From the NCBI GenBank assembly GCA_017513195.1, contig JAFXGM010000009.1, positions 1-64,000 of the forward strand: a DNA stretch of 64,000 bases, read 5' to 3'. How positions within the stretch are numbered: position 1 is the stretch's first letter; the number at the start of each line of letters is the position of its first letter. Made by a program: the position numbers and the translations under genes. This DNA is from Clostridia bacterium (lineage in GTDB: Bacteria; Bacillota; Clostridia; Oscillospirales; Acutalibacteraceae). A model generated the notes under the pieces. That model searched no databases, was not told the DNA's origin, and saw nothing but the letters and a program-made list of their open reading frames with translations. Positions 1 to 64,000 of the stretch are shown piece by piece.

Positions 1-267
1 ACAACCATAACGACAAAGCTGCGCTAATTTTTCGGCAGTGTCAATTATGAATGGTGATTCTTTAGTACCCTCACCGGAAATGTTAGCGTTATACCAGCCA
101 ACGTATTTTCCGTTTTCGTAGGCATCCCATTTTTCTACAATGGTACCACCACATTGGTCTTCAGCACTAACGCTGAAAGCCGCACCGGTAAAAAGTGATA
201 CAGCCACAACGGCAAAAGCTATTGCGCATGCAATTAACGATTTACATTTACCAATTAGATTTTTCAC
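1..267 (-). CDS. Secreted surface protein, N-terminal fragment
   Basis: Only the first 89 codons lie in the window; the gene continues past base 1. The frame opens with GTG at 267-265, because the neighbouring ATG is followed at once by a stop. An AGGATGG ribosome site lies about 8 bases upstream. Residues 2-35 form a signal peptide: Lys-rich start, a hydrophobic core (IAFAVVAVSLF) and an Ala-x-Ala-like end (SVSA). The mature part carries GEGTKESPFIIDTAEKLAQL, the type of segment that starts GLUG-like or adhesin repeat modules in clostridial wall proteins (family knowledge). Function beyond export and likely surface display cannot be told. Confidence 0.75.
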   Translation of the reverse strand, partial: MKNLIGKCKSLIACAIAFAVVAVSLFTGAAFSVSAEDQCGGTIVEKWDAYENGKYVGWYNANISGEGTKESPFIIDTAEKLAQLCRYGC

Positions 268-307
268 ATATCATCCATCCTTTTCTATTAAAAATTTTAA
301 GAAAATG

Positions 308-325
308 TTTATAGCACATGTGTGC
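308..325 (-). promoter_or_regulatory. Extended -10 with adjoining dyad, surface gene
   Basis: Reading leftward, TGC-TATAAA (-10 at 313-308) is an extended -10 element. It directly abuts the dyad GCACA-TG-TGTGC (314-325), flanked by TTTAT and ATAAA. A dyad touching the -10 is where a repressor would sit. No good -35 is present. The rest of 268-608 is AT-rich and holds nothing else apart from the araC promoter. Confidence 0.4.
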
Positions 326-562
326 ATAAACCTTTACAATATTATAATAAATTATTTTGTGAAAAATTTCAATTTTTCTAATACAAATTTTTTGACAAAA
401 AGCACAATTTTATTATTTTGAATTAAAAAATCGTTTAACATTACTTAAATAAAGTAAATTTTTACCACTTATTTATATGTAAATGCACAAACAAGCGCAT
501 ATATTTTTAAGGAAGAAAAATTTTGAAAAAGAAAGTACTAATAGAAATAAAATGCAAATAAT

Positions 563-591
563 TTGACTTTTTTGAAGAGTTATGATATGAT
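563..591 (+). promoter_or_regulatory. Sigma-A promoter of the AraC-type regulator
   Basis: TTGACT (563-568), 17-bp spacer, TATGAT (586-591). Transcription should start near 598, only about 11 bases before the ATG at 609. The leader would be little more than the GGGTG ribosome site. Confidence 0.7.
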
Positions 592-608
592 ATATTTGGG
601 TGATAAAA

Positions 609-1475
609 ATGAACGAAAAACCAATTAAACCAACCATACTAGACTGTGGATATTTTAAATTTGAATCATCATCAAACCAGCATTCCATTGAAAAATTAGG
701 TCGACGCATTGTACGTGATTATGAGATTGACTTTAATATTTCGGGTAATCGTGTAATGATTTTAGATGGCATTAAATACGATATTATGCCAAATACCATT
801 GTATTTAAATACCCTGGTCAAACAGTTCAATCTACCGAAAATTTTGATATGTACACTCTAACATTACAACTTATAGGTAGTAAAAAGCCACAAAAAAATA
901 TACGACAAAACGATTATGGTGAAATTCAAAGCACTGAAAAAGGTGACTATTTTAGTTATCTATTACCCTATTTTTCACCAATGCATTATAACGAAATAGT
1001 AAGCGACTATATCAAACTTTCTAAAATATATTCAGTACCTGAACAATATCGCGAATGTGAACAAACACTTGATCATTTATTGTTTTTATTGTTCGCCGAC
1101 GCTATTGCTGAGAAGCAAAGAAAAAAGAAACAAAAAAATGGCACAACAAATATGGAAGCGGCTATTGAATATATGGAAGAACATTACCAAAACAGTAAAT
1201 TGTCGTTAAAAGATATCGCTAAGTTTGTTAACGTAAGTGAGAGTTATTTTGTTCGTCTGTTTAAAACTGCGACTGATTCTACACCAAAAGAATATCTAAA
1301 TTCTATAAGAATGCGCCAAGCAAAATGGCACGTTACCTATACAACCGATCCAATTTATACAATTTCTTATTTGTGCGGTTTTGAAAATCCACAATATTTT
1401 ATTTCAAAATTTAAAGCAATGTATGGCATGACACCGCAAGCTTATCGCAAAAAAGTTGTTAATCATAGCAAATAA
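609..1475 (+). CDS. AraC-family transcriptional regulator
   Basis: A 288-residue DNA-binding regulator. The last 100 residues hold the paired helix-turn-helix of AraC/XylS proteins: first helix pair around LKDIAKFVNVSESYFVRLF, second around ISYLCGFENPQYF, closing with the family signature MTPQAYRK. The N-terminal half should be a cupin-type sensor domain; its ligand cannot be told. A GTG nine bases upstream (600) is in frame, but it lies inside the GGGTG ribosome site, so ATG 609 is preferred. It stands alone between a divergent surface-protein gene and a convergent transporter, and might control the surface gene (inference). Confidence 0.85.
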   Translation: MNEKPIKPTILDCGYFKFESSSNQHSIEKLGRRIVRDYEIDFNISGNRVMILDGIKYDIMPNTIVFKYPGQTVQSTENFDMYTLTLQLIGSKKPQKNIRQNDYGEIQSTEKGDYFSYLLPYFSPMHYNEIVSDYIKLSKIYSVPEQYRECEQTLDHLLFLLFADAIAEKQRKKKQKNGTTNMEAAIEYMEEHYQNSKLSLKDIAKFVNVSESYFVRLFKTATDSTPKEYLNSIRMRQAKWHVTYTTDPIYTISYLCGFENPQYFISKFKAMYGMTPQAYRKKVVNHSK

Positions 1476-1491
1476 ATGTTAAATAATAATT

Positions 1492-1519
1492 AAAAAGCAA
1501 GGCAAACGCCTTGCTTTTT
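1492..1519. terminator. Bidirectional terminator
   Basis: AAAAAGCAAGGC (1492-1503), loop AAAC, GCCTTGCTTTTT (1508-1519): a 12-bp perfect stem with T tracts on both strands. It serves the AraC gene rightward and the transporter gene leftward; the transporter's stop codon overlaps the right arm. Confidence 0.9.
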
Positions 1520-2222
1520 AATTATTTATAATTCCTTTGTTTTTCATAAATCTTGCAATATAAACAATTGGTGTATCTAAAAGACTTGTAAAAACATAAA
1601 TCACATAACTTGATACCATTATCGAAATAAAAGTCTTGATGTCGTATATGCCCCAAAAAGCTATAGAATTAAATATAATGGTATTTACAATTTGCGAAAT
1701 AAGCGTAGAGCCATTATTTCTAAGCCATAAAAAGCGTTTGCTATCCCCTGTTTTATTGCTTGTAAAATCCCACCATTTGTGATAAAGCCATACATCAAAA
1801 CGCTGTGATATAATATAACCTATAAAGCTTGCAGCAAGAAGTCGTGGTGTTGTGCTAAATATAGCCGAAATATGTTCGCTAGCCCAATCGTTTGAAGAAG
1901 GAGTATAAAGCATCCAATACTGAGTAAAAATTAACATAATTACCGAAGTAAATACACCAAGCCACACAGCTTTATTAGCGCTTTTCTTACCCTCATTTTC
2001 ACTTAATATGTCTGTAACAAGATATGTGCTTGCAAACATAACATTACCTAAAGTTTGCTCCATACCAAATCCATCTACAAGTATTAAAACCTCAATATTT
2101 GCAAGTATTGTTGCAATTACGGTCATAATATACATACCGATTTTGCCAAATAATCTATATGCAACAAGCACGGCACCATAAATAACAAATACAGAGCCCA
2201 ATAGCAATAATTCATTCTTCAT
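1518..2222 (-). CDS. Queuosine precursor transporter (VUT/YhhQ family)
   Basis: An integral membrane protein of 234 residues with about six hydrophobic helices, matching the COG1738/VUT family that imports queuosine precursors such as preQ0/preQ1 for tRNA modification. Family-like segments include VMFASTYLVTDILSE early and IVNTIIFNSIAFWG late. An in-frame ATG at 2228 sits only 2 bases from the AAAGGG ribosome site; ATG 2222 is 8 bases away and is preferred. The gene follows leuS, separated by a riboswitch and its terminator, so precursor level likely controls it. Assignment to the family is firm; the exact substrate is inferred. Confidence 0.88.
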   Translation of the reverse strand: MKNELLLLGSVFVIYGAVLVAYRLFGKIGMYIMTVIATILANIEVLILVDGFGMEQTLGNVMFASTYLVTDILSENEGKKSANKAVWLGVFTSVIMLIFTQYWMLYTPSSNDWASEHISAIFSTTPRLLAASFIGYIISQRFDVWLYHKWWDFTSNKTGDSKRFLWLRNNGSTLISQIVNTIIFNSIAFWGIYDIKTFISIMVSSYVIYVFTSLLDTPIVYIARFMKNKGIINN

Positions 2223-2249
2223 AAACATTTCCCTTTCGCCGGGGGCAAA

Positions 2250-2330
2250 AAAGACACACCTATACTATGGGTGTGTCTTTAATTTCAGCCCATAGTTTTG
2301 TTTTGAGACAGGATGGTTTCGAACTGTCTT
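2250..2330 (-). promoter_or_regulatory. Candidate preQ1 riboswitch with terminator/antiterminator
   Basis: Reading leftward: stem AGACAG / CTGTCT (2329-2324 with 2311-2306) closes a 12-base loop starting TTCGAAACC. It is followed by an A-rich tail (CAAAACAAAAC) ending ATGG, which can pair with CCAT of the loop as an H-type pseudoknot. The tail octamer ACTATGGG (2296-2289) is perfectly complementary to CCCATAGT (2271-2264) inside the next hairpin. That hairpin is a terminator: a 10-bp stem (2251-2260 with 2270-2279) followed by TTTTTT. Ligand binding would hide the tail and let the terminator form, switching the gene off. The small stem, A-rich tail and pseudoknot resemble class I preQ1 aptamers, and the downstream gene is a queuosine-precursor transporter. 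The exact class is not certain. Confidence 0.72.
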
Positions 2331-2343
2331 ATTTAATTTCAAA

Positions 2344-4749
2344 TTATTTAACTACAATGTTCACAAGACGTTTTGGAACATAAAGCTCTTTAATAACCGT
2401 CTTGCCTTCAATTTCAGCCGCTACGGCATTATCGGCCTTAGCAAGTGAAATTGCGCTTGCAGCATCAATGTCGGCTGCAACGTTAATTCTTGCCCTAATT
2501 TTACCGTTTACCTGAACAGCAATTTCAACAGCAGAATCAACACACTTTGCTTCATCATATTGGGGCCACTCTGTAGCATTAAGCATGCCGTTAAATCCTG
2601 CTATTTCCCAAAGTTCTTCGGTCATATGAGGAGCAAAAGGATTAAGTAAAGTTATAAATGTCTTAAATTCAGCTTTATTAATGCTACCGGTTGCAGTAAT
2701 TGTGTTAAGCAATGACATTAAAGCAGCAATCGCAGTGTTCATTTTAAGAGTTTCGATATCTTCGGTAACCTTTTTAATGGTCTTATGAACTTCAGACTCA
2801 AGTTCGGTGCGGTAACTATCACCGTCAACCAAAATATCGGCGAGTGAGAATACCTTGTCAAGGAAACGCTTACTTCCCTTGATTGAAGACTGACTCCATG
2901 GAGCTGCTTTTTCAAAGTCACCAATAAACATTTCATAAACACGCATTGTATCTGCGCCGTAGTCGCGGATAATTTCATCCGGATTTACAACGTTGCCGCG
3001 GCTCTTAGACATCTTTTCGCCGTTTTCACCCAAAATCATACCGTGACTTGTACGCTTAGCATAAGGTTCTTTATTTGGTACAACACCGATATCATAAAGG
3101 AACAAATGCCAGAAACGGCTGTAAAGCAAGTGAAGGGTTGTATGCTCCATACCACCGTTATACCAATCAACAGGTCCCCAATATTCTAATGCTTCTTTAC
3201 TTGCCAAAGCATCCTTATTATTAGGATCACAATAACGCAAGAAATACCAAGATGAACCTGCCCATTGTGGCATTGTATCAGTCTCGCGTTTGGCGGGAGC
3301 GCCACAGCAAGGACATGTAGTATTTACCCAATCGGTAATTTTAGCAAGCGGAGATTCGCCGTTATCGGTAGGTTCGTAAGAATCAACATTAGGGAGCGTG
3401 AGTGGCAATTCACTTTCGGGTAGCGGTACATAACCACATTTTTCGCAATAAACCATAGGAATTGGCTCGCCCCAATATCTTTGACGAGAGAATACCCAGT
3501 CGCGAAGCTTGTAGTTAGTTTTACGCTCACCAAGACCTTTATCTTTAAGCCATTCTTGAATTTTAACCTTAGCATCTTCAACAGATAGTCCGTTTAAGAA
3601 TTCAGAGTTTACCATAACGCCGGTATTACAATCGGTAAATGCAGCTTCTTCTACATTACCACCTGCTACAACCTCAATAATTGGAAGACCGAATTTTTTA
3701 GCAAAATCCCAGTCACGAGTATCGTGAGCAGGTACTGCCATAATAGCACCTGTGCCATAAGATATAAGCACGTAGTCAGAAATAAAAATTGGAATTTCAG
3801 TATTATTTACGGGATTTATCGCCTTAATACCTTTAAGCATTACACCTGTTTTGTCTTTCGCAAGCTCGGTACGCTCAAAGTCTGACTTTTTAGCGGCTTC
3901 TTGCTTGTAAGCCAAAACCTCATCATAGTTTTCAATCTTATCTGCCCATTTGTCAATTAAAGGATGCTCCGGTGACAATACAGTGTATGTAGCACCAAAC
4001 AATGTATCGGCACGAGTAGTAAACACCTGGAACTTATCGCCACATGTGGTACCAAAATCAACCAAAGTACCGTAAGAACGACCAATCCAGTTGCGTTGTT
4101 GGGTCTTAACACGCTCAATAAAATCAACGTCATCAAGGCCATTGAGAAGCTTTTCGGCATAGTCGGTAATTTTGAGCATCCACTGACTTTTTTCTTTTTG
4201 AACAACCTCGCTACCGCAACGCTCACAAACGCCGTTTACAACCTCTTCATTAGCAAGAACGCATTTACAAGAGGTACACCAGTTAACCGCCATCTGCTTT
4301 TTGTAGGCAAGACCTTTTTTATAAAGCTGTAAGAAAATCCACTGTGTCCACTTGTAATAGTCTGGGTCTGTGGTGTTAACTTCTCTATCCCAGTCAAACG
4401 AAAAACCAAGAGATTTAAGCTGACGCTTAAAGTTAGCGACATTCATCTTTGTAACTTCAGCCGGATGAATATGATTCTTTATTGCAAAGTTTTCGGTAGG
4501 AAGACCAAACGCATCCCAACCCATTGGATAAAGAACGTTAAAGCCCTGCAAACGCTTTTTACGTGCAACAATATCAATTGCAGTGTAAGAACGTGGATGT
4601 CCAACGTGAAGGCCCTGTCCTGATGGGTAAGGAAACTCTACAAGACCATAAAACTTTGGTAATGTGTAGTCATTTTTAGCGGCAAAGGTTTTATTATCAT
4701 CCCAAATTTGCTGCCATTTCTTCTCAATTTCTGTGTAATTATATTTCAT
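2344..4749 (-). CDS. leuS: Leucyl-tRNA synthetase
   Basis: Charges tRNA-Leu in the cytoplasm. The 801-residue protein has the class I signature HVGH at residues 48-51 and KMSKS near residue 578, with the inserted CP1 editing domain between them ([12 protein letters not shown] is typical) and the anticodon-binding and C-terminal domains after. Four CxxC cysteine pairs lie in two zinc-like knuckles (CTSCKCV...CERCG, and CEKCG...CPCCG). ATG 4749 is chosen: it follows the rsfS stop by one base and has GAGGGTGA upstream. It is the last gene of the long leftward informational run. Confidence 0.97.
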
Positions 4750-4750
4750 A

Positions 4751-5116
4751 TCAGTCACCCTCTGTTTCGTCAAGAATTGTTGATAAATCTATTTCTTGTG
4801 CATCTTTCCACATGCTGTCGAGATTATAAAATTCACGCTCATTTGGGGTAAATACATGAACAATAACCGACGTATAGTCAAGTGCAATCCAACCGGTTGT
4901 TTTACCCTCAATGTGATGTGGCTCGACAGCTTGTTCCTTTAACTTTTCTTCGACCTCATCAGCAAGAGCACGTACATGTGTTGAAGACGTTGCGGTTGCA
5001 ATTACGAAATAATCGGCAAGTGTGGTAAGATCATCAATTTTTAATACTTTAAGCTGCCTAGCTTTTTTATTATTTAAGGCGTTGGCAGCAATTTTAAAAA
5101 TATTTTGCGAATCCAT
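4751..5116 (-). CDS. rsfS: Ribosomal silencing factor RsfS
   Basis: 121 residues, the usual size of RsfS/Iojap proteins, which bind L14 on the large subunit and block subunit joining when nutrients run low. Family features seen: the [20 protein letters not shown] segment and the [20 protein letters not shown] segment. The start ATG overlaps the yqeK stop by one base (TAATG), and leuS starts one base after its stop, so the three are translationally linked. Confidence 0.95.
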
Positions 5117-5691
5117 TATTTACTTCCTTTCAAAGCATTTTCATTATAAGCATTAACAGTATCAAGGTGAAGAGGTTTTCCACGTGATACCAGATCATTT
5201 ATTGTATATGAAAGAGCATAGTCTAAAGCTGCTTCCAGTGATATTTCAACCTTTTCGCGCATTACATCAATATCGTCGTAATCTCGGTCAAGTGATGTAA
5301 AATCGGCAAGATATAATAGCTTTTCAAGTTGAGTCATACCGGCACGAGCTGTTGTGTGATAGCGCACAGCCGTAATTATCTCTTTATCATTAATTTTTAA
5401 AACATTCTCAATATACGCAGCACCCGACATTGCATGCCATAACTTTTCAGCATTTTTTTCAATATCGTTTAGCATTATACCAAATCGTTTAAAAATATTC
5501 AAGTGTTCATCTGGCGGTGCGTTTTTTGTTATATCGTGCAAAAGGCCTGCAAGATATGCTTTTTCTTTATCGCCACCATATTTATTAGCAAGTCTGACAG
5601 CCTCTTCTGCAACACACAACGAATGATGATAGCGCTTTGGCGTCAATCTTGATTTTAAAATGTCTTTATATTTATCGTATTGTTCAAACAT
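5116..5691 (-). CDS. yqeK: HD-domain Ap4A hydrolase YqeK
   Basis: 191-residue HD-superfamily phosphohydrolase. The metal-binding residues are visible as H-H in RYHHSLCVAEEA, the paired HD in AGLLHDITKN, and H in KLWHAMSGAAY and VRYHTTARAGM. YqeK proteins split diadenosine tetraphosphate symmetrically into ADP (family knowledge). It overlaps nadD by 8 bases and abuts rsfS, the standard nadD-yqeK-rsfS order of Firmicutes. Confidence 0.94.
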   Translation of the reverse strand: MFEQYDKYKDILKSRLTPKRYHHSLCVAEEAVRLANKYGGDKEKAYLAGLLHDITKNAPPDEHLNIFKRFGIMLNDIEKNAEKLWHAMSGAAYIENVLKINDKEIITAVRYHTTARAGMTQLEKLLYLADFTSLDRDYDDIDVMREKVEISLEAALDYALSYTINDLVSRGKPLHLDTVNAYNENALKGSK

Positions 5692-6265
5692 TATAAATAC
5701 CTTTTTCGATTATATAGTCATAAACCTTTTTAGGTAATAAAGATTTATCTATTCTCTTGCGAAGCTTAGTTGAAGATATATTTGTAATTTTATTTTCAAT
5801 TACGATTATATCTGCTCCACAATGTTTAATACGTTTAAATGCAGAATCGAAATCATCGAGTCCTTCTCGTTTAAAAGCAATAAAAGACGTAAGTGTGATT
5901 AATTTTTTCCAATTATACCAAGTATCAAGCGTAGATAACATATCTCCACCAATTGCCACAAAAAAATTATCTTGAGGATGCTTTTTCTTTAAAAGCTTTA
6001 TAGTATCAACAGTATAGCTTTTTCCCTCTCGTTCAAATTCAATAAGACAAAGCTCTGCTTTGCTAAAATCATCACATACAAGCGCACACATATTTTGACG
6101 ATGAATATCATCAACTACATTATCAAAATCCTTGTGTGGTGGAATTTTGTCAGGCATAACTAAAACCTTGTCAATGTGTTCAAGATTACAAAGACTTGAT
6201 AGCATTTCATAATGACCTATATGAAACGGATTAAAGGTGCCACCAAAAATCGCAATATTTGCCAT
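5684..6265 (-). CDS. nadD: Nicotinate-nucleotide adenylyltransferase
   Basis: Joins nicotinate mononucleotide and ATP to give deamido-NAD in NAD synthesis. 193 residues. The nucleotidyltransferase motifs are clear: GGTFNPFHIGH at residues 8-18 (the HxGH site) and SSTKLRKRI (the ISSTxxR site) near residue 165. It follows yhbY directly, with the start right after that gene's stop, and overlaps yqeK. Confidence 0.96.
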   Translation of the reverse strand: MANIAIFGGTFNPFHIGHYEMLSSLCNLEHIDKVLVMPDKIPPHKDFDNVVDDIHRQNMCALVCDDFSKAELCLIEFEREGKSYTVDTIKLLKKKHPQDNFFVAIGGDMLSTLDTWYNWKKLITLTSFIAFKREGLDDFDSAFKRIKHCGADIIVIENKITNISSTKLRKRIDKSLLPKKVYDYIIEKGIYNV

Positions 6266-6559
6266 TTATTTTACCAGTTTTATTGTTTTGTTATTTTTGC
6301 TCTCACGGTAAAGAATAAAGCGATATCCTATCACCTGTACAACGTCGGCACCTACGCGTTCAGCGATAGTATCAGCCGCTATGCGAGAAGTATCAGGACA
6401 GGTTTCAAGCACACGCATTTTAATTAGCTCGCGTGCTTCAAGCGCTTCGTCAACCTGTTTGATAAGCTGGTCGTTTATACCGCCTTTACCTACCTGAAAT
6501 ATTGCTTCGTATGTATTTGCCATACCACGAAGCTGTGCTCTTTGTCTGCTATTTAACAT
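6266..6559 (-). CDS. yhbY: YhbY/CRS1 RNA-binding protein
   Basis: 97-residue protein of the CRM-domain family, which binds pre-ribosomal RNA. Signature: QRAQLRGMANTYEAIFQVGK at the start, then KVGKG-like GKGGINDQLI, and GYRFILYR near the end. The start overlaps the rdgB stop by one base and nadD follows immediately, placing it between nucleotide-pool and NAD genes as in many clostridia. Confidence 0.93.
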   Translation of the reverse strand: MLNSRQRAQLRGMANTYEAIFQVGKGGINDQLIKQVDEALEARELIKMRVLETCPDTSRIAADTIAERVGADVVQVIGYRFILYRESKNNKTIKLVK

Positions 6560-7164
6560 TATTTTTCCTCATTTATATCTATATATTTTTTTAATTCTTC
6601 TTTAAAAAGTGAAAGTGCTTTTCCTCGATGACTAATGCTATCTTTTTGTTGTGGTGTAAGCAGACCCATTGGACCCAATTCGCTTATGAAATATGGGTCA
6701 TAACCAAATCCACCGTCGCCTATAGGCTCAAAATTAATCTTTCCTTCGCATTCACCACGGACAGTAAAATACCTACCATCAGGAAAAACACATGCAATAG
6801 CCGCAACATATCGTGCGGTGCGTTTTTCTAAAGGCACACCTTTGAGTTCGCGTAATAACTTTTGATTATTTGACTCATCATCACCGTGCTCGCCTGAATA
6901 ACGCGCAGAATATATACCGGGTGCGCCGTCTAAATAATCAACGCAAATACCGGAATCATCGGCTACCGATATTAGCCCCGTATTATTAAGACCATCTTTT
7001 GCTTTAATAATGGCATTTTCTTCAAATGTAGTACCATTCTCAATTGGTTCGGGAAAGTTTTTATTAAAATCTTTTTGACTTAGCACATCAAAACCCATTG
7101 GAATTAAAATACGTTCTAATTCCTTAAGCTTTTTCTGATTTTTTGTTGCAATAAATATTTTCAT
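6559..7164 (-). CDS. rdgB: XTP/dITP diphosphatase (RdgB/HAM1)
   Basis: Removes non-canonical purine triphosphates (XTP, ITP, dITP) from the pool. 201 residues from ATG 7164. Motifs: IFIATKNQKKLKEL (SxNxxK-type start), SVADDSGICVDYL with the catalytic Asp pair, PGIYSARYSG, and the closing SHRGKAL. A GTG nine bases upstream lies inside the GGTGA ribosome site and is unlikely to be the start. ftsY ends two bases upstream. Confidence 0.96.
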   Translation of the reverse strand: MKIFIATKNQKKLKELERILIPMGFDVLSQKDFNKNFPEPIENGTTFEENAIIKAKDGLNNTGLISVADDSGICVDYLDGAPGIYSARYSGEHGDDESNNQKLLRELKGVPLEKRTARYVAAIACVFPDGRYFTVRGECEGKINFEPIGDGGFGYDPYFISELGPMGLLTPQQKDSISHRGKALSLFKEELKKYIDINEEK

Positions 7165-7165
7165 A

Positions 7166-8080
7166 TTATTCACCTAAATCAAAAATACCATCTGCAAATT
7201 CTTTGGCGTTAAACGGTTGTAAATCATCTATTCCCTCGCCCACTCCGACATATTTAACCGGAATACCAAGTTCGTTATGAATAGCCACAACAATACCGCC
7301 TTTTGCAGTACCGTCAAGCTTTGTAAGTACGATACCCGTAATATCAGCAACGTTTTTGAATTCGCGTGCTTGGTTTACGGCATTTTGACCTGTTGCCGCA
7401 TCAAGCACCAAAAGTGTTTCTATTGAAGAGTCAGGTAATTCACGTTTTATTATACGGTAGATTTTAGCAAGCTCGTCCATCAAATTTTTCTTGTTATGAA
7501 GTCTACCAGCGGTATCACAAATTATAACGTCTGCGCCCTTGGATTTTGCAGATGCAATCGTGTCAAATACAACAGATGCAGGGTCACTGCCCTCAACACT
7601 TTTTACCATTGTAACGTCAGCGCGTTCAGCCCATACACCAAGCTGATCAATAGCAGCCGCACGGAAAGTATCGGCAGCACCTAAAACAACCTTTTTACCG
7701 CTTGATTTAAGTAGTAGTGACAGCTTACCGATTGTTGTCGTCTTTCCGACACCGTTAACACCGATAACAAGAATAATTGATGGTTTTGTATCGAGCTTTA
7801 GCGGTGTGTCGTCACCCAACATTTCTACGATAATATCATGCATAATGCCTTTAATTTTGCTAGGGTCAGTTATGCCGTCTTTCTTCACACGAACACGTAT
7901 TTCATTACATATTTTAACCGATGTTTCGACACCAATATCAGACACTACAAGCATTTCTTCTAGTTCTTCGAAAAGGTCTTCATCAATTCTTGTAAAACTA
8001 TTAATAATATTGGTTATACCGTCTGAAATGCTTGCTTTTGTCTTTTGAAGTCCTGCTTTAATTTTACTAAATAAGCCCAT
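7166..8080 (-). CDS. ftsY: Signal recognition particle receptor FtsY
   Basis: GTPase docking partner of Ffh for co-translational membrane insertion. 304 residues with the short N-terminus usual in Firmicutes, no acidic A domain. The NG core is complete: Walker A GVNGVGKTTTIGKL near residue 110, DTAGR, and TKLDGTAKGG for guanine recognition and closing. ATG 8080 is used: GGGAG precedes it and the longer frame would run into smc. Its start lies one base past the smc stop. Confidence 0.96.
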   Translation of the reverse strand: MGLFSKIKAGLQKTKASISDGITNIINSFTRIDEDLFEELEEMLVVSDIGVETSVKICNEIRVRVKKDGITDPSKIKGIMHDIIVEMLGDDTPLKLDTKPSIILVIGVNGVGKTTTIGKLSLLLKSSGKKVVLGAADTFRAAAIDQLGVWAERADVTMVKSVEGSDPASVVFDTIASAKSKGADVIICDTAGRLHNKKNLMDELAKIYRIIKRELPDSSIETLLVLDAATGQNAVNQAREFKNVADITGIVLTKLDGTAKGGIVVAIHNELGIPVKYVGVGEGIDDLQPFNAKEFADGIFDLGE

Positions 8081-8081
8081 T

Positions 8082-11000
8082 TTATGCTCCCTGATTTTCA
8101 AGTAATTTCTTTTCAAGCTCTGCAACGTTTAGTTCAAGCAACTTTGTAACACCCTTTTCCTGCATTGTTACACCATAAAGCATATCTGCAGATTCCATTG
8201 TACCACGACGGTGTGTTACACAAATAAACTGCGTATTAAAATCAGAACGCTTCATATAATCAGCAAAGCGGTCAACGTTAATATCGTCGAGTGCAGTATC
8301 AACCTCATCCAGGAAACAGAATGGCGGAGCGTTTACCTTCATAATTGCAAAATAAATCGAAAGTGCAACAAGCGCCTTTTCACCGCCCGAAAGACCGTTA
8401 AGACTAGGTACGTTTTTACCCGGTAAACGAGCCTCAATATCAATACCACTTTCTAGAATATTATCAGGATCAGTAAGCTTTAGTTCTGCACTGCCGCCAC
8501 CAAAAAGTTCTTTAAACGTTTTGGTAAAGTTTTCATTAATTTTTGCAAAACCTTCAACAAACATTTCTTGCATTTGAATTGTAAGCTGATTAATAAGCTT
8601 ACGAAGCTCGGAACGCGCCTTTTCAACATCTTCCACCTGAGCATTCATAAAGTCATAACGTTCTTTGACCTCTTTATACTCTTCGATTGCAGATACGTTA
8701 ACATTTCCAAGTGAACGGATTTTCGACTTGGTTTCAGCAAGCTGTTTTTTGGCCTCTGCAGGTTTCTCGATTTCGATAGCAACGCTTTCAGCCTCACTCT
8801 TTGTAAGCTGATATTCATCAAAGAGTTGACGAATAACGTCGTCATACTCCTTCATCATAACATCTTTACGTTCTGTAAGGCGTGCAAGTTCGCCGCCGAT
8901 TTTTTCGCGCTCTAACGTGCGCTCTCGTTCGCTTGAACGAAGTTCAACACCTGATTTTTCAACCTCATTACGTTCATTCATTAGGTTTTCAATCTGCTTG
9001 TTATAATCGGCAATTTTTTGTTTGATATTATCAATCTCATCAACGTGGGCAGAAATATCAGAGTTTAACTGAGAAATTTTAAAGCCAACAGCCGCAATTT
9101 CTGCATCAATTTCGCCTGCTCTGAGCGCACGATTGGAAATCGTGTGTTCAATATCATCAGCAGATGCATTAAGCGATGCTGCATCCTTTTGATTTTCAAT
9201 TATTTGCAGCTTAATTTCGGTAATATCATTTGTAAGAGATTCTCTATTTTGCGAAAGTGTATCTCTACCACCTGTCATCTGATCAATCTCAGCTTGTATT
9301 GATGATTTTTGAGCCTCAAGTTCGGCAATTTGTTTAGCGGCACTATTTGCTTTTTCATTTAGTGTCTTTATCTTTTCGTCACTACCGTCTCGTTCTTCAA
9401 TAAGCGCATTAATTGAAGTATTAACGTTATTAATTAAATCATCAATACGTTTAAGCTCTGCCAAAGCACGAATTTTGTCTTCATTGGCATTTGTTAAATC
9501 AGCCTTTACAGCAATAATATCAGCATTTACCTCAGCAACAGCTGACACCGCATCATCAAGAAGCTTAAGAGTTGATTTTTCTTTTTCACAAAGCTTTTCA
9601 ATTTCGGCTTCAATACGTTTAATATCTGCCGCACGGCTTAGCATACCAGCCTGTTTTACAAGCGAACCACCCGTGTATGTACCACCCGGATTTATAACCT
9701 GACCGTCGAGTGATACAACCTTTACTCGATAGTTGTATTTTTTTGCAAGTGTTGTTGCACTGTCGATATCTTCGGTAACAACAGTACCGGCAAGCAAGTG
9801 TTTAATAATAGTTTCGTACTTTTTATCAACGTTAACAAGGTCGGATGCAACGCCAACAAAACCATAAATATCATCAAAACCGTTTTCTTTAAACTCACGT
9901 GATGTTGTTGATGAAATTGGCATAAACGTAGCACGGCCTGCATTATTGGTTTTAAGATAGTTAATAGCACGTTTTGCATCAGCTTCGGTATCAACTACTA
10001 CGTTTTGAATAGCATTACCAAGTGCTGTTTCAATAGCAACTGAATACTTTTTATCAACAGAAATTAACTTTGATAATGGACCGTGAACACCGCGCAAAAT
10101 TCCCTTGTCGGATTCTGCTACTACCTTCTTAACAGCGTGAGAAAAGCCCTCCAAGCTGTTTTCAAGCTCGGTAAGAATTTGTACTCTACGACGTTTTGCC
10201 TCAATATCAAGGTGCAATTCGTTGCTTTTTTCGGTTAATTCTTTAAGCTCATCATTACGATTATTAAGACGAAGCTCATAACCTTTAATCGAATTTTGTA
10301 ACGATTCAATATCACTTTCTGTTTTATCTAAAAGTTCTTTTGTTTCGTCGAATTCTTTAGATAAAATTTGCTTTTCAGATTCATTTTGTTTAAGCAAATC
10401 ATCAATAATTCCTCTACGAGAGTTAATTTCATCAATAGAGGTATTAGAGGTAGTCATTTCAACCCTTAAATCCGATGTTTTTACTGACAATACATTAAGA
10501 GTTTTAATTTGCTCTTCAATTTTTCTTGAAATGCTTTCACTATCGGTAAGCAAGTTATTTAAATTATTTTCAAGTGTCGAAAGTTTTTCATTAAGTTCAT
10601 CAATAACCTCTTGTTTACAGGTAGCAAGATTACGCTTGTTTTCAATCTCTTCTTTTGCGGTTAAATCAGAATCTTCAAGCGCTTTCTTTTCGGCGTTTAG
10701 TCGTTCAATAGTCTCGTTATTGTGCAAAATATCATTATTTAAAACAGATATCTCACCCTCAAACTTGACAGTTTCCTCGTTTGAAAGAGCAATTCGCTGA
10801 CGGATATTTTCAATTTGTGAAGTAATAAAGGTAAATTGCGCGGTATTTTGCTCTGATTTAGTATCAAATTCATTAAGAGCCTCTTCAATTTCCTTATACT
10901 GCATTTGTGCAGTGGCAATTTTACTTTCTTGTGCGCGTAATGCGTCTTTTGAGTTGTTGAGTGTATAAAGCCAAAGACCGATTTCAAGTTGCTTTTTTTC

Positions 11001-11660
11001 TTCTGCAAGGGTCAAAAATTTCTCTGCCTTTTTACTTTGTTCTTCCAAAGGCCCAACACGTGCTTCTAGCTCGTCAAGTATGTCTTTAAGTCGCAACAAA
11101 TTATCCTCGGCAGCGGTAAGCTTACGCTCTGCCTCGGTTTTGCGATAACGATATTTTGAAATACCCGATGCTTCTTCAAAAATGTCACGACGTTCATCGG
11201 ATTTTGTACTGATAATATTATCAATCTTACCCTGTCCAATCATTGAATAACCGTCACGACCAAGACCGGTATCCATAAAAAGTTCGTGTACATCTTTAAG
11301 ACGAACAGAAACGTTATTAATCAAATATTCACTCTCGTGTGAACGGTAAAATCTACGAGTAATAGAAACAAAATCATTATCAAAATTAAGGGTTCTATCA
11401 GCATTATCAATGTTAAGAGTTACCTCGCAAAAACCGTGTGGACGACGGTTATCGGTACCACCAAAAATAACGTCTTCCATAGACTGACCACGAAGACTTT
11501 TGGTTGATTGCTCACCCAAAACCCAACGTACAGCGTCGGAAATATTACTTTTACCACTACCGTTTGGACCAACGACCGCAGTAATACCACGGCCAAATTT
11601 CAAAACAGTTTTGTCGGCAAAAGACTTAAAACCTTGAATTTGAATAGAACTTAAAAGCAT
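8082..11660 (-). CDS. smc: Chromosome segregation protein SMC
   Basis: Condensin ATPase, 1192 residues, full family length. The N-terminal head has Walker [10 protein letters not shown] at residues 31-39. Two long coiled coils flank a hinge around residues 500-680 (the GYxG segment [11 protein letters not shown] and the glycine run [12 protein letters not shown]). The C-terminal head carries the ABC signature [11 protein letters not shown] and Walker [12 protein letters not shown]. It overlaps the upstream radical SAM gene by 10 bases and sits just before ftsY, the classical rnc-smc-ftsY order. Confidence 0.98.
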
Positions 11661-12655
11661 TTTTTTCTCCTTTCGACCTTGATTTCATAGTCTTTACAGG
11701 TTTTATCTGCCTTAACTACACAATCAAAACCGAGTTTTTTTAATTCATTTATGTTTTCCTTGCGTTGTCCAATCATTTTTGAAATAGCGCTTTGGTTCAC
11801 ATATAAGGTATAATTACCTTTTTCGTTAAGCAATTTCTTGGCAATATTAAAATAAATTTTAGAATAACAAAGTTCACTAAAAGCAGGATGCCAAGGACCT
11901 GCAATATAACTATTTTCTTCAATTGAATGAAGCCCTAAACGGATAACCCTTATATTCTCAACTTCAAACATCGTAAGCAGCCTAGCACAAAGCTCTACAG
12001 TGTTTTCCAAAGTTTGAGGTTTATATTTATTATCGATATAAAGCGCTGCTAAATCGGTATTTTTTAAAACGATAGTAGGATAAATTCGTACAGTATCAGG
12101 TTTTAATTTTATGATTTCTTCTGCAGTTTCTATAGCAAAATCATCACAGTCGCCATAAAGTCCTGTCATCATTTGTAGCCCTAAAGAAAACCCGTGCTTT
12201 TTAATAAGATTAGAGGCATTAATAACATCTTGCGAACTATGCCCTCTATTATTAAGCATCAAAACCTTATCGTTAAGACTTTGAGCACCAAGCTCGATAG
12301 AGGTTACACCATACTGCTTTAAAAGCAATAAAATTTCATCATCAATAGCGTCCGGTCTGGTTGAAATACGAATACCTGAAACCATTCCGCTTTCTACAAA
12401 TTGATAGGCTGTTTTTAAAAGGCGCAACATATAAGTGCGATTTATTGCAGTAAAACTACCACCAAAAAATGCAATTTCTGTAGTCTTTGGATTATAATTT
12501 TTACTACTAACAGCAACATTTACAGCATCAATAACATCTTGCGCTTTTGGAGCAAAGGTTTTTCCCGTTATGTGTCGCTGATTACAAAAGCTACACATAT
12601 TAGGACAACCTATATGCGGAACAAATATTGAAATGTTTGAGTGTGCAAAACTCAT
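11651..12655 (-). CDS. Elp3-like radical SAM protein
   Basis: 334 residues. A radical SAM iron-sulfur site CPNMCSFC (CxxxCxxC) lies at residues 18-25, followed by the GGSFTA segment for SAM binding and ELGAQSLND, matching COG1243/Elp3 radical SAM domains. No acetyltransferase domain follows, so this is the short clostridial form regularly found between rnc and smc; its reaction is unknown. The start overlaps the rnc stop (ATGA), and smc begins inside its 3' end. Family call firm, function open. Confidence 0.85.
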   Translation of the reverse strand: MSFAHSNISIFVPHIGCPNMCSFCNQRHITGKTFAPKAQDVIDAVNVAVSSKNYNPKTTEIAFFGGSFTAINRTYMLRLLKTAYQFVESGMVSGIRISTRPDAIDDEILLLLKQYGVTSIELGAQSLNDKVLMLNNRGHSSQDVINASNLIKKHGFSLGLQMMTGLYGDCDDFAIETAEEIIKLKPDTVRIYPTIVLKNTDLAALYIDNKYKPQTLENTVELCARLLTMFEVENIRVIRLGLHSIEENSYIAGPWHPAFSELCYSKIYFNIAKKLLNEKGNYTLYVNQSAISKMIGQRKENINELKKLGFDCVVKADKTCKDYEIKVERRKKCF

Positions 12656-13335
12656 ATGGATTCACCCATAAGTTGTAGTGCCTGACAAGCTGCCATTTGC
12701 TCGGCCTGTTTTTTACTTTTACCCGTTCCACGTCCAATTACATTAGAATTCAGATGCACTTCAACTGTAAATATCTTATCATGGTCAGGACCTTTTTCAT
12801 CAATGAGAATATAAGTTACGCTTTCCTCAGGATTACGCTGTATAATCTCTTGTAAAACGGTTTTATAATCCTTAAAAGAATCATCGTCGGTGTGATGCTC
12901 TAAATCGCGTAAAACGGTGCTAAAAATATGCTTTTTAGCAGCATTCATTCCACCATCAATATAAATTGCAGCAAGTACTGCCTCAAATGCATCAGCTAGA
13001 ATAGAATCACGTTCTCTGCCGCCGTTTTTATCCTCGCCTTTACCTAAAAGCAAATACTCACCAATACCTAATTCTCTCGAAAAAGCACATAACGATTTTT
13101 CACAAACAAGCGACGCCCTCAGTTTTGTAAGCTCACCCTCAGGCATATTAGGATATTTGTTAAAAAGATGCTCTGCAACTATTACAGATAAAATTGAATC
13201 TCCCAAAAACTCAAGGCGCTCATTTGAACGAGTTTCACCTCTTACCTCATTAGCATAGGAAGAATGAACAAGTGCATTTTTTAAAAGCGAAACATTATTA
13301 AATTTGTAGTCCAATCTTTTTTCAAGAGACTCCAT
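12652..13335 (-). CDS. rnc: Ribonuclease III
   Basis: Cuts double-stranded RNA in rRNA maturation and regulation. 227 residues: catalytic domain with the signature NERLEFLGDSIL near residue 40 and the second acidic site DAFEAVLAAIYIDGG near residue 115, then a double-stranded RNA-binding domain ending GTGKSKKQAEQMAA. It follows plsX by 5 bases. The usual acpP between plsX and rnc is missing here. Confidence 0.97.
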   Translation of the reverse strand: MESLEKRLDYKFNNVSLLKNALVHSSYANEVRGETRSNERLEFLGDSILSVIVAEHLFNKYPNMPEGELTKLRASLVCEKSLCAFSRELGIGEYLLLGKGEDKNGGRERDSILADAFEAVLAAIYIDGGMNAAKKHIFSTVLRDLEHHTDDDSFKDYKTVLQEIIQRNPEESVTYILIDEKGPDHDKIFTVEVHLNSNVIGRGTGKSKKQAEQMAACQALQLMGESI

Positions 13336-13340
13336 TTTAA

Positions 13341-14336
13341 TTACTCCGATTTACTTAAATTTTCACTTATAGTATTTATAACGTTCTTTTTAGTGAATAT
13401 AATTGCTTGTTTAATGGCATTCTTTATCGCTTTTGCATCAGAACTACCGTGTGCCTTTATAACAGGTTTGCTAACGCCCAAAAGCGGAGCGCCGCCGACC
13501 TCCGAGCTGTCCATCATAGATTTGAGAGCATATAAATCTTTTTTAAGAATTAATGCCGCAATCTTGTTTAAAAGGTTTTTATATAACGCTTTTTTAACCA
13601 TTTTAAACAAAGTAATTGAAGTGCCCTCAATAAGCTTAAGCGCAATGTTTCCGGTAAAACCATCAGCAATAACCGCATCACATACACCCTTGGGCATTTC
13701 ACGAGATTCAATATTACCAACAAAGTTAATTGGCGCTTCTTGTAAAAGCTTATATGCCTCTGTACGAAGCTCGTCACCCTTTGTATCCTCAACACCAATG
13801 TTAAGTAGACCAATCTTGGGATTTTCTATACCTTCAACCTTTTCAAGATATACGCTTGCCATTATACCGAATTGAGCAAGCATTTCAGGGCGACATTCTG
13901 CATTCGCACCCATATCAAGAAGCATATAATGACCGTCTGGTGAAGGTATAAGTCCGCCGAGCGCCGGACGTTTAATGCCTTTAATACGTTTAACAATAAG
14001 CGTACCGCCAACAACTATTGCGCCGGTAGAACCTGCAGAAACAAATGCATCAGCACGATTTTCACACAATTCTTTAAACGCTAAAGCCATCGATGAATTT
14101 GAATGAGCTTTAAGAATTGTTGTAGGGTCGTCATGCATTGAAATTACATCATCGGTATCAATAATGATTAATTCACCAAAAAACTTAAGGTTGTTTTCGG
14201 TAATAATATTTTCTATTGTTTGCTTATTACCTGTAAGTGTAATTTCGGTTTCAAATTGAATAGAAGCATCGGCTGCACCCTTAACAATTTCAAGTGGTGC
14301 ATTATCTCCACCAAAAGCATCAACAACTACTCTCAT
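13341..14336 (-). CDS. plsX: Phosphate acyltransferase PlsX
   Basis: Makes acyl-phosphate from acyl-ACP for phospholipid synthesis; PlsY, also in this window, uses the product. 331 residues from ATG 14336, preceded by GGGGAG at a 7-base spacing. The start MRVVVDAFGGDNAP and the internal GSTGAIVVGGT and DGFTGNIALKL segments are family marks. It lies four bases after trmFO's stop and five before rnc. Confidence 0.96.
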   Translation of the reverse strand: MRVVVDAFGGDNAPLEIVKGAADASIQFETEITLTGNKQTIENIITENNLKFFGELIIIDTDDVISMHDDPTTILKAHSNSSMALAFKELCENRADAFVSAGSTGAIVVGGTLIVKRIKGIKRPALGGLIPSPDGHYMLLDMGANAECRPEMLAQFGIMASVYLEKVEGIENPKIGLLNIGVEDTKGDELRTEAYKLLQEAPINFVGNIESREMPKGVCDAVIADGFTGNIALKLIEGTSITLFKMVKKALYKNLLNKIAALILKKDLYALKSMMDSSEVGGAPLLGVSKPVIKAHGSSDAKAIKNAIKQAIIFTKKNVINTISENLSKSE

Positions 14337-14340
14337 ATTT

Positions 14341-15651
14341 TTACTCCCCAATATTTTTAAAATAATCTAATGACCTTTGTGATAAAGCCATATAGCGCTC
14401 TTTTTTATCTCTGATATGCACATCAAGTGGGGGCAAGACACCAAAGTTTGCACCCATTGGCTGAAAGTTTTCTACAGATTCATCGGTTATGTAATTTATT
14501 AATGCGCCTATCATAGAAAACTTTGGTAAAATAAGCGGCGGTTCATCGTCAAGCTTATTTACAGCATTTATTGCTGCCACAATACCGGATGCCGCAGATT
14601 CCATATAACCCTCAACGCCGGATAATTGACCTGCAAAGAAAATATTATTTGATTTTTTTAATGATAGGTCAGGATTTAAAACCTTTGGCGAATTGATAAA
14701 AGAGTTTCTATGCATTACACCGAAACGCATAAATTCTGCATTTTTTAGTGCCGGAATCATAGAAAAAACTCTTTTTTGCTCCGGAAATTTAAGATTTGTT
14801 TGAAAACCTACAAGATTATAAAGCGTTCCATCACGGTTTTCTTTTCGCAGTTGCACAACAGCCCACGGTCTATGCCCTGTACGAGGGTCGCGAAGACCAA
14901 CAGGTTTTAGTGGACCAAAGCGAATTGAATCAGCACCACGACGCGCCAATACTTCAATAGGCATACAACCCTCATAAACCTTTAATTGTTTATCAAATTC
15001 ATGTAACGGTGCACATTCCGCATTTATCAATTCGTTATGAAAGGCTTCATATTCTTCTTTATTCATAGGGCAATTTATATAATCGCCCTCGCCCGTATCA
15101 TCACGATCATAGCGTGACGCAACAAATGCTGAAGAAAAATCAATACTATCGGCCGAAACTATTGGTGCCGCGGCATCATAAAAGCTTAAATTACCTTCGC
15201 CGGTAAATTTTTCAATTTCTCTTGCCAACGCACCGTCTGTAAGCGGCCCTGTTGCAACAATACAAATACCTTCTGTTGGTAATTTATCAACAACATCGGT
15301 GATTATATTAACGTTTTCGCACTCTCTGATTTTTTTTGTAATATATTCAGCAAAGAGATTGCGCTCTACCGCTAATGCCCCACCTGCAGGTACAGAAGAA
15401 ACGTCTGCGGCTTCTAAACAAATAGAACCGAGCATTCTCATTTCTTGTTTTAAAAGACCTGCAGCCGAGTCAATACGACTTGCCTTTAATGAATTTGAAC
15501 AAACAAGCTCCGCAAAATTATCGGTTTTATGCGCAGGACTTTTTTTAATAGGTTTCATTTCAATTAAATCAACCTTACATCCAAGCCGCGCAGCGGTATA
15601 TGCCGCCTCACAGCCTGCAAGCCCTGCACCTATTACGGTAATTTTATTCAT
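14341..15651 (-). CDS. trmFO: Folate-dependent tRNA m5U54 methyltransferase TrmFO
   Basis: Uses methylenetetrahydrofolate and FADH2 to methylate U54 in the T loop of tRNA. 436 residues. FAD-binding GAGLAGCEAAY at residues 7-17; the family segments NFAELVCSNSLK, YINCPMNKEEYEAF and FAGQLSGVEGYMESAASG are all present. ATG 15651 is taken: topA's stop overlaps just upstream (TAATATG). topA-trmFO-plsX are transcribed together. Confidence 0.96.
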   Translation of the reverse strand: MNKITVIGAGLAGCEAAYTAARLGCKVDLIEMKPIKKSPAHKTDNFAELVCSNSLKASRIDSAAGLLKQEMRMLGSICLEAADVSSVPAGGALAVERNLFAEYITKKIRECENVNIITDVVDKLPTEGICIVATGPLTDGALAREIEKFTGEGNLSFYDAAAPIVSADSIDFSSAFVASRYDRDDTGEGDYINCPMNKEEYEAFHNELINAECAPLHEFDKQLKVYEGCMPIEVLARRGADSIRFGPLKPVGLRDPRTGHRPWAVVQLRKENRDGTLYNLVGFQTNLKFPEQKRVFSMIPALKNAEFMRFGVMHRNSFINSPKVLNPDLSLKKSNNIFFAGQLSGVEGYMESAASGIVAAINAVNKLDDEPPLILPKFSMIGALINYITDESVENFQPMGANFGVLPPLDVHIRDKKERYMALSQRSLDYFKNIGE

Positions 15652-15652
15652 A

Positions 15653-17740
15653 TTATTTTTCCTTTTTCTTTGTCGACTGTCTTGTTGGACAATCAGCATT
15701 CATGCAGTACTTGCGATTTCTAATACCCGAAATTATATATCCACCACATTCGCTGCATATTTCACCGGTAGGCACACCGGGAGAAGCAAAATCGCACTTT
15801 GGATATGCAGAACAACCATAGAATTTCTTGCCCTTTTTAGAAATCTTTTTAAGAAGCGGAGCACCACATTTTGGACACGGTTGCTTAACTTCATCCTCAG
15901 GCATTGGTTTGGTGTTTTTACATTCAGGATAACCCGGACATGCCAAGAACTTGCCAAAACGACCGGTCTTTTCAACCATTTTTCTTCCGCATTTTTCACA
16001 TATAACGTCGGTTTCAACAACGGGAACTTTAACTCGTTTGCCATCAAGTGAACGTTCTGCCTTTTTGTAATGGCTATCAAAATCATCATAGAAATCGGCA
16101 ATTGTTTTAACCCAATCAAGCTCACCAACACCAATTTTATCAAGCTTTTTCTCAAGGCCAGCAGTAAACTTTGTTTCAAAAATACGAGCAAAATACTCGT
16201 TCATTAAATCACATACCGCAAAGCCGAGTTGAGTGGGTTTAAATGTTTTCTTTTCTTTTTCAACGTAATTTCTATCAGATATAACAGCAATAATTGAAGC
16301 AAAGGTTGATGGACGGCCAATACCATTTTCTTCTAATGTTTTTGTAAGAGTTGGCTCGGTATAGCGTGGTGGTGGTTGAGTGAAATGTTGGTTTGGAGTA
16401 AGCGATTTTAGTTTTAAAACGTTACCAACATTCATTTCCGGTAGCTCTGCACCATCAGATGAATTATCATCTCTACCTTCTTCATAAAGCTCGGTAAAGC
16501 CATTAAATTCAACCGAATATCCGTTTGCTTTAAATACATAATTACCTGCAGTAATATCAACTGCAACGGTTTTTTGAACACATGCAGCCATCAACGATGC
16601 GATAAATCTTTCCCAAATCAATTTATAAAGATTATATTGTTCAGGAGTTAGACCCGCTTTTATAGAATCCGGTGTCATAAAGATATCGGTAGGTCTAATC
16701 GCTTCATGCGCGTCCTGCGCACCGTCTTTAGTCTTAAAATAACGAGGTTTAGACGGTAAATATTTCTTGCCGTATTTCTCATCAATATATTTTGTTGCTG
16801 CAGCACGAGCCTCTTCGGATATACGAAGCGAGTCGGTACGCATATAGGTTATAAGGCCTGTTGCGCCGTGACCCGGAATATCAACACCCTCGTATAGCTG
16901 CTGTGCAATACGCATTGTACGTTGGCCGTTATAATTAAGCTTACGAGAAGCTTCTTGCTGAAGTGTTGAGGTAATAAATGGTGGTGCGGGTTGACGATTA
17001 CGAGTACCCTTTTTTATATCACTAACAATGTACTGCGCACCGTCAAGCTCATCAACAACATTTTGAGCGCTAGTTTCATTAACTATGGTATCAAGCTTTT
17101 TGCCATCAATTGTACCATAAAGCTTTGCATCAAAGCTTTTACGCTCTGCCTTTAGCTTTGCATCAATAGTCCAGTATTCTTCACTGTTAAACGCTTCAAT
17201 TTCACGCTCACGCTCAACTATAAGACGTAATACAGCTGTTTGTACTCGGCCTGCAGACAAACCGCTTTTAACCTTTCGCCAAAGGAATGGTGAAAGCTTG
17301 TAACCAACAATTCTATCAAGAACACGACGAGCCTGTTGCGCGTCGACAAGATCAAGATTAATCTTATGTGGATTGCTAATACCCGTTTTTACACCGGTCT
17401 GCGTAATTTCGTTAAAACAAATACGATTTTCTTCATTTAAATCAAGACCCAAAATATGCGCTAAATGCCAAGAAATAGCCTCACCCTCACGGTCAGGGTC
17501 GGTTGCAAGCAACACTTGTTCACTATTAGCCGCAGCATCTTTAAGCTGTTTAATAACATCTTTTTTGTCGGGCATATTTATATACTGTGGTTTAAAACCT
17601 TTTTCTATATCAACACCAAGCCTTGATTTAGGCAAATCGCGCACATGGCCAACTGATGCCATAACGTTATAGCCATTGCCAAGATACTTTTTTACGCTTT
17701 TAATCTTGCTTGGAGACTCAACAATAACAAGCTTTGACAT
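15653..17740 (-). CDS. topA: DNA topoisomerase I
   Basis: Type IA enzyme that relaxes negative supercoils. 695 residues. Toprim domain with LVIVESPSKIKSVKKYLG at the start and ATDPDREGEAISWHL near residue 80; catalytic tyrosine in GLITYMRTDSLRIS near residue 300. The C-terminus has three zinc knuckles: CEKCG...CPGYPEC, CPKCG...CSAYPKC and CSECGG...CMNADC. It is preceded by dprA with an 11-base gap, as in many Firmicutes. Confidence 0.97.
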   Translation of the reverse strand: MSKLVIVESPSKIKSVKKYLGNGYNVMASVGHVRDLPKSRLGVDIEKGFKPQYINMPDKKDVIKQLKDAAANSEQVLLATDPDREGEAISWHLAHILGLDLNEENRICFNEITQTGVKTGISNPHKINLDLVDAQQARRVLDRIVGYKLSPFLWRKVKSGLSAGRVQTAVLRLIVEREREIEAFNSEEYWTIDAKLKAERKSFDAKLYGTIDGKKLDTIVNETSAQNVVDELDGAQYIVSDIKKGTRNRQPAPPFITSTLQQEASRKLNYNGQRTMRIAQQLYEGVDIPGHGATGLITYMRTDSLRISEEARAAATKYIDEKYGKKYLPSKPRYFKTKDGAQDAHEAIRPTDIFMTPDSIKAGLTPEQYNLYKLIWERFIASLMAACVQKTVAVDITAGNYVFKANGYSVEFNGFTELYEEGRDDNSSDGAELPEMNVGNVLKLKSLTPNQHFTQPPPRYTEPTLTKTLEENGIGRPSTFASIIAVISDRNYVEKEKKTFKPTQLGFAVCDLMNEYFARIFETKFTAGLEKKLDKIGVGELDWVKTIADFYDDFDSHYKKAERSLDGKRVKVPVVETDVICEKCGRKMVEKTGRFGKFLACPGYPECKNTKPMPEDEVKQPCPKCGAPLLKKISKKGKKFYGCSAYPKCDFASPGVPTGEICSECGGYIISGIRNRKYCMNADCPTRQSTKKKEK

Positions 17741-17751
17741 ATACTTCTCCT

Positions 17752-18900
17752 TTAATGGTTAATTACTTCATAAGCACCGCCGGGCAATGCCCTGATAACA
17801 CCCTCAATTTCAAGCTCGGTAAGAGCAGAAAGAAGCTCATTATCATTCAAATTAAGCGAGAAAAAATCATCAGCGGTGAATTTTTGTTTATTCATATTAT
17901 TATACACTATTTGTGCTTCATTTGAAAGTACTAAGTTTAAATTTTTTTTGATTTTTTTATCTTTTTCTTCGTTTTCATCATCGAACGCTTTTTTAATATC
18001 TATAATTTCAGGATACTTAGCAATATACTGATTAAAAATATCACTTGAATCCAAAAGTGGAATTGCCCCGTCGCGTAATAAAGCGTTAGAACCCTTATAA
18101 TTTTCAAGTGTTGGATTGCCGGGAATTACAAAAACATCCCTTCCCTGTTCGTTTGCTAAACGCGCAGTTATTAGCGAGCCGCTTTTAAGAGAAGCCTCAA
18201 TTACTACTGTTCCCAACGACAAACCTGATATAATACGATTTCTTATTGGAAAACTATATTTTGTTGCTGCCACATACGGTGGATGTTCGCTTACTAAACA
18301 GCCGTTTTTGCTAATTGCATTACGAAGTTCACGATTTTCAGGCAAATAATCATAACAAATACCACAACCAAGTACGGCAATTGTTTTTCCGTTTACCGAA
18401 AGTGTACCTTTGTGCGCACAGGTATCAGCACCAAGAGCCGCACCACTCACAATTATCATACCTGCTTTAGCCAGTCTTTTTGCAAGAGAAAAAGCGGCTT
18501 TTTTGCCAAAATCTGAAATTTTTCGCGGCCCGACAATTGATATAAGCGGTAAATTGTCTATATCACAAAACTCACCTTTTATATACAACGCAAGCGGAGA
18601 ATCCGTAATATTACGCAATCTTTCAGGATAATTTGAATCACAAATTGTAATTATATCAATTTCATTTTTGATACAGTCATCAACAATTTTGTAAATATCA
18701 TTAATATTAAACGATAAAATTTTATCAGCATATTTTTTCTCTATTACTGAGTATAATTTTTCCTTAATAAAGTTAAAATCAAGCTGCTCATTTTCACGCA
18801 AAATATTAAATATCGTTACAGCCTTTGCGCTACCGGCACCAAAGCATTGTTGCAACAATAAAAGATTAACAAGTGTAATATTTTCTTTTGATAATAGCAT
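17752..18900 (-). CDS. dprA: DNA-processing protein DprA
   Basis: Loads RecA on incoming single-stranded DNA during transformation. 382 residues. The Rossmann-like core shows ISIVGPRKISDFGKKAA, SGAALGADTCAHKGTL and VLGCGICYDYLPENREL; the C-terminus is a winged-helix (LLSALTELEIEGVIRALPGG). With comF and recD2 also present, part of a competence/recombination set is conserved, though natural transformation need not follow. GGAAAG precedes the ATG. Confidence 0.95.
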   Translation of the reverse strand: MLLSKENITLVNLLLLQQCFGAGSAKAVTIFNILRENEQLDFNFIKEKLYSVIEKKYADKILSFNINDIYKIVDDCIKNEIDIITICDSNYPERLRNITDSPLALYIKGEFCDIDNLPLISIVGPRKISDFGKKAAFSLAKRLAKAGMIIVSGAALGADTCAHKGTLSVNGKTIAVLGCGICYDYLPENRELRNAISKNGCLVSEHPPYVAATKYSFPIRNRIISGLSLGTVVIEASLKSGSLITARLANEQGRDVFVIPGNPTLENYKGSNALLRDGAIPLLDSSDIFNQYIAKYPEIIDIKKAFDDENEEKDKKIKKNLNLVLSNEAQIVYNNMNKQKFTADDFFSLNLNDNELLSALTELEIEGVIRALPGGAYEVINH

Positions 18901-18903
18901 ATA

Positions 18904-19689
18904 TTACTTTCCTTTTACCATTTCCCACATTGCAATCGCTGCAGCTGCTGCGGCATTTAAAGATTCGGCTTTACCCTGCATATCAATAGTAATTCGGTAG
19001 TTAGCATTTTGTTTTGTTTCATCAGTAAGTCCGTTCGCCTCATTGCCGATTAGCAAAACATCTCCATCTTTGAAATCTTGTTTTGAAATAGAAGCGGCAT
19101 CTTTATCAACAACACATGCAAAAGAGCGTAAGCCATTGTCGGCAATATAACTTGACAAATTATCAACAATAAAAAGCGGAAGTCTCAATAAAGTGCCCAT
19201 AGAACTTCTTAAAGATTTTGGTGCGTAAGGGTCGCAACTATCCGAAGTCATAATAATACCATCAATGCCAAGTGCCTCGGCTGTGCGAGCAATAGCCCCA
19301 AGATTTGACGGATCGGCAAGATTTTCTAGTGCTAAATACCTACCGGTTTTAGACACTATATTGTTATTTTGAGGCGTTAAAGCCACCGCAATGATCCCTT
19401 GTGGTGAATTTGTATCACTGATTTTTTTAAACAAATCTTCCCTCAAAATATAACAATTTCGGCTCACTTTTACGAATTGTTCAATAATGTTTTTATGTTT
19501 TTCAAAAGCCGATTTTGTAACAATCAGTTTATCAAATTTGATATTATTTTGATATGCATCATCACAAATACGCAGTCCTTCAAGCACAAATTTTCCCTCT
19601 TCTTTGCGTCGCTTTGATGATGATTGCAAACCGCTAACAAACTTGATAAGCGGATTGTCTTTTGATGTAATTTCGATAAATTCAGGCAT
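18904..19689 (-). CDS. TrmH/SpoU-family rRNA 2'-O-methyltransferase
   Basis: 261 residues: an N-terminal substrate-binding domain (residues 1-95) and a knotted SPOUT domain with motif 1 (ENLADPSNLGAIARTAEALG), motif 2 (GNEANGLTDE) and motif 3 (SLNAAAAAAIAMWE). It should methylate a ribose in rRNA or tRNA with SAM; the position is not known. No promoter fits between it and the rplT terminator, so it probably relies on readthrough from infC-rpmI-rplT. Confidence 0.9.
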   Translation of the reverse strand: MPEFIEITSKDNPLIKFVSGLQSSSKRRKEEGKFVLEGLRICDDAYQNNIKFDKLIVTKSAFEKHKNIIEQFVKVSRNCYILREDLFKKISDTNSPQGIIAVALTPQNNNIVSKTGRYLALENLADPSNLGAIARTAEALGIDGIIMTSDSCDPYAPKSLRSSMGTLLRLPLFIVDNLSSYIADNGLRSFACVVDKDAASISKQDFKDGDVLLIGNEANGLTDETKQNANYRITIDMQGKAESLNAAAAAAIAMWEMVKGK

Positions 19690-19717
19690 ATTTTTCTCCT
19701 AAAATAAAAGCAAAATT

Positions 19718-19745
19718 CGCCCGAGAAGCATCTACATCTCGGGCG
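19718..19745 (-). terminator. Terminator after rplT
   Basis: CGCCCGAGA (19718-19726) pairs with TCTCGGGCG (19737-19745) around a 10-base loop. The leftward strand continues AATTTTGCTTTTATTTT. The T tract is interrupted, which fits partial readthrough into the methyltransferase gene. Confidence 0.8.
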
Positions 19746-19753
19746 AGGTAAAA

Positions 19754-20113
19754 TTATTTTTCTAATGCTTTCTTAGCAGTTTTTACAAGATTTGCAAAAC
19801 CAGCTTCATCGTTTACTGCGATGTCAGCGAGCATCTTACGGTTAATCTGAACGCCAGCCTTATTAAGACCGTTCATAAATGTTGAATAGTTCATACCGTT
19901 AAGCTTTGCAGCAGCAGAAATACGGGTAATCCAAAGACGACGGAAGTCACGCTTTTTAAGTCTACGACCAATATAAGCATAGTTACCTGATTTCATTACC
20001 GCTTCTTTAGCGGTTTTAAAGAGCTTTGATTTAGCGCCAAAATAACCCTTGGCAAGTTTTAAAACCTTTTTTCTTCTTTTGCGTGTTGCTAACGCACCTT
20101 TTATACGTGCCAT
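19754..20113 (-). CDS. rplT: 50S ribosomal protein L20
   Basis: Large-subunit assembly protein, 119 residues, full length. Typical start [20 protein letters not shown], then the [19 protein letters not shown] segment that binds 23S rRNA. In Firmicutes L20 also represses its own operon through the mRNA leader (family knowledge); the long leader before infC suits that. Confidence 0.98.
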
Positions 20114-20143
20114 TTCAAGTTTCCTCCAATTTCAAAATTTCGA

Positions 20144-20341
20144 TTACTTATAAGGAATAAGTTTCTTTACTGTTGCAACGTTTGTTACATCAGCACATAC
20201 GACTTTACGCAAGTTTCTCTTACGCTTTGTTGTCTTCTTATTAAGAATGTGAGACTTGAAAGCATGAGCGCGTTTTACCTTGCCGTTTTTGGTGAGCTTA
20301 AAGCGCTTTTTAGCGCCACTGTGGGTTTTGATCTTAGGCAT
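20144..20341 (-). CDS. rpmI: 50S ribosomal protein L35
   Basis: 65-residue basic ribosomal protein. The start [20 protein letters not shown] is nearly invariant in the family, and [17 protein letters not shown] follows. It lies between infC and rplT in the universal order; AGGAGG ribosome sites precede each gene. Confidence 0.98.
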
Positions 20342-20362
20342 AATTTTATCCTCCTATTAATT

Positions 20363-20884
20363 TTACTTACCAGATTTTGGGGCTAAGAACATAAGCATAT
20401 TTCTGCCTTCGAGCTTAGCCTGTTTTTCAACAGTGCCATATTCTTCGCATTTCATAGCAATTTTTTCCATTAAAGCTTGGCCGTTTTCTGCATGACCCAT
20501 TTCGCGACCTCTAAAACGAATAGCAACCTTAACCTTGTTTCCTTCTTTAAGAAAACGATTGGCATGATTACATTTTGTGTCAAGATCATGGTCATCAATA
20601 CCCAAACCGATAATACGAATTTCTTTAATTTCAATTACCTTTTGGTTTTTCTTGGCCTCTTTTTCGCGCTTCATTTGTTCGAATTTATACTTACCATAGT
20701 CTAAAATCTTACAAACAGGCGGATCCGATGTTGTAGAAACGCAAACAAGATCAAGATCTTTTGCTTCTGCTGCGTTAAGTGCCTTTTCAATGGATATAAC
20801 ACCAAGTTGAGCACCGTCGGAATCAATAACGCGAACTTCTTTAAATTTAATGTCTGCATTGATGAGCGTTTCTTTTGTAGCGAT
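20363..20884 (-). CDS. infC: Translation initiation factor IF-3, AUC start
   Basis: IF-3 prevents early subunit joining and proofreads the start codon. 173 residues from the proposed start. There is no ATG, GTG or TTG at a workable distance from the strong ribosome site ACGGAGGTG. The in-frame codon 9 bases downstream is ATC (20884-20882), opening I-A-T-K-E-T, which aligns with where AUU-initiated IF-3 proteins begin. A rare AUU/AUC start is how IF-3 limits its own synthesis (family knowledge). An ATG further upstream in frame would place the ribosome site inside the coding sequence, so it is rejected. The core KILDYGKYKFEQMKREKEAK is diagnostic. Confidence 0.93.
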   Translation of the reverse strand: MATKETLINADIKFKEVRVIDSDGAQLGVISIEKALNAAEAKDLDLVCVSTTSDPPVCKILDYGKYKFEQMKREKEAKKNQKVIEIKEIRIIGLGIDDHDLDTKCNHANRFLKEGNKVKVAIRFRGREMGHAENGQALMEKIAMKCEEYGTVEKQAKLEGRNMLMFLAPKSGK

Positions 20885-21042
20885 AGTTAAGCACCTCCGT
20901 AAATAATAACAAAGACGTGAGCATAAAATACCCACGTCTAAATAAAACAAAATCGTAAAAATCTTATCTTATTAACCCGACGATAACACACGTCAAGGTG
21001 AGAAACATAGGTATGCTCTTCTTCGTTGTCCAACATATTATA
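20885..21042 (-). promoter_or_regulatory. infC-rpmI-rplT leader, possible L20-type attenuator
   Basis: An untranslated leader of about 145 bases. Near its end AGACGTG / CACGTCT (20939-20933 with 20919-20913, leftward strand) makes a 7-bp hairpin followed by TTGTTATTATTT. An upstream GACGTG (20994-20989) could pair with the same right arm instead. Two mutually exclusive pairings suggest attenuation or an L20 mRNA-binding site. Confidence 0.5.
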
Positions 21043-21064
21043 ACACAACAAATCTATTTGTCAA
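21037..21064 (-). promoter_or_regulatory. Promoter of the infC operon
   Basis: Leftward TTGACA (21064-21059), 16-bp spacer, TATAAT (21042-21037) preceded by TGT, an extended -10. Near-perfect sigma-A consensus. Confidence 0.88.
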
Positions 21065-21071
21065 GTGTTTT

Positions 21072-22097
21072 TTATTCTGTGATTGTTAATTCCTTAATCG
21101 AACGCAACTGATAATTAACGTGTTTAAGTAATTCCGGTTTTCTAAGCGCAACAGCAGCACCGCGCACAACACTATGCGTTGGGTCTTCAAGCATATGAAC
21201 CGCAGTACCGGTATATTCCGAAATCAACCTATCCATACCGTGAATAAGTGAACCTCCACCCGCAAGATAAAGACCATCACGGTTTATATCTGCAACAAGG
21301 TCAGGGTCAGTTTTTGAAAGCACCAGTCGTATGCAATTACATATAGCATCGGCAGTTTCTTTAATTGCTTCATATATCTCGGTAGAAGTAATTTCAAAAC
21401 TTTCAGGTAAACCTGTAAATACGTTTCTTCCCTTTGCTACCATAGCAATTTCAACCGGTCGTTCTACAACAGTACCAATTTGCTTTTTAATTGATTCAGC
21501 CATTAGATTACCAATTTCGATATTGTATTCTTTTCTAATATAACGCATTATTTGTGTATCAAAGTCAAATGACGCGGTTTTAAAAGACTCGCAAGCGGCA
21601 ATACCACCCATAGAAATAACGGCGATATCGGTAGTACCCGCGCCTATATCAACAACCATATATCCATGAGGCTTTGAGAAATCAAGTCCAAGACCAAACG
21701 CAATGGCTAAAGGACTTTCAATAACGTTAACGTTTCTGCCACCGGCCGCCTCAACAACATTAGATAATGAGTGGTGTTGAAGCTCGGTAAGTCCAACAGG
21801 CAGTGTGGCCATTATTTTGGGCCTTACAATTCTATTGCCAAACGCTAGTGTCATATATTCTTTAAGCATAGATTCGGCGATGTCATACTCTGCAATAATG
21901 CCATGCTTGATTGGATAGACGCACTCAAAAGATTCTGGTGTTCTTCCAAGCGTTTGCTTTGCCTTTTCACCATAGTAATACGGTTCATAGCTTTCGCTGT
22001 CTACCGTTACAATGCTTGGCAACTCAAGCACAACCTTAGAACTTGAAAATATAACGGTTTTAGAAGAACCAATATCAATACCTATTTCCATTGCCAT
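21072..22097 (-). CDS. MreB-family rod-shape actin homologue
   Basis: Bacterial actin that organises wall synthesis along the cell length. 341 residues. Phosphate 1 motif GIDIGSSKTVIF at residues 5-16 and phosphate 2 VVDIGAGTTDIAVIS near residue 155, then GLYLAGGGSLIHGMD near the end. Phosphate 1 departs from the usual DLGTANTL, so it may be an Mbl or MreBH-like paralogue. No mreC/mreD follow. ATG 22097 has GGTGGTG at a 6-base spacing. Confidence 0.88.
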   Translation of the reverse strand: MAMEIGIDIGSSKTVIFSSSKVVLELPSIVTVDSESYEPYYYGEKAKQTLGRTPESFECVYPIKHGIIAEYDIAESMLKEYMTLAFGNRIVRPKIMATLPVGLTELQHHSLSNVVEAAGGRNVNVIESPLAIAFGLGLDFSKPHGYMVVDIGAGTTDIAVISMGGIAACESFKTASFDFDTQIMRYIRKEYNIEIGNLMAESIKKQIGTVVERPVEIAMVAKGRNVFTGLPESFEITSTEIYEAIKETADAICNCIRLVLSKTDPDLVADINRDGLYLAGGGSLIHGMDRLISEYTGTAVHMLEDPTHSVVRGAAVALRKPELLKHVNYQLRSIKELTITE

Positions 22098-22116
22098 AAT
22101 AATCACCACCGATTTC

Positions 22117-22145
22117 ATTATACAATATTGTTAAATCTTTTTCAA
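22117..22145 (-). promoter_or_regulatory. Promoter of the mreB-family gene
   Basis: Leftward TTGAAA (22145-22140), 17-bp spacer, TATAAT (22122-22117). Start expected near 22110, at the edge of the ribosome site, giving a leader of only about a dozen bases. Confidence 0.8.
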
Positions 22146-22158
22146 TTTATTTTTAACT

Positions 22159-22845
22159 TTAAATAGCACCTAAAACCGTCGCACAATACACACTGTCAGC
22201 TCCGGCGAATAACAACATGCGGGTACACTCATCAAGAGTAGCACCTGTAGTTTTAATATCATCAATCAATAAAACACACTTACCCTCAAGGTGTTTACCG
22301 GCAAAATATTTACCTTCAACATTATTTAGACGTTCTTTTATTGTAGACTTGTGTTGCTTTTTAACTTTTTTAACACACACCAGTAAATCGTCAATAAAAG
22401 GGATATTTGTTTCTTTAGAAATTTCTTCTGCTATATATCGACTATGGTTGTATTGATATTTCTTATAAGAAGGCACGTAACAAATACAATCAAAACTTAT
22501 TTCTTTATAGTACTTGTTAATTGCATCACTAATTTTTTTTGCAAAGAATTTAGCGTAATGTTGTTTTCTTCCAAATTTATAGGAATAATATGCTTTTTTG
22601 GCGTATTCAATATTCTTAAAAATAGAAATTACACCATTGAAGCGATAAATGTTATATTTGCATACGCATCCACTTTTTTCATATCCACATTCAAAACAAA
22701 AATTGTCAAGATTTATTCTTTCGATATTTTTATCACAAAATTCGCAGAGATATTTATCTTCATCGATGATTTCACCACAGCAAATGCATTTTTTAGGATA
22801 AATCGTCGAGATAAAATTATTTTTTAAAATTTTAAATACTTTCAT
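22159..22845 (-). CDS. ComF-family phosphoribosyltransferase-like protein
   Basis: 228 residues. An N-terminal double zinc knuckle (CICCGEI...CEFC, then CFECG...CVC) precedes a phosphoribosyltransferase fold with the PRPP loop VLLIDDIKTTGATLDE near residue 195. ComF proteins act in DNA uptake or recombination together with PriA-like helicases. It overlaps recD2 by 14 bases, an expected pairing for DNA metabolism. Confidence 0.9.
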   Translation of the reverse strand: MKVFKILKNNFISTIYPKKCICCGEIIDEDKYLCEFCDKNIERINLDNFCFECGYEKSGCVCKYNIYRFNGVISIFKNIEYAKKAYYSYKFGRKQHYAKFFAKKISDAINKYYKEISFDCICYVPSYKKYQYNHSRYIAEEISKETNIPFIDDLLVCVKKVKKQHKSTIKERLNNVEGKYFAGKHLEGKCVLLIDDIKTTGATLDECTRMLLFAGADSVYCATVLGAI

Positions 22846-25051
22846 TTTCGATTATAAAATCCTTTAAAAGTGTATATCGTAGTGTTTTTTTATCATTCAA
22901 TGCCATTTTATCATATATGCCTTCTAAACCAACAATTATAAGCAATTTTTTTGCACGTGTAACAGCTGTGTATAACAAATTGCGATAGAGTAATTGAGAC
23001 GGAGTGTCAAAAAGTGGAACAATAACACACTCAAACTCACTACCCTGACTTTTATGAACGGTAACTGCGTATGCAAGTTCAAGCTCACCAATATTTTCTA
23101 TAAAATATGTCGCGGTCCTATCATCAAAACGCACCTTTACAATACCGCCCTTAATATCAATCAAGGTAATATATCCAACATCGCCATTAAACACGCCAAA
23201 ACCAATTTCTCCCTTGTCACGTTGCCACTGGAGATCATAATTGTTTTTGATTTGCATAACCTTATCCCCTGCTCTAAAATACACACCTTTATAACTTAGC
23301 TGTGGTTGTGTATCTTTTTTAGGATTAAGGACTGCTTGTAGTAAATTATTAAGATTTACTGTACCGGTCTGCGCCTTTTTTGATGGACAAATTATTTGTA
23401 TGTCGGTAAGTGGGTTAAATCCATAAGCATCAGGCAAACGATTTTGACAAAGCTCTAAAACTGTGTCACAAACGTCAATTGCATAATCACGATGCATCAT
23501 AAAGAAATCTTTAGATTTGTTAGATAAATCCGAGGGTTCACCATTTATTATAGCATGAGCATTTGTAATTATTGTGCTTTTCATCGCTTGTCTAAATACT
23601 TTTTTTAGCGCAACAGAAGAATATGCACCTGATGATAAAATGTCATTTAAAACATTTCCCGCCGACACACTGGGAAGCTGGTCTGTGTCGCCCACTAAAA
23701 TTATGCGGGTAGAGATTTTTAAGGCGTGTAATAAACTTTCAAACAAAAGCGAATCAAGCATTGATGCCTCATCAATAATGATAACGTCACATTCGAGTGG
23801 ATTTTTTTCGTTACGTGCAAACGATTGACGATTTTCGCTTGTCCACTCAACCTCAAGTAATCGGTGAATAGTTTTTGCCTCTCGCCCCGTAAGCTCGGTC
23901 ATTCTTTTTGCTGCTCTGCCAGTAGGAGCCGCAAGTTGTATTGTTGCATTACGTCGTTCATACAATTCAATAATAGCGTTTAATGTGGTTGTTTTACCGG
24001 TGCCCGGGCCCCCCGTAAGTACAAACACGCTGTTTTCGAACGCGTATTTTATCGAATCACGCTGCAATTTTTCAAATTTAATTCCAAGTTTGTTTTCAAC
24101 GTAATCAATTTCAAGCTCGTCAAGAACATTGCCTGAAGAAATATACTTTTTCGCAGCCAAAAGACGTGCCGAAATATATTCTTCTGCGTTATAATATTGA
24201 GGCAAGGCAAGAAAATCATCATTATATATCGTCTTGCTTCTTAAATTTAGATTGCCAATCAATTTATCACATATATCTTCTATGCAATTACTATCACATT
24301 CAAGTAATGATGCGGCTACCGGTATTAATTTTTTACGTGGTAAACATGTATGTCCGTTCAATAAATTCCTACGCAAAATATATTCAATACCTGCCGCAAG
24401 GCGCATTTCATTCTCCTGTGGAATACCTAAATCGGATGCAATTGATTCTACTTTTTCAAAAGAGACATCTAAATTATCCAGGCATAATATATAAGGATTT
24501 TTCTTTATCTTTTCATATGCTTTACTACCATAGTATTGATAGATTTCTATACATTTTTCCATGGAAATTTGATACGGATTAAGCATCAGCATTAAATCGC
24601 GAATTCCAAATTGTTTTTTATATTCTTCGGAAATATTTTTTGCTTTATCTAAAGAAATTCCTTTAATTACTGCTAAATCTTCGGGCGAATTTTGAATAAC
24701 ATCCAAAGTATCGGACCCAAATTTTTCGACAATGCGTTCCGCCGTTGCGGGACCTACACCCTTTATAATACCGGAAGAAAGATAACGCAAAATAGCTGCT
24801 ACAGTTTTAGGAGCAACTGTTTCAAAATATTCTACCGAAAACTGCTCGCCATAAACGGGATGAACAATAAATTTACCTATAAATTTAACATTATCTCCTA
24901 CGGTAACAAAGGGCAAAACACCAACAGAGGTTATATGTTCTCTGCCCGATTTTAAAGAGCAAACCGTATAACCATTTTGTTCATTTTTATATGTAATTTT
25001 TTCTATTATTCCATTTATTTCGCGTTGTTCGCCCGAATTAGAATTTTCCAT
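22832..25051 (-). CDS. recD2: ATP-dependent helicase RecD2
   Basis: Superfamily 1B 5'-3' DNA helicase, 739 residues. N-terminal OB domain, then helix-hairpin-helix repeats (SSGIIKGVGPATAERIVEKF), Walker A TGGPGTGKTTTLNA near residue 350, Walker B VIIIDEASMLD, motif III GDTDQLPSVSAG and the C-terminal TVHKSQGSEF. This is the RecBC-independent form usual in Firmicutes, active in mismatch repair and replication-fork handling. AGGAG lies upstream of the ATG. Confidence 0.96.
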   Translation of the reverse strand: MENSNSGEQREINGIIEKITYKNEQNGYTVCSLKSGREHITSVGVLPFVTVGDNVKFIGKFIVHPVYGEQFSVEYFETVAPKTVAAILRYLSSGIIKGVGPATAERIVEKFGSDTLDVIQNSPEDLAVIKGISLDKAKNISEEYKKQFGIRDLMLMLNPYQISMEKCIEIYQYYGSKAYEKIKKNPYILCLDNLDVSFEKVESIASDLGIPQENEMRLAAGIEYILRRNLLNGHTCLPRKKLIPVAASLLECDSNCIEDICDKLIGNLNLRSKTIYNDDFLALPQYYNAEEYISARLLAAKKYISSGNVLDELEIDYVENKLGIKFEKLQRDSIKYAFENSVFVLTGGPGTGKTTTLNAIIELYERRNATIQLAAPTGRAAKRMTELTGREAKTIHRLLEVEWTSENRQSFARNEKNPLECDVIIIDEASMLDSLLFESLLHALKISTRIILVGDTDQLPSVSAGNVLNDILSSGAYSSVALKKVFRQAMKSTIITNAHAIINGEPSDLSNKSKDFFMMHRDYAIDVCDTVLELCQNRLPDAYGFNPLTDIQIICPSKKAQTGTVNLNNLLQAVLNPKKDTQPQLSYKGVYFRAGDKVMQIKNNYDLQWQRDKGEIGFGVFNGDVGYITLIDIKGGIVKVRFDDRTATYFIENIGELELAYAVTVHKSQGSEFECVIVPLFDTPSQLLYRNLLYTAVTRAKKLLIIVGLEGIYDKMALNDKKTLRYTLLKDFIIENESI

Positions 25052-25064
25052 TTAATGACTCCTA

Positions 25065-25376
25065 TTAATTCTCATTGATGCTTAACAATAGAATATTTTT
25101 ATCTGCTACAAAACGTTTGCACTTTAATAATTCATTTTCATCCAATTGATCGGTAATTGCTATTATACCGGCTGCAAATTCATCTCCATACCATTTTATT
25201 TTTTGCCAAATAAAATTTAGTTGTCCAAACGCAAAACCTTTTTTTAAAACAATAAAGGAATAACTTGGTGTGCGCGTTTTCGGGAAATAAAAAAGCAGTC
25301 TTATTATGTAAATTAAATCACAAATTCCTAAAACAACAAACAACAATAGAAAGGAAATTAATACCAAATTAATCAC
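25065..25376 (-). CDS. Membrane-anchored protein of unknown function
   Basis: 103 residues from GTG 25376, which is 5 bases from a GGGGTGG ribosome site; a second GTG 9 bases upstream is inside that site. Residues 1-30 are a single strongly hydrophobic helix. The rest is soluble, with a KWYGDEFAAGIIAITDQL stretch. It sits between recD2 and the cdaAR pair on the same strand. I do not recognise the family. Confidence 0.7.
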   Translation of the reverse strand: MINLVLISFLLLFVVLGICDLIYIIRLLFYFPKTRTPSYSFIVLKKGFAFGQLNFIWQKIKWYGDEFAAGIIAITDQLDENELLKCKRFVADKNILLLSINEN

Positions 25377-25425
25377 AAATACCACCCCATCACATTTTAT
25401 GCAACAAAGGCGGTATTTGTTTTAA

Positions 25426-26778
25426 TTACTTAATTTCTACCTTAACGGTTTGTGAACCCACAAGCCAAATTTTATCATATTTTTCGGATTTAATTGACAA
25501 TTCTACATTATGTGTGCCAGCCGTTTTACCCTCAAGATTTGCTAAAACAGTTATGTCGTTAGCCTTTAGTTTTCTAATAACATCTCTGGGGCCACACACC
25601 TTAATAGAAAAAGATTGATTACTGCCAGAAGCCTTAAGTCCTTCATCAAGGCCGGTGTATTTAACATTCTTAACGGTTAATGTCGTTTCCAAATATTTAG
25701 AAGTATCTACAGTAATATTTAGCTCTTTGTCTTCGCCTAAAACAGTGATACCATCCGGTAAATCAAAGGGCTTTTTGAATCTATTAGATGAAGGCGAAAT
25801 TTCTTTGAAACTGATTGGTTCATTAGAGATTTCGGTAATCTTATCAACAATTTCAGGAAGACCAACTATTGTTACTTTGCTTTTATCTAATCTATAAGAA
25901 ATATCATCTGCCGACAGTCCACTTGGTAAATCTGCAAACTTTGCCTTACATGCAACTTCTTTTTGTTGCAGTATTTCTTGAGTAACCTTAACACTAGTAA
26001 ACGACATTTTTAAATATGAGTTCAAAATAACGTTATTGTTACCATCGTATACAGTGCCATCAGGTGTAAAGCGATATAAAACACTTTCGTTGCTACCATA
26101 TAAAACAACATCAGTATCAAATGCTTTTGATTCAGACAGAGTCTGATTTACATCCAAAAACGCGGAAACACGACCAATTTTTTCAATAATTTTACGTGGT
26201 CCTTCGATAGTAAGGGTTTTATGCGTATCCGGAATTATAACATCTCCTAGCATATAGCCATCTTCGGGATTAACATTAATATTATTTAATTCAACGAAAT
26301 ATTTGTTATCTTCCTTATCGGGCTGATAATTAAAATCAACTTTATCGTTGTAATCAACATTAAGAATAACAGAGGCCGGAGAAACAGATTTAATTTTCAA
26401 TTCAGAATCATTTACATTTGTTTTAGCGGTGACATCTAAAGTATACTCATAGGCTGAGTTGATGTCATCTGTTGGAACAGAAAGCAAAATATCATCAGCT
26501 TCAAGTTCACTAACAAGATAGTTAGGACCGCTTACAGTAACAGAAAACTTTTGTGAAGAAACATCTGAAAAAATCGTTAATCCCATTTTTTCAGCCGATG
26601 TACCTTCTAATGAAACAGAAAGGTTTAAATCAGTAAACGTTTTTTCACGTATAGGTTTTTCTATCATTGCAATACCTAGCCAAAGTGAAAAAGCTAAAAT
26701 TATAGACAATGTAACCGTAAACTTCTTGTTATACAAAAGACTGTTTAATCGGAGAGTTTGTGGCAATTTAATTTTCAT
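25426..26778 (-). CDS. cdaR: YbbR-domain regulator of diadenylate cyclase (CdaR)
   Basis: 450 residues: one N-terminal membrane helix (FTVTLSIILAFSLWLGIAMI) and a long extracytoplasmic part built from about four YbbR repeats, each with a VxVxGP core (VTVSGPNYLV, LTIEGPRKII, VTIVGLPEIV, IKVCGPRDVI). CdaR binds CdaA and tunes c-di-AMP synthesis. The coding region overlaps cdaA by 11 bases, confirming the operon. ATG 26778 is used; GTG 26784 is an alternative. Confidence 0.9.
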   Translation of the reverse strand: MKIKLPQTLRLNSLLYNKKFTVTLSIILAFSLWLGIAMIEKPIREKTFTDLNLSVSLEGTSAEKMGLTIFSDVSSQKFSVTVSGPNYLVSELEADDILLSVPTDDINSAYEYTLDVTAKTNVNDSELKIKSVSPASVILNVDYNDKVDFNYQPDKEDNKYFVELNNINVNPEDGYMLGDVIIPDTHKTLTIEGPRKIIEKIGRVSAFLDVNQTLSESKAFDTDVVLYGSNESVLYRFTPDGTVYDGNNNVILNSYLKMSFTSVKVTQEILQQKEVACKAKFADLPSGLSADDISYRLDKSKVTIVGLPEIVDKITEISNEPISFKEISPSSNRFKKPFDLPDGITVLGEDKELNITVDTSKYLETTLTVKNVKYTGLDEGLKASGSNQSFSIKVCGPRDVIRKLKANDITVLANLEGKTAGTHNVELSIKSEKYDKIWLVGSQTVKVEIK

Positions 26779-27679
26779 TATCACTTTTCTCCTTTATATC
26801 TTCATTGTTTTCATTGTTTAAAAAAAGTTTTTTGAATATTTTTTTAAACATTCCTTCCTTGTTAGAATGATTCTCTAAAACAAGCTTCTCCTTTATAATT
26901 TCAATTGCACTATCAACCGTATAGTTGCGCTTAATTTCACCATTATGTGCAATTGAAATTATACCAGTTTCTTCAGAAACAATCAGAACAACTGCATCAG
27001 AATTTTCCGTCATACCAATAGCCGCTCTGTGTCGAGTTCCGAGATTAGAAGAAAAAGCAGTACTTTGGGTTAAAGGCAATATGCAAGACGCTGCGTAAAT
27101 ACGGCCATCTCTAATAATAACAGCACCGTCATGTAGTGGTGATTTGGGATAAAAAATATTATTAATAAGCGACTCGCTTACCGCTGCATCTACAAGTGTA
27201 CCGGTATTAATAATTTCACCTAGCTGCGTCTCTCTTTCAAATACAATAAGTGCACCCGTTTTAGTTTTTTGCATTTGACCGGCCGCATTACAAATTTTTT
27301 CAATAGAATTAACTAAATCATCGCCCTGGGAACCGGAAGACTGTAAATTTCCAAGTTTTGTTTGTCCAACTCTTTCAAGCATTCGGCGCAATTCAGGTTG
27401 AAAAATAATTGCAACAGCAACGATTGCAGAACCAAATACTGCCGACATCAGCCATCTTAGAACGGCAAGATCAAAAATGACAGCAAAAGCATATAAAGCC
27501 AACAAAAGCACTATACCCTTCACCAATTGACCTGCACGTGTTTCGCGCAAAAATGCAATAGCCTTGTAAATAATAAAAGCAATTACCAAAATATCTATAA
27601 TATCAAAAACTCTAACGTTCGAAATCGTAAAAACAAACTGATTCCAGAAATTAGATATAACATCTAAAATTCCGTTCAA
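26768..27679 (-). CDS. cdaA: Diadenylate cyclase CdaA
   Basis: Makes the second messenger c-di-AMP from two ATP at the membrane; c-di-AMP controls potassium and wall homeostasis. 303 residues: three N-terminal membrane helices, then the DAC domain with the catalytic DGA (HDGAVIIRDGRIYAA) near residue 180 and RHR (GTRHRAAIGM) near residue 212. Start is TTG 27679, eight bases after AAAGGG; no in-frame ATG fits. It has a longer charged C-terminal tail than the Bacillus protein. Confidence 0.94.
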   Translation of the reverse strand: MNGILDVISNFWNQFVFTISNVRVFDIIDILVIAFIIYKAIAFLRETRAGQLVKGIVLLLALYAFAVIFDLAVLRWLMSAVFGSAIVAVAIIFQPELRRMLERVGQTKLGNLQSSGSQGDDLVNSIEKICNAAGQMQKTKTGALIVFERETQLGEIINTGTLVDAAVSESLINNIFYPKSPLHDGAVIIRDGRIYAASCILPLTQSTAFSSNLGTRHRAAIGMTENSDAVVLIVSEETGIISIAHNGEIKRNYTVDSAIEIIKEKLVLENHSNKEGMFKKIFKKLFLNNENNEDIKEKSDNEN

Positions 27680-27752
27680 GATATCATCCCTTTGCTAAAA
27701 TATATTATTAATTATATATTAGCATAATTTTTTCTATCAATCAATAGTGTTT

Positions 27753-28874
27753 TTAATGTTTTTTAAATTTTTTTAAAGTATAAATGAACATATCGACTTC
27801 GCCAATATTATTAAATATCGACGGTGAAAATCTAACAGTACCTTGAAGTACTGTACCAATTTTTTTGTGTGCCAACGGCGCGCAGTGCAAACCTGCTCTA
27901 ACGGCGAAACCCTTATCATTTAAAAATTGTGCAACAATATCCGATTGTGTGTCGAGATGATTAAAAGAAATAACAGGAACATATCCATTATTATTCGGAT
28001 TTGAATAGAAAATATAATCTTCGTTTTTTAAACAATTATATAGATGTTTCGCAAGTGAATTTTCTTTTTTGAACATAATATTAGCATTTGATTTTACAAA
28101 TTCTATTCCGGCATTTATGGTAGAGATTGCCGGCAAATTCACTGTACCGCTTTCAAAGCGTTCAGGCATTGTAGTGGGCTGAAACAATTCCAAAGAATTT
28201 GTTCCTGTACCGCCCTCTATTATTGTTTTATTTATTGGTTTTCTTGCAATCAATACACCAAATCCCATTGGACAATATAAGCCTTTGTGGGGCGCTACAC
28301 ACAAAAAGTCTATATTCATTTCATTCATTTTTATAGGAATAATACCAGCACCTTGTGCAGCATCAACACCGAATAAAATATTGTGCTTTTTACATAATTC
28401 ACCGATTTTTTTAAGCGGTAGAATTTTGCCAATTACATTTGAAGCGGCTGTACAAAAAATCATTTTCGTATTTGATTTAATTGAATTTTCAAAATTTCTT
28501 AGCGTTTCACTATCATCATTAAGCGAAACGGTAGCAATTGTATAATCTACGTTTATCGACTTCACCGGTCTTATAACAGCGTTATGTTCTAAATCAGAAA
28601 TTATTATATGGTCACCTTTTGATAAAACCCCTTTTAACACATAATTAATGCTTGTAGTACAATTGGCAGTAAAAACTACCGTTTCCGGTCCGTCACTATC
28701 AAAAAAATCCGATATTTTTTCTCTTGCTTTATATACAATATTTGCCGCCCTTTGTGACAGATAATGACCGCTTCTTCCCGGATTTGCAGAAATATTTTTC
28801 AAATCATAATTGTATGCATTTACAACTGTTATCGGTTTGTGACCTGTTGTTGCTGCGTTATCAAAATATATCAT
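27753..28874 (-). CDS. Cysteine desulfurase-like class V aminotransferase
   Basis: PLP enzyme of 373 residues. Start MIYFDNAATTGHKP; PLP site with the lysine in VAPHKGLYCPMGFG near residue 200; active cysteine in RAGLHCAPLAHKKIGT near residue 335. This matches the EF2568-type subfamily of cysteine desulfurases, distinct from IscS and SufS. A DUF3343 protein, proposed to carry sulfur or selenium, is encoded just upstream. Role in selenium or sulfur transfer is inferred. GGTGA precedes ATG 28874 by 5 bases. Confidence 0.9.
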   Translation of the reverse strand: MIYFDNAATTGHKPITVVNAYNYDLKNISANPGRSGHYLSQRAANIVYKAREKISDFFDSDGPETVVFTANCTTSINYVLKGVLSKGDHIIISDLEHNAVIRPVKSINVDYTIATVSLNDDSETLRNFENSIKSNTKMIFCTAASNVIGKILPLKKIGELCKKHNILFGVDAAQGAGIIPIKMNEMNIDFLCVAPHKGLYCPMGFGVLIARKPINKTIIEGGTGTNSLELFQPTTMPERFESGTVNLPAISTINAGIEFVKSNANIMFKKENSLAKHLYNCLKNEDYIFYSNPNNNGYVPVISFNHLDTQSDIVAQFLNDKGFAVRAGLHCAPLAHKKIGTVLQGTVRFSPSIFNNIGEVDMFIYTLKKFKKH

Positions 28875-28903
28875 TAAATTCACCTTAATTCGTGCAATAA
28901 ATA

Positions 28904-28926
28904 AAAGCAGCCATTTTGGCTGCTTT
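28904..28926 (-). terminator. Hairpin between DUF3343 and desulfurase genes
   Basis: AAAGCAGCC (28904-28912), loop ATTTT, GGCTGCTTT (28918-28926), a perfect 9-bp stem; leftward it runs into TTTATTTATT. It lies between two co-directional genes, so it may set their ratio rather than end the operon. Confidence 0.75.
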
Positions 28927-28935
28927 CTTAGAAAA

Positions 28936-29157
28936 CTATGCGAAGGATTTAATTTCTAAAATTTTTATGTTAGCAACCGATAGTGCGCTTACAATTTTCT
29001 CACGATTGCCAAAAGATACGATTACGTAACCACAACCAACATTACCATTAATATCTGTTTTTTTCTCAATATGAGCTTTATATCCGTGTTTACGTAAGAA
29101 ATCTCTACCCTTTATCGCATATGTTATTGAACTGACCGAAATAATATGACGTTGCAT
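28936..29157 (-). CDS. DUF3343 putative sulfur/selenium carrier
   Basis: 73-residue protein. SITYAIKGRDFLRKHGYKAH and GCGYVIVSFG match DUF3343 (PF11823), small proteins found beside class V aminotransferases and selenium genes and thought to ferry the chalcogen on a cysteine. Only one cysteine (in VGCGY) remains of the usual CGCGY-like pair. Start ATG 29157 is 7 bases from GGAGAG. Partner of the downstream desulfurase by position. Confidence 0.82.
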   Translation of the reverse strand: MQRHIISVSSITYAIKGRDFLRKHGYKAHIEKKTDINGNVGCGYVIVSFGNREKIVSALSVANIKILEIKSFA

Positions 29158-29174
29158 AAATATCTCTCCAACCA

Positions 29175-29197
29175 AAATATAGAATAATTCTATATTT
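29175..29197. promoter_or_regulatory. Perfect 11-bp dyad upstream of DUF3343
   Basis: AAATATAGAAT - A - ATTCTATATTT, a perfect dyad just before the GGAGAG ribosome site. It may be a regulator site, or a weak AT-rich terminator of the AI-2E family gene that ends at 29215. Confidence 0.4.
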
Positions 29198-29214
29198 CAT
29201 AATATGCAGGTATA

Positions 29215-30279
29215 CTATTTATGCTCATTACTCGTAGCAACTCTTCGTCTTAAAAAAGTGAATAATACGGTTAAAATTATAGGTAAAAATATCATGCCAA
29301 TTATTCCCGCCAACCTAAACCCAATAAAAATAAAAATTAGAGTAAATAGAGGATTCATATCAATTTGCTTTCCAATGATTTTGGGTTCAATAGAATTTCT
29401 TGTTATGGTTATAATCAAATACAAAATCAAAAGTCCGACAGCAAAAAAATAATTATTTTTAATAAACTCAATTATTGTCCACGGAATCAAAATTGTTCCA
29501 GTTCCTATGACGGGAAGTAAATCTAAAAGTGCTACAATCAATGCTAAAATTATAAACTTATTTATACCCAAAATCAAAAATCCCAATAACAATTCGCCAA
29601 ACGTAATTAAAAACAGCCAAAAATACCCTAATGAAAATTTTAAAAAGTATTCTTTTGATATATCTTTAATTTCGGTAACAACTTTTAAAAATTTTTCACT
29701 CACAAATCCTTTTACAAACTGTAAAATTTTATCGTAATCTTTTGCGATATAACAAGTTGATACGATTGTTACAACACAACTCAAAAGAACGGTTAGAGTG
29801 TTTTTTACAAGACTTGTTATAGCATTAGAAAAATAAGATGTTACATTTACTATCAAACTATTTATAGCGTCGTTATAAAGCGTCTTTACGTTATCGACGT
29901 TGAATTTGTTTAATAAAGATTCTATTTTTAAAAAAACATTATCAAAATAAATTTTTAGTTGCTCGCTATTGTTTGACAAAAATTTTACAAACCTATTAAA
30001 TTGAGAAAATATAAACCAAAAAAACAAAAAAATTATTATAGACACAAACAAATAAATTATAACAGATAATATAGCCGCACATTTATTCTTTTTTATACCG
30101 ATTTTTTTATTTATAAAAACAGCCGGCTTTTGTACCAGATGCGCAATAATTATTCCTATTAAAAAAGGCAAAAGATATGCAGATGCGAATGTTATTAAAA
30201 AATAAATTATAAGTATCCACACAGCAAGATATATTGAATTTATAATAAAACTTTTCTTTTTTTCCATAATTGATAACAA
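29215..30279 (-). CDS. AI-2E family transporter
   Basis: 354 residues with seven to eight membrane helices, matching the PF01594 family (annotated as AI-2 exporters; members also act as Na+/H+ antiporters or peptidoglycan-related permeases). Family segments: FLIGIIIAHLVQKPAVFINK near the start and LLDLLPVIGTGTILIPW, the conserved DLLPxIG motif. TTG 30279 lies four bases after GGTGGTG; ATG 30267 is the alternative but 16 bases away. Substrate unknown. Confidence 0.86.
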   Translation of the reverse strand: MLSIMEKKKSFIINSIYLAVWILIIYFLITFASAYLLPFLIGIIIAHLVQKPAVFINKKIGIKKNKCAAILSVIIYLFVSIIIFLFFWFIFSQFNRFVKFLSNNSEQLKIYFDNVFLKIESLLNKFNVDNVKTLYNDAINSLIVNVTSYFSNAITSLVKNTLTVLLSCVVTIVSTCYIAKDYDKILQFVKGFVSEKFLKVVTEIKDISKEYFLKFSLGYFWLFLITFGELLLGFLILGINKFIILALIVALLDLLPVIGTGTILIPWTIIEFIKNNYFFAVGLLILYLIITITRNSIEPKIIGKQIDMNPLFTLIFIFIGFRLAGIIGMIFLPIILTVLFTFLRRRVATSNEHK

Positions 30280-30349
30280 TTTTCACCACCAATAAATAAT
30301 ATCACCAAAAATAACGGTTATATATATAAATTATTATTAAATTTAAATA

Positions 30350-30378
30350 TTGATTTTTGCCATATCGTGTAGTATAAT
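30350..30378 (+). promoter_or_regulatory. Promoter of hom-lysC
   Basis: TTGATT (30350-30355), 17-bp spacer, TATAAT (30373-30378). The leader to ATG 30426 is about 40 bases and shows no riboswitch or T-box. Confidence 0.75.
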
Positions 30379-30425
30379 ATCAAAACATTAAATTATATGT
30401 GTTTGAAAAATTCTGGGGGTTAAAA

Positions 30426-31652
30426 ATGATTTATACCGCGATTATGGGACACGGTGTCGTAGGTTCCGGCGTTGCCGAAATAATGCTTGGACATACAGAT
30501 ATGATTAATCATAAAATCAAAAATGAAATCGACGTTAAATATATTCTTGATTTGCGCGATTTTAATGATTTGTCCTATTCCGATAAATTCATCAAAGACT
30601 TTGAACTAATCGTTAACGATGATGATATTAAGATTGTTGTTGAAGTTATGGGCGGTATAAATCCAGCCTATGATTTTGTAAAAAGATGTTTGCTTGCAGG
30701 TAAAAGTGTTGTTACCTCAAACAAAGAGTTAGTTGCTGCAAAGGGTGCCGAGCTTCTTGCAATTGCAAATGAAAAGAATGTAAACTTTCTATTTGAGGCA
30801 AGCGTTGGCGGCGGTATTCCGATTTTAAGACCTATCGCACAATGCCTTTCAGCAAACGAAATCACCGAAGTAAAAGGTATCTTAAATGGCACAACAAACT
30901 ACATTTTAAATAAAATGATAGTAGACAATATGGATTTTGACTCTGCCCTCTCGCTTGCTCAAGAAATGGGCTTTGCAGAAAAAAATCCTGCTGCTGACAT
31001 TGAAGGTCATGATGCTTGTCGTAAAATTTGCATTTTAGCTGCACTTGCATTTGGAAAGCACGTTTATCCGGAACAGGTTTCTACCGATGGTATTACCAAC
31101 ATAACACTTACCGACGTTGAATATGCTGATTCCTTTGATTGTGCAATTAAGCTTATTGGTAGTGCAAAAAAATTAGAAAATGGCAAAATTGCAGCTTCGG
31201 TAAAGCCAATGCTTGTAAGCCACAGCAACATTCTTTCAGACGTTGACGGAGTATTTAACGCAATTATGGTTACCGGTGATTCCGTTGGTGACGTAATGTT
31301 CTACGGTAAGGGTGCCGGCAAAATGGCAACCGCAAGCGCAGTTGTGGCCGACATTATGGACTGTGCAAAGCACCTTAATGCACGCAAATACGTTGATTGG
31401 ATCGAAGGCTCAAACGATTATGTTATAAAACCAGACGAAAAAGTTCGTCTTTATGTATATATTCAATCAGATGATTACGATATGCTATGCACACAGTTCA
31501 CTACCCTGTTTTCTGATAACACGTGGCATACCAAAAACGATTATAAAAAAGAAATTGCTTTTATTACTAACGAAGATTACGAAAGCGTATTAATGGAAAA
31601 AATCAATTCTATTAATTGCGACAATATAAAAGTAATGCACACCTTGTTTTAG
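30426..31652 (+). CDS. hom: Homoserine dehydrogenase
   Basis: Reduces aspartate semialdehyde to homoserine, the branch toward threonine and methionine. 408 residues: NAD(P)-binding GHGVVGSGVAEIML at residues 8-21, catalytic-domain segment LNGTTNYIL near residue 165 and AAxDIEGHDA-type PAADIEGHDACRKI near residue 190. About 75 C-terminal residues form a short ACT-like regulatory region. GGGGG precedes ATG 30426. lysC follows 11 bases later. Confidence 0.95.
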   Translation: MIYTAIMGHGVVGSGVAEIMLGHTDMINHKIKNEIDVKYILDLRDFNDLSYSDKFIKDFELIVNDDDIKIVVEVMGGINPAYDFVKRCLLAGKSVVTSNKELVAAKGAELLAIANEKNVNFLFEASVGGGIPILRPIAQCLSANEITEVKGILNGTTNYILNKMIVDNMDFDSALSLAQEMGFAEKNPAADIEGHDACRKICILAALAFGKHVYPEQVSTDGITNITLTDVEYADSFDCAIKLIGSAKKLENGKIAASVKPMLVSHSNILSDVDGVFNAIMVTGDSVGDVMFYGKGAGKMATASAVVADIMDCAKHLNARKYVDWIEGSNDYVIKPDEKVRLYVYIQSDDYDMLCTQFTTLFSDNTWHTKNDYKKEIAFITNEDYESVLMEKINSINCDNIKVMHTLF

Positions 31653-31663
31653 GAGGTCCTTAT

Positions 31664-32872
31664 ATGGCACTTATTGTTAAAAAATTTGGCGGTTCGTCTG
31701 TAAAAGACGCCGAACATGTAATGAATGTCGCCGGTATTGTTGTTGATGAATATAAAGCCGGCAATGACGTCATTGTTGTAGTATCAGCCCAAGGCGATAC
31801 AACCGACGATCTTATAGAAAAGGCAAAAGAAATTAACTCTGCTACCCCACTTAAGCGTGAAATGGATATGTTGATGACAGCTGGTGAACAAATTTCTATT
31901 GCACTACTTGCTATGGCAATTGATAAGCTCGGTTGCCCTGTTATTTCACTTCTTGGTTGGCAAGCAGGTTTTAGTACCGACTCACATCACGGTAAAGCAA
32001 GAATTAAAAAAATAAATACCGAGCGTATGAAAACTGAGCTTTCAAAAGGCAACATTATAATTGTTGCGGGCTTCCAGGGCCTTAATAAGTATGATGACCT
32101 TACCACCCTCGGTCGTGGCGGTTCAGATACAAGTGCTGTGGCTATTGCAGCCGCAATGAGCGCTGACAGATGTCAAATTTATACCGATGTTGACGGCGTA
32201 TATACAGCCGATCCACGCAAGGTTAAAAACGCAGTCAAGATGGACGAAGTACAATACGACGAAATGCTTGAGATGGCAACACTTGGCGCACAGGTACTTA
32301 ACAACCGTTCGGTTGAAATGGCTAAAAAATATAACGTTGAGCTTGAGGTTCTTTCAAGTCTTGAAAGAAAACCCGGCACTATTATAAAGGAGCATGTTAA
32401 GATGGAAAAAACTTTAATTCGTGGCGTAGCAAAAGACACAAGTGTTACAACAATTTCTGTAGTTGGTCTAAAGGACCAACCAGGTGTTGCATTTAAACTA
32501 TTTAATAAGCTTGCACAATACAAGGTAAACGTTGATATTATCCTTCAATCTGTTGGTCGTCACGGTACAAAAGATATTACATTTACCGTTTCACACGAGC
32601 AGATGGATGATGCAATTAAAGCTATGGAGTCAATGAAGGGCGTATTTGATTATTCTGACCTTAAGGTAAACAACGGCCTTTCTAAAATTTCTATCGTTGG
32701 TGCAGGTATGGAAAGCAACCCAGGTGTTGCATCAAAAATGTTTGAAGCTCTTTATGATGCCGATATTAACATTCATATGATTTCTACCAGCGAAACAAAG
32801 ATTTCTGTTCTTATTGAAACCGAACTTGCAGACAAAGCTGTTCAGGCAGTTCACGACGCATTTATTGGTTAA
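31664..32872 (+). CDS. lysC: Aspartate kinase
   Basis: First step of the lysine, threonine and methionine pathway. 402 residues. Kinase domain start IVKKFGGSSVKDAEHV, substrate motif TLGRGGSDTSAVAIAAA near residue 150, and two C-terminal ACT domains (ISVVGLKDQPGVAFKLF and ISIVGAGMESNPGVASKMF) that bind the feedback amino acid. AGGAGGT precedes ATG 31664 by 6 bases. Operon with hom. Confidence 0.97.
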   Translation: MALIVKKFGGSSVKDAEHVMNVAGIVVDEYKAGNDVIVVVSAQGDTTDDLIEKAKEINSATPLKREMDMLMTAGEQISIALLAMAIDKLGCPVISLLGWQAGFSTDSHHGKARIKKINTERMKTELSKGNIIIVAGFQGLNKYDDLTTLGRGGSDTSAVAIAAAMSADRCQIYTDVDGVYTADPRKVKNAVKMDEVQYDEMLEMATLGAQVLNNRSVEMAKKYNVELEVLSSLERKPGTIIKEHVKMEKTLIRGVAKDTSVTTISVVGLKDQPGVAFKLFNKLAQYKVNVDIILQSVGRHGTKDITFTVSHEQMDDAIKAMESMKGVFDYSDLKVNNGLSKISIVGAGMESNPGVASKMFEALYDADINIHMISTSETKISVLIETELADKAVQAVHDAFIG

Positions 32873-32883
32873 AATTATTACCG

Positions 32884-32912
32884 AAACCGCCACTAAAAAA
32901 TAGTGGCGGTTT
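32884..32912 (+). terminator. Terminator of hom-lysC
   Basis: AAACCGCCACTA (32884-32895) pairs with TAGTGGCGGTTT (32901-32912); 12-bp stem, short A loop, T tract. Confidence 0.9.
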
Positions 32913-32937
32913 TAATTAAAAATATCACAAAAACATC

Positions 32938-32965
32938 TTGACAAATTGTTTTATTATGATATAAT
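32938..32965 (+). promoter_or_regulatory. Promoter of tRNA-His
   Basis: TTGACA (32938-32943), 16-bp spacer, TATAAT (32960-32965), about 12 bases before the tRNA. Confidence 0.85.
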
Positions 32966-32977
32966 AATGTTCGTTAC

Positions 32978-33055
32978 GGTGGTTGTAGCTTAGTTGGTTA
33001 AAGCGCCAGTTTGTGGCACTGGAGACCGTGGGTTCGAATCCCATCTACCACCCCA
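32978..33055 (+). tRNA. tRNA-His (GUG)
   Basis: Full cloverleaf with anticodon GTG in the loop of CCAGT-TTGTGGC-ACTGG, T loop TTCGAAT, and encoded CCA. The extra G at -1 (32978) pairs with discriminator C, the identity mark of tRNA-His. Acceptor GTGGTTG against CTACCAC leaves one U6-U67 mismatch. Confidence 0.95.
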
Positions 33056-33061
33056 CAAGTT

Positions 33062-33099
33062 AACCTCGGTATATATAACACTACCGAGGTTGCTTTTTT
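33062..33099 (+). terminator. Terminator after tRNA-His
   Basis: AACCTCGGTA (33062-33071) pairs with TACCGAGGTT (33082-33091), then GC and six T. No separate promoter is clear before tRNA-Gln, so that tRNA may depend on readthrough. Confidence 0.85.
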
Positions 33100-33113
33100 A
33101 AAAAATTTAATAT

Positions 33114-33188
33114 TGGGGTGTCGTCAAGCGGTAAGACACAGCACTTTGACTGCTGCATTCGTAGGTTCGAATCCTGCCACCCCAGCCA
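33114..33188 (+). tRNA. tRNA-Gln (UUG)
   Basis: Acceptor TGGGGTG pairs perfectly with CACCCCA; anticodon TTG in CAGCACT-TTG-ACTGCTG; T loop TTCGAAT; encoded CCA after discriminator G. Confidence 0.96.
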
Positions 33189-33224
33189 GAAAACGACAAG
33201 TTTCGACAGAAACTTGTCGTTTTC
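33189..33224 (+). terminator. Terminator after tRNA-Gln
   Basis: GAAAACGACAAGTTTC and GAAACTTGTCGTTTTC form a perfect 16-bp stem around GACA. The hairpin-chain element starts at its very end. Confidence 0.9.
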
Positions 33225-33395
33225 AGTTATATTCGCCTTACGTCGCGTTATATGCACCTTCGGTGCGTGATATTTGCTTCGCAAGTGATATGCCTGCAGG
33301 CGTTAGGGGCGAATATAATATCACTGAAACCGTAGGTTTCAATATCACATTTTGCGTAGCAAAATATATCACTCCGTCGAAGACGGAATATCACT
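33225..33395 (+). repeat. Hairpin-chain element, copy 1
   Basis: A chain of short palindromes joined by a constant linker. Left half: arm TTATATTCGCC (33227-33237), hairpins GCACC-TTC-GGTGC, TTGC-TTC-GCAA and GCCTGCAGGC joined by GTGATAT, then arm GGCGAATATAA (33308-33318). Right half: hairpins GAAACC-GTA-GGTTTC, ATTTTGC-GTA-GCAAAAT and TCCGTC-GAA-GACGGA joined by the reverse linker ATATCAC. The linkers of the two halves are mutually complementary, so the whole could also fold as one long branched structure. No coding sequence fits. This and the terminators fill 33189-33503. Confidence 0.85.
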
Positions 33396-33470
33396 AAAAA
33401 CTAACGGTTAGGTGAGAGTTAAAATTCATACGCCAAAACTACTATAAATATATTTTTTGGCATATATCAA

Positions 33471-33499
33471 AAAGCCAAGAACCGAAAGTTCTTGGCTTT
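33471..33499 (-). terminator. Terminator of mgtC-ttcA transcript
   Basis: AAAGCCAAGAAC (33471-33482) pairs with GTTCTTGGCTTT (33488-33499); leftward the stem is followed by TTTTTGATATA. Confidence 0.88.
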
Positions 33500-33503
33500 A
33501 ATA

Positions 33504-34181
33504 CTATTCTAATACCCAAAAAACGATACCATCAATACCATCAATGTGATTTTTAATTTCCTCAACTGTTCTAAGATTTGATACCGTTACATATACTCCG
33601 ACCGTGTTACCAACGTTGCTTTTTGGTGCAACGGTTTCAATCAGTGCATCCATATCAAGCTCGGTTCTGACCTTATCTAGAATGTCGTTAATTTTCTTGG
33701 TTAAATCTATTTCTATGTAAATGTGGGTTGTTTCCTTGCGCTTGCGTTCCATACGGGTTAAAACTGCCGTCGTAAAGAAACAAGCAACAGTAGCAACTAA
33801 TGCACCAACATAAAAACCAAATCCAAGCGCTATACCAATTGCGGCAGTTGCCCACATACCCGCAGCGGTAGTAAGACCTGTAACAACATTACCATTCTTA
33901 ACAATTATCATACCTGCGCCCAAAAAGCCTATACCGGATATTACCTGTGCTGCAAGACGTAATATATCGTCGGATGCGTGTAATGTATTAGAAGCATACA
34001 AACCCGTAAGCGCCGTCATAGCCGAGCCAATACAAACAAGTATATGCGTACGCAAACCCGCCGCGCTACCATGCTTACCACGCTCACTACCGATTAAACC
34101 ACCAACAATTACAGCAAGTAATAATCGAACTAAAATTGAAATAGCATTAAAATCTGTTAATGTTTTTATAATTACTGACAT
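33504..34181 (-). CDS. MgtC/SapB-family membrane protein
   Basis: 225 residues: about five membrane helices in the first 145 residues, with the MgtC signature GGLIGSERGKHGSAAGLRTH near residue 28 and GIGFLGAGMIIVKNG near residue 85, then an ACT-like cytoplasmic tail. MgtC proteins affect magnesium and phosphate homeostasis and membrane potential. Encoded 14 bases after ttcA on the same strand. Exact role here unknown. Confidence 0.88.
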   Translation of the reverse strand: MSVIIKTLTDFNAISILVRLLLAVIVGGLIGSERGKHGSAAGLRTHILVCIGSAMTALTGLYASNTLHASDDILRLAAQVISGIGFLGAGMIIVKNGNVVTGLTTAAGMWATAAIGIALGFGFYVGALVATVACFFTTAVLTRMERKRKETTHIYIEIDLTKKINDILDKVRTELDMDALIETVAPKSNVGNTVGVYVTVSNLRTVEEIKNHIDGIDGIVFWVLE

Positions 34182-34195
34182 ACTTACTCCCCCTT

Positions 34196-35029
34196 TTAAT
34201 ACTTTTCTATAAAGCTATGCTTATCGCCACTGTCACTATCACGCCAACCGGGCATTGTAGCCATATTAACGTTATGAAGACTGCGGAATATATTTTCGTC
34301 AGCATCAGGATTTTTAAGTCTTATGCTTTTTACAAGTTCTTTCATTTCTTGACGTTTAGATAGCATTTCATCTTCGGCACTATCGGCCGTAAATTTACAT
34401 GCACAGCGCAAAAAATGCAAATCATTATAGTTTGCCCAGGAAATGATATCACGCTCTTTAACTTTATATAGAGGTCGAATAAGCTCCACACCCTCAAAAT
34501 TAGTGCTATGCAGTTTTGGAAGCATTGTTTTAATCTCAGACGAATATATCATACTCATAAGTGTTGTTTCAATAGCATCGTCTAAATGGTGGCCTAAAGC
34601 GATTTTATTACAACCGATAGTCTTTGCCTTGGCATATAATGCCCCGCGTCGCATACGCGCACACAAGTAACACGGTGAGCCACCCGCGGTGTATGCCACG
34701 TCGAAAATATCACTCTCAAATATTTCGGCATCAATACCAAGAGTTTTTAAATTTTGCTCAATTAGTTCACGATTAGGTTTAGCGTAGCCAGGGTCCATTA
34801 CAATATATTTTATGGTAAATGGAATCTCACTATGACGCTGTAAAAGTTGCATACACTTGGCAAGTATCATCGAGTCCTTACCACCCGAAATACAAACGGC
34901 TATGCTGTCGTTTTCTTTAATTAACTCATATTCCTGTACAGCACCTACAAAGCTATTCCATATTGATTTACGGTATTTTTTTATTATACTGCGCTCTATT
35001 AACTGAGCTTTATCTAAAACTCTTGCCAA
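34196..35029 (-). CDS. TtcA-family PP-loop tRNA thiolase
   Basis: 277 residues. PP-loop ATP site ISGGKDSMILAKCM near residue 48 and the family CYLCARMRRGALY cysteine pair near residue 127, followed by ALGHHLDDAIETTL. A further CAC cysteine pair near residue 210 could complete an iron-sulfur site. TtcA proteins insert sulfur at C32 of tRNA; other members of the family have different targets. The start is TTG 35029, 5 bases after GGTG. Confidence 0.85.
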   Translation of the reverse strand: MARVLDKAQLIERSIIKKYRKSIWNSFVGAVQEYELIKENDSIAVCISGGKDSMILAKCMQLLQRHSEIPFTIKYIVMDPGYAKPNRELIEQNLKTLGIDAEIFESDIFDVAYTAGGSPCYLCARMRRGALYAKAKTIGCNKIALGHHLDDAIETTLMSMIYSSEIKTMLPKLHSTNFEGVELIRPLYKVKERDIISWANYNDLHFLRCACKFTADSAEDEMLSKRQEMKELVKSIRLKNPDADENIFRSLHNVNMATMPGWRDSDSGDKHSFIEKY

Positions 35030-35047
35030 AATATCACCTAAATAAAT

Positions 35048-35082
35048 AAAGTCGTTACCTATATTATACAGGTAACGACTTT
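35048..35082 (-). terminator. Terminator of the lysine transporter gene
   Basis: AAAGTCGTTACCT (35048-35060) pairs with AGGTAACGACTTT (35070-35082); leftward T-rich tail TTTATTTATT. Confidence 0.88.
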
Positions 35083-35100
35083 TAATTTCAATAGATTTTA

Positions 35101-36702
35101 TTATGCTTTGTTTTTAGTAGCCATTTTAATAACAAATAATACAGCAACTGTTACAACCGCAAACAGTGGTAATACTATCATCCAATTGTTGACAAAACCG
35201 GCAACTATATATGCAAGGAAAGAGATGCCAGCAACCGTAAGCGAATAAGGCAACTGTGTAGATACGTGGTTAATATGGTTACACTGTGCACCTGCAGATG
35301 ACATAATTGTTGTATCAGAAATTGGTGAGCAGTGGTCACCGCATACAGAACCTGCAAGGCAAGCTGACATACCAATTGTACCAAGCGCGCTGCCAACCGG
35401 GAATATAGCAAGTACAATTGGAATAAGAATACCAAAAGTACCCCAAGAAGTACCGGTTGCAAATGAAATACCACAAGCCACAATGAATATAATTGCTGGT
35501 AAGAAATTTTGAAGTGAGCCTACGTTAGCAAGTGCAGTCTCAACAAACGCATCTGATTCAAGCAATCCGGTCATGCTCTTAAGAGATGTTGCCATTGTGA
35601 GAATTAAAATTGCAGGAACCATTGCAATAAAGCCTTTTGGAATACAGCCCATCGCTTGCTTAAAGGTGACAAGTCGTCTTGCAATAAAGTAAATCATAAC
35701 AACAATTAGTGCAATAAGACCGCCCCAAGGAAGAGCAACCGTGGCATCAGTATTGCCGAATGCTTCGGCAAATCCAAGACCGCCGGATTGACCTATGTAA
35801 TAAAGTGCGTATACACAAACACCAATAAGTATAATTATTGGAAGCACAAGGTCAATAACGCGAGCCTTGCTCTTCTTGCCAATTTCCTCTTCATTATATT
35901 CGTCTTCATCTTCATCAATTACGGGACCGCCGCTTGTGAATAAATCACCGTTTAGTGCATTCTTTTCGTGTAAACGCATTGGACCGTAATCAAACTTCAT
36001 AAGAGTGATAGCAATAATAAATACAAATGTTAAAAGTGAGTAGAAGTTATAAGGAATAGACTCAATAAATAACGAAAGACCGTCTTGTCCTTCCGGAACG
36101 TATTCTGAAACTGCCGCCGCCCAAGAAGAAATTGGTGCTATCATACAAATAGGCGCTGCTGTAGCATCTATAAGATAAGAAAGCTTAGCACGTGAAATCT
36201 TTGTTTTATCGGTTACAGGACGCATTACTGCACCAACAGTAAGGCAGTTAAAATAGTCATCGATAAAGATAAGCACGCCAAATACAAAGGTAGCAAGTGA
36301 AGCACCTACCTTGGTCTTTACATGTTTTGCCGCCCAATTACCAAATGCCTGTGAACCACCTGCATTATTAAGCAAAGCAACAATAATACCAAGAATAACT
36401 AAGAAGATAAAAATACCTGCTGTACCTGATACAGATGAAATAAAACCATCATTGATTATTTTATCTACTGTATCGTGTGGTTTAAAGTTTGAAGCTAGTA
36501 AACCACCTGCAACAATACCAACAAAAAGTGATGAATACACTTCTTTGGTAATGAGCGCTAAACCGATTGCTACAACCGGTGGGAAAAGTGACCATAATGT
36601 TCCAACAGGGCTAGTAATGTCGCCGGTAAATGCACAAAGCACACCAAAAGCCACGATGAAAGCAAAAATGAGCACTTTAGGAATAATTTTTTTTGCTGTC
36701 AT
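35101..36702 (-). CDS. NhaC-family transporter, probable lysine carrier
   Basis: 533 residues, about twelve membrane helices, NhaC/Na+:H+ antiporter superfamily (segments DDYFNCLTVGAVMRPVTDK and CGDHCSPISDTTIMSSAGAQ). A lysine riboswitch controls it directly. NhaC-type proteins under L-box control were predicted in comparative work to be lysine transporters (LysW), so lysine uptake is the better guess than proton antiport. GGAGG lies 8 bases before ATG 36702. Membrane class is certain, substrate inferred. Confidence 0.88.
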   Translation of the reverse strand: MTAKKIIPKVLIFAFIVAFGVLCAFTGDITSPVGTLWSLFPPVVAIGLALITKEVYSSLFVGIVAGGLLASNFKPHDTVDKIINDGFISSVSGTAGIFIFLVILGIIVALLNNAGGSQAFGNWAAKHVKTKVGASLATFVFGVLIFIDDYFNCLTVGAVMRPVTDKTKISRAKLSYLIDATAAPICMIAPISSWAAAVSEYVPEGQDGLSLFIESIPYNFYSLLTFVFIIAITLMKFDYGPMRLHEKNALNGDLFTSGGPVIDEDEDEYNEEEIGKKSKARVIDLVLPIIILIGVCVYALYYIGQSGGLGFAEAFGNTDATVALPWGGLIALIVVMIYFIARRLVTFKQAMGCIPKGFIAMVPAILILTMATSLKSMTGLLESDAFVETALANVGSLQNFLPAIIFIVACGISFATGTSWGTFGILIPIVLAIFPVGSALGTIGMSACLAGSVCGDHCSPISDTTIMSSAGAQCNHINHVSTQLPYSLTVAGISFLAYIVAGFVNNWMIVLPLFAVVTVAVLFVIKMATKNKA

Positions 36703-36738
36703 AGATTTTTCCTCCAAAAAAATTTTTAAAATAAAAAA

Positions 36739-36761
36739 CACGGTAACGTAGAGTTACCGTG
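36739..36761 (-). terminator. Riboswitch expression-platform terminator
   Basis: CACGGTAAC (36739-36747) pairs with GTTACCGTG (36753-36761) with a GTAGA loop; leftward TTTTTTATTTT follows. It stands between the lysine aptamer and the ribosome site. Confidence 0.9.
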
Positions 36762-36775
36762 AAAATTACAACACA

Positions 36776-36935
36776 GATAGCACTCCACACAAAAATGTGA
36801 CAGTATATTACATATTTTGCAATATACCAACAATACCACGGCGGATACCATAATATCATTTCGGCGACTTCCCCTTTTGCGTTGCGGTTTATCCGAACCG
36901 TTTGCAACGTTACTAATGGTTGCCGCGCCTCTATC
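36776..36935 (-). promoter_or_regulatory. Lysine riboswitch (L-box)
   Basis: Read leftward, the aptamer starts GATAGAGGCGCGG and closes with GTGGAGTGCTATC, the P1 ends. In between lie the conserved L-box pieces CATTAGTAA, AAAGGGGAAGTCGCCGAAA and CTGTCACATTTTTGTG. Five arms radiate from the core as in the family. Lysine binding should favour the following terminator and switch the transporter off. Confidence 0.95.
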
Positions 36936-36953
36936 AATTATTAAGTTATAGAC

Positions 36954-36982
36954 ATATTAACACAAATTTTACAAATTGTCAA
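36954..36982 (-). promoter_or_regulatory. Promoter of the lysine riboswitch transcript
   Basis: Leftward TTGACA (36982-36977), 17-bp spacer, TAATAT (36959-36954). It begins only a few bases past the stop of the nuclease gene. Confidence 0.85.
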
Positions 36983-36988
36983 CAAATA

Positions 36989-37903
36989 TTAACTAAAGCA
37001 TGATTGACAGGGCGAATAGCCTAGTTTTTCAAGCTCTTCCTTGGTTTTATCACTCTCTTTTTTGTTTTGCGGTTTCATATCTTTTACGGATGGACAGTCG
37101 GGTTTGTGAAATTTTTTACTGTTTTTATTTATTATATAAGTAATATTTTTTTCTTCTTCAGAGGTATTATCTATAGGTGAATCATCGCTTAAATGGCTTT
37201 CCCCTGTTGCATAGTCAATTGTAATACCTGGTTGAGCGTTATAAGCAAAAACGTTAAAGCAAATTTCTTCCCCGTTATCTTCTACCGAGTAACCTTCCAT
37301 TTGTACACCCGTAGCTAGAAGATTATCACCCTCAAATATTGGTGTTACACGGTATATAACGTGATTTCCGGTTTCTTTTACATAATCCGCAATCAAGTTT
37401 TCAAACGGCAACATGCCCTCAATATTTAAATAACGTGTGCCTGTAATCAAATTTTTGGTATTAGCATTTTCACCCGTAAGTTGATAGCCAATTAAATGAC
37501 AACGATTATAAAGATATTTGCCGTCAACAATATCATATTTTACAGTATGCCAGCCACTCGGCTTTACCATACCAATTTCTCCACGCTCCTCAGTAGGCAT
37601 AATATCTTTACCAACACACGCCATAACATAGCCACAACGTTCTAGATTATCAAGCGGCGAGAAAAATTCATACGATTCGGTAACCAACTCACTGTCTTTA
37701 AAATTGGGCTTGTTATCGTTGAGAACCACATAAGGTTCATCACTGAATTCGGGGACTTCATCCAACGTATCAACACGGGTATCGGTTGTGCCAATAAACA
37801 ATTCATTTTGTCCGTCGACTTCATTGGTAAACCATACCCCACAACCCGAAAGAAAAATAACAAGTGTTAATAAAAGCGATAAAATTTTAATATTGTTTTT
37901 CAT
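36989..37903 (-). CDS. Lipoprotein DNA/RNA non-specific endonuclease
   Basis: 304 residues. Signal peptide with lipobox LSGC (cysteine near residue 21). The nuclease domain has YNRCHLIGYQLTGENANTKN near residue 150, matching the RxHL...N metal site of the EndA/NucA-type DNA-entry nucleases. The C-terminus has an Ada-like cysteine module, KKFHKPDC...CQSC, common after such nucleases in clostridia. Probably cuts extracellular DNA. The start ATG 37903 is 14 bases from the nearest GGAG, a weak site. Last gene of the 36989-41962 set. Confidence 0.87.
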   Translation of the reverse strand: MKNNIKILSLLLTLVIFLSGCGVWFTNEVDGQNELFIGTTDTRVDTLDEVPEFSDEPYVVLNDNKPNFKDSELVTESYEFFSPLDNLERCGYVMACVGKDIMPTEERGEIGMVKPSGWHTVKYDIVDGKYLYNRCHLIGYQLTGENANTKNLITGTRYLNIEGMLPFENLIADYVKETGNHVIYRVTPIFEGDNLLATGVQMEGYSVEDNGEEICFNVFAYNAQPGITIDYATGESHLSDDSPIDNTSEEEKNITYIINKNSKKFHKPDCPSVKDMKPQNKKESDKTKEELEKLGYSPCQSCFS

Positions 37904-37913
37904 ATAATAGAGT

Positions 37914-38540
37914 CTAACTCCTTTTACCTTTTTTAGGGTAATATTTATTTTCAATCAGTTCAAAATCATCGGTTGAGATATCAAACAAACGAGTATCAAA
38001 AATTTCTTTAATGACATTATTTGAATCAACCAAAACATAAAAACGATCTTCTCGCTGAGCAAAATCATATATTGTTGAGTCTTTAAAATAATTATTGTTG
38101 TAATCTTTAGATGGTAAAACAAAATCACCACTATGTAAAAATCTAAGAACGTATCCTTGATAAGAACCGATCGGTCCACGCGTTTCCATAGTTGCACGTT
38201 TGGCAGCAATAAAAGCTCTTTGAGAAAAAGGCTTTTTTATATCACCCAAAAACTTTGATAAAAGAACATCTTCAGTAATATGATAATTCATTTCGCTATA
38301 AGGCGTATCTTTTTCCTTGAAAAAACACATAAAAGGAACCACGAACACAAGACCCGCAAAAACTGAAATAATTATCGCTGCATTATTATGTGTAAAATGA
38401 AATATATTAATAAGTAATATCTTCACAGAGAAAGCAATAATCAAACCACCAAGTAAAGCAATAAAATACCTTTTAAAAGAATACTCTTTATAATTTTTAA
38501 TTTCATTTATAAATTGTTGTGTTATAAGCGTCTTTTTCAT
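37914..38540 (-). CDS. Two-helix membrane protein of unknown function
   Basis: 208 residues. Two membrane helices (residues 26-48 and 55-75) followed by a soluble domain of about 130 residues containing QRAFIAAKRATMETRGPIG. The stop overlaps the leader of the nuclease gene. I do not recognise the family; the position suggests co-transcription with the TIM-barrel gene upstream (14-base gap) and the nuclease downstream. Confidence 0.75.
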   Translation of the reverse strand: MKKTLITQQFINEIKNYKEYSFKRYFIALLGGLIIAFSVKILLINIFHFTHNNAAIIISVFAGLVFVVPFMCFFKEKDTPYSEMNYHITEDVLLSKFLGDIKKPFSQRAFIAAKRATMETRGPIGSYQGYVLRFLHSGDFVLPSKDYNNNYFKDSTIYDFAQREDRFYVLVDSNNVIKEIFDTRLFDISTDDFELIENKYYPKKGKRS

Positions 38541-38554
38541 AATTTCAACCCATA

Positions 38555-39373
38555 TTACTTAATCATACTTTCAAGTATTTTTCGCTCTAAGATTTGACCA
38601 TCTAGTCTTAGTTCGCCTTTTACGTTATAAACAAAATTACTTTCACTATTTATTGTGCCTTGATAGTTGTATTGTTTAAGCGCAAGTTTAAAATCTTCCC
38701 AATCAAAGCGTCCTTCACCCGCAAGTAGATGCAGGTCTTGACCGGGTATTGAATCATGAATATGTAGTGTTTTTATCTTATCACCCACAGCGGCAAAAAA
38801 GTCGGTTGCCTTACCGCCTTGACACGCAAGATGCCCTGTATCAAGGCAAACCATCAAGTTATCACAGCCCACGTCCATTAGCATTTTTGCAGCTTCCTCA
38901 CCTGTTTTGATTACACCGCCAACACCGGGCATATTTTCAAGGCAAACGGTAGTGCCCGTTGCACTTTTACAAATGCGACGAATGGTATCAACATTAAACT
39001 GCCAAAGCTTTTCTTTGTCCTCTGCCTCTTTATTAAAGGCATAAACAAAAGGATGAATTATAGTATATGGTATTTCAAACTTACTTGCCATTTTAACACA
39101 GTTTTCAATTGCAACGATTCGTTGTTCTATTTCTTCATCTGTAGAGTTCCAAAGAGAAACGGAATGTGGTGCGTGGCATTGACCGATAACAAGACCTGCA
39201 TTTTTAATATTATCAACCGCTTTTTTAACAAATGCGTATTGCTCATCCTTACTTTGCAAAAATATTTCAGGTTTATGTGAAGTATCATTAATATCAACAG
39301 CGGTATAGCCTGCATCAACAAGCATTTGACAATATTCTTCATCCGCACCAAAACATGTTCTACTGATAAGCAT
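38555..39373 (-). CDS. Sugar phosphate isomerase/epimerase-like TIM barrel
   Basis: 272 residues of the AP-endonuclease-2 fold used by xylose isomerase-like enzymes. Metal-site segments: GQCHAPHSV near residue 84, VCLENMPG near residue 148, VCLDTGHLACQGG near residue 177 and TLHIHDSIPGQD near residue 208. Substrate unknown; neighbours (HAD phosphatase, esterase-like, PHP) suggest carbohydrate or polyol handling. Confidence 0.85.
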   Translation of the reverse strand: MLISRTCFGADEEYCQMLVDAGYTAVDINDTSHKPEIFLQSKDEQYAFVKKAVDNIKNAGLVIGQCHAPHSVSLWNSTDEEIEQRIVAIENCVKMASKFEIPYTIIHPFVYAFNKEAEDKEKLWQFNVDTIRRICKSATGTTVCLENMPGVGGVIKTGEEAAKMLMDVGCDNLMVCLDTGHLACQGGKATDFFAAVGDKIKTLHIHDSIPGQDLHLLAGEGRFDWEDFKLALKQYNYQGTINSESNFVYNVKGELRLDGQILERKILESMIK

Positions 39374-39384
39374 AATATTCCCCT

Positions 39385-40023
39385 TTATAACAAGCTTTCA
39401 AAAAATGGTATTGCCTCTGACAAATCAGAAAATTCTGCGGTAAGTAAGGCCTTGGTTTCAGCGTCAAATTGAAGCACATCGGGTATGCCAATGCATTTCA
39501 TACCGGCATTATAACCTGCAATAATTCCTTTTGGCGAATCCTCTATAACGTAACAATCTGCTGGATTTACACCAAGATTTTGTGCGGCTAATAAAAATAT
39601 GTCGGGGGCTGGTTTGCCATTTGTAACGGCAGTACCGGGTACTATAACGTCAAAAACATTTTCAGCACCAACAGTTTCAAGATGCTGCTCAATGGTTTTT
39701 TTAGACGAACCGGTTGCTAGTGCCAATTTGACACCCTTTTTTTTAAAAAAATTCAATAGTTTTTCCGCACCGGGTTTATATCTTACCATTAAATGTTTAG
39801 CAATATATTCACGAAATTCTTCGTTGAATAAATCGACATCCATAGTAGGATACTTTTTTCTTAAATAATTGCTCCAACCAACCAAATTAGTACCAAGCAC
39901 ATCGGGTATGCACTCGCCCACATTTTTAAATCCTTGACGCTCGCCTGCCCAATCCCACGCAGGAATACATATTTTTTGCGTGTCAAGCAACGTTCCGTCC
40001 ATATCAAAAATTATGCTAAACAT
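39385..40023 (-). CDS. HAD hydrolase, beta-phosphoglucomutase-like
   Basis: 212 residues. HAD motif I DMDGTLLDT at residues 7-15, motif II LATGSSKKTIEQ near residue 105, motif III/IV KPAPDIFLLAAQNLG and YVIEDSPKGIIAG near residue 165. A helical cap lies between motifs I and II. A sugar-phosphate phosphatase or mutase. The start overlaps the stop of the SGNH gene by one base. Confidence 0.87.
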   Translation of the reverse strand: MFSIIFDMDGTLLDTQKICIPAWDWAGERQGFKNVGECIPDVLGTNLVGWSNYLRKKYPTMDVDLFNEEFREYIAKHLMVRYKPGAEKLLNFFKKKGVKLALATGSSKKTIEQHLETVGAENVFDVIVPGTAVTNGKPAPDIFLLAAQNLGVNPADCYVIEDSPKGIIAGYNAGMKCIGIPDVLQFDAETKALLTAEFSDLSEAIPFFESLL

Positions 40024-40673
40024 TATCTTAATTCCAATTTGTTAAATTCCTCAATCCAAAGATTTTTGATTATTTCATGACCTGCCGCCGACGGATGTGC
40101 ACCATCGGTTGTCCAATAGTCAGGTCCCGCCAATTTGCAAGCATCATCAAATGCCGCCTGTAAATCAATAAGTGGTAAGTTATACTTTTGGGCAATTCGT
40201 TTTACCGCCTCGGCCTTATCGGCAACATCGGTTATAAAACGACTTAATCTATCAGGTATTTCCTCGGTGTTGCAGGTAGCACTGCCCTCTAAAACAAAGG
40301 GCGACAATAAAATCAATTTAATATTGGGGTTAGCGGCATAAATATCTTCAAGCATCATTTCATATACTTTTTCAAACCTTGCAGTATCAACACCGTTTTG
40401 TTTTTCAATTTCGTGCCAAGCATCGTTTACACCAATAAAAATGCTTGCGATATCGGGCTTTAAATTTATAAAATCTATCTTTATTCTGGCATATAGGTCA
40501 ACAACTCTGTCACCACTGATACCACGGTTTATAAATTCATATTCGTTTGGGTATTTAGCGCCCAAGGTTGCGCTTACGTGATTGGCATAACCCGAACCAA
40601 GCTTTAAAAAATGGTCACCGTTTCTTGCACAATCGGTAATAGAATCACCGAAAAACAATACTCTTTTTGACAT
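40023..40673 (-). CDS. SGNH/GDSL-family hydrolase
   Basis: 216 residues. Block I FFGDSITD (catalytic Ser) at residues 7-14, block II Gly in RGISGDRV, block III IFIGVNDAW with the oxyanion Asn, and block V TTDGAHPSAAGHEI with Asp and His near residue 195. No signal peptide, so cytoplasmic; likely a carbohydrate or lipid esterase. Start ATG 40673 follows GGGTGA; a PHP gene ends 11 bases upstream. Confidence 0.88.
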   Translation of the reverse strand: MSKRVLFFGDSITDCARNGDHFLKLGSGYANHVSATLGAKYPNEYEFINRGISGDRVVDLYARIKIDFINLKPDIASIFIGVNDAWHEIEKQNGVDTARFEKVYEMMLEDIYAANPNIKLILLSPFVLEGSATCNTEEIPDRLSRFITDVADKAEAVKRIAQKYNLPLIDLQAAFDDACKLAGPDYWTTDGAHPSAAGHEIIKNLWIEEFNKLELR

Positions 40674-40684
40674 AAATATCACCC

Positions 40685-41962
40685 TTAAATATTAAAAAAT
40701 TTTAGTTTAAAATCATTAATTTCTTTTTCTGTTTCAGCAATCTTAATAACGTTTTTATCTGCAAGAGCTTTTGCATGCATTTCGCAATATTCGGCATAAA
40801 CGGGATAATACTCTTTAAGCAAAAATCTTGCATACTTGCCGTATCTAAATTTACCGACCACATGAAATAAAGTATCGTCAGTGCAAGAAATTGCAACACT
40901 GCGTTCAGATTTAATAGCATTTGGAATATCGTTGTAATCTTTTGCAAAAACAATTGTAAATTGCTTATTAAAAAGGTCGGTTGAACATTTGTTGTCAGTT
41001 GTGTGCGCATCAGAAGAACCAACAACAGCAATTTTATAACCCTCGCTCATCATATCGCAACGAAGCATCTCTTGCAAATTGTTACCATTACCCGTGCCGT
41101 CACAGGCGGCAATTACCTCTAAGGCATCAAAATCGCCATTTTGCCAGTGATAGATAAACTCCTCCGTTTGCATATGGTATTCGCCATAGGTTTCCCAAAA
41201 AGGATGTGCCATAATGGCAACACCATTTGCCTTGCGAATATGCTCGGATACAAATATACGGTAGGCCGCGCATTTAGGATCGGAAAGAGTACTAAAATCA
41301 CGAAATTTTAGAATTTTTTGTATCTCGGACTCAACATAATCGTCATCGGTTTCTATAATATCGTTAACACTGCTTTCACCGTTAAAGTTTATTATATGAA
41401 AATAGCCCATACCTTTGTTATGAACCTCTTCACCGCGAAAAACATAAAAATCGTTTGTGAGCGTATTAATCTCGCCTTGCGCTTCTAACGATGGGGTAAA
41501 TTTATGATGATCGGTAATAGCAATAAAATCAAACCCTGCCGCACGATAATTACACGCCACCTCAAAGGGTGTACCCTGTCCGTCAGAACGACAGGTGTGT
41601 AAGTGAGTATCACCCTTAAACGCTTTTAAATCGGCAAGGTCGGGGTCAACGGCATATATGTGACTGTGACTTATTATTTTGCCATCATATTTAATTTTAA
41701 CGCTGTACTGCTGTTCGGCAGTAAAATTATACTCTGCGCTAAACAAACCGTTACCACAGTTATTTAGCGGCATATAAGGGTATCTATTTTCCTCATCAAT
41801 TCTATAATTGGAGGTATGCAAAACAGAATATTGCTCCATAGGTTGAATTTTTATTTCTAATAAATCAGGACTAATATTTATATTAGTCATTTCAATGTAT
41901 AGGGTTTGCCTGCAATTAGATTTAAAAACTCTTGGAAAAATCTCTTTTACTCCGATATTCAT
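40685..41962 (-). CDS. PHP-domain metal phosphoesterase
   Basis: 425 residues. An N-terminal beta-rich domain of about 130 residues, then a PHP domain: GDTHLHTCRSDGQGTP near residue 138, ITDHHKF near residue 168, HPFWET near residue 257 and GSSDAHTTDN near residue 325 give the His/Asp metal set. First gene of the 36989-41962 operon. Substrate unknown. Confidence 0.85.
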   Translation of the reverse strand: MNIGVKEIFPRVFKSNCRQTLYIEMTNINISPDLLEIKIQPMEQYSVLHTSNYRIDEENRYPYMPLNNCGNGLFSAEYNFTAEQQYSVKIKYDGKIISHSHIYAVDPDLADLKAFKGDTHLHTCRSDGQGTPFEVACNYRAAGFDFIAITDHHKFTPSLEAQGEINTLTNDFYVFRGEEVHNKGMGYFHIINFNGESSVNDIIETDDDYVESEIQKILKFRDFSTLSDPKCAAYRIFVSEHIRKANGVAIMAHPFWETYGEYHMQTEEFIYHWQNGDFDALEVIAACDGTGNGNNLQEMLRCDMMSEGYKIAVVGSSDAHTTDNKCSTDLFNKQFTIVFAKDYNDIPNAIKSERSVAISCTDDTLFHVVGKFRYGKYARFLLKEYYPVYAEYCEMHAKALADKNVIKIAETEKEINDFKLKFFNI

Positions 41963-41994
41963 GGCAACCTCCCACTTTGTTATATATCATTTTT

Positions 41995-42023
41995 AGTATA
42001 TCATTATCGACTTAAAAAAACAA
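41995..42023 (-). promoter_or_regulatory. Promoter of the PHP-to-nuclease operon
   Basis: Leftward TTGTTT (42023-42018), 17-bp spacer, TATACT (42000-41995), followed by a TGATATA repeat and GGGAGG before the ATG. Confidence 0.55.
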
Positions 42024-42034
42024 TACAAAAAAGT

Positions 42035-42066
42035 AAAATCCCGCCCACTTTCGTGAACGGGATTTT
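42035..42066 (-). terminator. Terminator of glsA
   Basis: AAAATCCCG (42035-42043) pairs with CGGGATTTT (42058-42066), with an inner CAC/GTG pairing; leftward TTTTACTTTTTTG. Confidence 0.85.
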
Positions 42067-42131
42067 TTCGACTACTGACCAAAAAGAACTGGTTGAATAA
42101 CCTGATTTTTTGTTTTACTCAATTGTAGAAA

Positions 42132-43049
42132 TTAAAAAATACTAAGCTCTAAATTCTTGCTTAATAGTTCTAACGCCTTAATTCCTGCAATACTATTTCC
42201 TTTTTTATCCAAGGCCGGAGAAAAAATACCAATGCCCATTCTATTTGGTACAACGGCCATAATACCGCCGCCTACACCGCTTTTTGCAGGTACGCCGACA
42301 TTAAGAGCAAATTCACCCGAACCATCATACATACCGCAGGTCATAAGTACGGCATTGATATACTGTGAATACTTTTTATCAAACAAGCGATTATTTGTTT
42401 TTGGCTCAATTCCGCCATTTGCAAAGACAAGTGCAATTTGTGCAAGGTCCATAGCGGTTACCTTTATGGAACAAGCCTTGAAGTAACAATCTAGTATCTC
42501 TTCAATATTATCATTTACAAGTCCATAAGCCTTCAACATATAAGCAAGAGCGCGGTTTTTGTTACCCGTAGCTTTTTCTGATAGATACACCTGTTCATCA
42601 ACCTGTAAATTAGGATTGCACGAAACCCTTCTCGCAAGTTCTAGTAAACGCTGAAACTTTTCGTCGTAAGTTTCACCCTTTATCAAAGTACATAGAGCAA
42701 TCGCACCCGCGTTAACCATCGGGTTAATATGTTCCGCATTTAATGCTTGGTCACTGTAATTAAAAGTATCAAAAGGTTTTCCGGTTGCTTCGACACCCAC
42801 AAGACAACGAACACGGTCCATACCATTATCCATCAAAGCAATCAAAAGTATAAGTGGCTTTACAATACTTTGCATTGTAAAGTATTGATCGGCATCTCCT
42901 GAAAAAAATTGTTTGCCTTCTTTAGTTATAACGCAAACACCAAGCGCATCTTTATTGGCCTTCGCAAGTTCAGGTATATAACTGGCAACTACACCGTCAT
43001 TAATATATCTTGCACTTTCTGACAGAATATTGTCAAGAATCAATTTCAT
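42132..43049 (-). CDS. glsA: Glutaminase
   Basis: Splits glutamine to glutamate and ammonia. 305 residues, serine-dependent beta-lactamase-like fold: S61-x-x-K64 in MQSIVKPL, PMVNAGAIAL near residue 125, YLSEKATGNKNRALAY near residue 170 and KSGVGGGIMAVVPNRMGI near residue 260. ATG 43049 is 6 bases from GGTGGGTG. Single-gene unit with its own promoter. Confidence 0.95.
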   Translation of the reverse strand: MKLILDNILSESARYINDGVVASYIPELAKANKDALGVCVITKEGKQFFSGDADQYFTMQSIVKPLILLIALMDNGMDRVRCLVGVEATGKPFDTFNYSDQALNAEHINPMVNAGAIALCTLIKGETYDEKFQRLLELARRVSCNPNLQVDEQVYLSEKATGNKNRALAYMLKAYGLVNDNIEEILDCYFKACSIKVTAMDLAQIALVFANGGIEPKTNNRLFDKKYSQYINAVLMTCGMYDGSGEFALNVGVPAKSGVGGGIMAVVPNRMGIGIFSPALDKKGNSIAGIKALELLSKNLELSIF

Positions 43050-43070
43050 ATACTCACCCACCTTGGGTGT

Positions 43071-43099
43071 ATTATAGCATAAAAGCGGCGGAGGCGCAA
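43071..43099 (-). promoter_or_regulatory. Promoter of glsA
   Basis: Leftward TTGCGC (43099-43094), 17-bp spacer ending TGC, TATAAT (43076-43071): an extended -10 promoter. Its -35 lies a few bases from the end of hairpin-chain copy 2. Confidence 0.75.
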
Positions 43100-43105
43100 G
43101 AGGTT

Positions 43106-43281
43106 AGTGATATTCTGTGCTACGCACAGAGTGATATTTTCACTTTCGTGAAAGTTATATTGAAACCTGCGGTTTCAGTGATATTATATTCGCCTTTAAA
43201 ACTCGCAAAGCGAATATCACTTGGACTTTAGTCCAAATATCACTGCGAAGCAATATCACTCGCCGAAGGCGAATATAACTG
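43106..43281 (-). repeat. Hairpin-chain element, copy 2
   Basis: Same design as the copy at 33225-33395, read leftward. TCAG, then arm TTATATTCGCC (43278-43268), hairpins TCGCC-TTC-GGCGA, TGC-TTC-GCA, TTGGAC-TAAA-GTCCAA and TCGC-TTT-GCGA joined by GTGATAT. Then arm GGCGAATATAA (43194-43184), then hairpins GAAACC-GCA-GGTTTC, TTTCAC-GAAA-GTGAAA and CTGTGC-GTA-GCACAG joined by ATATCAC or ATATAAC. Only the arms, linkers and the GAAACC hairpin match copy 1; other hairpins differ in sequence while keeping 3-4 base loops. Confidence 0.85.
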
Positions 43282-43315
43282 AAAAAACTCCTTGAGAAAT
43301 CTCAAGGAGTTTTTT
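43282..43315 (-). terminator. Terminator of tRNA-Thr
   Basis: AAAAAACTCCTTGAG (43282-43296) pairs perfectly with CTCAAGGAGTTTTTT (43301-43315). Confidence 0.92.
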
Positions 43316-43316
43316 C

Positions 43317-43392
43317 TGGAGCTGCTAACCAGATTCGAACTGGTGACCTCGTCCTTACCAAGGACGTGCTCTACCACCTGAGCCATAGCAGC
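43317..43392 (-). tRNA. tRNA-Thr (GGU)
   Basis: Acceptor GCTGCTA pairs with TAGCAGC; D arm with GGCTCAGGTGGTAGAGC; anticodon loop TTGGTAA between CGTCC and GGACG gives GGT; T loop TTCGAAT; encoded CCA after discriminator T. Confidence 0.96.
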
Positions 43393-43400
43393 ACATTTTA

Positions 43401-43440
43401 GCGACTTGATTATTATATTATAACAAGTCGCCATTGTCAA
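43401..43440 (-). promoter_or_regulatory. tRNA-Thr promoter with embedded inverted repeat
   Basis: Leftward TTGACA (43440-43435), 17-bp spacer, TATAAT (43417-43412). An 8-bp perfect inverted repeat, GCGACTTG (43431-43424) and CAAGTCGC (43408-43401), brackets the -10. Confidence 0.8.
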
Positions 43441-43457
43441 GAACAAATTTTATTAAT

Positions 43458-44441
43458 TTATCTTTCTTTACCTTTAGGTCTTGTCATTAACTCTTTTACC
43501 GATAAATCAGGACGATAACCCTCATATAAAACCCTGTAACAACAGTTAATTATGGGCAGCTCTACACCATATTTTTGACCTAATTGATATGCCATTAACG
43601 CCGCGTGATAACCCTCGACTGTGCCGACCTCAGCAAGTGCTTGCTCTACGGGTATACCACTACCGACCTTGTTACCAAAGCGGTTATTACGGCTGTGCTG
43701 TGAAGTGCAGGTTACAACCAAGTCGCCGATACCTGTAAGGCCCATGAAGGTACGTTCGTCAGCGCCCATACATACGCCAAGGTCTGCCATTTCACTTAAA
43801 CCTCGTGTAATAAGTGCAGCCTTGGTATTATCGCCCAGACCTAAACCGTCACTAATACCTGCGCATACAGCAATAACGTTTTTAAGTGCACCACCAAGCT
43901 CTACACCAACCAAGTCATTGGCGGTATAAATGCGCAAAAATTCGCTTGATAATACATCTTGTACAATCGATGCTGCAGTAAAACTTTTTGAAGAAGCCAC
44001 AAGTGAGGTCGGTATCATACGAGCAACCTCTTCAGCGTGTGAAGGACCCGATAAAACACAAATTTTATCGTTTGGTAATTCCTCGCAAATAACTTCAGAA
44101 AGTCTTTTTAAAGTATCTTTTTCAAAGCCTTTTGCAACGTTTACCACGATGCCGTGATTTTCTACCGCAGCAAGCTGTTTTGCAACCGAACGAACCGCCA
44201 CCGAAGGACAAGCAATGACCGATATTAAGGAATCCTTAGCAAAATTAATATCAGACGTTATAGTAACTCTATCCGGGATTTTAATTCCGGGTAAAAGCTT
44301 AACGTTTTCACGGTTCTTAATAAGGTCGTTTACCTCTTGTTCAAAAGGTGACCATAAAAAGACCTCGTGACCGCAATTAAATGCCGAAATAGCAAGCGCC
44401 GTTCCCCAACCACCAGAGCCTAAGATAGTAACCTTTGCCAT
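43458..44441 (-). CDS. gpsA: Glycerol-3-phosphate dehydrogenase [NAD(P)+]
   Basis: Supplies sn-glycerol-3-phosphate for phospholipids. 327 residues. NAD site ILGSGGWGTALAIS at residues 6-19, SGPSHAEEVAR near residue 140, catalytic Lys in ELGGALKNVIAVCAG near residue 190, and GLTGIGDLVVTCTS near residue 255. Starts right after plsY, its pathway partner. Confidence 0.96.
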   Translation of the reverse strand: MAKVTILGSGGWGTALAISAFNCGHEVFLWSPFEQEVNDLIKNRENVKLLPGIKIPDRVTITSDINFAKDSLISVIACPSVAVRSVAKQLAAVENHGIVVNVAKGFEKDTLKRLSEVICEELPNDKICVLSGPSHAEEVARMIPTSLVASSKSFTAASIVQDVLSSEFLRIYTANDLVGVELGGALKNVIAVCAGISDGLGLGDNTKAALITRGLSEMADLGVCMGADERTFMGLTGIGDLVVTCTSQHSRNNRFGNKVGSGIPVEQALAEVGTVEGYHAALMAYQLGQKYGVELPIINCCYRVLYEGYRPDLSVKELMTRPKGKER

Positions 44442-44442
44442 A

Positions 44443-45096
44443 TTACTTTTTACCTCCGATTGTTAACTTCTTTTCAGTGCCGTTTATTAATCTTTTTATA
44501 TTAGAGCTATGCTTAGAAAGAACTAATATACCCATCAAAATTGCAAGAACGGCTTGTGGCCAAAGCAATGCGGGGTCATTTATATAAGAAAAAATAATTG
44601 TAGATGAAACAACCGCTATGGTAGCAAAAATTGAACTAAGAGATACAATTCTTGTAATTAAAACACCAATTGCAAAAACCGAAAGGCCTATTACCATTGC
44701 AGGCCAACAGCAAATACCAAATATACCAACACTGGTGGCTATTCCCTTGCCGCCTTTAAACCCAAAAAAGATTGGAAACATATGACCTATCATACAAGCA
44801 ACACCGCACACAAAGGCACCGTATACCGCCCATTCGTCACCGTTTTCAAAAACAGCTTTACAAACAAGCTTGCCAACGAGACAAGCAATAAATCCTTTTA
44901 GCACGTCGCCAAAAAATGTAAGCGCACCTAATTTGAATCCGCCTGTACGCATAACGTTTGTAGTACCTGCATTACCACTGCCCATTTCGCGAACATCTTT
45001 TTTTAAAAATATTTTTGATAAAATTATAGCAAAGCTGATACTACCCAATAAATAGGCTAAAATTACAGTTAAAGAAGCATAAACATAATTCATCAT
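44443..45096 (-). CDS. plsY: Glycerol-3-phosphate acyltransferase PlsY
   Basis: Transfers acyl from acyl-phosphate (made by PlsX) to glycerol-3-phosphate at the membrane. 217 residues, about five helices. Conserved loops GSGNAGTTNVMR near residue 38 and FKGGKGIATSVG near residue 113. Two tandem ATG codons open the frame; the first overlaps the der stop. gpsA follows by one base. Confidence 0.95.
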   Translation of the reverse strand: MMNYVYASLTVILAYLLGSISFAIILSKIFLKKDVREMGSGNAGTTNVMRTGGFKLGALTFFGDVLKGFIACLVGKLVCKAVFENGDEWAVYGAFVCGVACMIGHMFPIFFGFKGGKGIATSVGIFGICCWPAMVIGLSVFAIGVLITRIVSLSSIFATIAVVSSTIIFSYINDPALLWPQAVLAILMGILVLSKHSSNIKRLINGTEKKLTIGGKK

Positions 45097-46421
45097 TTTG
45101 CGTTTTTATCTCCTCTCTCACGAATAACAAACCTTACGGGTGTGCCCTCAAGACCAAAGGTTGAACGTATCTGATTTTCAAGATAACGCTGATATGAAAA
45201 ATGGAACAGTTCAGCATTATTACAAAAACAAACAAAGGTTGGCGGACAGGTAGAAGCCTGAGTCATATAGTATATTTTAAGACGTTTACCCTTGTCTGAC
45301 GGTGGTTGCACGCGTGCCGTAGCATCGGCTAAAATGTCATTAAGCTTACCCGTAGAAATACGCATTGTGTTTTGTGTGCGAACATAATTGATAAGCTCAA
45401 AAAGTCTATCAAGTCGTTGACCTGTTTTTGCCGAAATAAAGATAATTGGCGCATAAGGCATAAAGCTAAAATCATTCATCAGCTTTTTGCGATAGTTGTC
45501 CATCGTTTGACCGTCTTTTTCAACAATGTCCCATTTATTAACAGCAATAATACACGCTTTACCCTCTTCAAGCGCAAGACCCGCTACCTTAGAATCCTGC
45601 TCGGTAAAGCCGTCTACACCGTCAATCATAATAACACACACGTCAGAGCGTTCAATAGCCATTTTAGCACGAATTACACTATATTTTTCAATCTTGTCTT
45701 CAACCCTACTGTTACGGCGAAGACCTGCAGTATCAATAAAATTAAACTTACCGAATTTATTTTCTACAAGCGAATCAATAGCGTCACGCGTTGTGCCCGC
45801 AATATCGGACACAATTACGCGTTCTTCACCTGTGATTTTATTTACAAGACTTGATTTACCTGCATTTGGTTTTCCGATAACTGCAACGTTGATAACGTCA
45901 TCATCTTCTACATCGTCAGTATCGGGTAGAAAATCATAAGCGGCATCAAGCAAATCACCGGTACCATGACCGTGAACAGATGATACTGCGATTGGATCAC
46001 CAAGCCCCAAATTATAAAACTCATAAAATTCGGGTGGTACATCACCGATTTTATCGCATTTATTAACGCATAAAACTATTGGTTTACCGCTTTTAAGAAG
46101 CATAGACGCAATTTCAGCATCGGTAGCGGTTACACCGGTTTGCATATCGCAAACCATTATAATTACATTGGCGGTATCAATGGCAAGCTGGGCTTGAGAA
46201 CGCATACCGGATAAAATAATATCATTGGTTTTAGGTTCAATACCGCCCGTATCAACAAGCATTACCTTTTTACCCTGCCACTCGGTGTCACCGTAAATAC
46301 GGTCACGTGTAACACCCGGGGTGTCGTCAACAATAGACAAACGCTTGCCAATAAGCTTATTAAACAGTGTAGATTTACCAACGTTTGGTCTACCTACAAC
46401 AGCAATAATAGGTTTAGCCAT
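45093..46421 (-). CDS. der: Ribosome assembly GTPase Der (EngA)
   Basis: Double GTPase needed for 50S assembly, 442 residues. First G domain GRPNVGKSTLFNKL at residues 10-23 with DTPGVTRD and NKCD; second G domain GKPNAGKSSLVNKI near residue 185 with DTAGL and NKWD; a KH-like C-terminal domain. AGGAGG precedes the ATG. Overlaps plsY. Confidence 0.97.
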   Translation of the reverse strand: MAKPIIAVVGRPNVGKSTLFNKLIGKRLSIVDDTPGVTRDRIYGDTEWQGKKVMLVDTGGIEPKTNDIILSGMRSQAQLAIDTANVIIMVCDMQTGVTATDAEIASMLLKSGKPIVLCVNKCDKIGDVPPEFYEFYNLGLGDPIAVSSVHGHGTGDLLDAAYDFLPDTDDVEDDDVINVAVIGKPNAGKSSLVNKITGEERVIVSDIAGTTRDAIDSLVENKFGKFNFIDTAGLRRNSRVEDKIEKYSVIRAKMAIERSDVCVIMIDGVDGFTEQDSKVAGLALEEGKACIIAVNKWDIVEKDGQTMDNYRKKLMNDFSFMPYAPIIFISAKTGQRLDRLFELINYVRTQNTMRISTGKLNDILADATARVQPPSDKGKRLKIYYMTQASTCPPTFVCFCNNAELFHFSYQRYLENQIRSTFGLEGTPVRFVIRERGDKNAK

Positions 46422-46433
46422 TTTATCTACCTC

Positions 46434-47735
46434 CTAAATCTTTAAAATTGCATCAACTAATGCATATCCGTCATTATCGATTGGAATAATTTTTACGTTT
46501 AATCTTTGCGATAGTTCATCAACCGTTATACTGTCAAGAAACATATCACGCTCGGCTCGAAGCATACTTGACGGAATAAGCAAAGTATCGCCCAAATCTT
46601 TATCTTTTAACTGATTATATATATCGGTTGCGGTAACAAGACCTGCAACGGTAATTTTTTCACCAAAAAATTCATTTTTGATTGAATAAACATCGCATAC
46701 AAGACCTGTGCATTTATTCTTACACATATTGGCAATCTCATCAAGTAACGGGTATGCAGCAACACCCGTTGCAATAGATACGCGGTGATTAGAAGAAAAA
46801 TCATTAATTTCAGAAAGTGCATCGCTTACTTCCGATTTTAAAAGTGACCAAAGTCCCACACCGTTTTCTAACTGTAAAAAGTCACCATAAAAGGCGGCGT
46901 TTGGCATTTCTCTGCCCGATAAAAGATAAAATTCATCCGAGCCGTAAATACGCCTGTCACCATATTTTTGTAATGATTTTTGAGCATATTCGTCAATTAT
47001 ATCAAGCACATTGCCAGCGGTATCTTTATTAAAAGATTTAAGCGCTGCAAGACCGTCACGATACTTTGTAAGGCCAACGGGTACTGCGGCAATGCACTCC
47101 ATATTTTCAAGTTCCAACAGGTCATTTAAACTGCGACGAAGCTCGTCACCGTCATTATAATCAGGACATAAAACAAGCTGGCTGTTCATCTTTATACCGG
47201 CATTGTTAAAGCGCTGCATAACCTCTAATACCCTGCCTGCGTTTTTATTTGTCATCATTTTAACGCGCAGTTCGGGATTGGTGGTATGAACCGAAATATT
47301 TATTGGACTAATATGCATCTTTATAATGCGCTCAATCTCATGTTCGGTAATATTTGTAAGCGTAATGTAATTTCCAAACAAGAAGGAAAGCCGCGAATCA
47401 TCATCCTTAAAGTAAAGGCTATCACGTAGTCCTTTTGGTAACTGATCAATAAAACAAAAAATACACTTATTTTTACAAGAGCGTTTTTCGTCCATTAAAT
47501 AGGTGTCAAACTGCAGACCAATTTCATCAAACTCGCCTTTTTTAATTTTCAGCTTTTTAATTTTGCCTTTTGAATTGATTATTTCAGCAATAATCTTTTC
47601 ATTGTTTTGATAAAAACGGTAATCAAGCACGTCCATAATAATATTGCCATTAAGCGAAACGAGCGTATCACCTGATTTTATGTGTGCTTTATCGGCATAA
47701 CTGCCCTTTTCAACGTCTTTAATTATAACGGACAT
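46434..47735 (-). CDS. DUF512 radical SAM protein with PDZ domain
   Basis: 433 residues. An N-terminal PDZ-like domain (KGSYADKAHIKSGDTLVSLN), a cluster segment CKNKCIFCFIDQLPKGLR (CxxxCxxC) near residue 88, and the DUF512 C-terminal region (FFGEKITVAGLVTATDI). These proteins regularly sit beside der-plsY-gpsA in clostridia; the reaction is unknown. ATG 47735 has GGTGAG upstream. Family firm, function open. Confidence 0.9.
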   Translation of the reverse strand: MSVIIKDVEKGSYADKAHIKSGDTLVSLNGNIIMDVLDYRFYQNNEKIIAEIINSKGKIKKLKIKKGEFDEIGLQFDTYLMDEKRSCKNKCIFCFIDQLPKGLRDSLYFKDDDSRLSFLFGNYITLTNITEHEIERIIKMHISPINISVHTTNPELRVKMMTNKNAGRVLEVMQRFNNAGIKMNSQLVLCPDYNDGDELRRSLNDLLELENMECIAAVPVGLTKYRDGLAALKSFNKDTAGNVLDIIDEYAQKSLQKYGDRRIYGSDEFYLLSGREMPNAAFYGDFLQLENGVGLWSLLKSEVSDALSEINDFSSNHRVSIATGVAAYPLLDEIANMCKNKCTGLVCDVYSIKNEFFGEKITVAGLVTATDIYNQLKDKDLGDTLLIPSSMLRAERDMFLDSITVDELSQRLNVKIIPIDNDGYALVDAILKI

Positions 47736-47784
47736 ACTTCTCACCACCTAAATAAATATTATAATATATTTACAATAAAAAAAC

Positions 47785-47808
47785 AAGAGGAGGATTGCTC
47801 CTCCTCTT
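47785..47808 (-). terminator. Terminator of DUF177-rpmF
   Basis: AAGAGGAGGA (47785-47794) pairs with TCCTCCTCTT (47799-47808); leftward TTGTTTTTTTATTG follows. Confidence 0.9.
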
Positions 47809-47816
47809 ATACATAA

Positions 47817-47999
47817 TTATTCTGCGATTTCAATAACCTGACGGCCATTGTATTTGCCACATGCAGGGCAAATTCTGTGTGGACGCTTATAAGCGCCGCA
47901 ATCAGAACATTTTACCAATGTAGGAGCGGTAAGCTTCCATAAGTTGTTTCTTCTCTTGTCTCTTCTTGCTTTAGAGGTTTTTCTCTTCGGTACTGCCAT
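47817..47999 (-). CDS. rpmF: 50S ribosomal protein L32
   Basis: 60 residues. Start MAVPKRKTSKARRDKRRN is the family signature, and the zinc ribbon CSDCGAYKRPHRICPACG has all four cysteines, so this is the zinc-containing paralogue. AAGGAGGTG precedes ATG 47999. Follows the DUF177 gene as usual; plsX, often the next gene, is elsewhere in this window. Confidence 0.97.
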   Translation of the reverse strand: MAVPKRKTSKARRDKRRNNLWKLTAPTLVKCSDCGAYKRPHRICPACGKYNGRQVIEIAE

Positions 48000-48033
48000 T
48001 TTCAGCACCTCCTTAATTTAGTTATTGAATAAA

Positions 48034-48531
48034 TTAATTATCAAGTAATTCCATAAGCTTGGCAAGTCGCGGGTCAACCTCGCGAGTATTACAGCCGCAC
48101 TCACCTTCGTTTAGGTTTTTGCCACATTTAAAACAAATACCCTTGCAATCTTCATTGCATAGGTGCTTGCTGGGCAAATCTAAAATGACTTCAGAATACA
48201 CAAACTCGTCCACATCTAATTTCATATCCGGCACAGTGATAATTGTGTCACTTTCCTGTCTCTCTATAGCAGTGGCAAGCAATTTATCAATAATGACGGT
48301 ATGGTTGTGTTGGGCAAAAACGCCACATCGGTCACATGGGGCCGCAAAAGTATATTCAATATTTAAATTCAAAGACACAACGCTTGCCTTGTTAGAAACC
48401 GAACCCGTGATTTTAATAGGATCTTTGAGCGGATAGTTCCCCATAAAATCAACGTCACTCATATCGAGTAAATGATTGACTTCTAATACCGAATTTTCGG
48501 TAGCAAAGATGCGTTTTAAATCAAGAATCAT
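48034..48531 (-). CDS. DUF177 (YceD) protein
   Basis: 165 residues. Family marks: a CDRCG knuckle (AAPCDRCGVFAQ) near residue 67 and CNEDCKGICFKCGKNLNEG near residue 128, then DPRLAKLMEL at the end. YceD/DUF177 proteins accompany rpmF and act in 23S rRNA maturation or accumulation. AGGTG precedes ATG 48531. Confidence 0.92.
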   Translation of the reverse strand: MILDLKRIFATENSVLEVNHLLDMSDVDFMGNYPLKDPIKITGSVSNKASVVSLNLNIEYTFAAPCDRCGVFAQHNHTVIIDKLLATAIERQESDTIITVPDMKLDVDEFVYSEVILDLPSKHLCNEDCKGICFKCGKNLNEGECGCNTREVDPRLAKLMELLDN

Positions 48532-48568
48532 ACTGCACCTCACAAAATGACCTTAAGTCACGAACTAT

Positions 48569-48597
48569 ATTATATATACCAACTTCCCTTTTGTCAA
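48569..48597 (-). promoter_or_regulatory. Promoter of DUF177-rpmF
   Basis: Leftward TTGACA (48597-48592), 17-bp spacer, TATAAT (48574-48569): perfect sigma-A consensus, as expected for a ribosomal protein operon. Confidence 0.9.
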
Positions 48598-48664
48598 GCA
48601 CTATTTTCCATAATTTCTATAAAATTTTTTACTTAAATTTTAATATTTTTTATACATAAATACA

Positions 48665-48693
48665 TTGACATTTTATTATACAAAAGTTATAAT
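48665..48693 (+). promoter_or_regulatory. Promoter of guaB
   Basis: TTGACA (48665-48670), 17-bp spacer, TATAAT (48688-48693). The leader of about 30 bases holds no riboswitch. Confidence 0.9.
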
Positions 48694-48730
48694 TGTAAAA
48701 ATATAAAATATTGAAAGGTGTTGTATTTTA

Positions 48731-50239
48731 ATGGCTTATTTTTTCAACGAGGTTTCACACACTTTTAACGAGTATTTACTGGTTCCCGGTTACTCTTCTT
48801 CAGAGTGTGTTCCTGCAAACGTTTCGCTAAAAACTCCCCTTGTAAAATTCAAAAAGGGCGAAGAACCTGCAATTAGTATGAATATACCTATGGTATCTGC
48901 AATAATGCAGGCTGTATCCGGTGAAAAATTGGCGGTTGCACTTGCTCGTGAAGGCGGTGTTTCATTTATATATGGTTCACAAACTGTTGAAGATGAGGCC
49001 GCAATGGTTGCACGCGCAAAGGCATATAAAGCAGGCTTTGTAGTAAGTGCATCAAACGTTACTCCAGACAGCACCTTGCAAGATGTACTAGATCTTAAAG
49101 AAAAGAATGGCTTTTCTACAGTAGCAGTCACCTCTGACGGTACAGCAAACGGCAAGCTTTTGGGTATAGTTACAGGACGTGACTATCGTGTAAGCCGTAT
49201 GGACAAGTCAACACCTGTTGCAGATTTTATGACTCCATTTGAAAAGCTTATTGTTGGCGACGAAAATACAACACTTAAACAAGCAAACGATATAATTTGG
49301 GACAACAAACTAAACTCATTACCAATAGTTGATAGCGACGGCAATCTTAAGTATTTCGTATTTAGAAAAGACTATGATGCACACAAAGAGAATCCGAACG
49401 AATTACTTGATGGTGCTAAACGCTACGTTGTAGGTGCGGGCATCAATACACGCGATTATGCGCAGCGTGTTCCCGCTCTTATAGAGGCTGGTGCAGACGT
49501 ACTTTGTATTGATTCGTCCGAAGGCTTTAGCGAGTGGCAAAAGATTACTATTGCTTGGATTCGTGAGCACTATGGCGACAGTGTTAAGGTAGGTGCCGGC
49601 AATGTTGTTGATGCTGAAGGCTTCCGCTTTCTTGCTGATTGCGGTGCTGATTTTATTAAGGTTGGTATCGGCGGTGGCTCTATTTGTATCACACGTGAAA
49701 CAAAAGGTATTGGTCGAGGCCAAGCTACCGCTTTAATAGAAGTGTGCAAGGCTCGTGACGAGTATTTTGAAGAAACCGGTATATACGTACCTGTTTGTTC
49801 AGACGGTGGTATTGTTCACGACCATCATATTACCCTATCCCTTGCTATGGGCGCTGACTTTGTAATGCTTGGTCGTTATTTTGCACGTTTTGATGAAAGC
49901 CCATCAAATAAGGTAAATCTTAACGGTATTTACTACAAGGAATATTGGGGCGAAGGTTCTGCTCGTGCTCGCAACTGGCAGCGTTATGACCTTGGTGGAG
50001 ATAAGAAACTATCTTTTGAAGAAGGCGTTGACTCTTATGTACCCTATGCAGGTGCTCTGAAAGATAACGTTGCGCTATCACTTAGCAAGGTAAAATCTAC
50101 CATGTGCAACTGTGGCGCACTTACAATCCCTGAGTTCCGCGACAAAGCAAAGCTTACACTTGTATCTGCTACAAGTATAGTTGAAGGCGGCGCACACGAC
50201 GTAATTCAAAAAGAAACTTCTTTAGGCACTATTAAATAA
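48731..50239 (+). CDS. guaB: IMP dehydrogenase
   Basis: Oxidises IMP to XMP, committing purines to GMP. 502 residues, slightly longer than most bacterial forms and of the type opening [21 protein letters not shown] pair lies at about residues 100-220 ([19 protein letters not shown]). The catalytic cysteine is in [20 protein letters not shown] near residue 320. Own promoter; AAAGGTG ribosome site. Confidence 0.96.
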
Positions 50240-50254
50240 TTTATAAAATTTATC

Positions 50255-50286
50255 GACCACCCAACTACATAAGTAATCGGGTGGTC
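50255..50286 (+). terminator. Hairpin after guaB
   Basis: GACCACCC (50255-50262) pairs with GGGTGGTC (50279-50286), followed by ATTTAATG. The T tract is poor, so some readthrough into the lipoprotein gene is likely. Confidence 0.6.
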
Positions 50287-50308
50287 ATTTAATGAAAGGT
50301 TTAACTTT

Positions 50309-50935
50309 ATGAAAAAATTTGCACTAATTCTTACTTTTATAATGTTATTCTGTTTGTCTGCGTGTAGCGATGAGGCTTCTACAAACAATACGGACACTAA
50401 CAGCAATACAAATGCTACAACTTCTGGTACGTCATCCGTTACCTCAGATTTTTCACTGCCGGAGCGCGATGATCCTACATCTTCTAACGAATCGGCAAAC
50501 ACCAGTGATACAAGCAGTAACAGCAGCAATAATTCAAATATTTATCACGATGATATACCGGTTGATTTAAAAGCGACTAAAAATATAAATATTGAAGTCG
50601 AAAATCCTCAATACAAATCGTCTGTCATAATGATTAACATCGTATTACACCACGAAAGAGGAAAATTTAATTATTATACTGACTTTTTCCTACAAAGATA
50701 TGAAAACGGCAAATGGGAATATGTAGACACCATTAATGAAACTATTGAGTATAAGTTTAATATTGCATCATCAAGCAGCAACGTTGAATTTTTAACCTAC
50801 GACCTTAGAAAGCTTTATAAGACACCTCTACTAACAGGTCAATATCGCTTTATACAAGAAACAGATATAGGAAAGGTAGTTTCTAACAGTTTTGAAATTA
50901 TTGACAATATTAGTACTACGGAAACCGAACAATAA
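50309..50935 (+). CDS. Lipoprotein with immunoglobulin-like domain
   Basis: 208 residues. Signal peptide and lipobox LSAC (cysteine at residue 19). Residues 25-80 are a Ser/Thr/Asn-rich linker. Residues 85-205 look like an all-beta domain, with alternating hydrophobic strands, an NGKWEYVD turn and a YRFIQETDIG strand near the end, resembling bacterial immunoglobulin-like folds. No enzyme motif. Function unknown; anchored outside the membrane. Confidence 0.82.
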   Translation: MKKFALILTFIMLFCLSACSDEASTNNTDTNSNTNATTSGTSSVTSDFSLPERDDPTSSNESANTSDTSSNSSNNSNIYHDDIPVDLKATKNINIEVENPQYKSSVIMINIVLHHERGKFNYYTDFFLQRYENGKWEYVDTINETIEYKFNIASSSSNVEFLTYDLRKLYKTPLLTGQYRFIQETDIGKVVSNSFEIIDNISTTETEQ

Positions 50936-50952
50936 CCATTAGAGCAAACATT

Positions 50953-50980
50953 AAACTCCCGATAATAATCGGGAGTTTTT
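50953..50980. terminator. Bidirectional terminator
   Basis: AAACTCCCGAT (50953-50963) pairs with ATCGGGAGTTT (50968-50978), followed by T on the right strand. Ends the lipoprotein gene and, leftward, spoVM. Confidence 0.88.
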
Positions 50981-50986
50981 ATGTAT

Positions 50987-51070
50987 CTATACAGATTCTT
51001 TTTTTATACCAAAAATCATTCTTAAAATACCGCTAAGTATTTTAGGGCTCTTTACTAAAACAACTTTCAT
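50987..51070 (-). CDS. spoVM: Stage V sporulation protein SpoVM
   Basis: A 27-residue amphipathic peptide starting MKVVLVKSPK. It aligns without gaps to SpoVM of Bacillus (26 residues): shared Met1-Lys2, Lys7, Pro9-Lys10, Leu12, Gly14-Ile15, Arg17 and Gly21, ending in charged residues. Pro9 is the residue that lets SpoVM sense convex membrane. SpoVM anchors SpoIVA, encoded 8.5 kb away, to the forespore surface. GGAGGG lies 7 bases before the ATG. Encoded 14 bases after the 50-residue membrane peptide gene. Too short for routine gene calling, but the match is convincing. Confidence 0.9.
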   Translation of the reverse strand: MKVVLVKSPKILSGILRMIFGIKKESV

Positions 51071-51084
51071 AACATTACCCTCCA

Positions 51085-51237
51085 TTAATGCTTGCTACAA
51101 GAAAAACCGAGTACTATTACCCATACAGCAAGAATACCTACCAAAAATTTCGGTGGGCAAAAACAACTGACAAGTAACCCCATCGCAAAGACTATAGCAA
51201 TAATCCCCTTGTTTGTACGATTACATTTTCGTCGCAT
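51085..51237 (-). CDS. Small membrane protein upstream of spoVM
   Basis: 50 residues, starting MRRKCNRTNKG. A basic N-terminus is followed by two hydrophobic stretches (GIIAIVFAMGLLVSC and FLVGILAVWVIVLGF) separated by CPPKF; four cysteines in all. A GGGGGG ribosome site is 6 bases before ATG 51237; an ATG at 51243 touches it and is less likely. Operon with spoVM by spacing, so a sporulation role is inferred. Family not recognised. Confidence 0.78.
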   Translation of the reverse strand: MRRKCNRTNKGIIAIVFAMGLLVSCFCPPKFLVGILAVWVIVLGFSCSKH

Positions 51238-51286
51238 TTTCATCCCCCCGTTATTACATAATAATCAATATTTTAAAAAATGTTAC

Positions 51287-51324
51287 AAAAAACGCGGTCT
51301 GTTTTAACACAGACCGCGTTTTTT
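51287..51324 (-). terminator. Terminator of putP
   Basis: AAAAAACGCGGTCTGT (51287-51302) pairs perfectly with ACAGACCGCGTTTTTT (51309-51324). Confidence 0.92.
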
Positions 51325-51335
51325 AATTATAAATG

Positions 51336-52916
51336 TTATTTTGTTTTACAAAGAGATTTCACTTCATCAAATGTATCAACAATTTCTTTTTCGGGTTTCT
51401 TGGTTAAAAGACTTACAATAATAATTGTAGCAACACCAACTATAAATGCAGGCAATAGTTCGTAAATATCGAAAATTGTTCCATCAAGGAAACCTCCAGA
51501 AAGCCATGTTTCACTCTCAAATCCATCACGGAGCCATTTGTAAATAAATACAACCAAACCGCCGGAAATTACACCAGAAATTGCACCAGCCTTTGTTGTG
51601 CGTTTCCAGAAAAGTGCACATAACATAAGCGGACCAAACGCACCGCCAAAGCCGGCCCAAGCGAAAGATACAATTCTAAATACAGAACTGTTAGGATCCC
51701 AAGCAAGGAATATTGCAACAACCGATATTGCAATAACTGATATTCTTGCAACCAGCATAGAAGTCTTTGCCGACATCTTTATACCAAAGGTTTCTTGTAA
51801 TAGATTTTGCGAAACGCTTGATGCTGCTGCCAAAAGCTGAGAGTCGGCCGTTGACATTGTAGATGCCAAAATACCGGCAAGTATTACACCTGCACCCAAT
51901 GCCGCAATATAACCATATTCACTGAAAAATTTAGCAATATCAACAATTATAGTTTCTGCAGCAGACGCATCAGCATAGCTTGGTAATACACCTTTTTGCA
52001 TAAGTGAATAGCCTACAACGCCAATAAGAACTGCAACGCCCATTGAAATTACAACCCAAACCGATGCAACACGACGTGAAAGTTTAAGCTTCTTTTCGTC
52101 TTCAATTGCCATAAATCTAAGCAAAATGTGTGGCATACCAAAGTATCCAAGTCCCCAAGCAAGCGTTGAAACAACCGGTAATGTACCGTAACTGCCCGTT
52201 TCACCCGTGCTAACATTAAAGCCCTTAAATACATCGAGATAACCATCAAGACCTTGAACATTATTAAACACACTGCCAAAGCCGCCGGCAATACCCTCAC
52301 CAAAACCAACAACTACCACTAAAGCAATTGTCATAATAATGCTTTGAATAAAGTCAGTAGTTGATGCCGCAAAGAAACCGCCAAGTGTGCAATAAACAAT
52401 AATAACAATAGCGCTCAAAATCATAGCAAGATGATAATCCATACCAAAGAGTGAAGCAAACAACTTACCACAAGCGGCAAAGCCAGAAGCTGTATAAGGC
52501 ACAAAGAAAACGATAATAAACAAAGCGGCAATTGTTGTAAGTGCCTTAGAATTATCTTTAAAACGCTTTGTAAAGAAATCCGGCAATGTAAACGCATCAA
52601 TTCTTTTACTATAAATACGAAGACGTTTGGCAACAAATAACCAGTTAAGATATGTACCAATAGCAAGACCTATTGCTGTCCAGCTTGCTTCGGCCAAACC
52701 GCCCATCATAGCAACAGCCGGCAAGCCCATAAGTAGCCAACCACTCATATCCGACGCTTCAGCGCTCATAGCTGTAACCAACGGACCCAGCTTTCTGCCA
52801 CCCAAAAAGAAGTCACCGGATGTTTTGTTTCTACCCGATACAGCAATACCAATACCCACCATCATAAACATATATAAAATGATGGTGCCAAGTATTACCC
52901 ATTCTCTACTTGTCAT
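51336..52916 (-). CDS. putP: Sodium/proline symporter (SSS family)
   Basis: 526 residues, about thirteen membrane helices. Family segments: DFFLGGRKLGPLVTAMSAEA near residue 32 (substrate and sodium region), ASDMSGWLLMGLPG-like ASDMSGWLLMGLP, and ILAGILASTMSTADSQLLAA near residue 335. Proline is the usual substrate of this subgroup. ATG 52916 has GGGTG at 6 bases. Monocistronic, with a strong promoter and terminator. Confidence 0.93.
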   Translation of the reverse strand: MTSREWVILGTIILYMFMMVGIGIAVSGRNKTSGDFFLGGRKLGPLVTAMSAEASDMSGWLLMGLPAVAMMGGLAEASWTAIGLAIGTYLNWLFVAKRLRIYSKRIDAFTLPDFFTKRFKDNSKALTTIAALFIIVFFVPYTASGFAACGKLFASLFGMDYHLAMILSAIVIIVYCTLGGFFAASTTDFIQSIIMTIALVVVVGFGEGIAGGFGSVFNNVQGLDGYLDVFKGFNVSTGETGSYGTLPVVSTLAWGLGYFGMPHILLRFMAIEDEKKLKLSRRVASVWVVISMGVAVLIGVVGYSLMQKGVLPSYADASAAETIIVDIAKFFSEYGYIAALGAGVILAGILASTMSTADSQLLAAASSVSQNLLQETFGIKMSAKTSMLVARISVIAISVVAIFLAWDPNSSVFRIVSFAWAGFGGAFGPLMLCALFWKRTTKAGAISGVISGGLVVFIYKWLRDGFESETWLSGGFLDGTIFDIYELLPAFIVGVATIIIVSLLTKKPEKEIVDTFDEVKSLCKTK

Positions 52917-52947
52917 AAAATACACCCACTTTAAAATTAATAGAAAT

Positions 52948-52976
52948 ATTATAACATATTATGCCACAAAAATCAA
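52948..52976 (-). promoter_or_regulatory. Promoter of putP
   Basis: Leftward TTGATT (52976-52971), 17-bp spacer, TATAAT (52953-52948). Confidence 0.8.
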
Positions 52977-52999
52977 CACTTTAAAGCGTAAAATTATTA

Positions 53000-53028
53000 T
53001 TGAATTATATGCCGTACTATCGTATAAT
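53000..53028 (+). promoter_or_regulatory. Promoter of the secreted esterase gene
   Basis: TTGAAT (53000-53005), 17-bp spacer, TATAAT (53023-53028); ATG 53058 with AAGGATGG upstream. Confidence 0.78.
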
Positions 53029-53057
53029 AAAATCAGAGTAAAGGATGGTGATTTTAT

Positions 53058-54497
53058 ATGACAAAAAAGAAAAAAATATTGTTAATTGTGCTTCCAATTA
53101 TTGCCGCATTTTTAATTTTGTTTACACCAATACCACGAACGGAAGATTTGCCGGACGGAAATGTTACGACACTAAATGCATTAACATACAAACTTATTTT
53201 TTGGAATTTATATGAAAACACCGATAAACCTTATAATGAAACCGAACTGATTTTACCACCAGACAATTTCTGTAGTGTTGAATCGCTGTTTGAAGAGCGT
53301 CAAATGAATTTGTGGGAAGCCGGTTACGGAGCTTATTCTATTACCGTTACCGTTGATAAGATTGATGAAGATAACCGTATTTGGATTAAGGAAATATCAA
53401 ATGATAAAAATGCACTAAACAACGTTGTAATTGGTTTCGATGATATTGAAAAATACGGTAAAAACATAAATAAAGACGATATTAAGGAGAATACATTACT
53501 TAAAATTTCATACGATGGCAGAATCTTAACTATTTATCCCGGTATACTTGGTCGTATATACAGCATAGAACTTGTGGACACAAAAAAGAACGAAACAGTT
53601 TCAAGCGACAATGTTTCTATAGATAACAACTCCGAAACACCGACAAATACTGCAAGTCAAGAAGTTATATCATCAAATAACACAACAACCAGCAACATCG
53701 AAAGCATACAAACAGAAAGCTCTGTGCCCGAAAATACCCCAAGTGTTGATTCTTCTGTTGTTTCATCATCAACCGAGGACGATTTTTTACCATTTTTTTG
53801 GAGTCAAACAATTCATAAGTATGACAATCACTACGATAATATTTCGGGTATAGATATTCCCTACCTTGTCGTAGAACCACATAACTACGACCAAAACCAA
53901 AAATATCCAGTCATTTTGTTTTTACACGGTGCAGGATACCGTTTCAACAGTCCCAACGATAGCGATTATAATGAATTACAGGTTTCAACTCTTGTATCAT
54001 CCTATATCTTCAGTTACGAGTGGTTGAACAAAGCTATAATAGTTGCACCTCAAATCTCAACAAAAGATTGGTGGGACTTTGGACAAAACGCAAATGGTCC
54101 ACTTGATGCAGCAATGCGGATTTTTGATAAAGTAACATCAGAATATTCTTGTGACAATAATCGTTATTATGTAACAGGCGGTTCAATGGGTGGATATGCT
54201 ACCTGGCAAGTTGCAGCCAAATATAATGATGTTTTCGCCGCCGCTATGCCAATGTGCGGATGGTGGACACCCAGTGATGCTCCACGACTTTTAGATATGC
54301 CGATTCGTATCATTCACGGTACTGCAGACTCTACCGTTTCGGTAGAAAGATCTAAATTAATGTACAATGCTATTAAATCAAACGGTGGACAAAAAGTTGC
54401 CCTTTCTCTTTATAAAGACGCAGAGCACGATGTTTGGCGACAAGCATATTATGACAAAGAAACATGGGAATGGTTATTCTCACAGAAAAAAACATAA
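53058..54497 (+). CDS. Membrane-anchored alpha/beta-hydrolase esterase
   Basis: 479 residues. An N-terminal membrane helix (residues 7-24), a domain of about 150 residues without known motifs, a Ser/Thr-rich linker (residues 178-240), then an alpha/beta hydrolase with HGAGYRF (oxyanion), GGSMGGYATW (nucleophile near Ser376), HGTADSTVS and EHDVW supplying Asp and His. It resembles feruloyl/PHB-type esterases and prolyl-oligopeptidase relatives. Likely acts outside the cell on polysaccharide esters. The N-terminal domain is unassigned. Confidence 0.85.
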   Translation: MTKKKKILLIVLPIIAAFLILFTPIPRTEDLPDGNVTTLNALTYKLIFWNLYENTDKPYNETELILPPDNFCSVESLFEERQMNLWEAGYGAYSITVTVDKIDEDNRIWIKEISNDKNALNNVVIGFDDIEKYGKNINKDDIKENTLLKISYDGRILTIYPGILGRIYSIELVDTKKNETVSSDNVSIDNNSETPTNTASQEVISSNNTTTSNIESIQTESSVPENTPSVDSSVVSSSTEDDFLPFFWSQTIHKYDNHYDNISGIDIPYLVVEPHNYDQNQKYPVILFLHGAGYRFNSPNDSDYNELQVSTLVSSYIFSYEWLNKAIIVAPQISTKDWWDFGQNANGPLDAAMRIFDKVTSEYSCDNNRYYVTGGSMGGYATWQVAAKYNDVFAAAMPMCGWWTPSDAPRLLDMPIRIIHGTADSTVSVERSKLMYNAIKSNGGQKVALSLYKDAEHDVWRQAYYDKETWEWLFSQKKT

Positions 54498-54504
54498 AAA
54501 TTTA

Positions 54505-54533
54505 AGCACCTGCAATTGCAGGTGCTATTTTTT
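54505..54533. terminator. Bidirectional terminator
   Basis: AGCACCTGCA (54505-54514) pairs with TGCAGGTGCT (54517-54526), followed by ATTTTTTA. The amidase stop codon overlaps its end. Confidence 0.88.
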
Positions 54534-55224
54534 AATATTTATCTAATGCCAATTGAACATCTTTTTTGAAGAAATACCAAGCAGACTCATTATCTACAAA
54601 ATATTTAGGGCACACCTTACCGGTAATGTCATAATGCCTTATAACATCATCATGGTCAAGGTCTGAATTGTCACATAACCACGCAGTTAATTTTACAAGT
54701 GCATCATACGTTGCATCGTTAAATTCACCACTTGCATCAGGATGACATACTTCTATTGAAATAGTATCAATGTTTCTGTTGTTGCTAGCATTAGATTTTT
54801 CATCAAGCGGTACACACTGTATTATTTCTCCGTCAAGTCCAATAACAAAGTGTGAACAAACCGTAGTGTCTGGCTTATCAAAATAATCACGGTTATTTTG
54901 TGCTGTAGTTCCCGGATTTCCAACGTAGTGAATTACTATATTATTAATCTCGTTAATTTTTACACCTGTGCGTGCAAATCCATTATGTATTAGCTGTTCG
55001 TCAACGTATTCGGGTGGCTGTAAAGTTTTAGCGTTCAATTCTTTTTTAAAAATATTTAAATTTATTCCTGTGCTTGTATCACCACCAGAAAATATAACGA
55101 ACAGACCACATAATATAAAAACAAAAACAACTACGACAATAATAAGTAATCTCTTTCGCCGTTTCTTTGCGGCTTTTCGTTTTAGATTTAATCGTTCTAA
55201 ATTTGTCATTTCAAATTGCTGCAT
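54532..55224 (-). CDS. N-acetylmuramoyl-L-alanine amidase
   Basis: 230 residues. A basic N-terminus and one membrane helix (about residues 28-48), then an Amidase_2/PGRP domain: zinc ligands in IVIHYVGNPGT near residue 97, HFVIGLDGEIIQCVP and RHYDITGKVCPKYF near residue 195. Cuts the amide between muramic acid and the stem peptide. Third gene after a response regulator and histidine kinase, so the system may adjust wall turnover. ATG 55224 has AGGAA upstream. Confidence 0.92.
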   Translation of the reverse strand: MQQFEMTNLERLNLKRKAAKKRRKRLLIIVVVVFVFILCGLFVIFSGGDTSTGINLNIFKKELNAKTLQPPEYVDEQLIHNGFARTGVKINEINNIVIHYVGNPGTTAQNNRDYFDKPDTTVCSHFVIGLDGEIIQCVPLDEKSNASNNRNIDTISIEVCHPDASGEFNDATYDALVKLTAWLCDNSDLDHDDVIRHYDITGKVCPKYFVDNESAWYFFKKDVQLALDKY

Positions 55225-55235
55225 AACCAATATTC

Positions 55236-57176
55236 CTAATTTATTATACCAAAGCTTAATACAACCTTAAATAAATCACCATCAGCACTTACTGCAAATG
55301 AGCCTCCTTGTAACTCGGTAAGACTTTTGGCAATCGAAAGTCCCAAACCACTACCCTCTGTATTACGCGAACGGTCACCGCGTACAAAACGCTCGGTAAG
55401 TTCTTCGGAAGATAAGTTTATTGGTGTATTCGATATATTTCTAAACGTAACTATTGCTTTGCCATTTTTGCGTTTTAAATCTATATAAACTCTTGTTCCG
55501 CTCATAGCATATTTACAAATATTATTTAGCAAATTATCAATTACGCGCCACAGTCTTCTGCCATCTGCCATAATATATACGTCTTGATTCTCTTGTGACT
55601 GAATAACCTGCAAATTGTTAAGTTCCAGCTTTTCGTAGAACTCACCTATCGCCTGATTCATAAGAAGTGATAGATTACACTTTTCAAGCTCAACCGATAA
55701 ATTACCGGTAGATGCCTTTGACGCCTCAACCAAGTCTTCTATTAGTTTTTTAAGTCGTATTGATTGTCTATCTAATACATCAATATATTCTTTAATTTTT
55801 TCGTTTTCACATTCTTCTTTTTTTATTAAATCAACATAGTTAACTATTGATGTAAGAGGTGTTTTAATATCGTGAGATACATTTGTTATAAGTTCGGTCT
55901 TAAAGCGCTCGCTTTTCATTTTATCATCAATTGCAGACTGCAAGCCGAGATTTATATTATTTAGACTATCAGCAAAATCCTTAATATCACCAAACATATA
56001 CGTTGTATCTATCTTGTTTTCCAAATCACCGCTTACAATCTTTTCACCACCCTGCTTTACACGCTGAAACGCAATGGCGCAAAAGATAATAATTAGTGTT
56101 TCGACAGCACTTATAAAAATAAATCCTAAAATTAAATTTTTATTATCATAAACGTTTACACCCATAAAGATCAAAATAAACGACCAAAATATACCAATTA
56201 CAAAGAGTACCTTATAGGTTGTTTTTAAATTCTTATAAATGTGTTTTATAACATTTCCAAATTTTGATATTTTTTTAATTAGCCAATATATGAACGTATG
56301 CTTAAATATAGTTTTCGCCTTTAATTGAACAACAAAACTCATTAAATACCAAAGCGTAACAAAATAAAGTATTGCAGGCACAATAAAACAAAAAACTATT
56401 ATTTCAACCAAAGTATAATACTCTGAAAAGAAAAGCATCGCACAATAATACACAAACAAGACGATAACACTTAAAACGTCAATGGGAATATTATTAAATG
56501 GTGCAACTTTAATATCAGCTTGATTATTACGATGTCCTACAGAAATAAACAAATAACTATAAATTACGATTGACAAAACCAATGAAATAACAGCAAAAAT
56601 AATGAAAGTATATCGATTATGATAGCCAAAACTAATGATTTTATCCGTTATAAAAAATCTATCTGTAAACTGCATATTACGTGGTATAAATATTGTAAAT
56701 TCTACCTTATGGTTTGTTTCATAAAGCGGTTGATTTTCAGAATAAAAATAATATTGATCGGTATCGTAATCATATTTTACTTCATCTCGGTCATAAACCA
56801 AATCACTTGATTCTCCGCCTACATATTTTCGAATAAATTCACTATTTGAGAATGAAGTGATATAATCCTGATTCTTAAAGTTAGATACTATTTCACCCGA
56901 ATGAGTATCCTCGATATAATATAAAATGTTTTTATCTTCATAATATGATGCTACTGCAGAATCGCCGGAATCATACAATGACACAAGTTTATTATATTCA
57001 CTTCGAGCTAAGTCGTTCATAACGCTTTCTTCAAGTGTGCTAAAATCGCGTGTATAGAAATCTGAAAAAAGCATAATTGCACTACCGACAATTGAAATTA
57101 TCATTGTAAAAAACACAACAAAAGACAGTGAAACCGCCAATATCTTTAAAGCAGTGTTACCAATAAATTTTTTCAT
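55236..57176 (-). CDS. Sensor histidine kinase
   Basis: 646 residues. An N-terminal membrane helix, a large extracytoplasmic loop (about residues 35-180), then four or more further helices, a linker like HAMP (EKIVSGDLENKIDTTYMFGD), the phospho-acceptor NVSHDIKTPLTSI near residue 430, N box DNLLNNICKYA, and GSGLGLSIAKSLTELQGG. Overlaps the regulator gene by a few bases; ATG 57176 fits GGATG best. The multi-helix membrane domain is unusual. Signal unknown, VanS-like in arrangement. Confidence 0.92.
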   Translation of the reverse strand: MKKFIGNTALKILAVSLSFVVFFTMIISIVGSAIMLFSDFYTRDFSTLEESVMNDLARSEYNKLVSLYDSGDSAVASYYEDKNILYYIEDTHSGEIVSNFKNQDYITSFSNSEFIRKYVGGESSDLVYDRDEVKYDYDTDQYYFYSENQPLYETNHKVEFTIFIPRNMQFTDRFFITDKIISFGYHNRYTFIIFAVISLVLSIVIYSYLFISVGHRNNQADIKVAPFNNIPIDVLSVIVLFVYYCAMLFFSEYYTLVEIIVFCFIVPAILYFVTLWYLMSFVVQLKAKTIFKHTFIYWLIKKISKFGNVIKHIYKNLKTTYKVLFVIGIFWSFILIFMGVNVYDNKNLILGFIFISAVETLIIIFCAIAFQRVKQGGEKIVSGDLENKIDTTYMFGDIKDFADSLNNINLGLQSAIDDKMKSERFKTELITNVSHDIKTPLTSIVNYVDLIKKEECENEKIKEYIDVLDRQSIRLKKLIEDLVEASKASTGNLSVELEKCNLSLLMNQAIGEFYEKLELNNLQVIQSQENQDVYIMADGRRLWRVIDNLLNNICKYAMSGTRVYIDLKRKNGKAIVTFRNISNTPINLSSEELTERFVRGDRSRNTEGSGLGLSIAKSLTELQGGSFAVSADGDLFKVVLSFGIIN

Positions 57177-57181
57177 AAAAA

Positions 57182-57874
57182 TCATCCTTCAAATTTATAA
57201 CCATGAGCCCATACCACCTTTATATAGCGTGGTTCGGATGGGTTTATTTCAATTTTTTCGCGCAAATGACGTATATGTACAGCAATTGTATTTTCTGCAC
57301 CAAAGGCTAGCTCATTTCTAACACTTTCATATATTTCCTTTTGTGACATTACCCTGCCCTTATTTTGCATAAGTAATTTTAAAATTTCATATTCAGTGGG
57401 TGTAAGGTTAACGGTTTCTCCGTCAACCGTCACTATTTTTGATGCATCGTTAAGCGATATTCCGCCTATCGTTAGCAAATTTTCATTATTTACTGACGTA
57501 TTTCCACCGAGTTTAGTATATCGACGTATTTGCGAACGAACCCGTGCAAGCATTTCTACAGGATTAAAGGGTTTGGTTATATAATCATCTGCACCCACGT
57601 TTAAACCCAGAATTTTATCGGTGTCTTCACTTTTGGCAGTAAGCAATATTACGGGTACGTTGCTTTGTTCACGTATCTTCACCATTGCCGTTATACCATC
57701 CATTATAGGCATCATAATGTCCATAAGTATTAAATGAATTTCATTTTCACTTAATATATCAATTGCCTCTTTGCCGTTATAAGCTTTAAAAACTGTATAA
57801 CCATCGCTTTCAAGATAAATCTGCAAAGCAGATACAATATCACGTTCATCATCACAAACTAAAACATTAAACAT
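57182..57874 (-). CDS. OmpR/PhoB-family response regulator
   Basis: 230 residues. Receiver with CDDE (residues 7-10), phospho-acceptor Asp52 in LILMDIMMP, LLTAKSED and ADDYITKPFNP; C-terminal winged helix with LTPTEYEILKLLMQNKGRV and HIRHLREKIEINPSEPRYIK. VanR-like. Forms an operon with its kinase and an amidase. AAGGAGAG precedes the ATG. Confidence 0.95.
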   Translation of the reverse strand: MFNVLVCDDERDIVSALQIYLESDGYTVFKAYNGKEAIDILSENEIHLILMDIMMPIMDGITAMVKIREQSNVPVILLTAKSEDTDKILGLNVGADDYITKPFNPVEMLARVRSQIRRYTKLGGNTSVNNENLLTIGGISLNDASKIVTVDGETVNLTPTEYEILKLLMQNKGRVMSQKEIYESVRNELAFGAENTIAVHIRHLREKIEINPSEPRYIKVVWAHGYKFEG

Positions 57875-57913
57875 ATCATCTCTCCTTACAAACTTATTTT
57901 ATCAGTAAATCGT

Positions 57914-57944
57914 TTAAGAAAAAAGGCTCTAAATTATTAAGAAA
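57914..57944. promoter_or_regulatory. Repeated TTAAGAAA boxes upstream of the regulator
   Basis: TTAAGAAA occurs at 57914-57921 and 57937-57944, 23 bp apart (two helical turns), with a related TTAAGATA at 57976. OmpR-family regulators bind such direct repeats, so autoregulation is possible. The divergent recombinase gene would share the region. Confidence 0.35.
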
Positions 57945-58022
57945 TCTTTAATATTGCTTTTTTTATGTAAAAATGTTAAGATATTTACGTTAATTATACT
58001 ATTTTTAAGGAGGGGTTACAAT

Positions 58023-59006
58023 ATGAAACACGAAATTTTACTTTCCTGCCCCCCTATTATTCGTGACTTTTTAACGTACAATGAAACCATTAAAGGAAAA
58101 TCATCAAAATCGGTTGATGAGTATTATCTTGATTTACAGACCTTTTTTAGATATTTGCTTTTGGTTAGAGGAAAGGTTGATAAAAAGAGTAATTTTGAAG
58201 AAATAGATATTAGCACAGTCGATGCTGAGCTTATTAGCACTGTTACCATTTCGGACCTTTATGCATTTATTGTTTTTTGTAAGGACGAGCGTGGCAACAA
58301 CGCAGCAACACGTGCTCGTAAAACGTCAACGCTTCGTATTTTCTTTAAATATCTTACTTCGCAAATTCATTTACTTGAAACTAATCCTGCGGAAATGCTT
58401 GAATCACCTAAGGTTAAAAACGCTTTGCCAAAACATCTCAGTCTTGAGGATTCACTTGAATTGCTGTCAAGTGTTGATGGACCAAACAAAGAACGTGACT
58501 ATTGCATACTTACCCTGTTTTTGAACTGCGGAATGCGTCTGTCGGAATTATGCGGACTTAATCTTAGCGATATACGCAGTGATGGCACAATGCGACTGTT
58601 AGGTAAAGGTAATAAAGAGCGAATTGTTTATATAAATGATGCTTGCGATGCGGCGATTAAAGCATACCTTACAGTAAGACCTAACGATGCTATAAACTAT
58701 GCAGACCGAAACGCGCTGTTTATTAGTCGAAACAAAAAAAGGATTAGCAATAAAACTGTACAGCATATTGTAAAAACCTATCTAGAAAAAGCAGGACTTG
58801 GCGGTCAAGGTTATTCAACCCACAAATTGCGACATACCGCCGCAACACTTATGTATCAACATGGTGACGTTGATATACGCGTGCTTAAAGATATATTAGG
58901 ACATTCAAATCTTGGAACTACGCAAATATATACACACATTTCGAACTCACAAATTAAAAACGCTATTGATTCAAATCCGTTGTCTAACGTAAAAAAGAAG
59001 TCATAA
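58023..59006 (+). CDS. Tyrosine recombinase, XerC/XerD-like
   Basis: 327 residues. A SAM-like N-terminal core-binding domain (residues 10-125) and a catalytic domain with the full set: Arg172 (CGMRLSELCGL), Lys in LLGKGNKERIV, His267-x-x-Arg270 (HKLRHTAATL), His294 (LGHSNLGTTQ) and Tyr303 (QIYTHIS). AAGGAGGGG precedes ATG 58023. Length and lack of neighbours from a mobile element favour a housekeeping dimer-resolution role rather than an integrase, though the N-terminus is longer than usual. Confidence 0.9.
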   Translation: MKHEILLSCPPIIRDFLTYNETIKGKSSKSVDEYYLDLQTFFRYLLLVRGKVDKKSNFEEIDISTVDAELISTVTISDLYAFIVFCKDERGNNAATRARKTSTLRIFFKYLTSQIHLLETNPAEMLESPKVKNALPKHLSLEDSLELLSSVDGPNKERDYCILTLFLNCGMRLSELCGLNLSDIRSDGTMRLLGKGNKERIVYINDACDAAIKAYLTVRPNDAINYADRNALFISRNKKRISNKTVQHIVKTYLEKAGLGGQGYSTHKLRHTAATLMYQHGDVDIRVLKDILGHSNLGTTQIYTHISNSQIKNAIDSNPLSNVKKKS

Positions 59007-59027
59007 CCAAAAAGGTTATGACTTCTT
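58995..59027 (+). terminator. Terminator of the recombinase gene
   Basis: AAGAAGTCATAACC (58995-59008) pairs with GGTTATGACTTCTT (59014-59027); the stop codon lies in the left arm. Confidence 0.88.
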
Positions 59028-59039
59028 AACTTTATAGAA

Positions 59040-59570
59040 TTATTTAAACGGAACTAACGGACCTTCCATTTTGCCGTCATCTTTATCACTGCCCGGACCT
59101 TCAGGAATAGTGTCCTCCTCATTTTCGGTACCATCACCGTCAGTATCAGGATCCTTATCGTTTACAGTGCCATCGCCATCCATATCAGAATCCTTATCAT
59201 TGTCGACACCGTCACCATCTATATCGGGATCTTTATCATTGGGTTTACCGTCACCGTCGGTATCGGTCTTATTATCGGTTGATGAACTTGTGTTAGAACT
59301 AGTATTGTTATTACTTGTATTATTACTTGTAGTGTTACTACCGGTATCGTCATCATCTTCACTAAAGTCAGGTGTTTCACCCGGTGTGTCTGATGGATCA
59401 GCGGGTACGTAGATATCACCTTCCGGCTCAGTGCTTGAATTATCTGTACTGGGTTTTGATTCAGAAACAACAGGTGTTGTATCATCTTCAGAACACGCAG
59501 TAAAGGCAAAAACAATAATCAAAGATAGGCATAAAGCAAGTAACAATTTTGCATATTTGTTGAAACTCAT
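59040..59570 (-). CDS. Lipoprotein with calcium-type Asp repeats
   Basis: 176 residues. Lipobox FTAC (cysteine at residue 26). A Ser/Thr/Asn-rich stalk to about residue 110, then four tandem 13-residue repeats of the form DxDGDGxxNDKDP, like thrombospondin type 3 calcium loops. No enzyme domain. Probably a cell-surface spacer or calcium-bound stalk. AGGTG precedes ATG 59570. Confidence 0.85.
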   Translation of the reverse strand: MSFNKYAKLLLALCLSLIIVFAFTACSEDDTTPVVSESKPSTDNSSTEPEGDIYVPADPSDTPGETPDFSEDDDDTGSNTTSNNTSNNNTSSNTSSSTDNKTDTDGDGKPNDKDPDIDGDGVDNDKDSDMDGDGTVNDKDPDTDGDGTENEEDTIPEGPGSDKDDGKMEGPLVPFK

Positions 59571-59583
59571 AAAGTACACCTCA

Positions 59584-59625
59584 CAAAAAACTTTTTTATA
59601 TGATACCATACAATAAAGTTTTTTG
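59584..59625 (-). terminator. AT-rich inverted repeat after spoIVA
   Basis: CAAAAAACTTT (59584-59594) and AAAGTTTTTTG (59615-59625) are a perfect 11-bp inverted repeat with a 20-base loop. Leftward it ends in T6, so it may terminate spoIVA while bracketing the next promoter. Confidence 0.5.
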
Positions 59626-59628
59626 CAA
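59600..59628 (-). promoter_or_regulatory. Promoter of the Asp-repeat lipoprotein
   Basis: Leftward TTGCAA (59628-59623), 17-bp spacer, TATCAT (59605-59600). Confidence 0.6.
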
Positions 59629-59637
59629 GTGGAATAA

Positions 59638-61113
59638 TCAAAGTATTATACAAACAAGACCGTTACAACCATCATTTATCACACGTTCAATCGTCTCTTG
59701 TACCCTCATACGAGCATCAATAGGCATACGTGCTAGCTTTGAGTGTAGTCCCTCGTTTACAAGCTCGTGCAGTGATTTACCAAATATGTTAGAATCCCAA
59801 ATTTTAATTGGATCTTCCTCAAACTCGTTTAAAAGATACATTATCAAATCTTCTGATTGTTTTTCACTACCCACAATAGGATTTACCTCGGTAGTAATAT
59901 TTGCTTTCATAAGATGTATTGAGGGGGCCGATGCACGTAAACGCACACCGTATCTGCCGCCTTGTTTTACTATTTCGGGTTCTTCAAGCGTTAGTTCTTC
60001 TAAAGACGGCATTACAATACCATAACCCGTTGCTTCGACCTCGTCAAGTGCATTTTTGACACGCATATATTCCTTTTTGATTTTTGATAACTCTGTAATA
60101 GAATTCATCAATTCCATTTCGTCGTTTATTTTAAGACCTGTATTTTCGGCAAGAACCTTATAAAACAAATCTGGATTGACGTCGATTGTTATATCCGCAC
60201 TTCCGTGACCCAAATCAATATTATTTACTTTGCATCCTATTGTGTTATCGCTTTTTTCAAGACAAGTATCAAACAAATTTATATCTCTAATATGATGAAT
60301 ACTCTCTGCAGCCCTTAATGAAGAAATTATATCGGCACGTAACCAATGATTAAGTGGTAATGTATTAATCCATTTTGGAAAATTAACGTTTATCTCTTTA
60401 ACAGGAAATTCATATAATATTTTTGATAAAATATGTTTTATATCGTTTTCGGTAATATCAATACAGTTAATCGGCATTACAGGAACGTTATGCTTTTTAG
60501 AAATATATTCGGCAGTATCTAATGCCTCATCCGTACCGGGATTAAGACAGTTTAGTAAAACCAAAAAAGGCTTGTTAATCTCTTTTAATTCGTTGATTAC
60601 CCTGTCCTCTGCACTTTCGTATTCTTCTCGTGGAATATCACTGATACTGCCATCTGTAGTAATAACAATACCTATTGTTGAATGTTCTTCTATTACCTTT
60701 TGTGTACCTATTTCTGCTGCCATATTAAATGGTATTGGCTCGTCATACCAGGGTGTGTTCACCATGCGTGGCTGGTCGTTTTCAATATACCCAAGAGAAC
60801 TGGGAACAATGTAACCAACACAGTCAATAAGTCGCACATTCATATTGGCTGTATTATCAATGTTAATATTAACTGCCTTTTCAGGTATAAATTTTGGTTC
60901 GGTAGTCATAATTGTTCTACCCGAAGAAGACTGCGGCAATTCATCCTTTGCTCGCTCTTTTTGGTACTCTTCAGGTATATTAGGCATAACGAGCTTATCC
61001 ATAAATTGCTTTATAAATGTAGACTTACCCGTTCGCACAGGACCTACTATTCCTAAATAAATATCTCCGCCCGTTCTTAAAGCAATATCTTCATATATAC
61101 TTTTATTTGCCAT
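59638..61113 (-). CDS. spoIVA: Stage IV sporulation protein A (SpoIVA)
   Basis: ATPase that polymerises on the forespore to form the coat basement. 491 residues. Walker A GPVRTGKSTF at residues 24-33, TRAFAC-like DCVGYIVP near residue 96, and the conserved C-terminal end (MRVQETIERVINDGCNGLVC). GGAGG precedes ATG 61113. A sigma-E-type promoter lies upstream. The membrane anchor SpoVM is also in this window. Confidence 0.97.
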   Translation of the reverse strand: MANKSIYEDIALRTGGDIYLGIVGPVRTGKSTFIKQFMDKLVMPNIPEEYQKERAKDELPQSSSGRTIMTTEPKFIPEKAVNINIDNTANMNVRLIDCVGYIVPSSLGYIENDQPRMVNTPWYDEPIPFNMAAEIGTQKVIEEHSTIGIVITTDGSISDIPREEYESAEDRVINELKEINKPFLVLLNCLNPGTDEALDTAEYISKKHNVPVMPINCIDITENDIKHILSKILYEFPVKEINVNFPKWINTLPLNHWLRADIISSLRAAESIHHIRDINLFDTCLEKSDNTIGCKVNNIDLGHGSADITIDVNPDLFYKVLAENTGLKINDEMELMNSITELSKIKKEYMRVKNALDEVEATGYGIVMPSLEELTLEEPEIVKQGGRYGVRLRASAPSIHLMKANITTEVNPIVGSEKQSEDLIMYLLNEFEEDPIKIWDSNIFGKSLHELVNEGLHSKLARMPIDARMRVQETIERVINDGCNGLVCIIL

Positions 61114-61158
61114 AAATATTCCTCCGAAACTTTTACATTTAAAATTTTGCACTGATAA

Positions 61159-61188
61159 ATAGTATGTAAGGTTTATAACATTTATGAC
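61159..61188 (-). promoter_or_regulatory. Sigma-E-type promoter of spoIVA
   Basis: Leftward GTCATAA (61188-61182), 15-bp spacer, CATACTAT (61166-61159). This fits the mother-cell sigma-E pattern (about ATA at -35, CATACANT at -10) and not sigma-A. Confidence 0.72.
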
Positions 61189-61195
61189 AAATAAA

Positions 61196-61215
61196 AAAGC
61201 CGCATTTGCGGCTTT
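61196..61215 (-). terminator. Terminator of yitT gene
   Basis: AAAGCCGC (61196-61203) pairs with GCGGCTTT (61208-61215), leftward followed by TTTTATTT, just upstream of the spoIVA promoter. Confidence 0.85.
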
Positions 61216-61221
61216 AATATT

Positions 61222-62088
61222 TTATTTTGCTTCGTCTGATTTTTTCCATCTAAAGTTGCCCCAAACGCCATTTACCTCATTAAAATATATAAATGAGTTT
61301 GGATGCTTGCGCGACAGCTTAATCAAATCATTCATTTGGCGCAAATTAATTATGGTTATAATCATTTTTTTACTCTCACCTGTAAACATACCCGTACCGT
61401 CAATTATGGTAGCGCCATGCTTTAAATTATTTATAATATCGTCTTTAAACTCCTCGGGATTATCGGTAATAATTCGAGCTTCAACAGCATTTCTTGTCGT
61501 TTTAAGAATAGAATTCATAGCGATATTGAATATCATCATTTGTGCAATCGACATTATAATACTTTCAATATTGCCATAAACAAAAAACGATAAACCGATT
61601 ATTATGTAACAAAAAACAGAAATTAAACTTTCAATATTAAGATACGGTCTTTTTTGTTGAACAACCGTTGCAATAATATCTACACCGCCCGTTGATCCGC
61701 CTATTTTTATCATAAGAGCCGTTCTGGCACCTAGAATAACACCCGAAGCAAGCACGGCAATCCAAGCGTTATTTTTAGAAATATACTGATAAAAATCAAT
61801 CTTTTCTACAATTATCAACATAACAGATGAAATTATTGTAAAAATCGTAGTATAAACAACGTATTTTTTACTTATAAAAAACCACGCCATAATAAGCAGC
61901 GGAATATTAATAGCCAGAGAAATATAACCTATATTAATTTTGGTTATCTTTTCAAGCATCATAGATATACCGTCAACGCCGCTTGGTGCAAAGTTTGCGG
62001 GATTTACAAAAACGTAAAGTCCAATAGCCGAAAATGCAGATGCAACGACAATAAAAAACAAATCTATAACCGTTTGAAATTTTTTCAT
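61222..62088 (-). CDS. YitT-family membrane protein
   Basis: 288 residues: five or so membrane helices (first around FFIVVASAFSAIGLYVF), with the family segments NPANFAPSGVDGISMML and IKIGGSTGGVDIIA near residue 130, then a DUF2179 cytoplasmic domain (KHGATIIDGTGMFTGESKKM). Function unknown. A longer reading frame would run through tRNA-Ser; ATG 62088 with GGGTGAG is the start. Confidence 0.9.
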   Translation of the reverse strand: MKKFQTVIDLFFIVVASAFSAIGLYVFVNPANFAPSGVDGISMMLEKITKINIGYISLAINIPLLIMAWFFISKKYVVYTTIFTIISSVMLIIVEKIDFYQYISKNNAWIAVLASGVILGARTALMIKIGGSTGGVDIIATVVQQKRPYLNIESLISVFCYIIIGLSFFVYGNIESIIMSIAQMMIFNIAMNSILKTTRNAVEARIITDNPEEFKDDIINNLKHGATIIDGTGMFTGESKKMIITIINLRQMNDLIKLSRKHPNSFIYFNEVNGVWGNFRWKKSDEAK

Positions 62089-62104
62089 ATTCTCACCCGA
62101 TAAC

Positions 62105-62132
62105 ATTATAACAAAATAAATCTTATTTTCAA
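62105..62132 (-). promoter_or_regulatory. Promoter of yitT gene
   Basis: Leftward TTGAAA (62132-62127), 16-bp spacer, TATAAT (62110-62105). Confidence 0.72.
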
Positions 62133-62147
62133 TAATAAATTTTTTAC

Positions 62148-62176
62148 TTGATTTTTTGCTGTTTTTCTTATATAAT
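62148..62176 (+). promoter_or_regulatory. Promoter of tRNA-Ser
   Basis: TTGATT (62148-62153), 17-bp spacer, TATAAT (62171-62176). Confidence 0.78.
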
Positions 62177-62189
62177 ATGCAAGTCGCAT

Positions 62190-62281
62190 GCAGATGTCGC
62201 GTAGCTGGTCGAGCGCGCACGATTGGAAATCGTGTAACTGTTAACCGCAGTTCGAGGGTTCGAATCCCTCCATCTGCGCCA
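62190..62281 (+). tRNA. tRNA-Ser (GGA)
   Basis: Class II tRNA with a long variable arm (ACTGTTAACCGCAGT). Acceptor GCAGATG pairs with CATCTGC; anticodon GGA in CACGATT-GGA-AATCGTG; T loop TTCGAAT; discriminator G and encoded CCA. Confidence 0.96.
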
Positions 62282-62287
62282 GTATTT

Positions 62288-62321
62288 AAAGAATCAATCT
62301 TTGTGGATTGATTCTTTTTTT
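62288..62321 (+). terminator. Terminator of tRNA-Ser
   Basis: AAAGAATCAATC (62288-62299) pairs with GATTGATTCTTT (62306-62317), followed by T. Confidence 0.9.
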
Positions 62322-62387
62322 ATAACCTTTACTTTTTCTAACTTTTATGATATTTTATATTTATAACATAGTAAAGGAGTAATTCTT

Positions 62388-63629
62388 ATGGAAAATAAAA
62401 TTCCTGAAGCCCCACAATATATCAAAGATTTTGAACAATTAGGCTTTGGCATGTTTGTGCACTACGGTCTTTATTCACAAATTGGACACGGTGAGTGGGT
62501 ATTTAAGTATCTAAAAAAAGGTATGTCAGAATATGCAAAACTTGCCGAAACATTTGACTGCGTTGGTATGCACGAAATTGTTGCCACTGCAAAATCGGCA
62601 GGTTGTAAATATATATGCCTTACAACACGTCATCACGAAGGTTTTTCGCTATATGACCCTTGTGGACTTTCGGATTTTAATGCCCTTAACTCCCCCGCAG
62701 GTCGCGACCTTATAGCCGAGTTTGTTGAAGAATGCCGTAAGGTAGATATTGTTCCATTCTTTTATCACACAACACTCGATTGGCATCATCCCGATTTTGA
62801 AAACAACTTTGATGCATATCTTGATTATCTTTACAAAAGTGTAGAAATTCTTTGCACAAAATATGGTAAAATCGGTGGTTTGTGGTTTGATGGCAACTGG
62901 TCAAAGCCTGATGCCGACTGGAAAGAAGATAAGCTTTATAAAATGATTCACCGTCTACAACCTGAGGCGATGGTTATTAACAATTCCGGACTTCATGCAC
63001 AGGGCAAGATGGGTAACCCTGAAATTGACTCGGTTACATTTGAGCGCGGTATGGCACAGCCGCTTGATCGTACAGGTCAGCCTAAATATATGGCGGGTGA
63101 AATGTGTGAAACACTTTGCGATCACTGGGGCGTTGCCGACGATATCAATTTTAAGTCGGTTAAAACTCTTATTGAAAGCCTTTGTAACTGTCGTAAGGTT
63201 GGCGCTAATTTCTTGCTTAACATAGGTCCTAACGCCGACGGTACTGTTCCCACAATGCAAAAAGGTATTATGGAAAGCATTGGCCGCTGGATGAGCACCT
63301 ACGGCGATGCAATCTATAACGGCAGACCGTATATCGCTTACAACGATAAGCAAGAATTTGTTCTTAAAGATATAAATGATGAAAAAACCGCATACATCTT
63401 TAAATTTAATGTACAAAGCGGCGGTGATGTAAACGTTTCTTTAGGCTTTAAAGAAGATGGTGCCACAACCCTAGAAAGATTTGATGCAAAAGTTGAGTCT
63501 ATAAAATGGATGGACAACAACGAAGAGCTTGCCTTCACACAAAACGGTGATACTTTGCAAGTGAATTTCACCAACTTCACTTATGGTCAAAGTCTTTGTG
63601 TGCGTGTAGCAAAAGCAACCCTTAAATAG
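62388..63629 (+). CDS. Alpha-L-fucosidase (GH29), cytoplasmic
   Basis: 413 residues, GH29 fold: FGMFVHYGLYS near residue 22, TTRHHEGFSLYD near residue 86, nucleophile Asp168 in GGLWFDGNW, and the C-terminal beta domain. No signal peptide, so it would act on fucosides already taken up. A convergent MFS transporter gene is next door and may supply them (inference). AAAGGAG precedes the ATG. Confidence 0.9.
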   Translation: MENKIPEAPQYIKDFEQLGFGMFVHYGLYSQIGHGEWVFKYLKKGMSEYAKLAETFDCVGMHEIVATAKSAGCKYICLTTRHHEGFSLYDPCGLSDFNALNSPAGRDLIAEFVEECRKVDIVPFFYHTTLDWHHPDFENNFDAYLDYLYKSVEILCTKYGKIGGLWFDGNWSKPDADWKEDKLYKMIHRLQPEAMVINNSGLHAQGKMGNPEIDSVTFERGMAQPLDRTGQPKYMAGEMCETLCDHWGVADDINFKSVKTLIESLCNCRKVGANFLLNIGPNADGTVPTMQKGIMESIGRWMSTYGDAIYNGRPYIAYNDKQEFVLKDINDEKTAYIFKFNVQSGGDVNVSLGFKEDGATTLERFDAKVESIKWMDNNEELAFTQNGDTLQVNFTNFTYGQSLCVRVAKATLK

Positions 63630-63632
63630 TTT

Positions 63633-63668
63633 AAAAAGCGCTGTGAATTAAATTTCACAGCGCTTTTT
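63633..63668. terminator. Bidirectional terminator
   Basis: AAAAAGCGCTGTGAA (63633-63647) pairs with TTTCACAGCGCTTTTT (63653-63668). Shared by the fucosidase and the MFS gene. Confidence 0.9.
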
Positions 63669-64000
63669 ATATGGAATTGAAATTATTACACCAGCAAGCA
63701 TTAAAGCAAACCAGACCATAATCAAGCCGCCCCATCCAATGCCACCGACAGCGTTAGCAAACAGTTTTGACGAAATCGCCGCTGACATGTAACTTATAAA
63801 GTCAAGATAGCCCGTAGCACTAGACACCAGGCCTGTATCAGCAAGACTTGGACAGTAAAAGCTCCACATCATTGTAGCGGCACAGTTTGATGCCATAATA
63901 GCCAGTACCAAAAGTATAATATTTGCAATTTCGTGTTTTACAATTACTGTAGCTAAAAATAATACAGCAGAAAGTGCAAAAGAAAACAATAATGTTTTAT
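63648..64000 (-). CDS. MFS transporter, C-terminal part
   Basis: Partial: the frame stays open to the window edge, so the N-terminal part lies beyond 64000. The 116 or so visible residues hold about four membrane helices, a cytoplasmic YKKR tail, and the segment SFYCPSLADTGLVSSATGYL, in keeping with sugar-phosphate or organic-anion MFS carriers. Substrate unknown. Confidence 0.8.
   Translation of the reverse strand, partial: KTLLFSFALSAVLFLATVIVKHEIANIILLVLAIMASNCAATMMWSFYCPSLADTGLVSSATGYLDFISYMSAAISSKLFANAVGGIGWGGLIMVWFALMLAGVIISIPYKKRCEI

Follow-up and report, generated by a model that had tools for sequence, protein, structure and literature searches.

Inverted hairpin arrays containing the Gut-1 motif in Clostridia: a dispersed, apparently mobile family associated with S23p genes

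The window, meaning the whole stretch of 64,000 nucleotides that was analysed (positions 1 to 64,000 of contig JAFXGM010000009.1, assembly GCA_017513195.1, from a Clostridia bacterium of the Acutalibacteraceae), carries two chains of short hairpins, called here copies A and B (Table 1). Both are intergenic, following the terminator-like hairpins of tRNA-Gln (A) and tRNA-Thr (B), and neither is located in an rRNA gene. On the minus strand, from 43281 to 43106, copy B has the layout CAGTTATATT-H1-AGTGATATT-H2-AGTGATATT-H3-AGTGATATT-H4-AGTTTTAAA-GGCGAATATAA-TATCACT-H5-AATATAACT-H6-ATATCACT-H7-AATATCACT. Its seven hairpins are separated by near-constant linkers: H1-H4 come after linkers of the AGTTATATT/AGTGATATT type, and the central arm is followed by H5-H7 with AATATCACT-type linkers.

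Table 1. Hairpin chains of the window and the features around them
Feature	Position in window	Strand	Score or remark
Copy B, full chain of the GTGATAT/ATATCAC class, with two inverted halves (four hairpins, then three) and eight linkers of heptamer type	43106..43281	-	
Copy B, left half, Rfam Gut-1 (RF01706)	43209..43281	-	52.2 bits
Copy B, right half, same Gut-1 model on the opposite strand	43105..43189	+	38.6 bits, under cut-off
Copy B, 5' arm TTATATTCGCC, overlapping stem H1	43268..43278	-	sequence
Copy B, central arm GGCGAATATAA, complement of the 5' arm	43184..43194	-	sequence
Copy B, H0, hairpin of tRNA-Thr resembling an intrinsic terminator and directly adjoining the chain	43282..43315	-	
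tRNA-Thr (ggt), 5' of copy B	43317..43392	-	
Copy B, promoter-like tail, TTGCGC-N17-TATAAT, directed into the glutaminase gene	43061..43105	-	
Glutaminase gene (PF04960), host gene, 3' of copy B	42132..43061	-	
Copy A, full chain, same class as copy B; H1 imperfect	33224..33395	+	
Copy A, left half, Rfam Gut-1	33224..33296	+	52.7 bits
Copy A, H0, terminator-like hairpin	33190..33223	+	same 34-nt hairpin 5' of copy L001 in the same genome
Copy A, tail, end approximate	33396..33468	+	partly common to copy L001; missing from the orthologous G010 site
Lysine riboswitch	36770..36941	-	105 bits

The 11-bp arm pair TTATATTCGCC/GGCGAATATAA is present in both copies, and GAAACC/GGTTTC forms the H5 stem of both. 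The initial annotation, which had described a shared start, 11-bp arms, linkers and this one identical stem, therefore agrees with the sequence. It had also stated that the other stems were new yet each perfectly paired; this holds for copy B, where all seven stems pair (H2, GCTTCGC, by 2 bp only), but not for copy A, in which H1 (CGCC..GTCG) is incompletely paired. The chains belong to a family that is real, beyond chance and more than an ordinary repeat. The window has 21 occurrences of the word GTGATATT where 3.6 would be expected, an approximately 6-fold excess (maximum of 100 shuffles, 10), and single-strand folding of copy B is far more stable than that of shuffled sequences (z = -7.3 with DNA and -6.9 with RNA parameters), as is that of copy A (z = -5.3, DNA). 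No convincing promoter was seen by eye inside the chain. The promoter-like tail string of copy B was found again beside other chains of the same genome, and with at most one mismatch the tail string CGCTTTTATGCTATAATACA has four occurrences genome-wide, of which three adjoin chains.

The left halves of both copies narrowly pass the gathering score (50 bits) of RF01706 in cmscan. This Rfam family, Gut-1, is a candidate gut ncRNA which, in the accessible part of the 2010 paper, comes from human-gut environmental sequence only and is rated 'Y' as RNA. The right half is also matched by this model, below the cut-off and on the other strand, so that the element amounts to a large inverted repeat made of hairpin arrays; the model covers 77 nt, whereas the element here is about 175 nt long with its inverted second half. 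Sixteen Gut-1 matches, amounting to about a dozen elements, are present in the window's genome, and 98 of 149 genomes, the window's own included, have a match. A phylum-wide draw gave Gut-1 in 3 of 299 genomes, one being the window's own and one from its order. The two loci reported by the initial annotation are thus both real, but they are part of a dispersed, apparently mobile family across an order. With the pattern scan, the named matches among those listed were largely gut Clostridia MAGs, mixed with chance matches. Genomes named Akkermansia or Akkermansiaceae, reached via the loci L078, L081 and L176, have 6, 24 and 10 Gut-1 matches, and the family may reach beyond the order if these bins are named correctly. 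The Akkermansia-named L078 also carries chains with CGAGATT, GTGAAATT and ATATAACC linkers within 5 kb (about 1977-7054). Most chains analysed were fetched through the RF01706 model; loci from the pattern scan were admitted only with arm, chain or protein support, because generic chain detection also returned chance chains in viral contigs.

Parsing of 157 loci from 54 genomes gave four linker classes, GTGAAAT/ATTTCAC, GTGATAT/ATATCAC, ATGAAAT/ATTTCAT and ATGATAT/ATATCAT. With regard to the fifth position (A or T), 154 of the 157 elements keep to one class throughout, left and right together (the exceptions are L596, L603 and L604), and the first linker letter is more variable. The linkers are not simply fixed: the class differs between elements, one genome often having several, and the word beside S23p genes tracks the lineage of that protein, discussed below. 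The arms also change on both sides jointly, for example to TTTTATTCGCC/GGCGAATAAAA, and arms complementary over 7 bp or more are found in 140 of 157 elements, a count made without a shuffle control. No pattern stood out in the one-to-one partnering of individual left and right linkers, though co-change at the level of the class is near complete. Other heptamers occur at related places: L440 (genome G056) has chains with ATGATGT/GCATCAT and GTATATCAT-type linkers on both sides of a glutaminase gene orthologous to that of the window, and L444 and L445 (genomes G032 and G056) have runs of AAAGTGAAAAGTGAAGAGTGAAAAG-type heptamers after gpsA, where the window's genome has a chain.

Retention of pairing was assessed in the right half, which is outside the view of the Gut-1 model, and its spacers were cut by linker words alone, with no pairing filter. 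Of 287 distinct right-half spacers (129 loci), 197 had an uninterrupted stem of 4 bp or more flush with the linkers, compared with a mean of 6.1 and a maximum of 13 in shuffles, while spacers with stems of at least 5 bp showed 86 distinct six-base starts, indicating that the stems vary freely. Retention of pairing while the stem sequence changes is therefore strongly supported, in line with the earlier suggestion of selection for structure; the alternative suggested with it, a mechanism that makes new palindromes between fixed linkers, is conceivable. Stems varying without pairing across further copies, which had been named as evidence against that suggestion, did not appear, yet about a third of right-half spacers are without an unbroken flush stem; many of the 40 failing spacers that were printed have a single mismatch.

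The loops are specific to one strand. A census was made of 422 distinct hairpins with stems of at least 4 bp, read on the ATTTCAC/ATATCAC strand, and the loop-closing pair was C-G in 369 of them. Among the triloops (n = 204), 129 were GNA, 41 ANA and one TNC; the tetraloops (n = 183) comprised 122 GNNA (70 GNRA and 52 GNYA), one T..C and no UNCG. Loops of the form C(GNA)G or C(GNNA)G are hence found on this strand and their complements almost never. The control, 88 terminator-like hairpins from the window and the fetched loci, gave GNA in none of 15 triloops and, out of 47 tetraloops, nine G..A, eight T..C and five TNCG. The same split was seen in 98 unambiguous elements oriented by their arms only, the 104 of 202 with ambiguous orientation being left out. 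Mismatches within stems were also skewed, with G.T at 26 vs A.C at 11 and A.G at 14 vs C.T at 3; pooled, G.T and A.G outnumber A.C and C.T by 40 to 14 (p = 5e-4), the wobble excess alone (26 to 11) being modest.

Nearest-neighbour energies on the ATTTCAC strand were better for 189 hairpins and worse for 47 with the RNA model, and better for 201 and worse for 29 with the DNA model. Since both models favour this strand, strand choice alone does not separate DNA from RNA. The loop and mismatch data place the best folding of the two halves on opposite strands and, because the halves are inverted, no single transcript holds both of them in the favoured form, which speaks against one structured transcript. 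Mainly for this reason, we favour DNA hairpins over an RNA. The GNYA and GNRA counts are close (52 vs 70), a smaller skew than expected of RNA tetraloops; on the side of an RNA, GNRA makes up 70 of the 122 GNNA loops. Loops of the d(cGNNAg) type are stable in DNA. According to the accessible text of PMC6479982, which cites Yoshizawa 1997, GNA loops form very stable DNA minihairpins.

The chains have a preferred genomic setting. A tRNA lies on the same strand within 260 nt upstream of 55 of 157 elements, and an opposite-strand tRNA alone was found for none. In a set of 198 that includes elements of ambiguous orientation, a hairpin is flush with the 5' end of 112 (3 when shuffled) and a T-run is present at the 5' end of 116 (9 when shuffled).

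Comparison of orthologous sites suggests that chains move or are replaced. At the aspartokinase/tRNA-His/tRNA-Gln site the window's genome (G000) has terminator, chain and tail, whereas G010, with synteny that by eye extends into the downstream MgtC-family region, has a different terminator and no chain. G010 was considered as a clean empty site and this was rejected, its own different terminator pointing to replacement rather than an insertion scar; no target-site duplication was found. The gpsA/tRNA-Thr site of G008 has a terminator identical to H0 of copy B, followed by a chain whose linker class and stems are not those of copy B; 3' of a similar promoter-like tail lies another gene. The same site in G032, G056 and G034 is without the chain. 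Units recur at approximately 260-330 bp with unrelated flanks: three units of G127, from a set that includes elements of ambiguous orientation, are 95-99% identical and carry terminal palindromes, with no target duplication established, and genomes from different families share a 261-bp unit at 97% identity. These elements are, as MITEs are, short, multicopy, ORF-less and near-identical units with unrelated flanks.

As several chains precede a small ORF, the protein family PF05635 (23S_rRNA_IVP, S23p) was sought, and it was found in 57 of 70 genus genomes, 58 of 117 order genomes and none of 14 control genomes. The one S23p gene found in the window's genome, at G000:C47:108419-108721, comes immediately after chain L007, which has the same word class as the other chains of that genome; the protein corresponds to TIGR02436, with 2rld as its nearest solved structure. 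No PF05635 match was found beside copies A and B of the window, which are therefore called gene-less members. A gene-carrying unit consists of H0, chain, promoter, ribosome-binding site and S23p, and in five such copies, aligned by eye, similarity ends about 10 nt after the S23p stop codon. The promoter-like tail of copy B may be the counterpart of the S23p promoter, judging by its position and similarity.

The surroundings of S23p genes, out to 320 nt, were searched blindly for heptamers, either in plain tandem or with hairpins between them, and arrays were detected at 58 of 71 genus S23p loci (37 with chains) and at 11 of 20 further ones (8 with chains), giving 69 of 91; these 91 are part of roughly 150 S23p rows listed, and three loci (L715, L721 and L726) were chosen with a nearby Gut-1 match already known. 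Arrays were present at 21 of 29 loci of the order-wide set, 13 with chains; no array was seen at the other 22 of the 91 genus loci and 8 of the 29 order loci. A hairpin array adjoins the gene at 58 S23p loci in all, 45 of the 91 in the genus and 13 of the 29 in the order-wide set, with many different words. Control flanks of gpsA and aspartokinase gave arrays at only 2 of 53 loci (5 short ones out of 58 were left out), and one of the two is most likely the known chain of L447. The chain is upstream of the S23p gene at 35 loci and downstream at 4 (71-locus set). Loci found by the DNA pattern only contained 11 S23p genes, of which 6 immediately followed three or more heptamers of this kind, and the S23p gene of L078 is flanked on both sides by ATATAACC/GGTTATAT chains. 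The two features also co-occur by genome. Within the genus, S23p is present in 50 of 56 genomes with Gut-1 vs 7 of 14 without (p = 0.003); for the order, Gut-1 is present in 28 of 34 genomes with S23p vs 3 of 15 without (p = 6e-5; 49 genomes whose state was readable from both searches).

Chains were also seen on two IMG/VR contigs classed as viral, together with an S23p gene in L283 and, by eye, an apparent S23p fragment in L252, and phages or prophages may therefore carry the element. In a separate S23p clade (L655, L657, L659, L671 and others) the gene is bracketed by plain tandem heptamers such as AATTCGG, TAATGCG and AATGCGG, which are inverted between its two sides and have no hairpins among them. 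At L737, a TTTTCAC run resembling those of L444 and L445 adjoins an S23p gene.

The heptamer word follows the lineage of the S23p protein. A tree was made of 89 S23p proteins, short and with many unresolved forks, after leaving L654 (long branch) and L738 (broken frame) out of 91, and the words beside the genes were normalised by hand to one strand. With 14 words over 44 rows, the word required 16 changes on this tree, compared with a mean of 33.1 and a minimum of 29 in 300 shuffles; hairpin-type vs tandem-type required 3 changes over 68 rows (at least 14 in shuffles). Genome identity was unstructured, with 37 changes vs 37.1 when shuffled. As word and protein lie side by side, their co-segregation can reflect co-inheritance alone and is not proof of recognition. 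When the class of the chains was compared by hand with that of the resident S23p in 13 genomes, 11 of 20 genome-class pairs matched, 7 failed and 2 were partial.

Taken with the architecture, the pairing, the strand-specific loops, the dispersal, the occupied and the empty orthologous site and the linkage and co-occurrence with S23p, we consider it probable that the window copies are gene-less, non-autonomous members of an S23p-associated family of mobile hairpin arrays, working as DNA hairpins read by S23p. The full unit would comprise a target-side hairpin H0, often an intrinsic terminator, and an inverted two-half hairpin array with a 7-nt word; in gene-carrying copies the array would be followed immediately by a promoter and a gene (PF05635) for an S23p/IVP four-helix-bundle protein. 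When the DNA is single-stranded or extruded, C(GNA)G and C(GNNA)G hairpins would most likely form on the ATTTCAC/ATATCAC strand, where the cognate S23p would recognise the word and the hairpins and promote copying of the unit to sites adjoining other hairpins, terminators among them. Copies without the gene, those of the window included, would be moved in trans. Binding of the hairpins by S23p, their action as DNA and the copying step are the presumptive parts of this scheme, and we know of no nuclease or transposase activity of S23p.

It could be argued that Gut-1 is a structured non-coding RNA, transcribed through the chain and under selection at the RNA level, and that ordinary duplication dispersed its copies. 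Both copies pass the RF01706 gathering score, the RNA folding z of copy B is -6.9, G.T exceeds A.C on the array strand, which RNA energies favour as well, and the 'Y' rating in the accessible part of the 2010 paper agrees with these. However, the halves have reverse-complementary loop types and mismatch biases, so that each transcript would contain one half in its poor form; in the window, the chain begins immediately at a terminator-like hairpin, so that a promoter would not fit between the two; UNCG is absent from 183 tetraloops; and neither the mobility nor the S23p linkage is explained. We regard an RNA of this kind as unlikely, although it merits consideration. The association with same-strand tRNAs (55 of 157, opposite-strand alone 0), flush upstream hairpins (112 of 198 vs 3) and T-runs (116 vs 9) could instead reflect a host-selected, BIME-like boundary element at the ends of transcription units, limiting read-through, exonucleases or the spread of supercoils between a terminator and the next promoter. 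That the chains are often missing from orthologous sites, that the class at one site differs between close species and that the S23p linkage is left unexplained make this improbable as the explanation of the family, but a boundary function could be a secondary role of the chains.

Inverted hairpin units in intergenic DNA, and a RAYT-like Y1 gene in the window's genome, would also be compatible with REPIN-like repeats moved by a RAYT/Y1 (HUH) transposase. This we consider very improbable, because Y1 is unrelated to the presence of Gut-1 (38 of 56 genomes with Gut-1 vs 11 of 14 without, p = 0.53), chains were found at none of 20 Y1-transposase loci searched in whole, and the Y1 gene of this genome has its own GTAG-type palindromes in its coding sequence. 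That gene, with a weak PF01797 match, lies directly after a dnaC-like gene (G000:C12:13528-13920, L621); GTAGGGCAGGGGCTTGCTCCTGCC-type palindromes are found, inverted, inside its coding sequence, and a Gut-1 copy in L060 has the same palindrome next to it. The possibility of a REP/RAYT pair, raised by a linker match 56 nt from the Y1 gene, was rejected, as the match lies in the dnaC-like coding sequence (named by eye) and is without hairpins.

The proposed mobile DNA hairpin arrays associated with S23p share features with several known systems. Like REPINs and BIMEs, they are dispersed, inverted, hairpin-forming intergenic repeats. REP sequences have a conserved palindrome with a short 5' guide, the reverse of the elements described here, which have a free stem and a conserved linker and no link to Y1. 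Avd, on which diversity-generating retroelements depend, is a four-helix-bundle relative of S23p; sequence searches of Pfam and the PDB gave no Avd match to this S23p protein, the PDB returning 2rld and 2gsc only. These retroelements use a single hairpin and are driven by a reverse transcriptase, whereas the arrays here are multi-hairpin. Their retrohoming, in the accessible text of PMC3240598, requires a DNA hairpin in which the stem is free and the 4-nt loop, 5'GRNA, is critical.

Intervening sequences (IVSs) of 23S rRNA with an S23p ORF encode the same protein family (PF05635/TIGR02436). The Coxiella IVS, in the accessible text of PMC4990558, is located within an rRNA helix, with heptamers in tandem immediately 5' of the S23p start; its function and origin are described there as unclear, mobility having once been proposed, and S23p proteins as without known function. 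Heptamer repeats beside S23p, a feature of this one described IVS as far as the accessible text goes, are also found here (69 of 91 genus and 21 of 29 order loci), but the present elements are intergenic rather than in rRNA, they have hairpins between the heptamers and many copies are gene-less. From Gut-1 as listed in Rfam they differ in having several linker classes, in looking mobile and in being linked to S23p.

The known parts of the element are therefore Gut-1, its left half, and S23p as a family. The accessible text of the open-licence PMC literature gave no report of this link between S23p and hairpin arrays, nor was the phrase 'Gut-1 RNA' found in that literature; as far as these searches reach, the full inverted architecture, the strand-specific loops, the mobility and the S23p link are new. 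In this light, a family that Rfam lists as 'RNA' would become one half of a larger element, probably DNA, that preserves pairing and the spacing word but leaves stem sequence free. The 58 S23p loci with hairpin arrays, with their many words, offer a direct substrate for testing S23p. More tentatively, and as a possibility that we place somewhat short of probable, the arrays may represent an undescribed class of mobile DNA in which heptamers serve as an 'address', each S23p reading its own heptamer and loops and spreading the array, with or without the gene, to terminators and rRNA helices. If true, this reading of heptamer addresses would explain Gut-1, the IVSs of rRNA and the job of S23p together.
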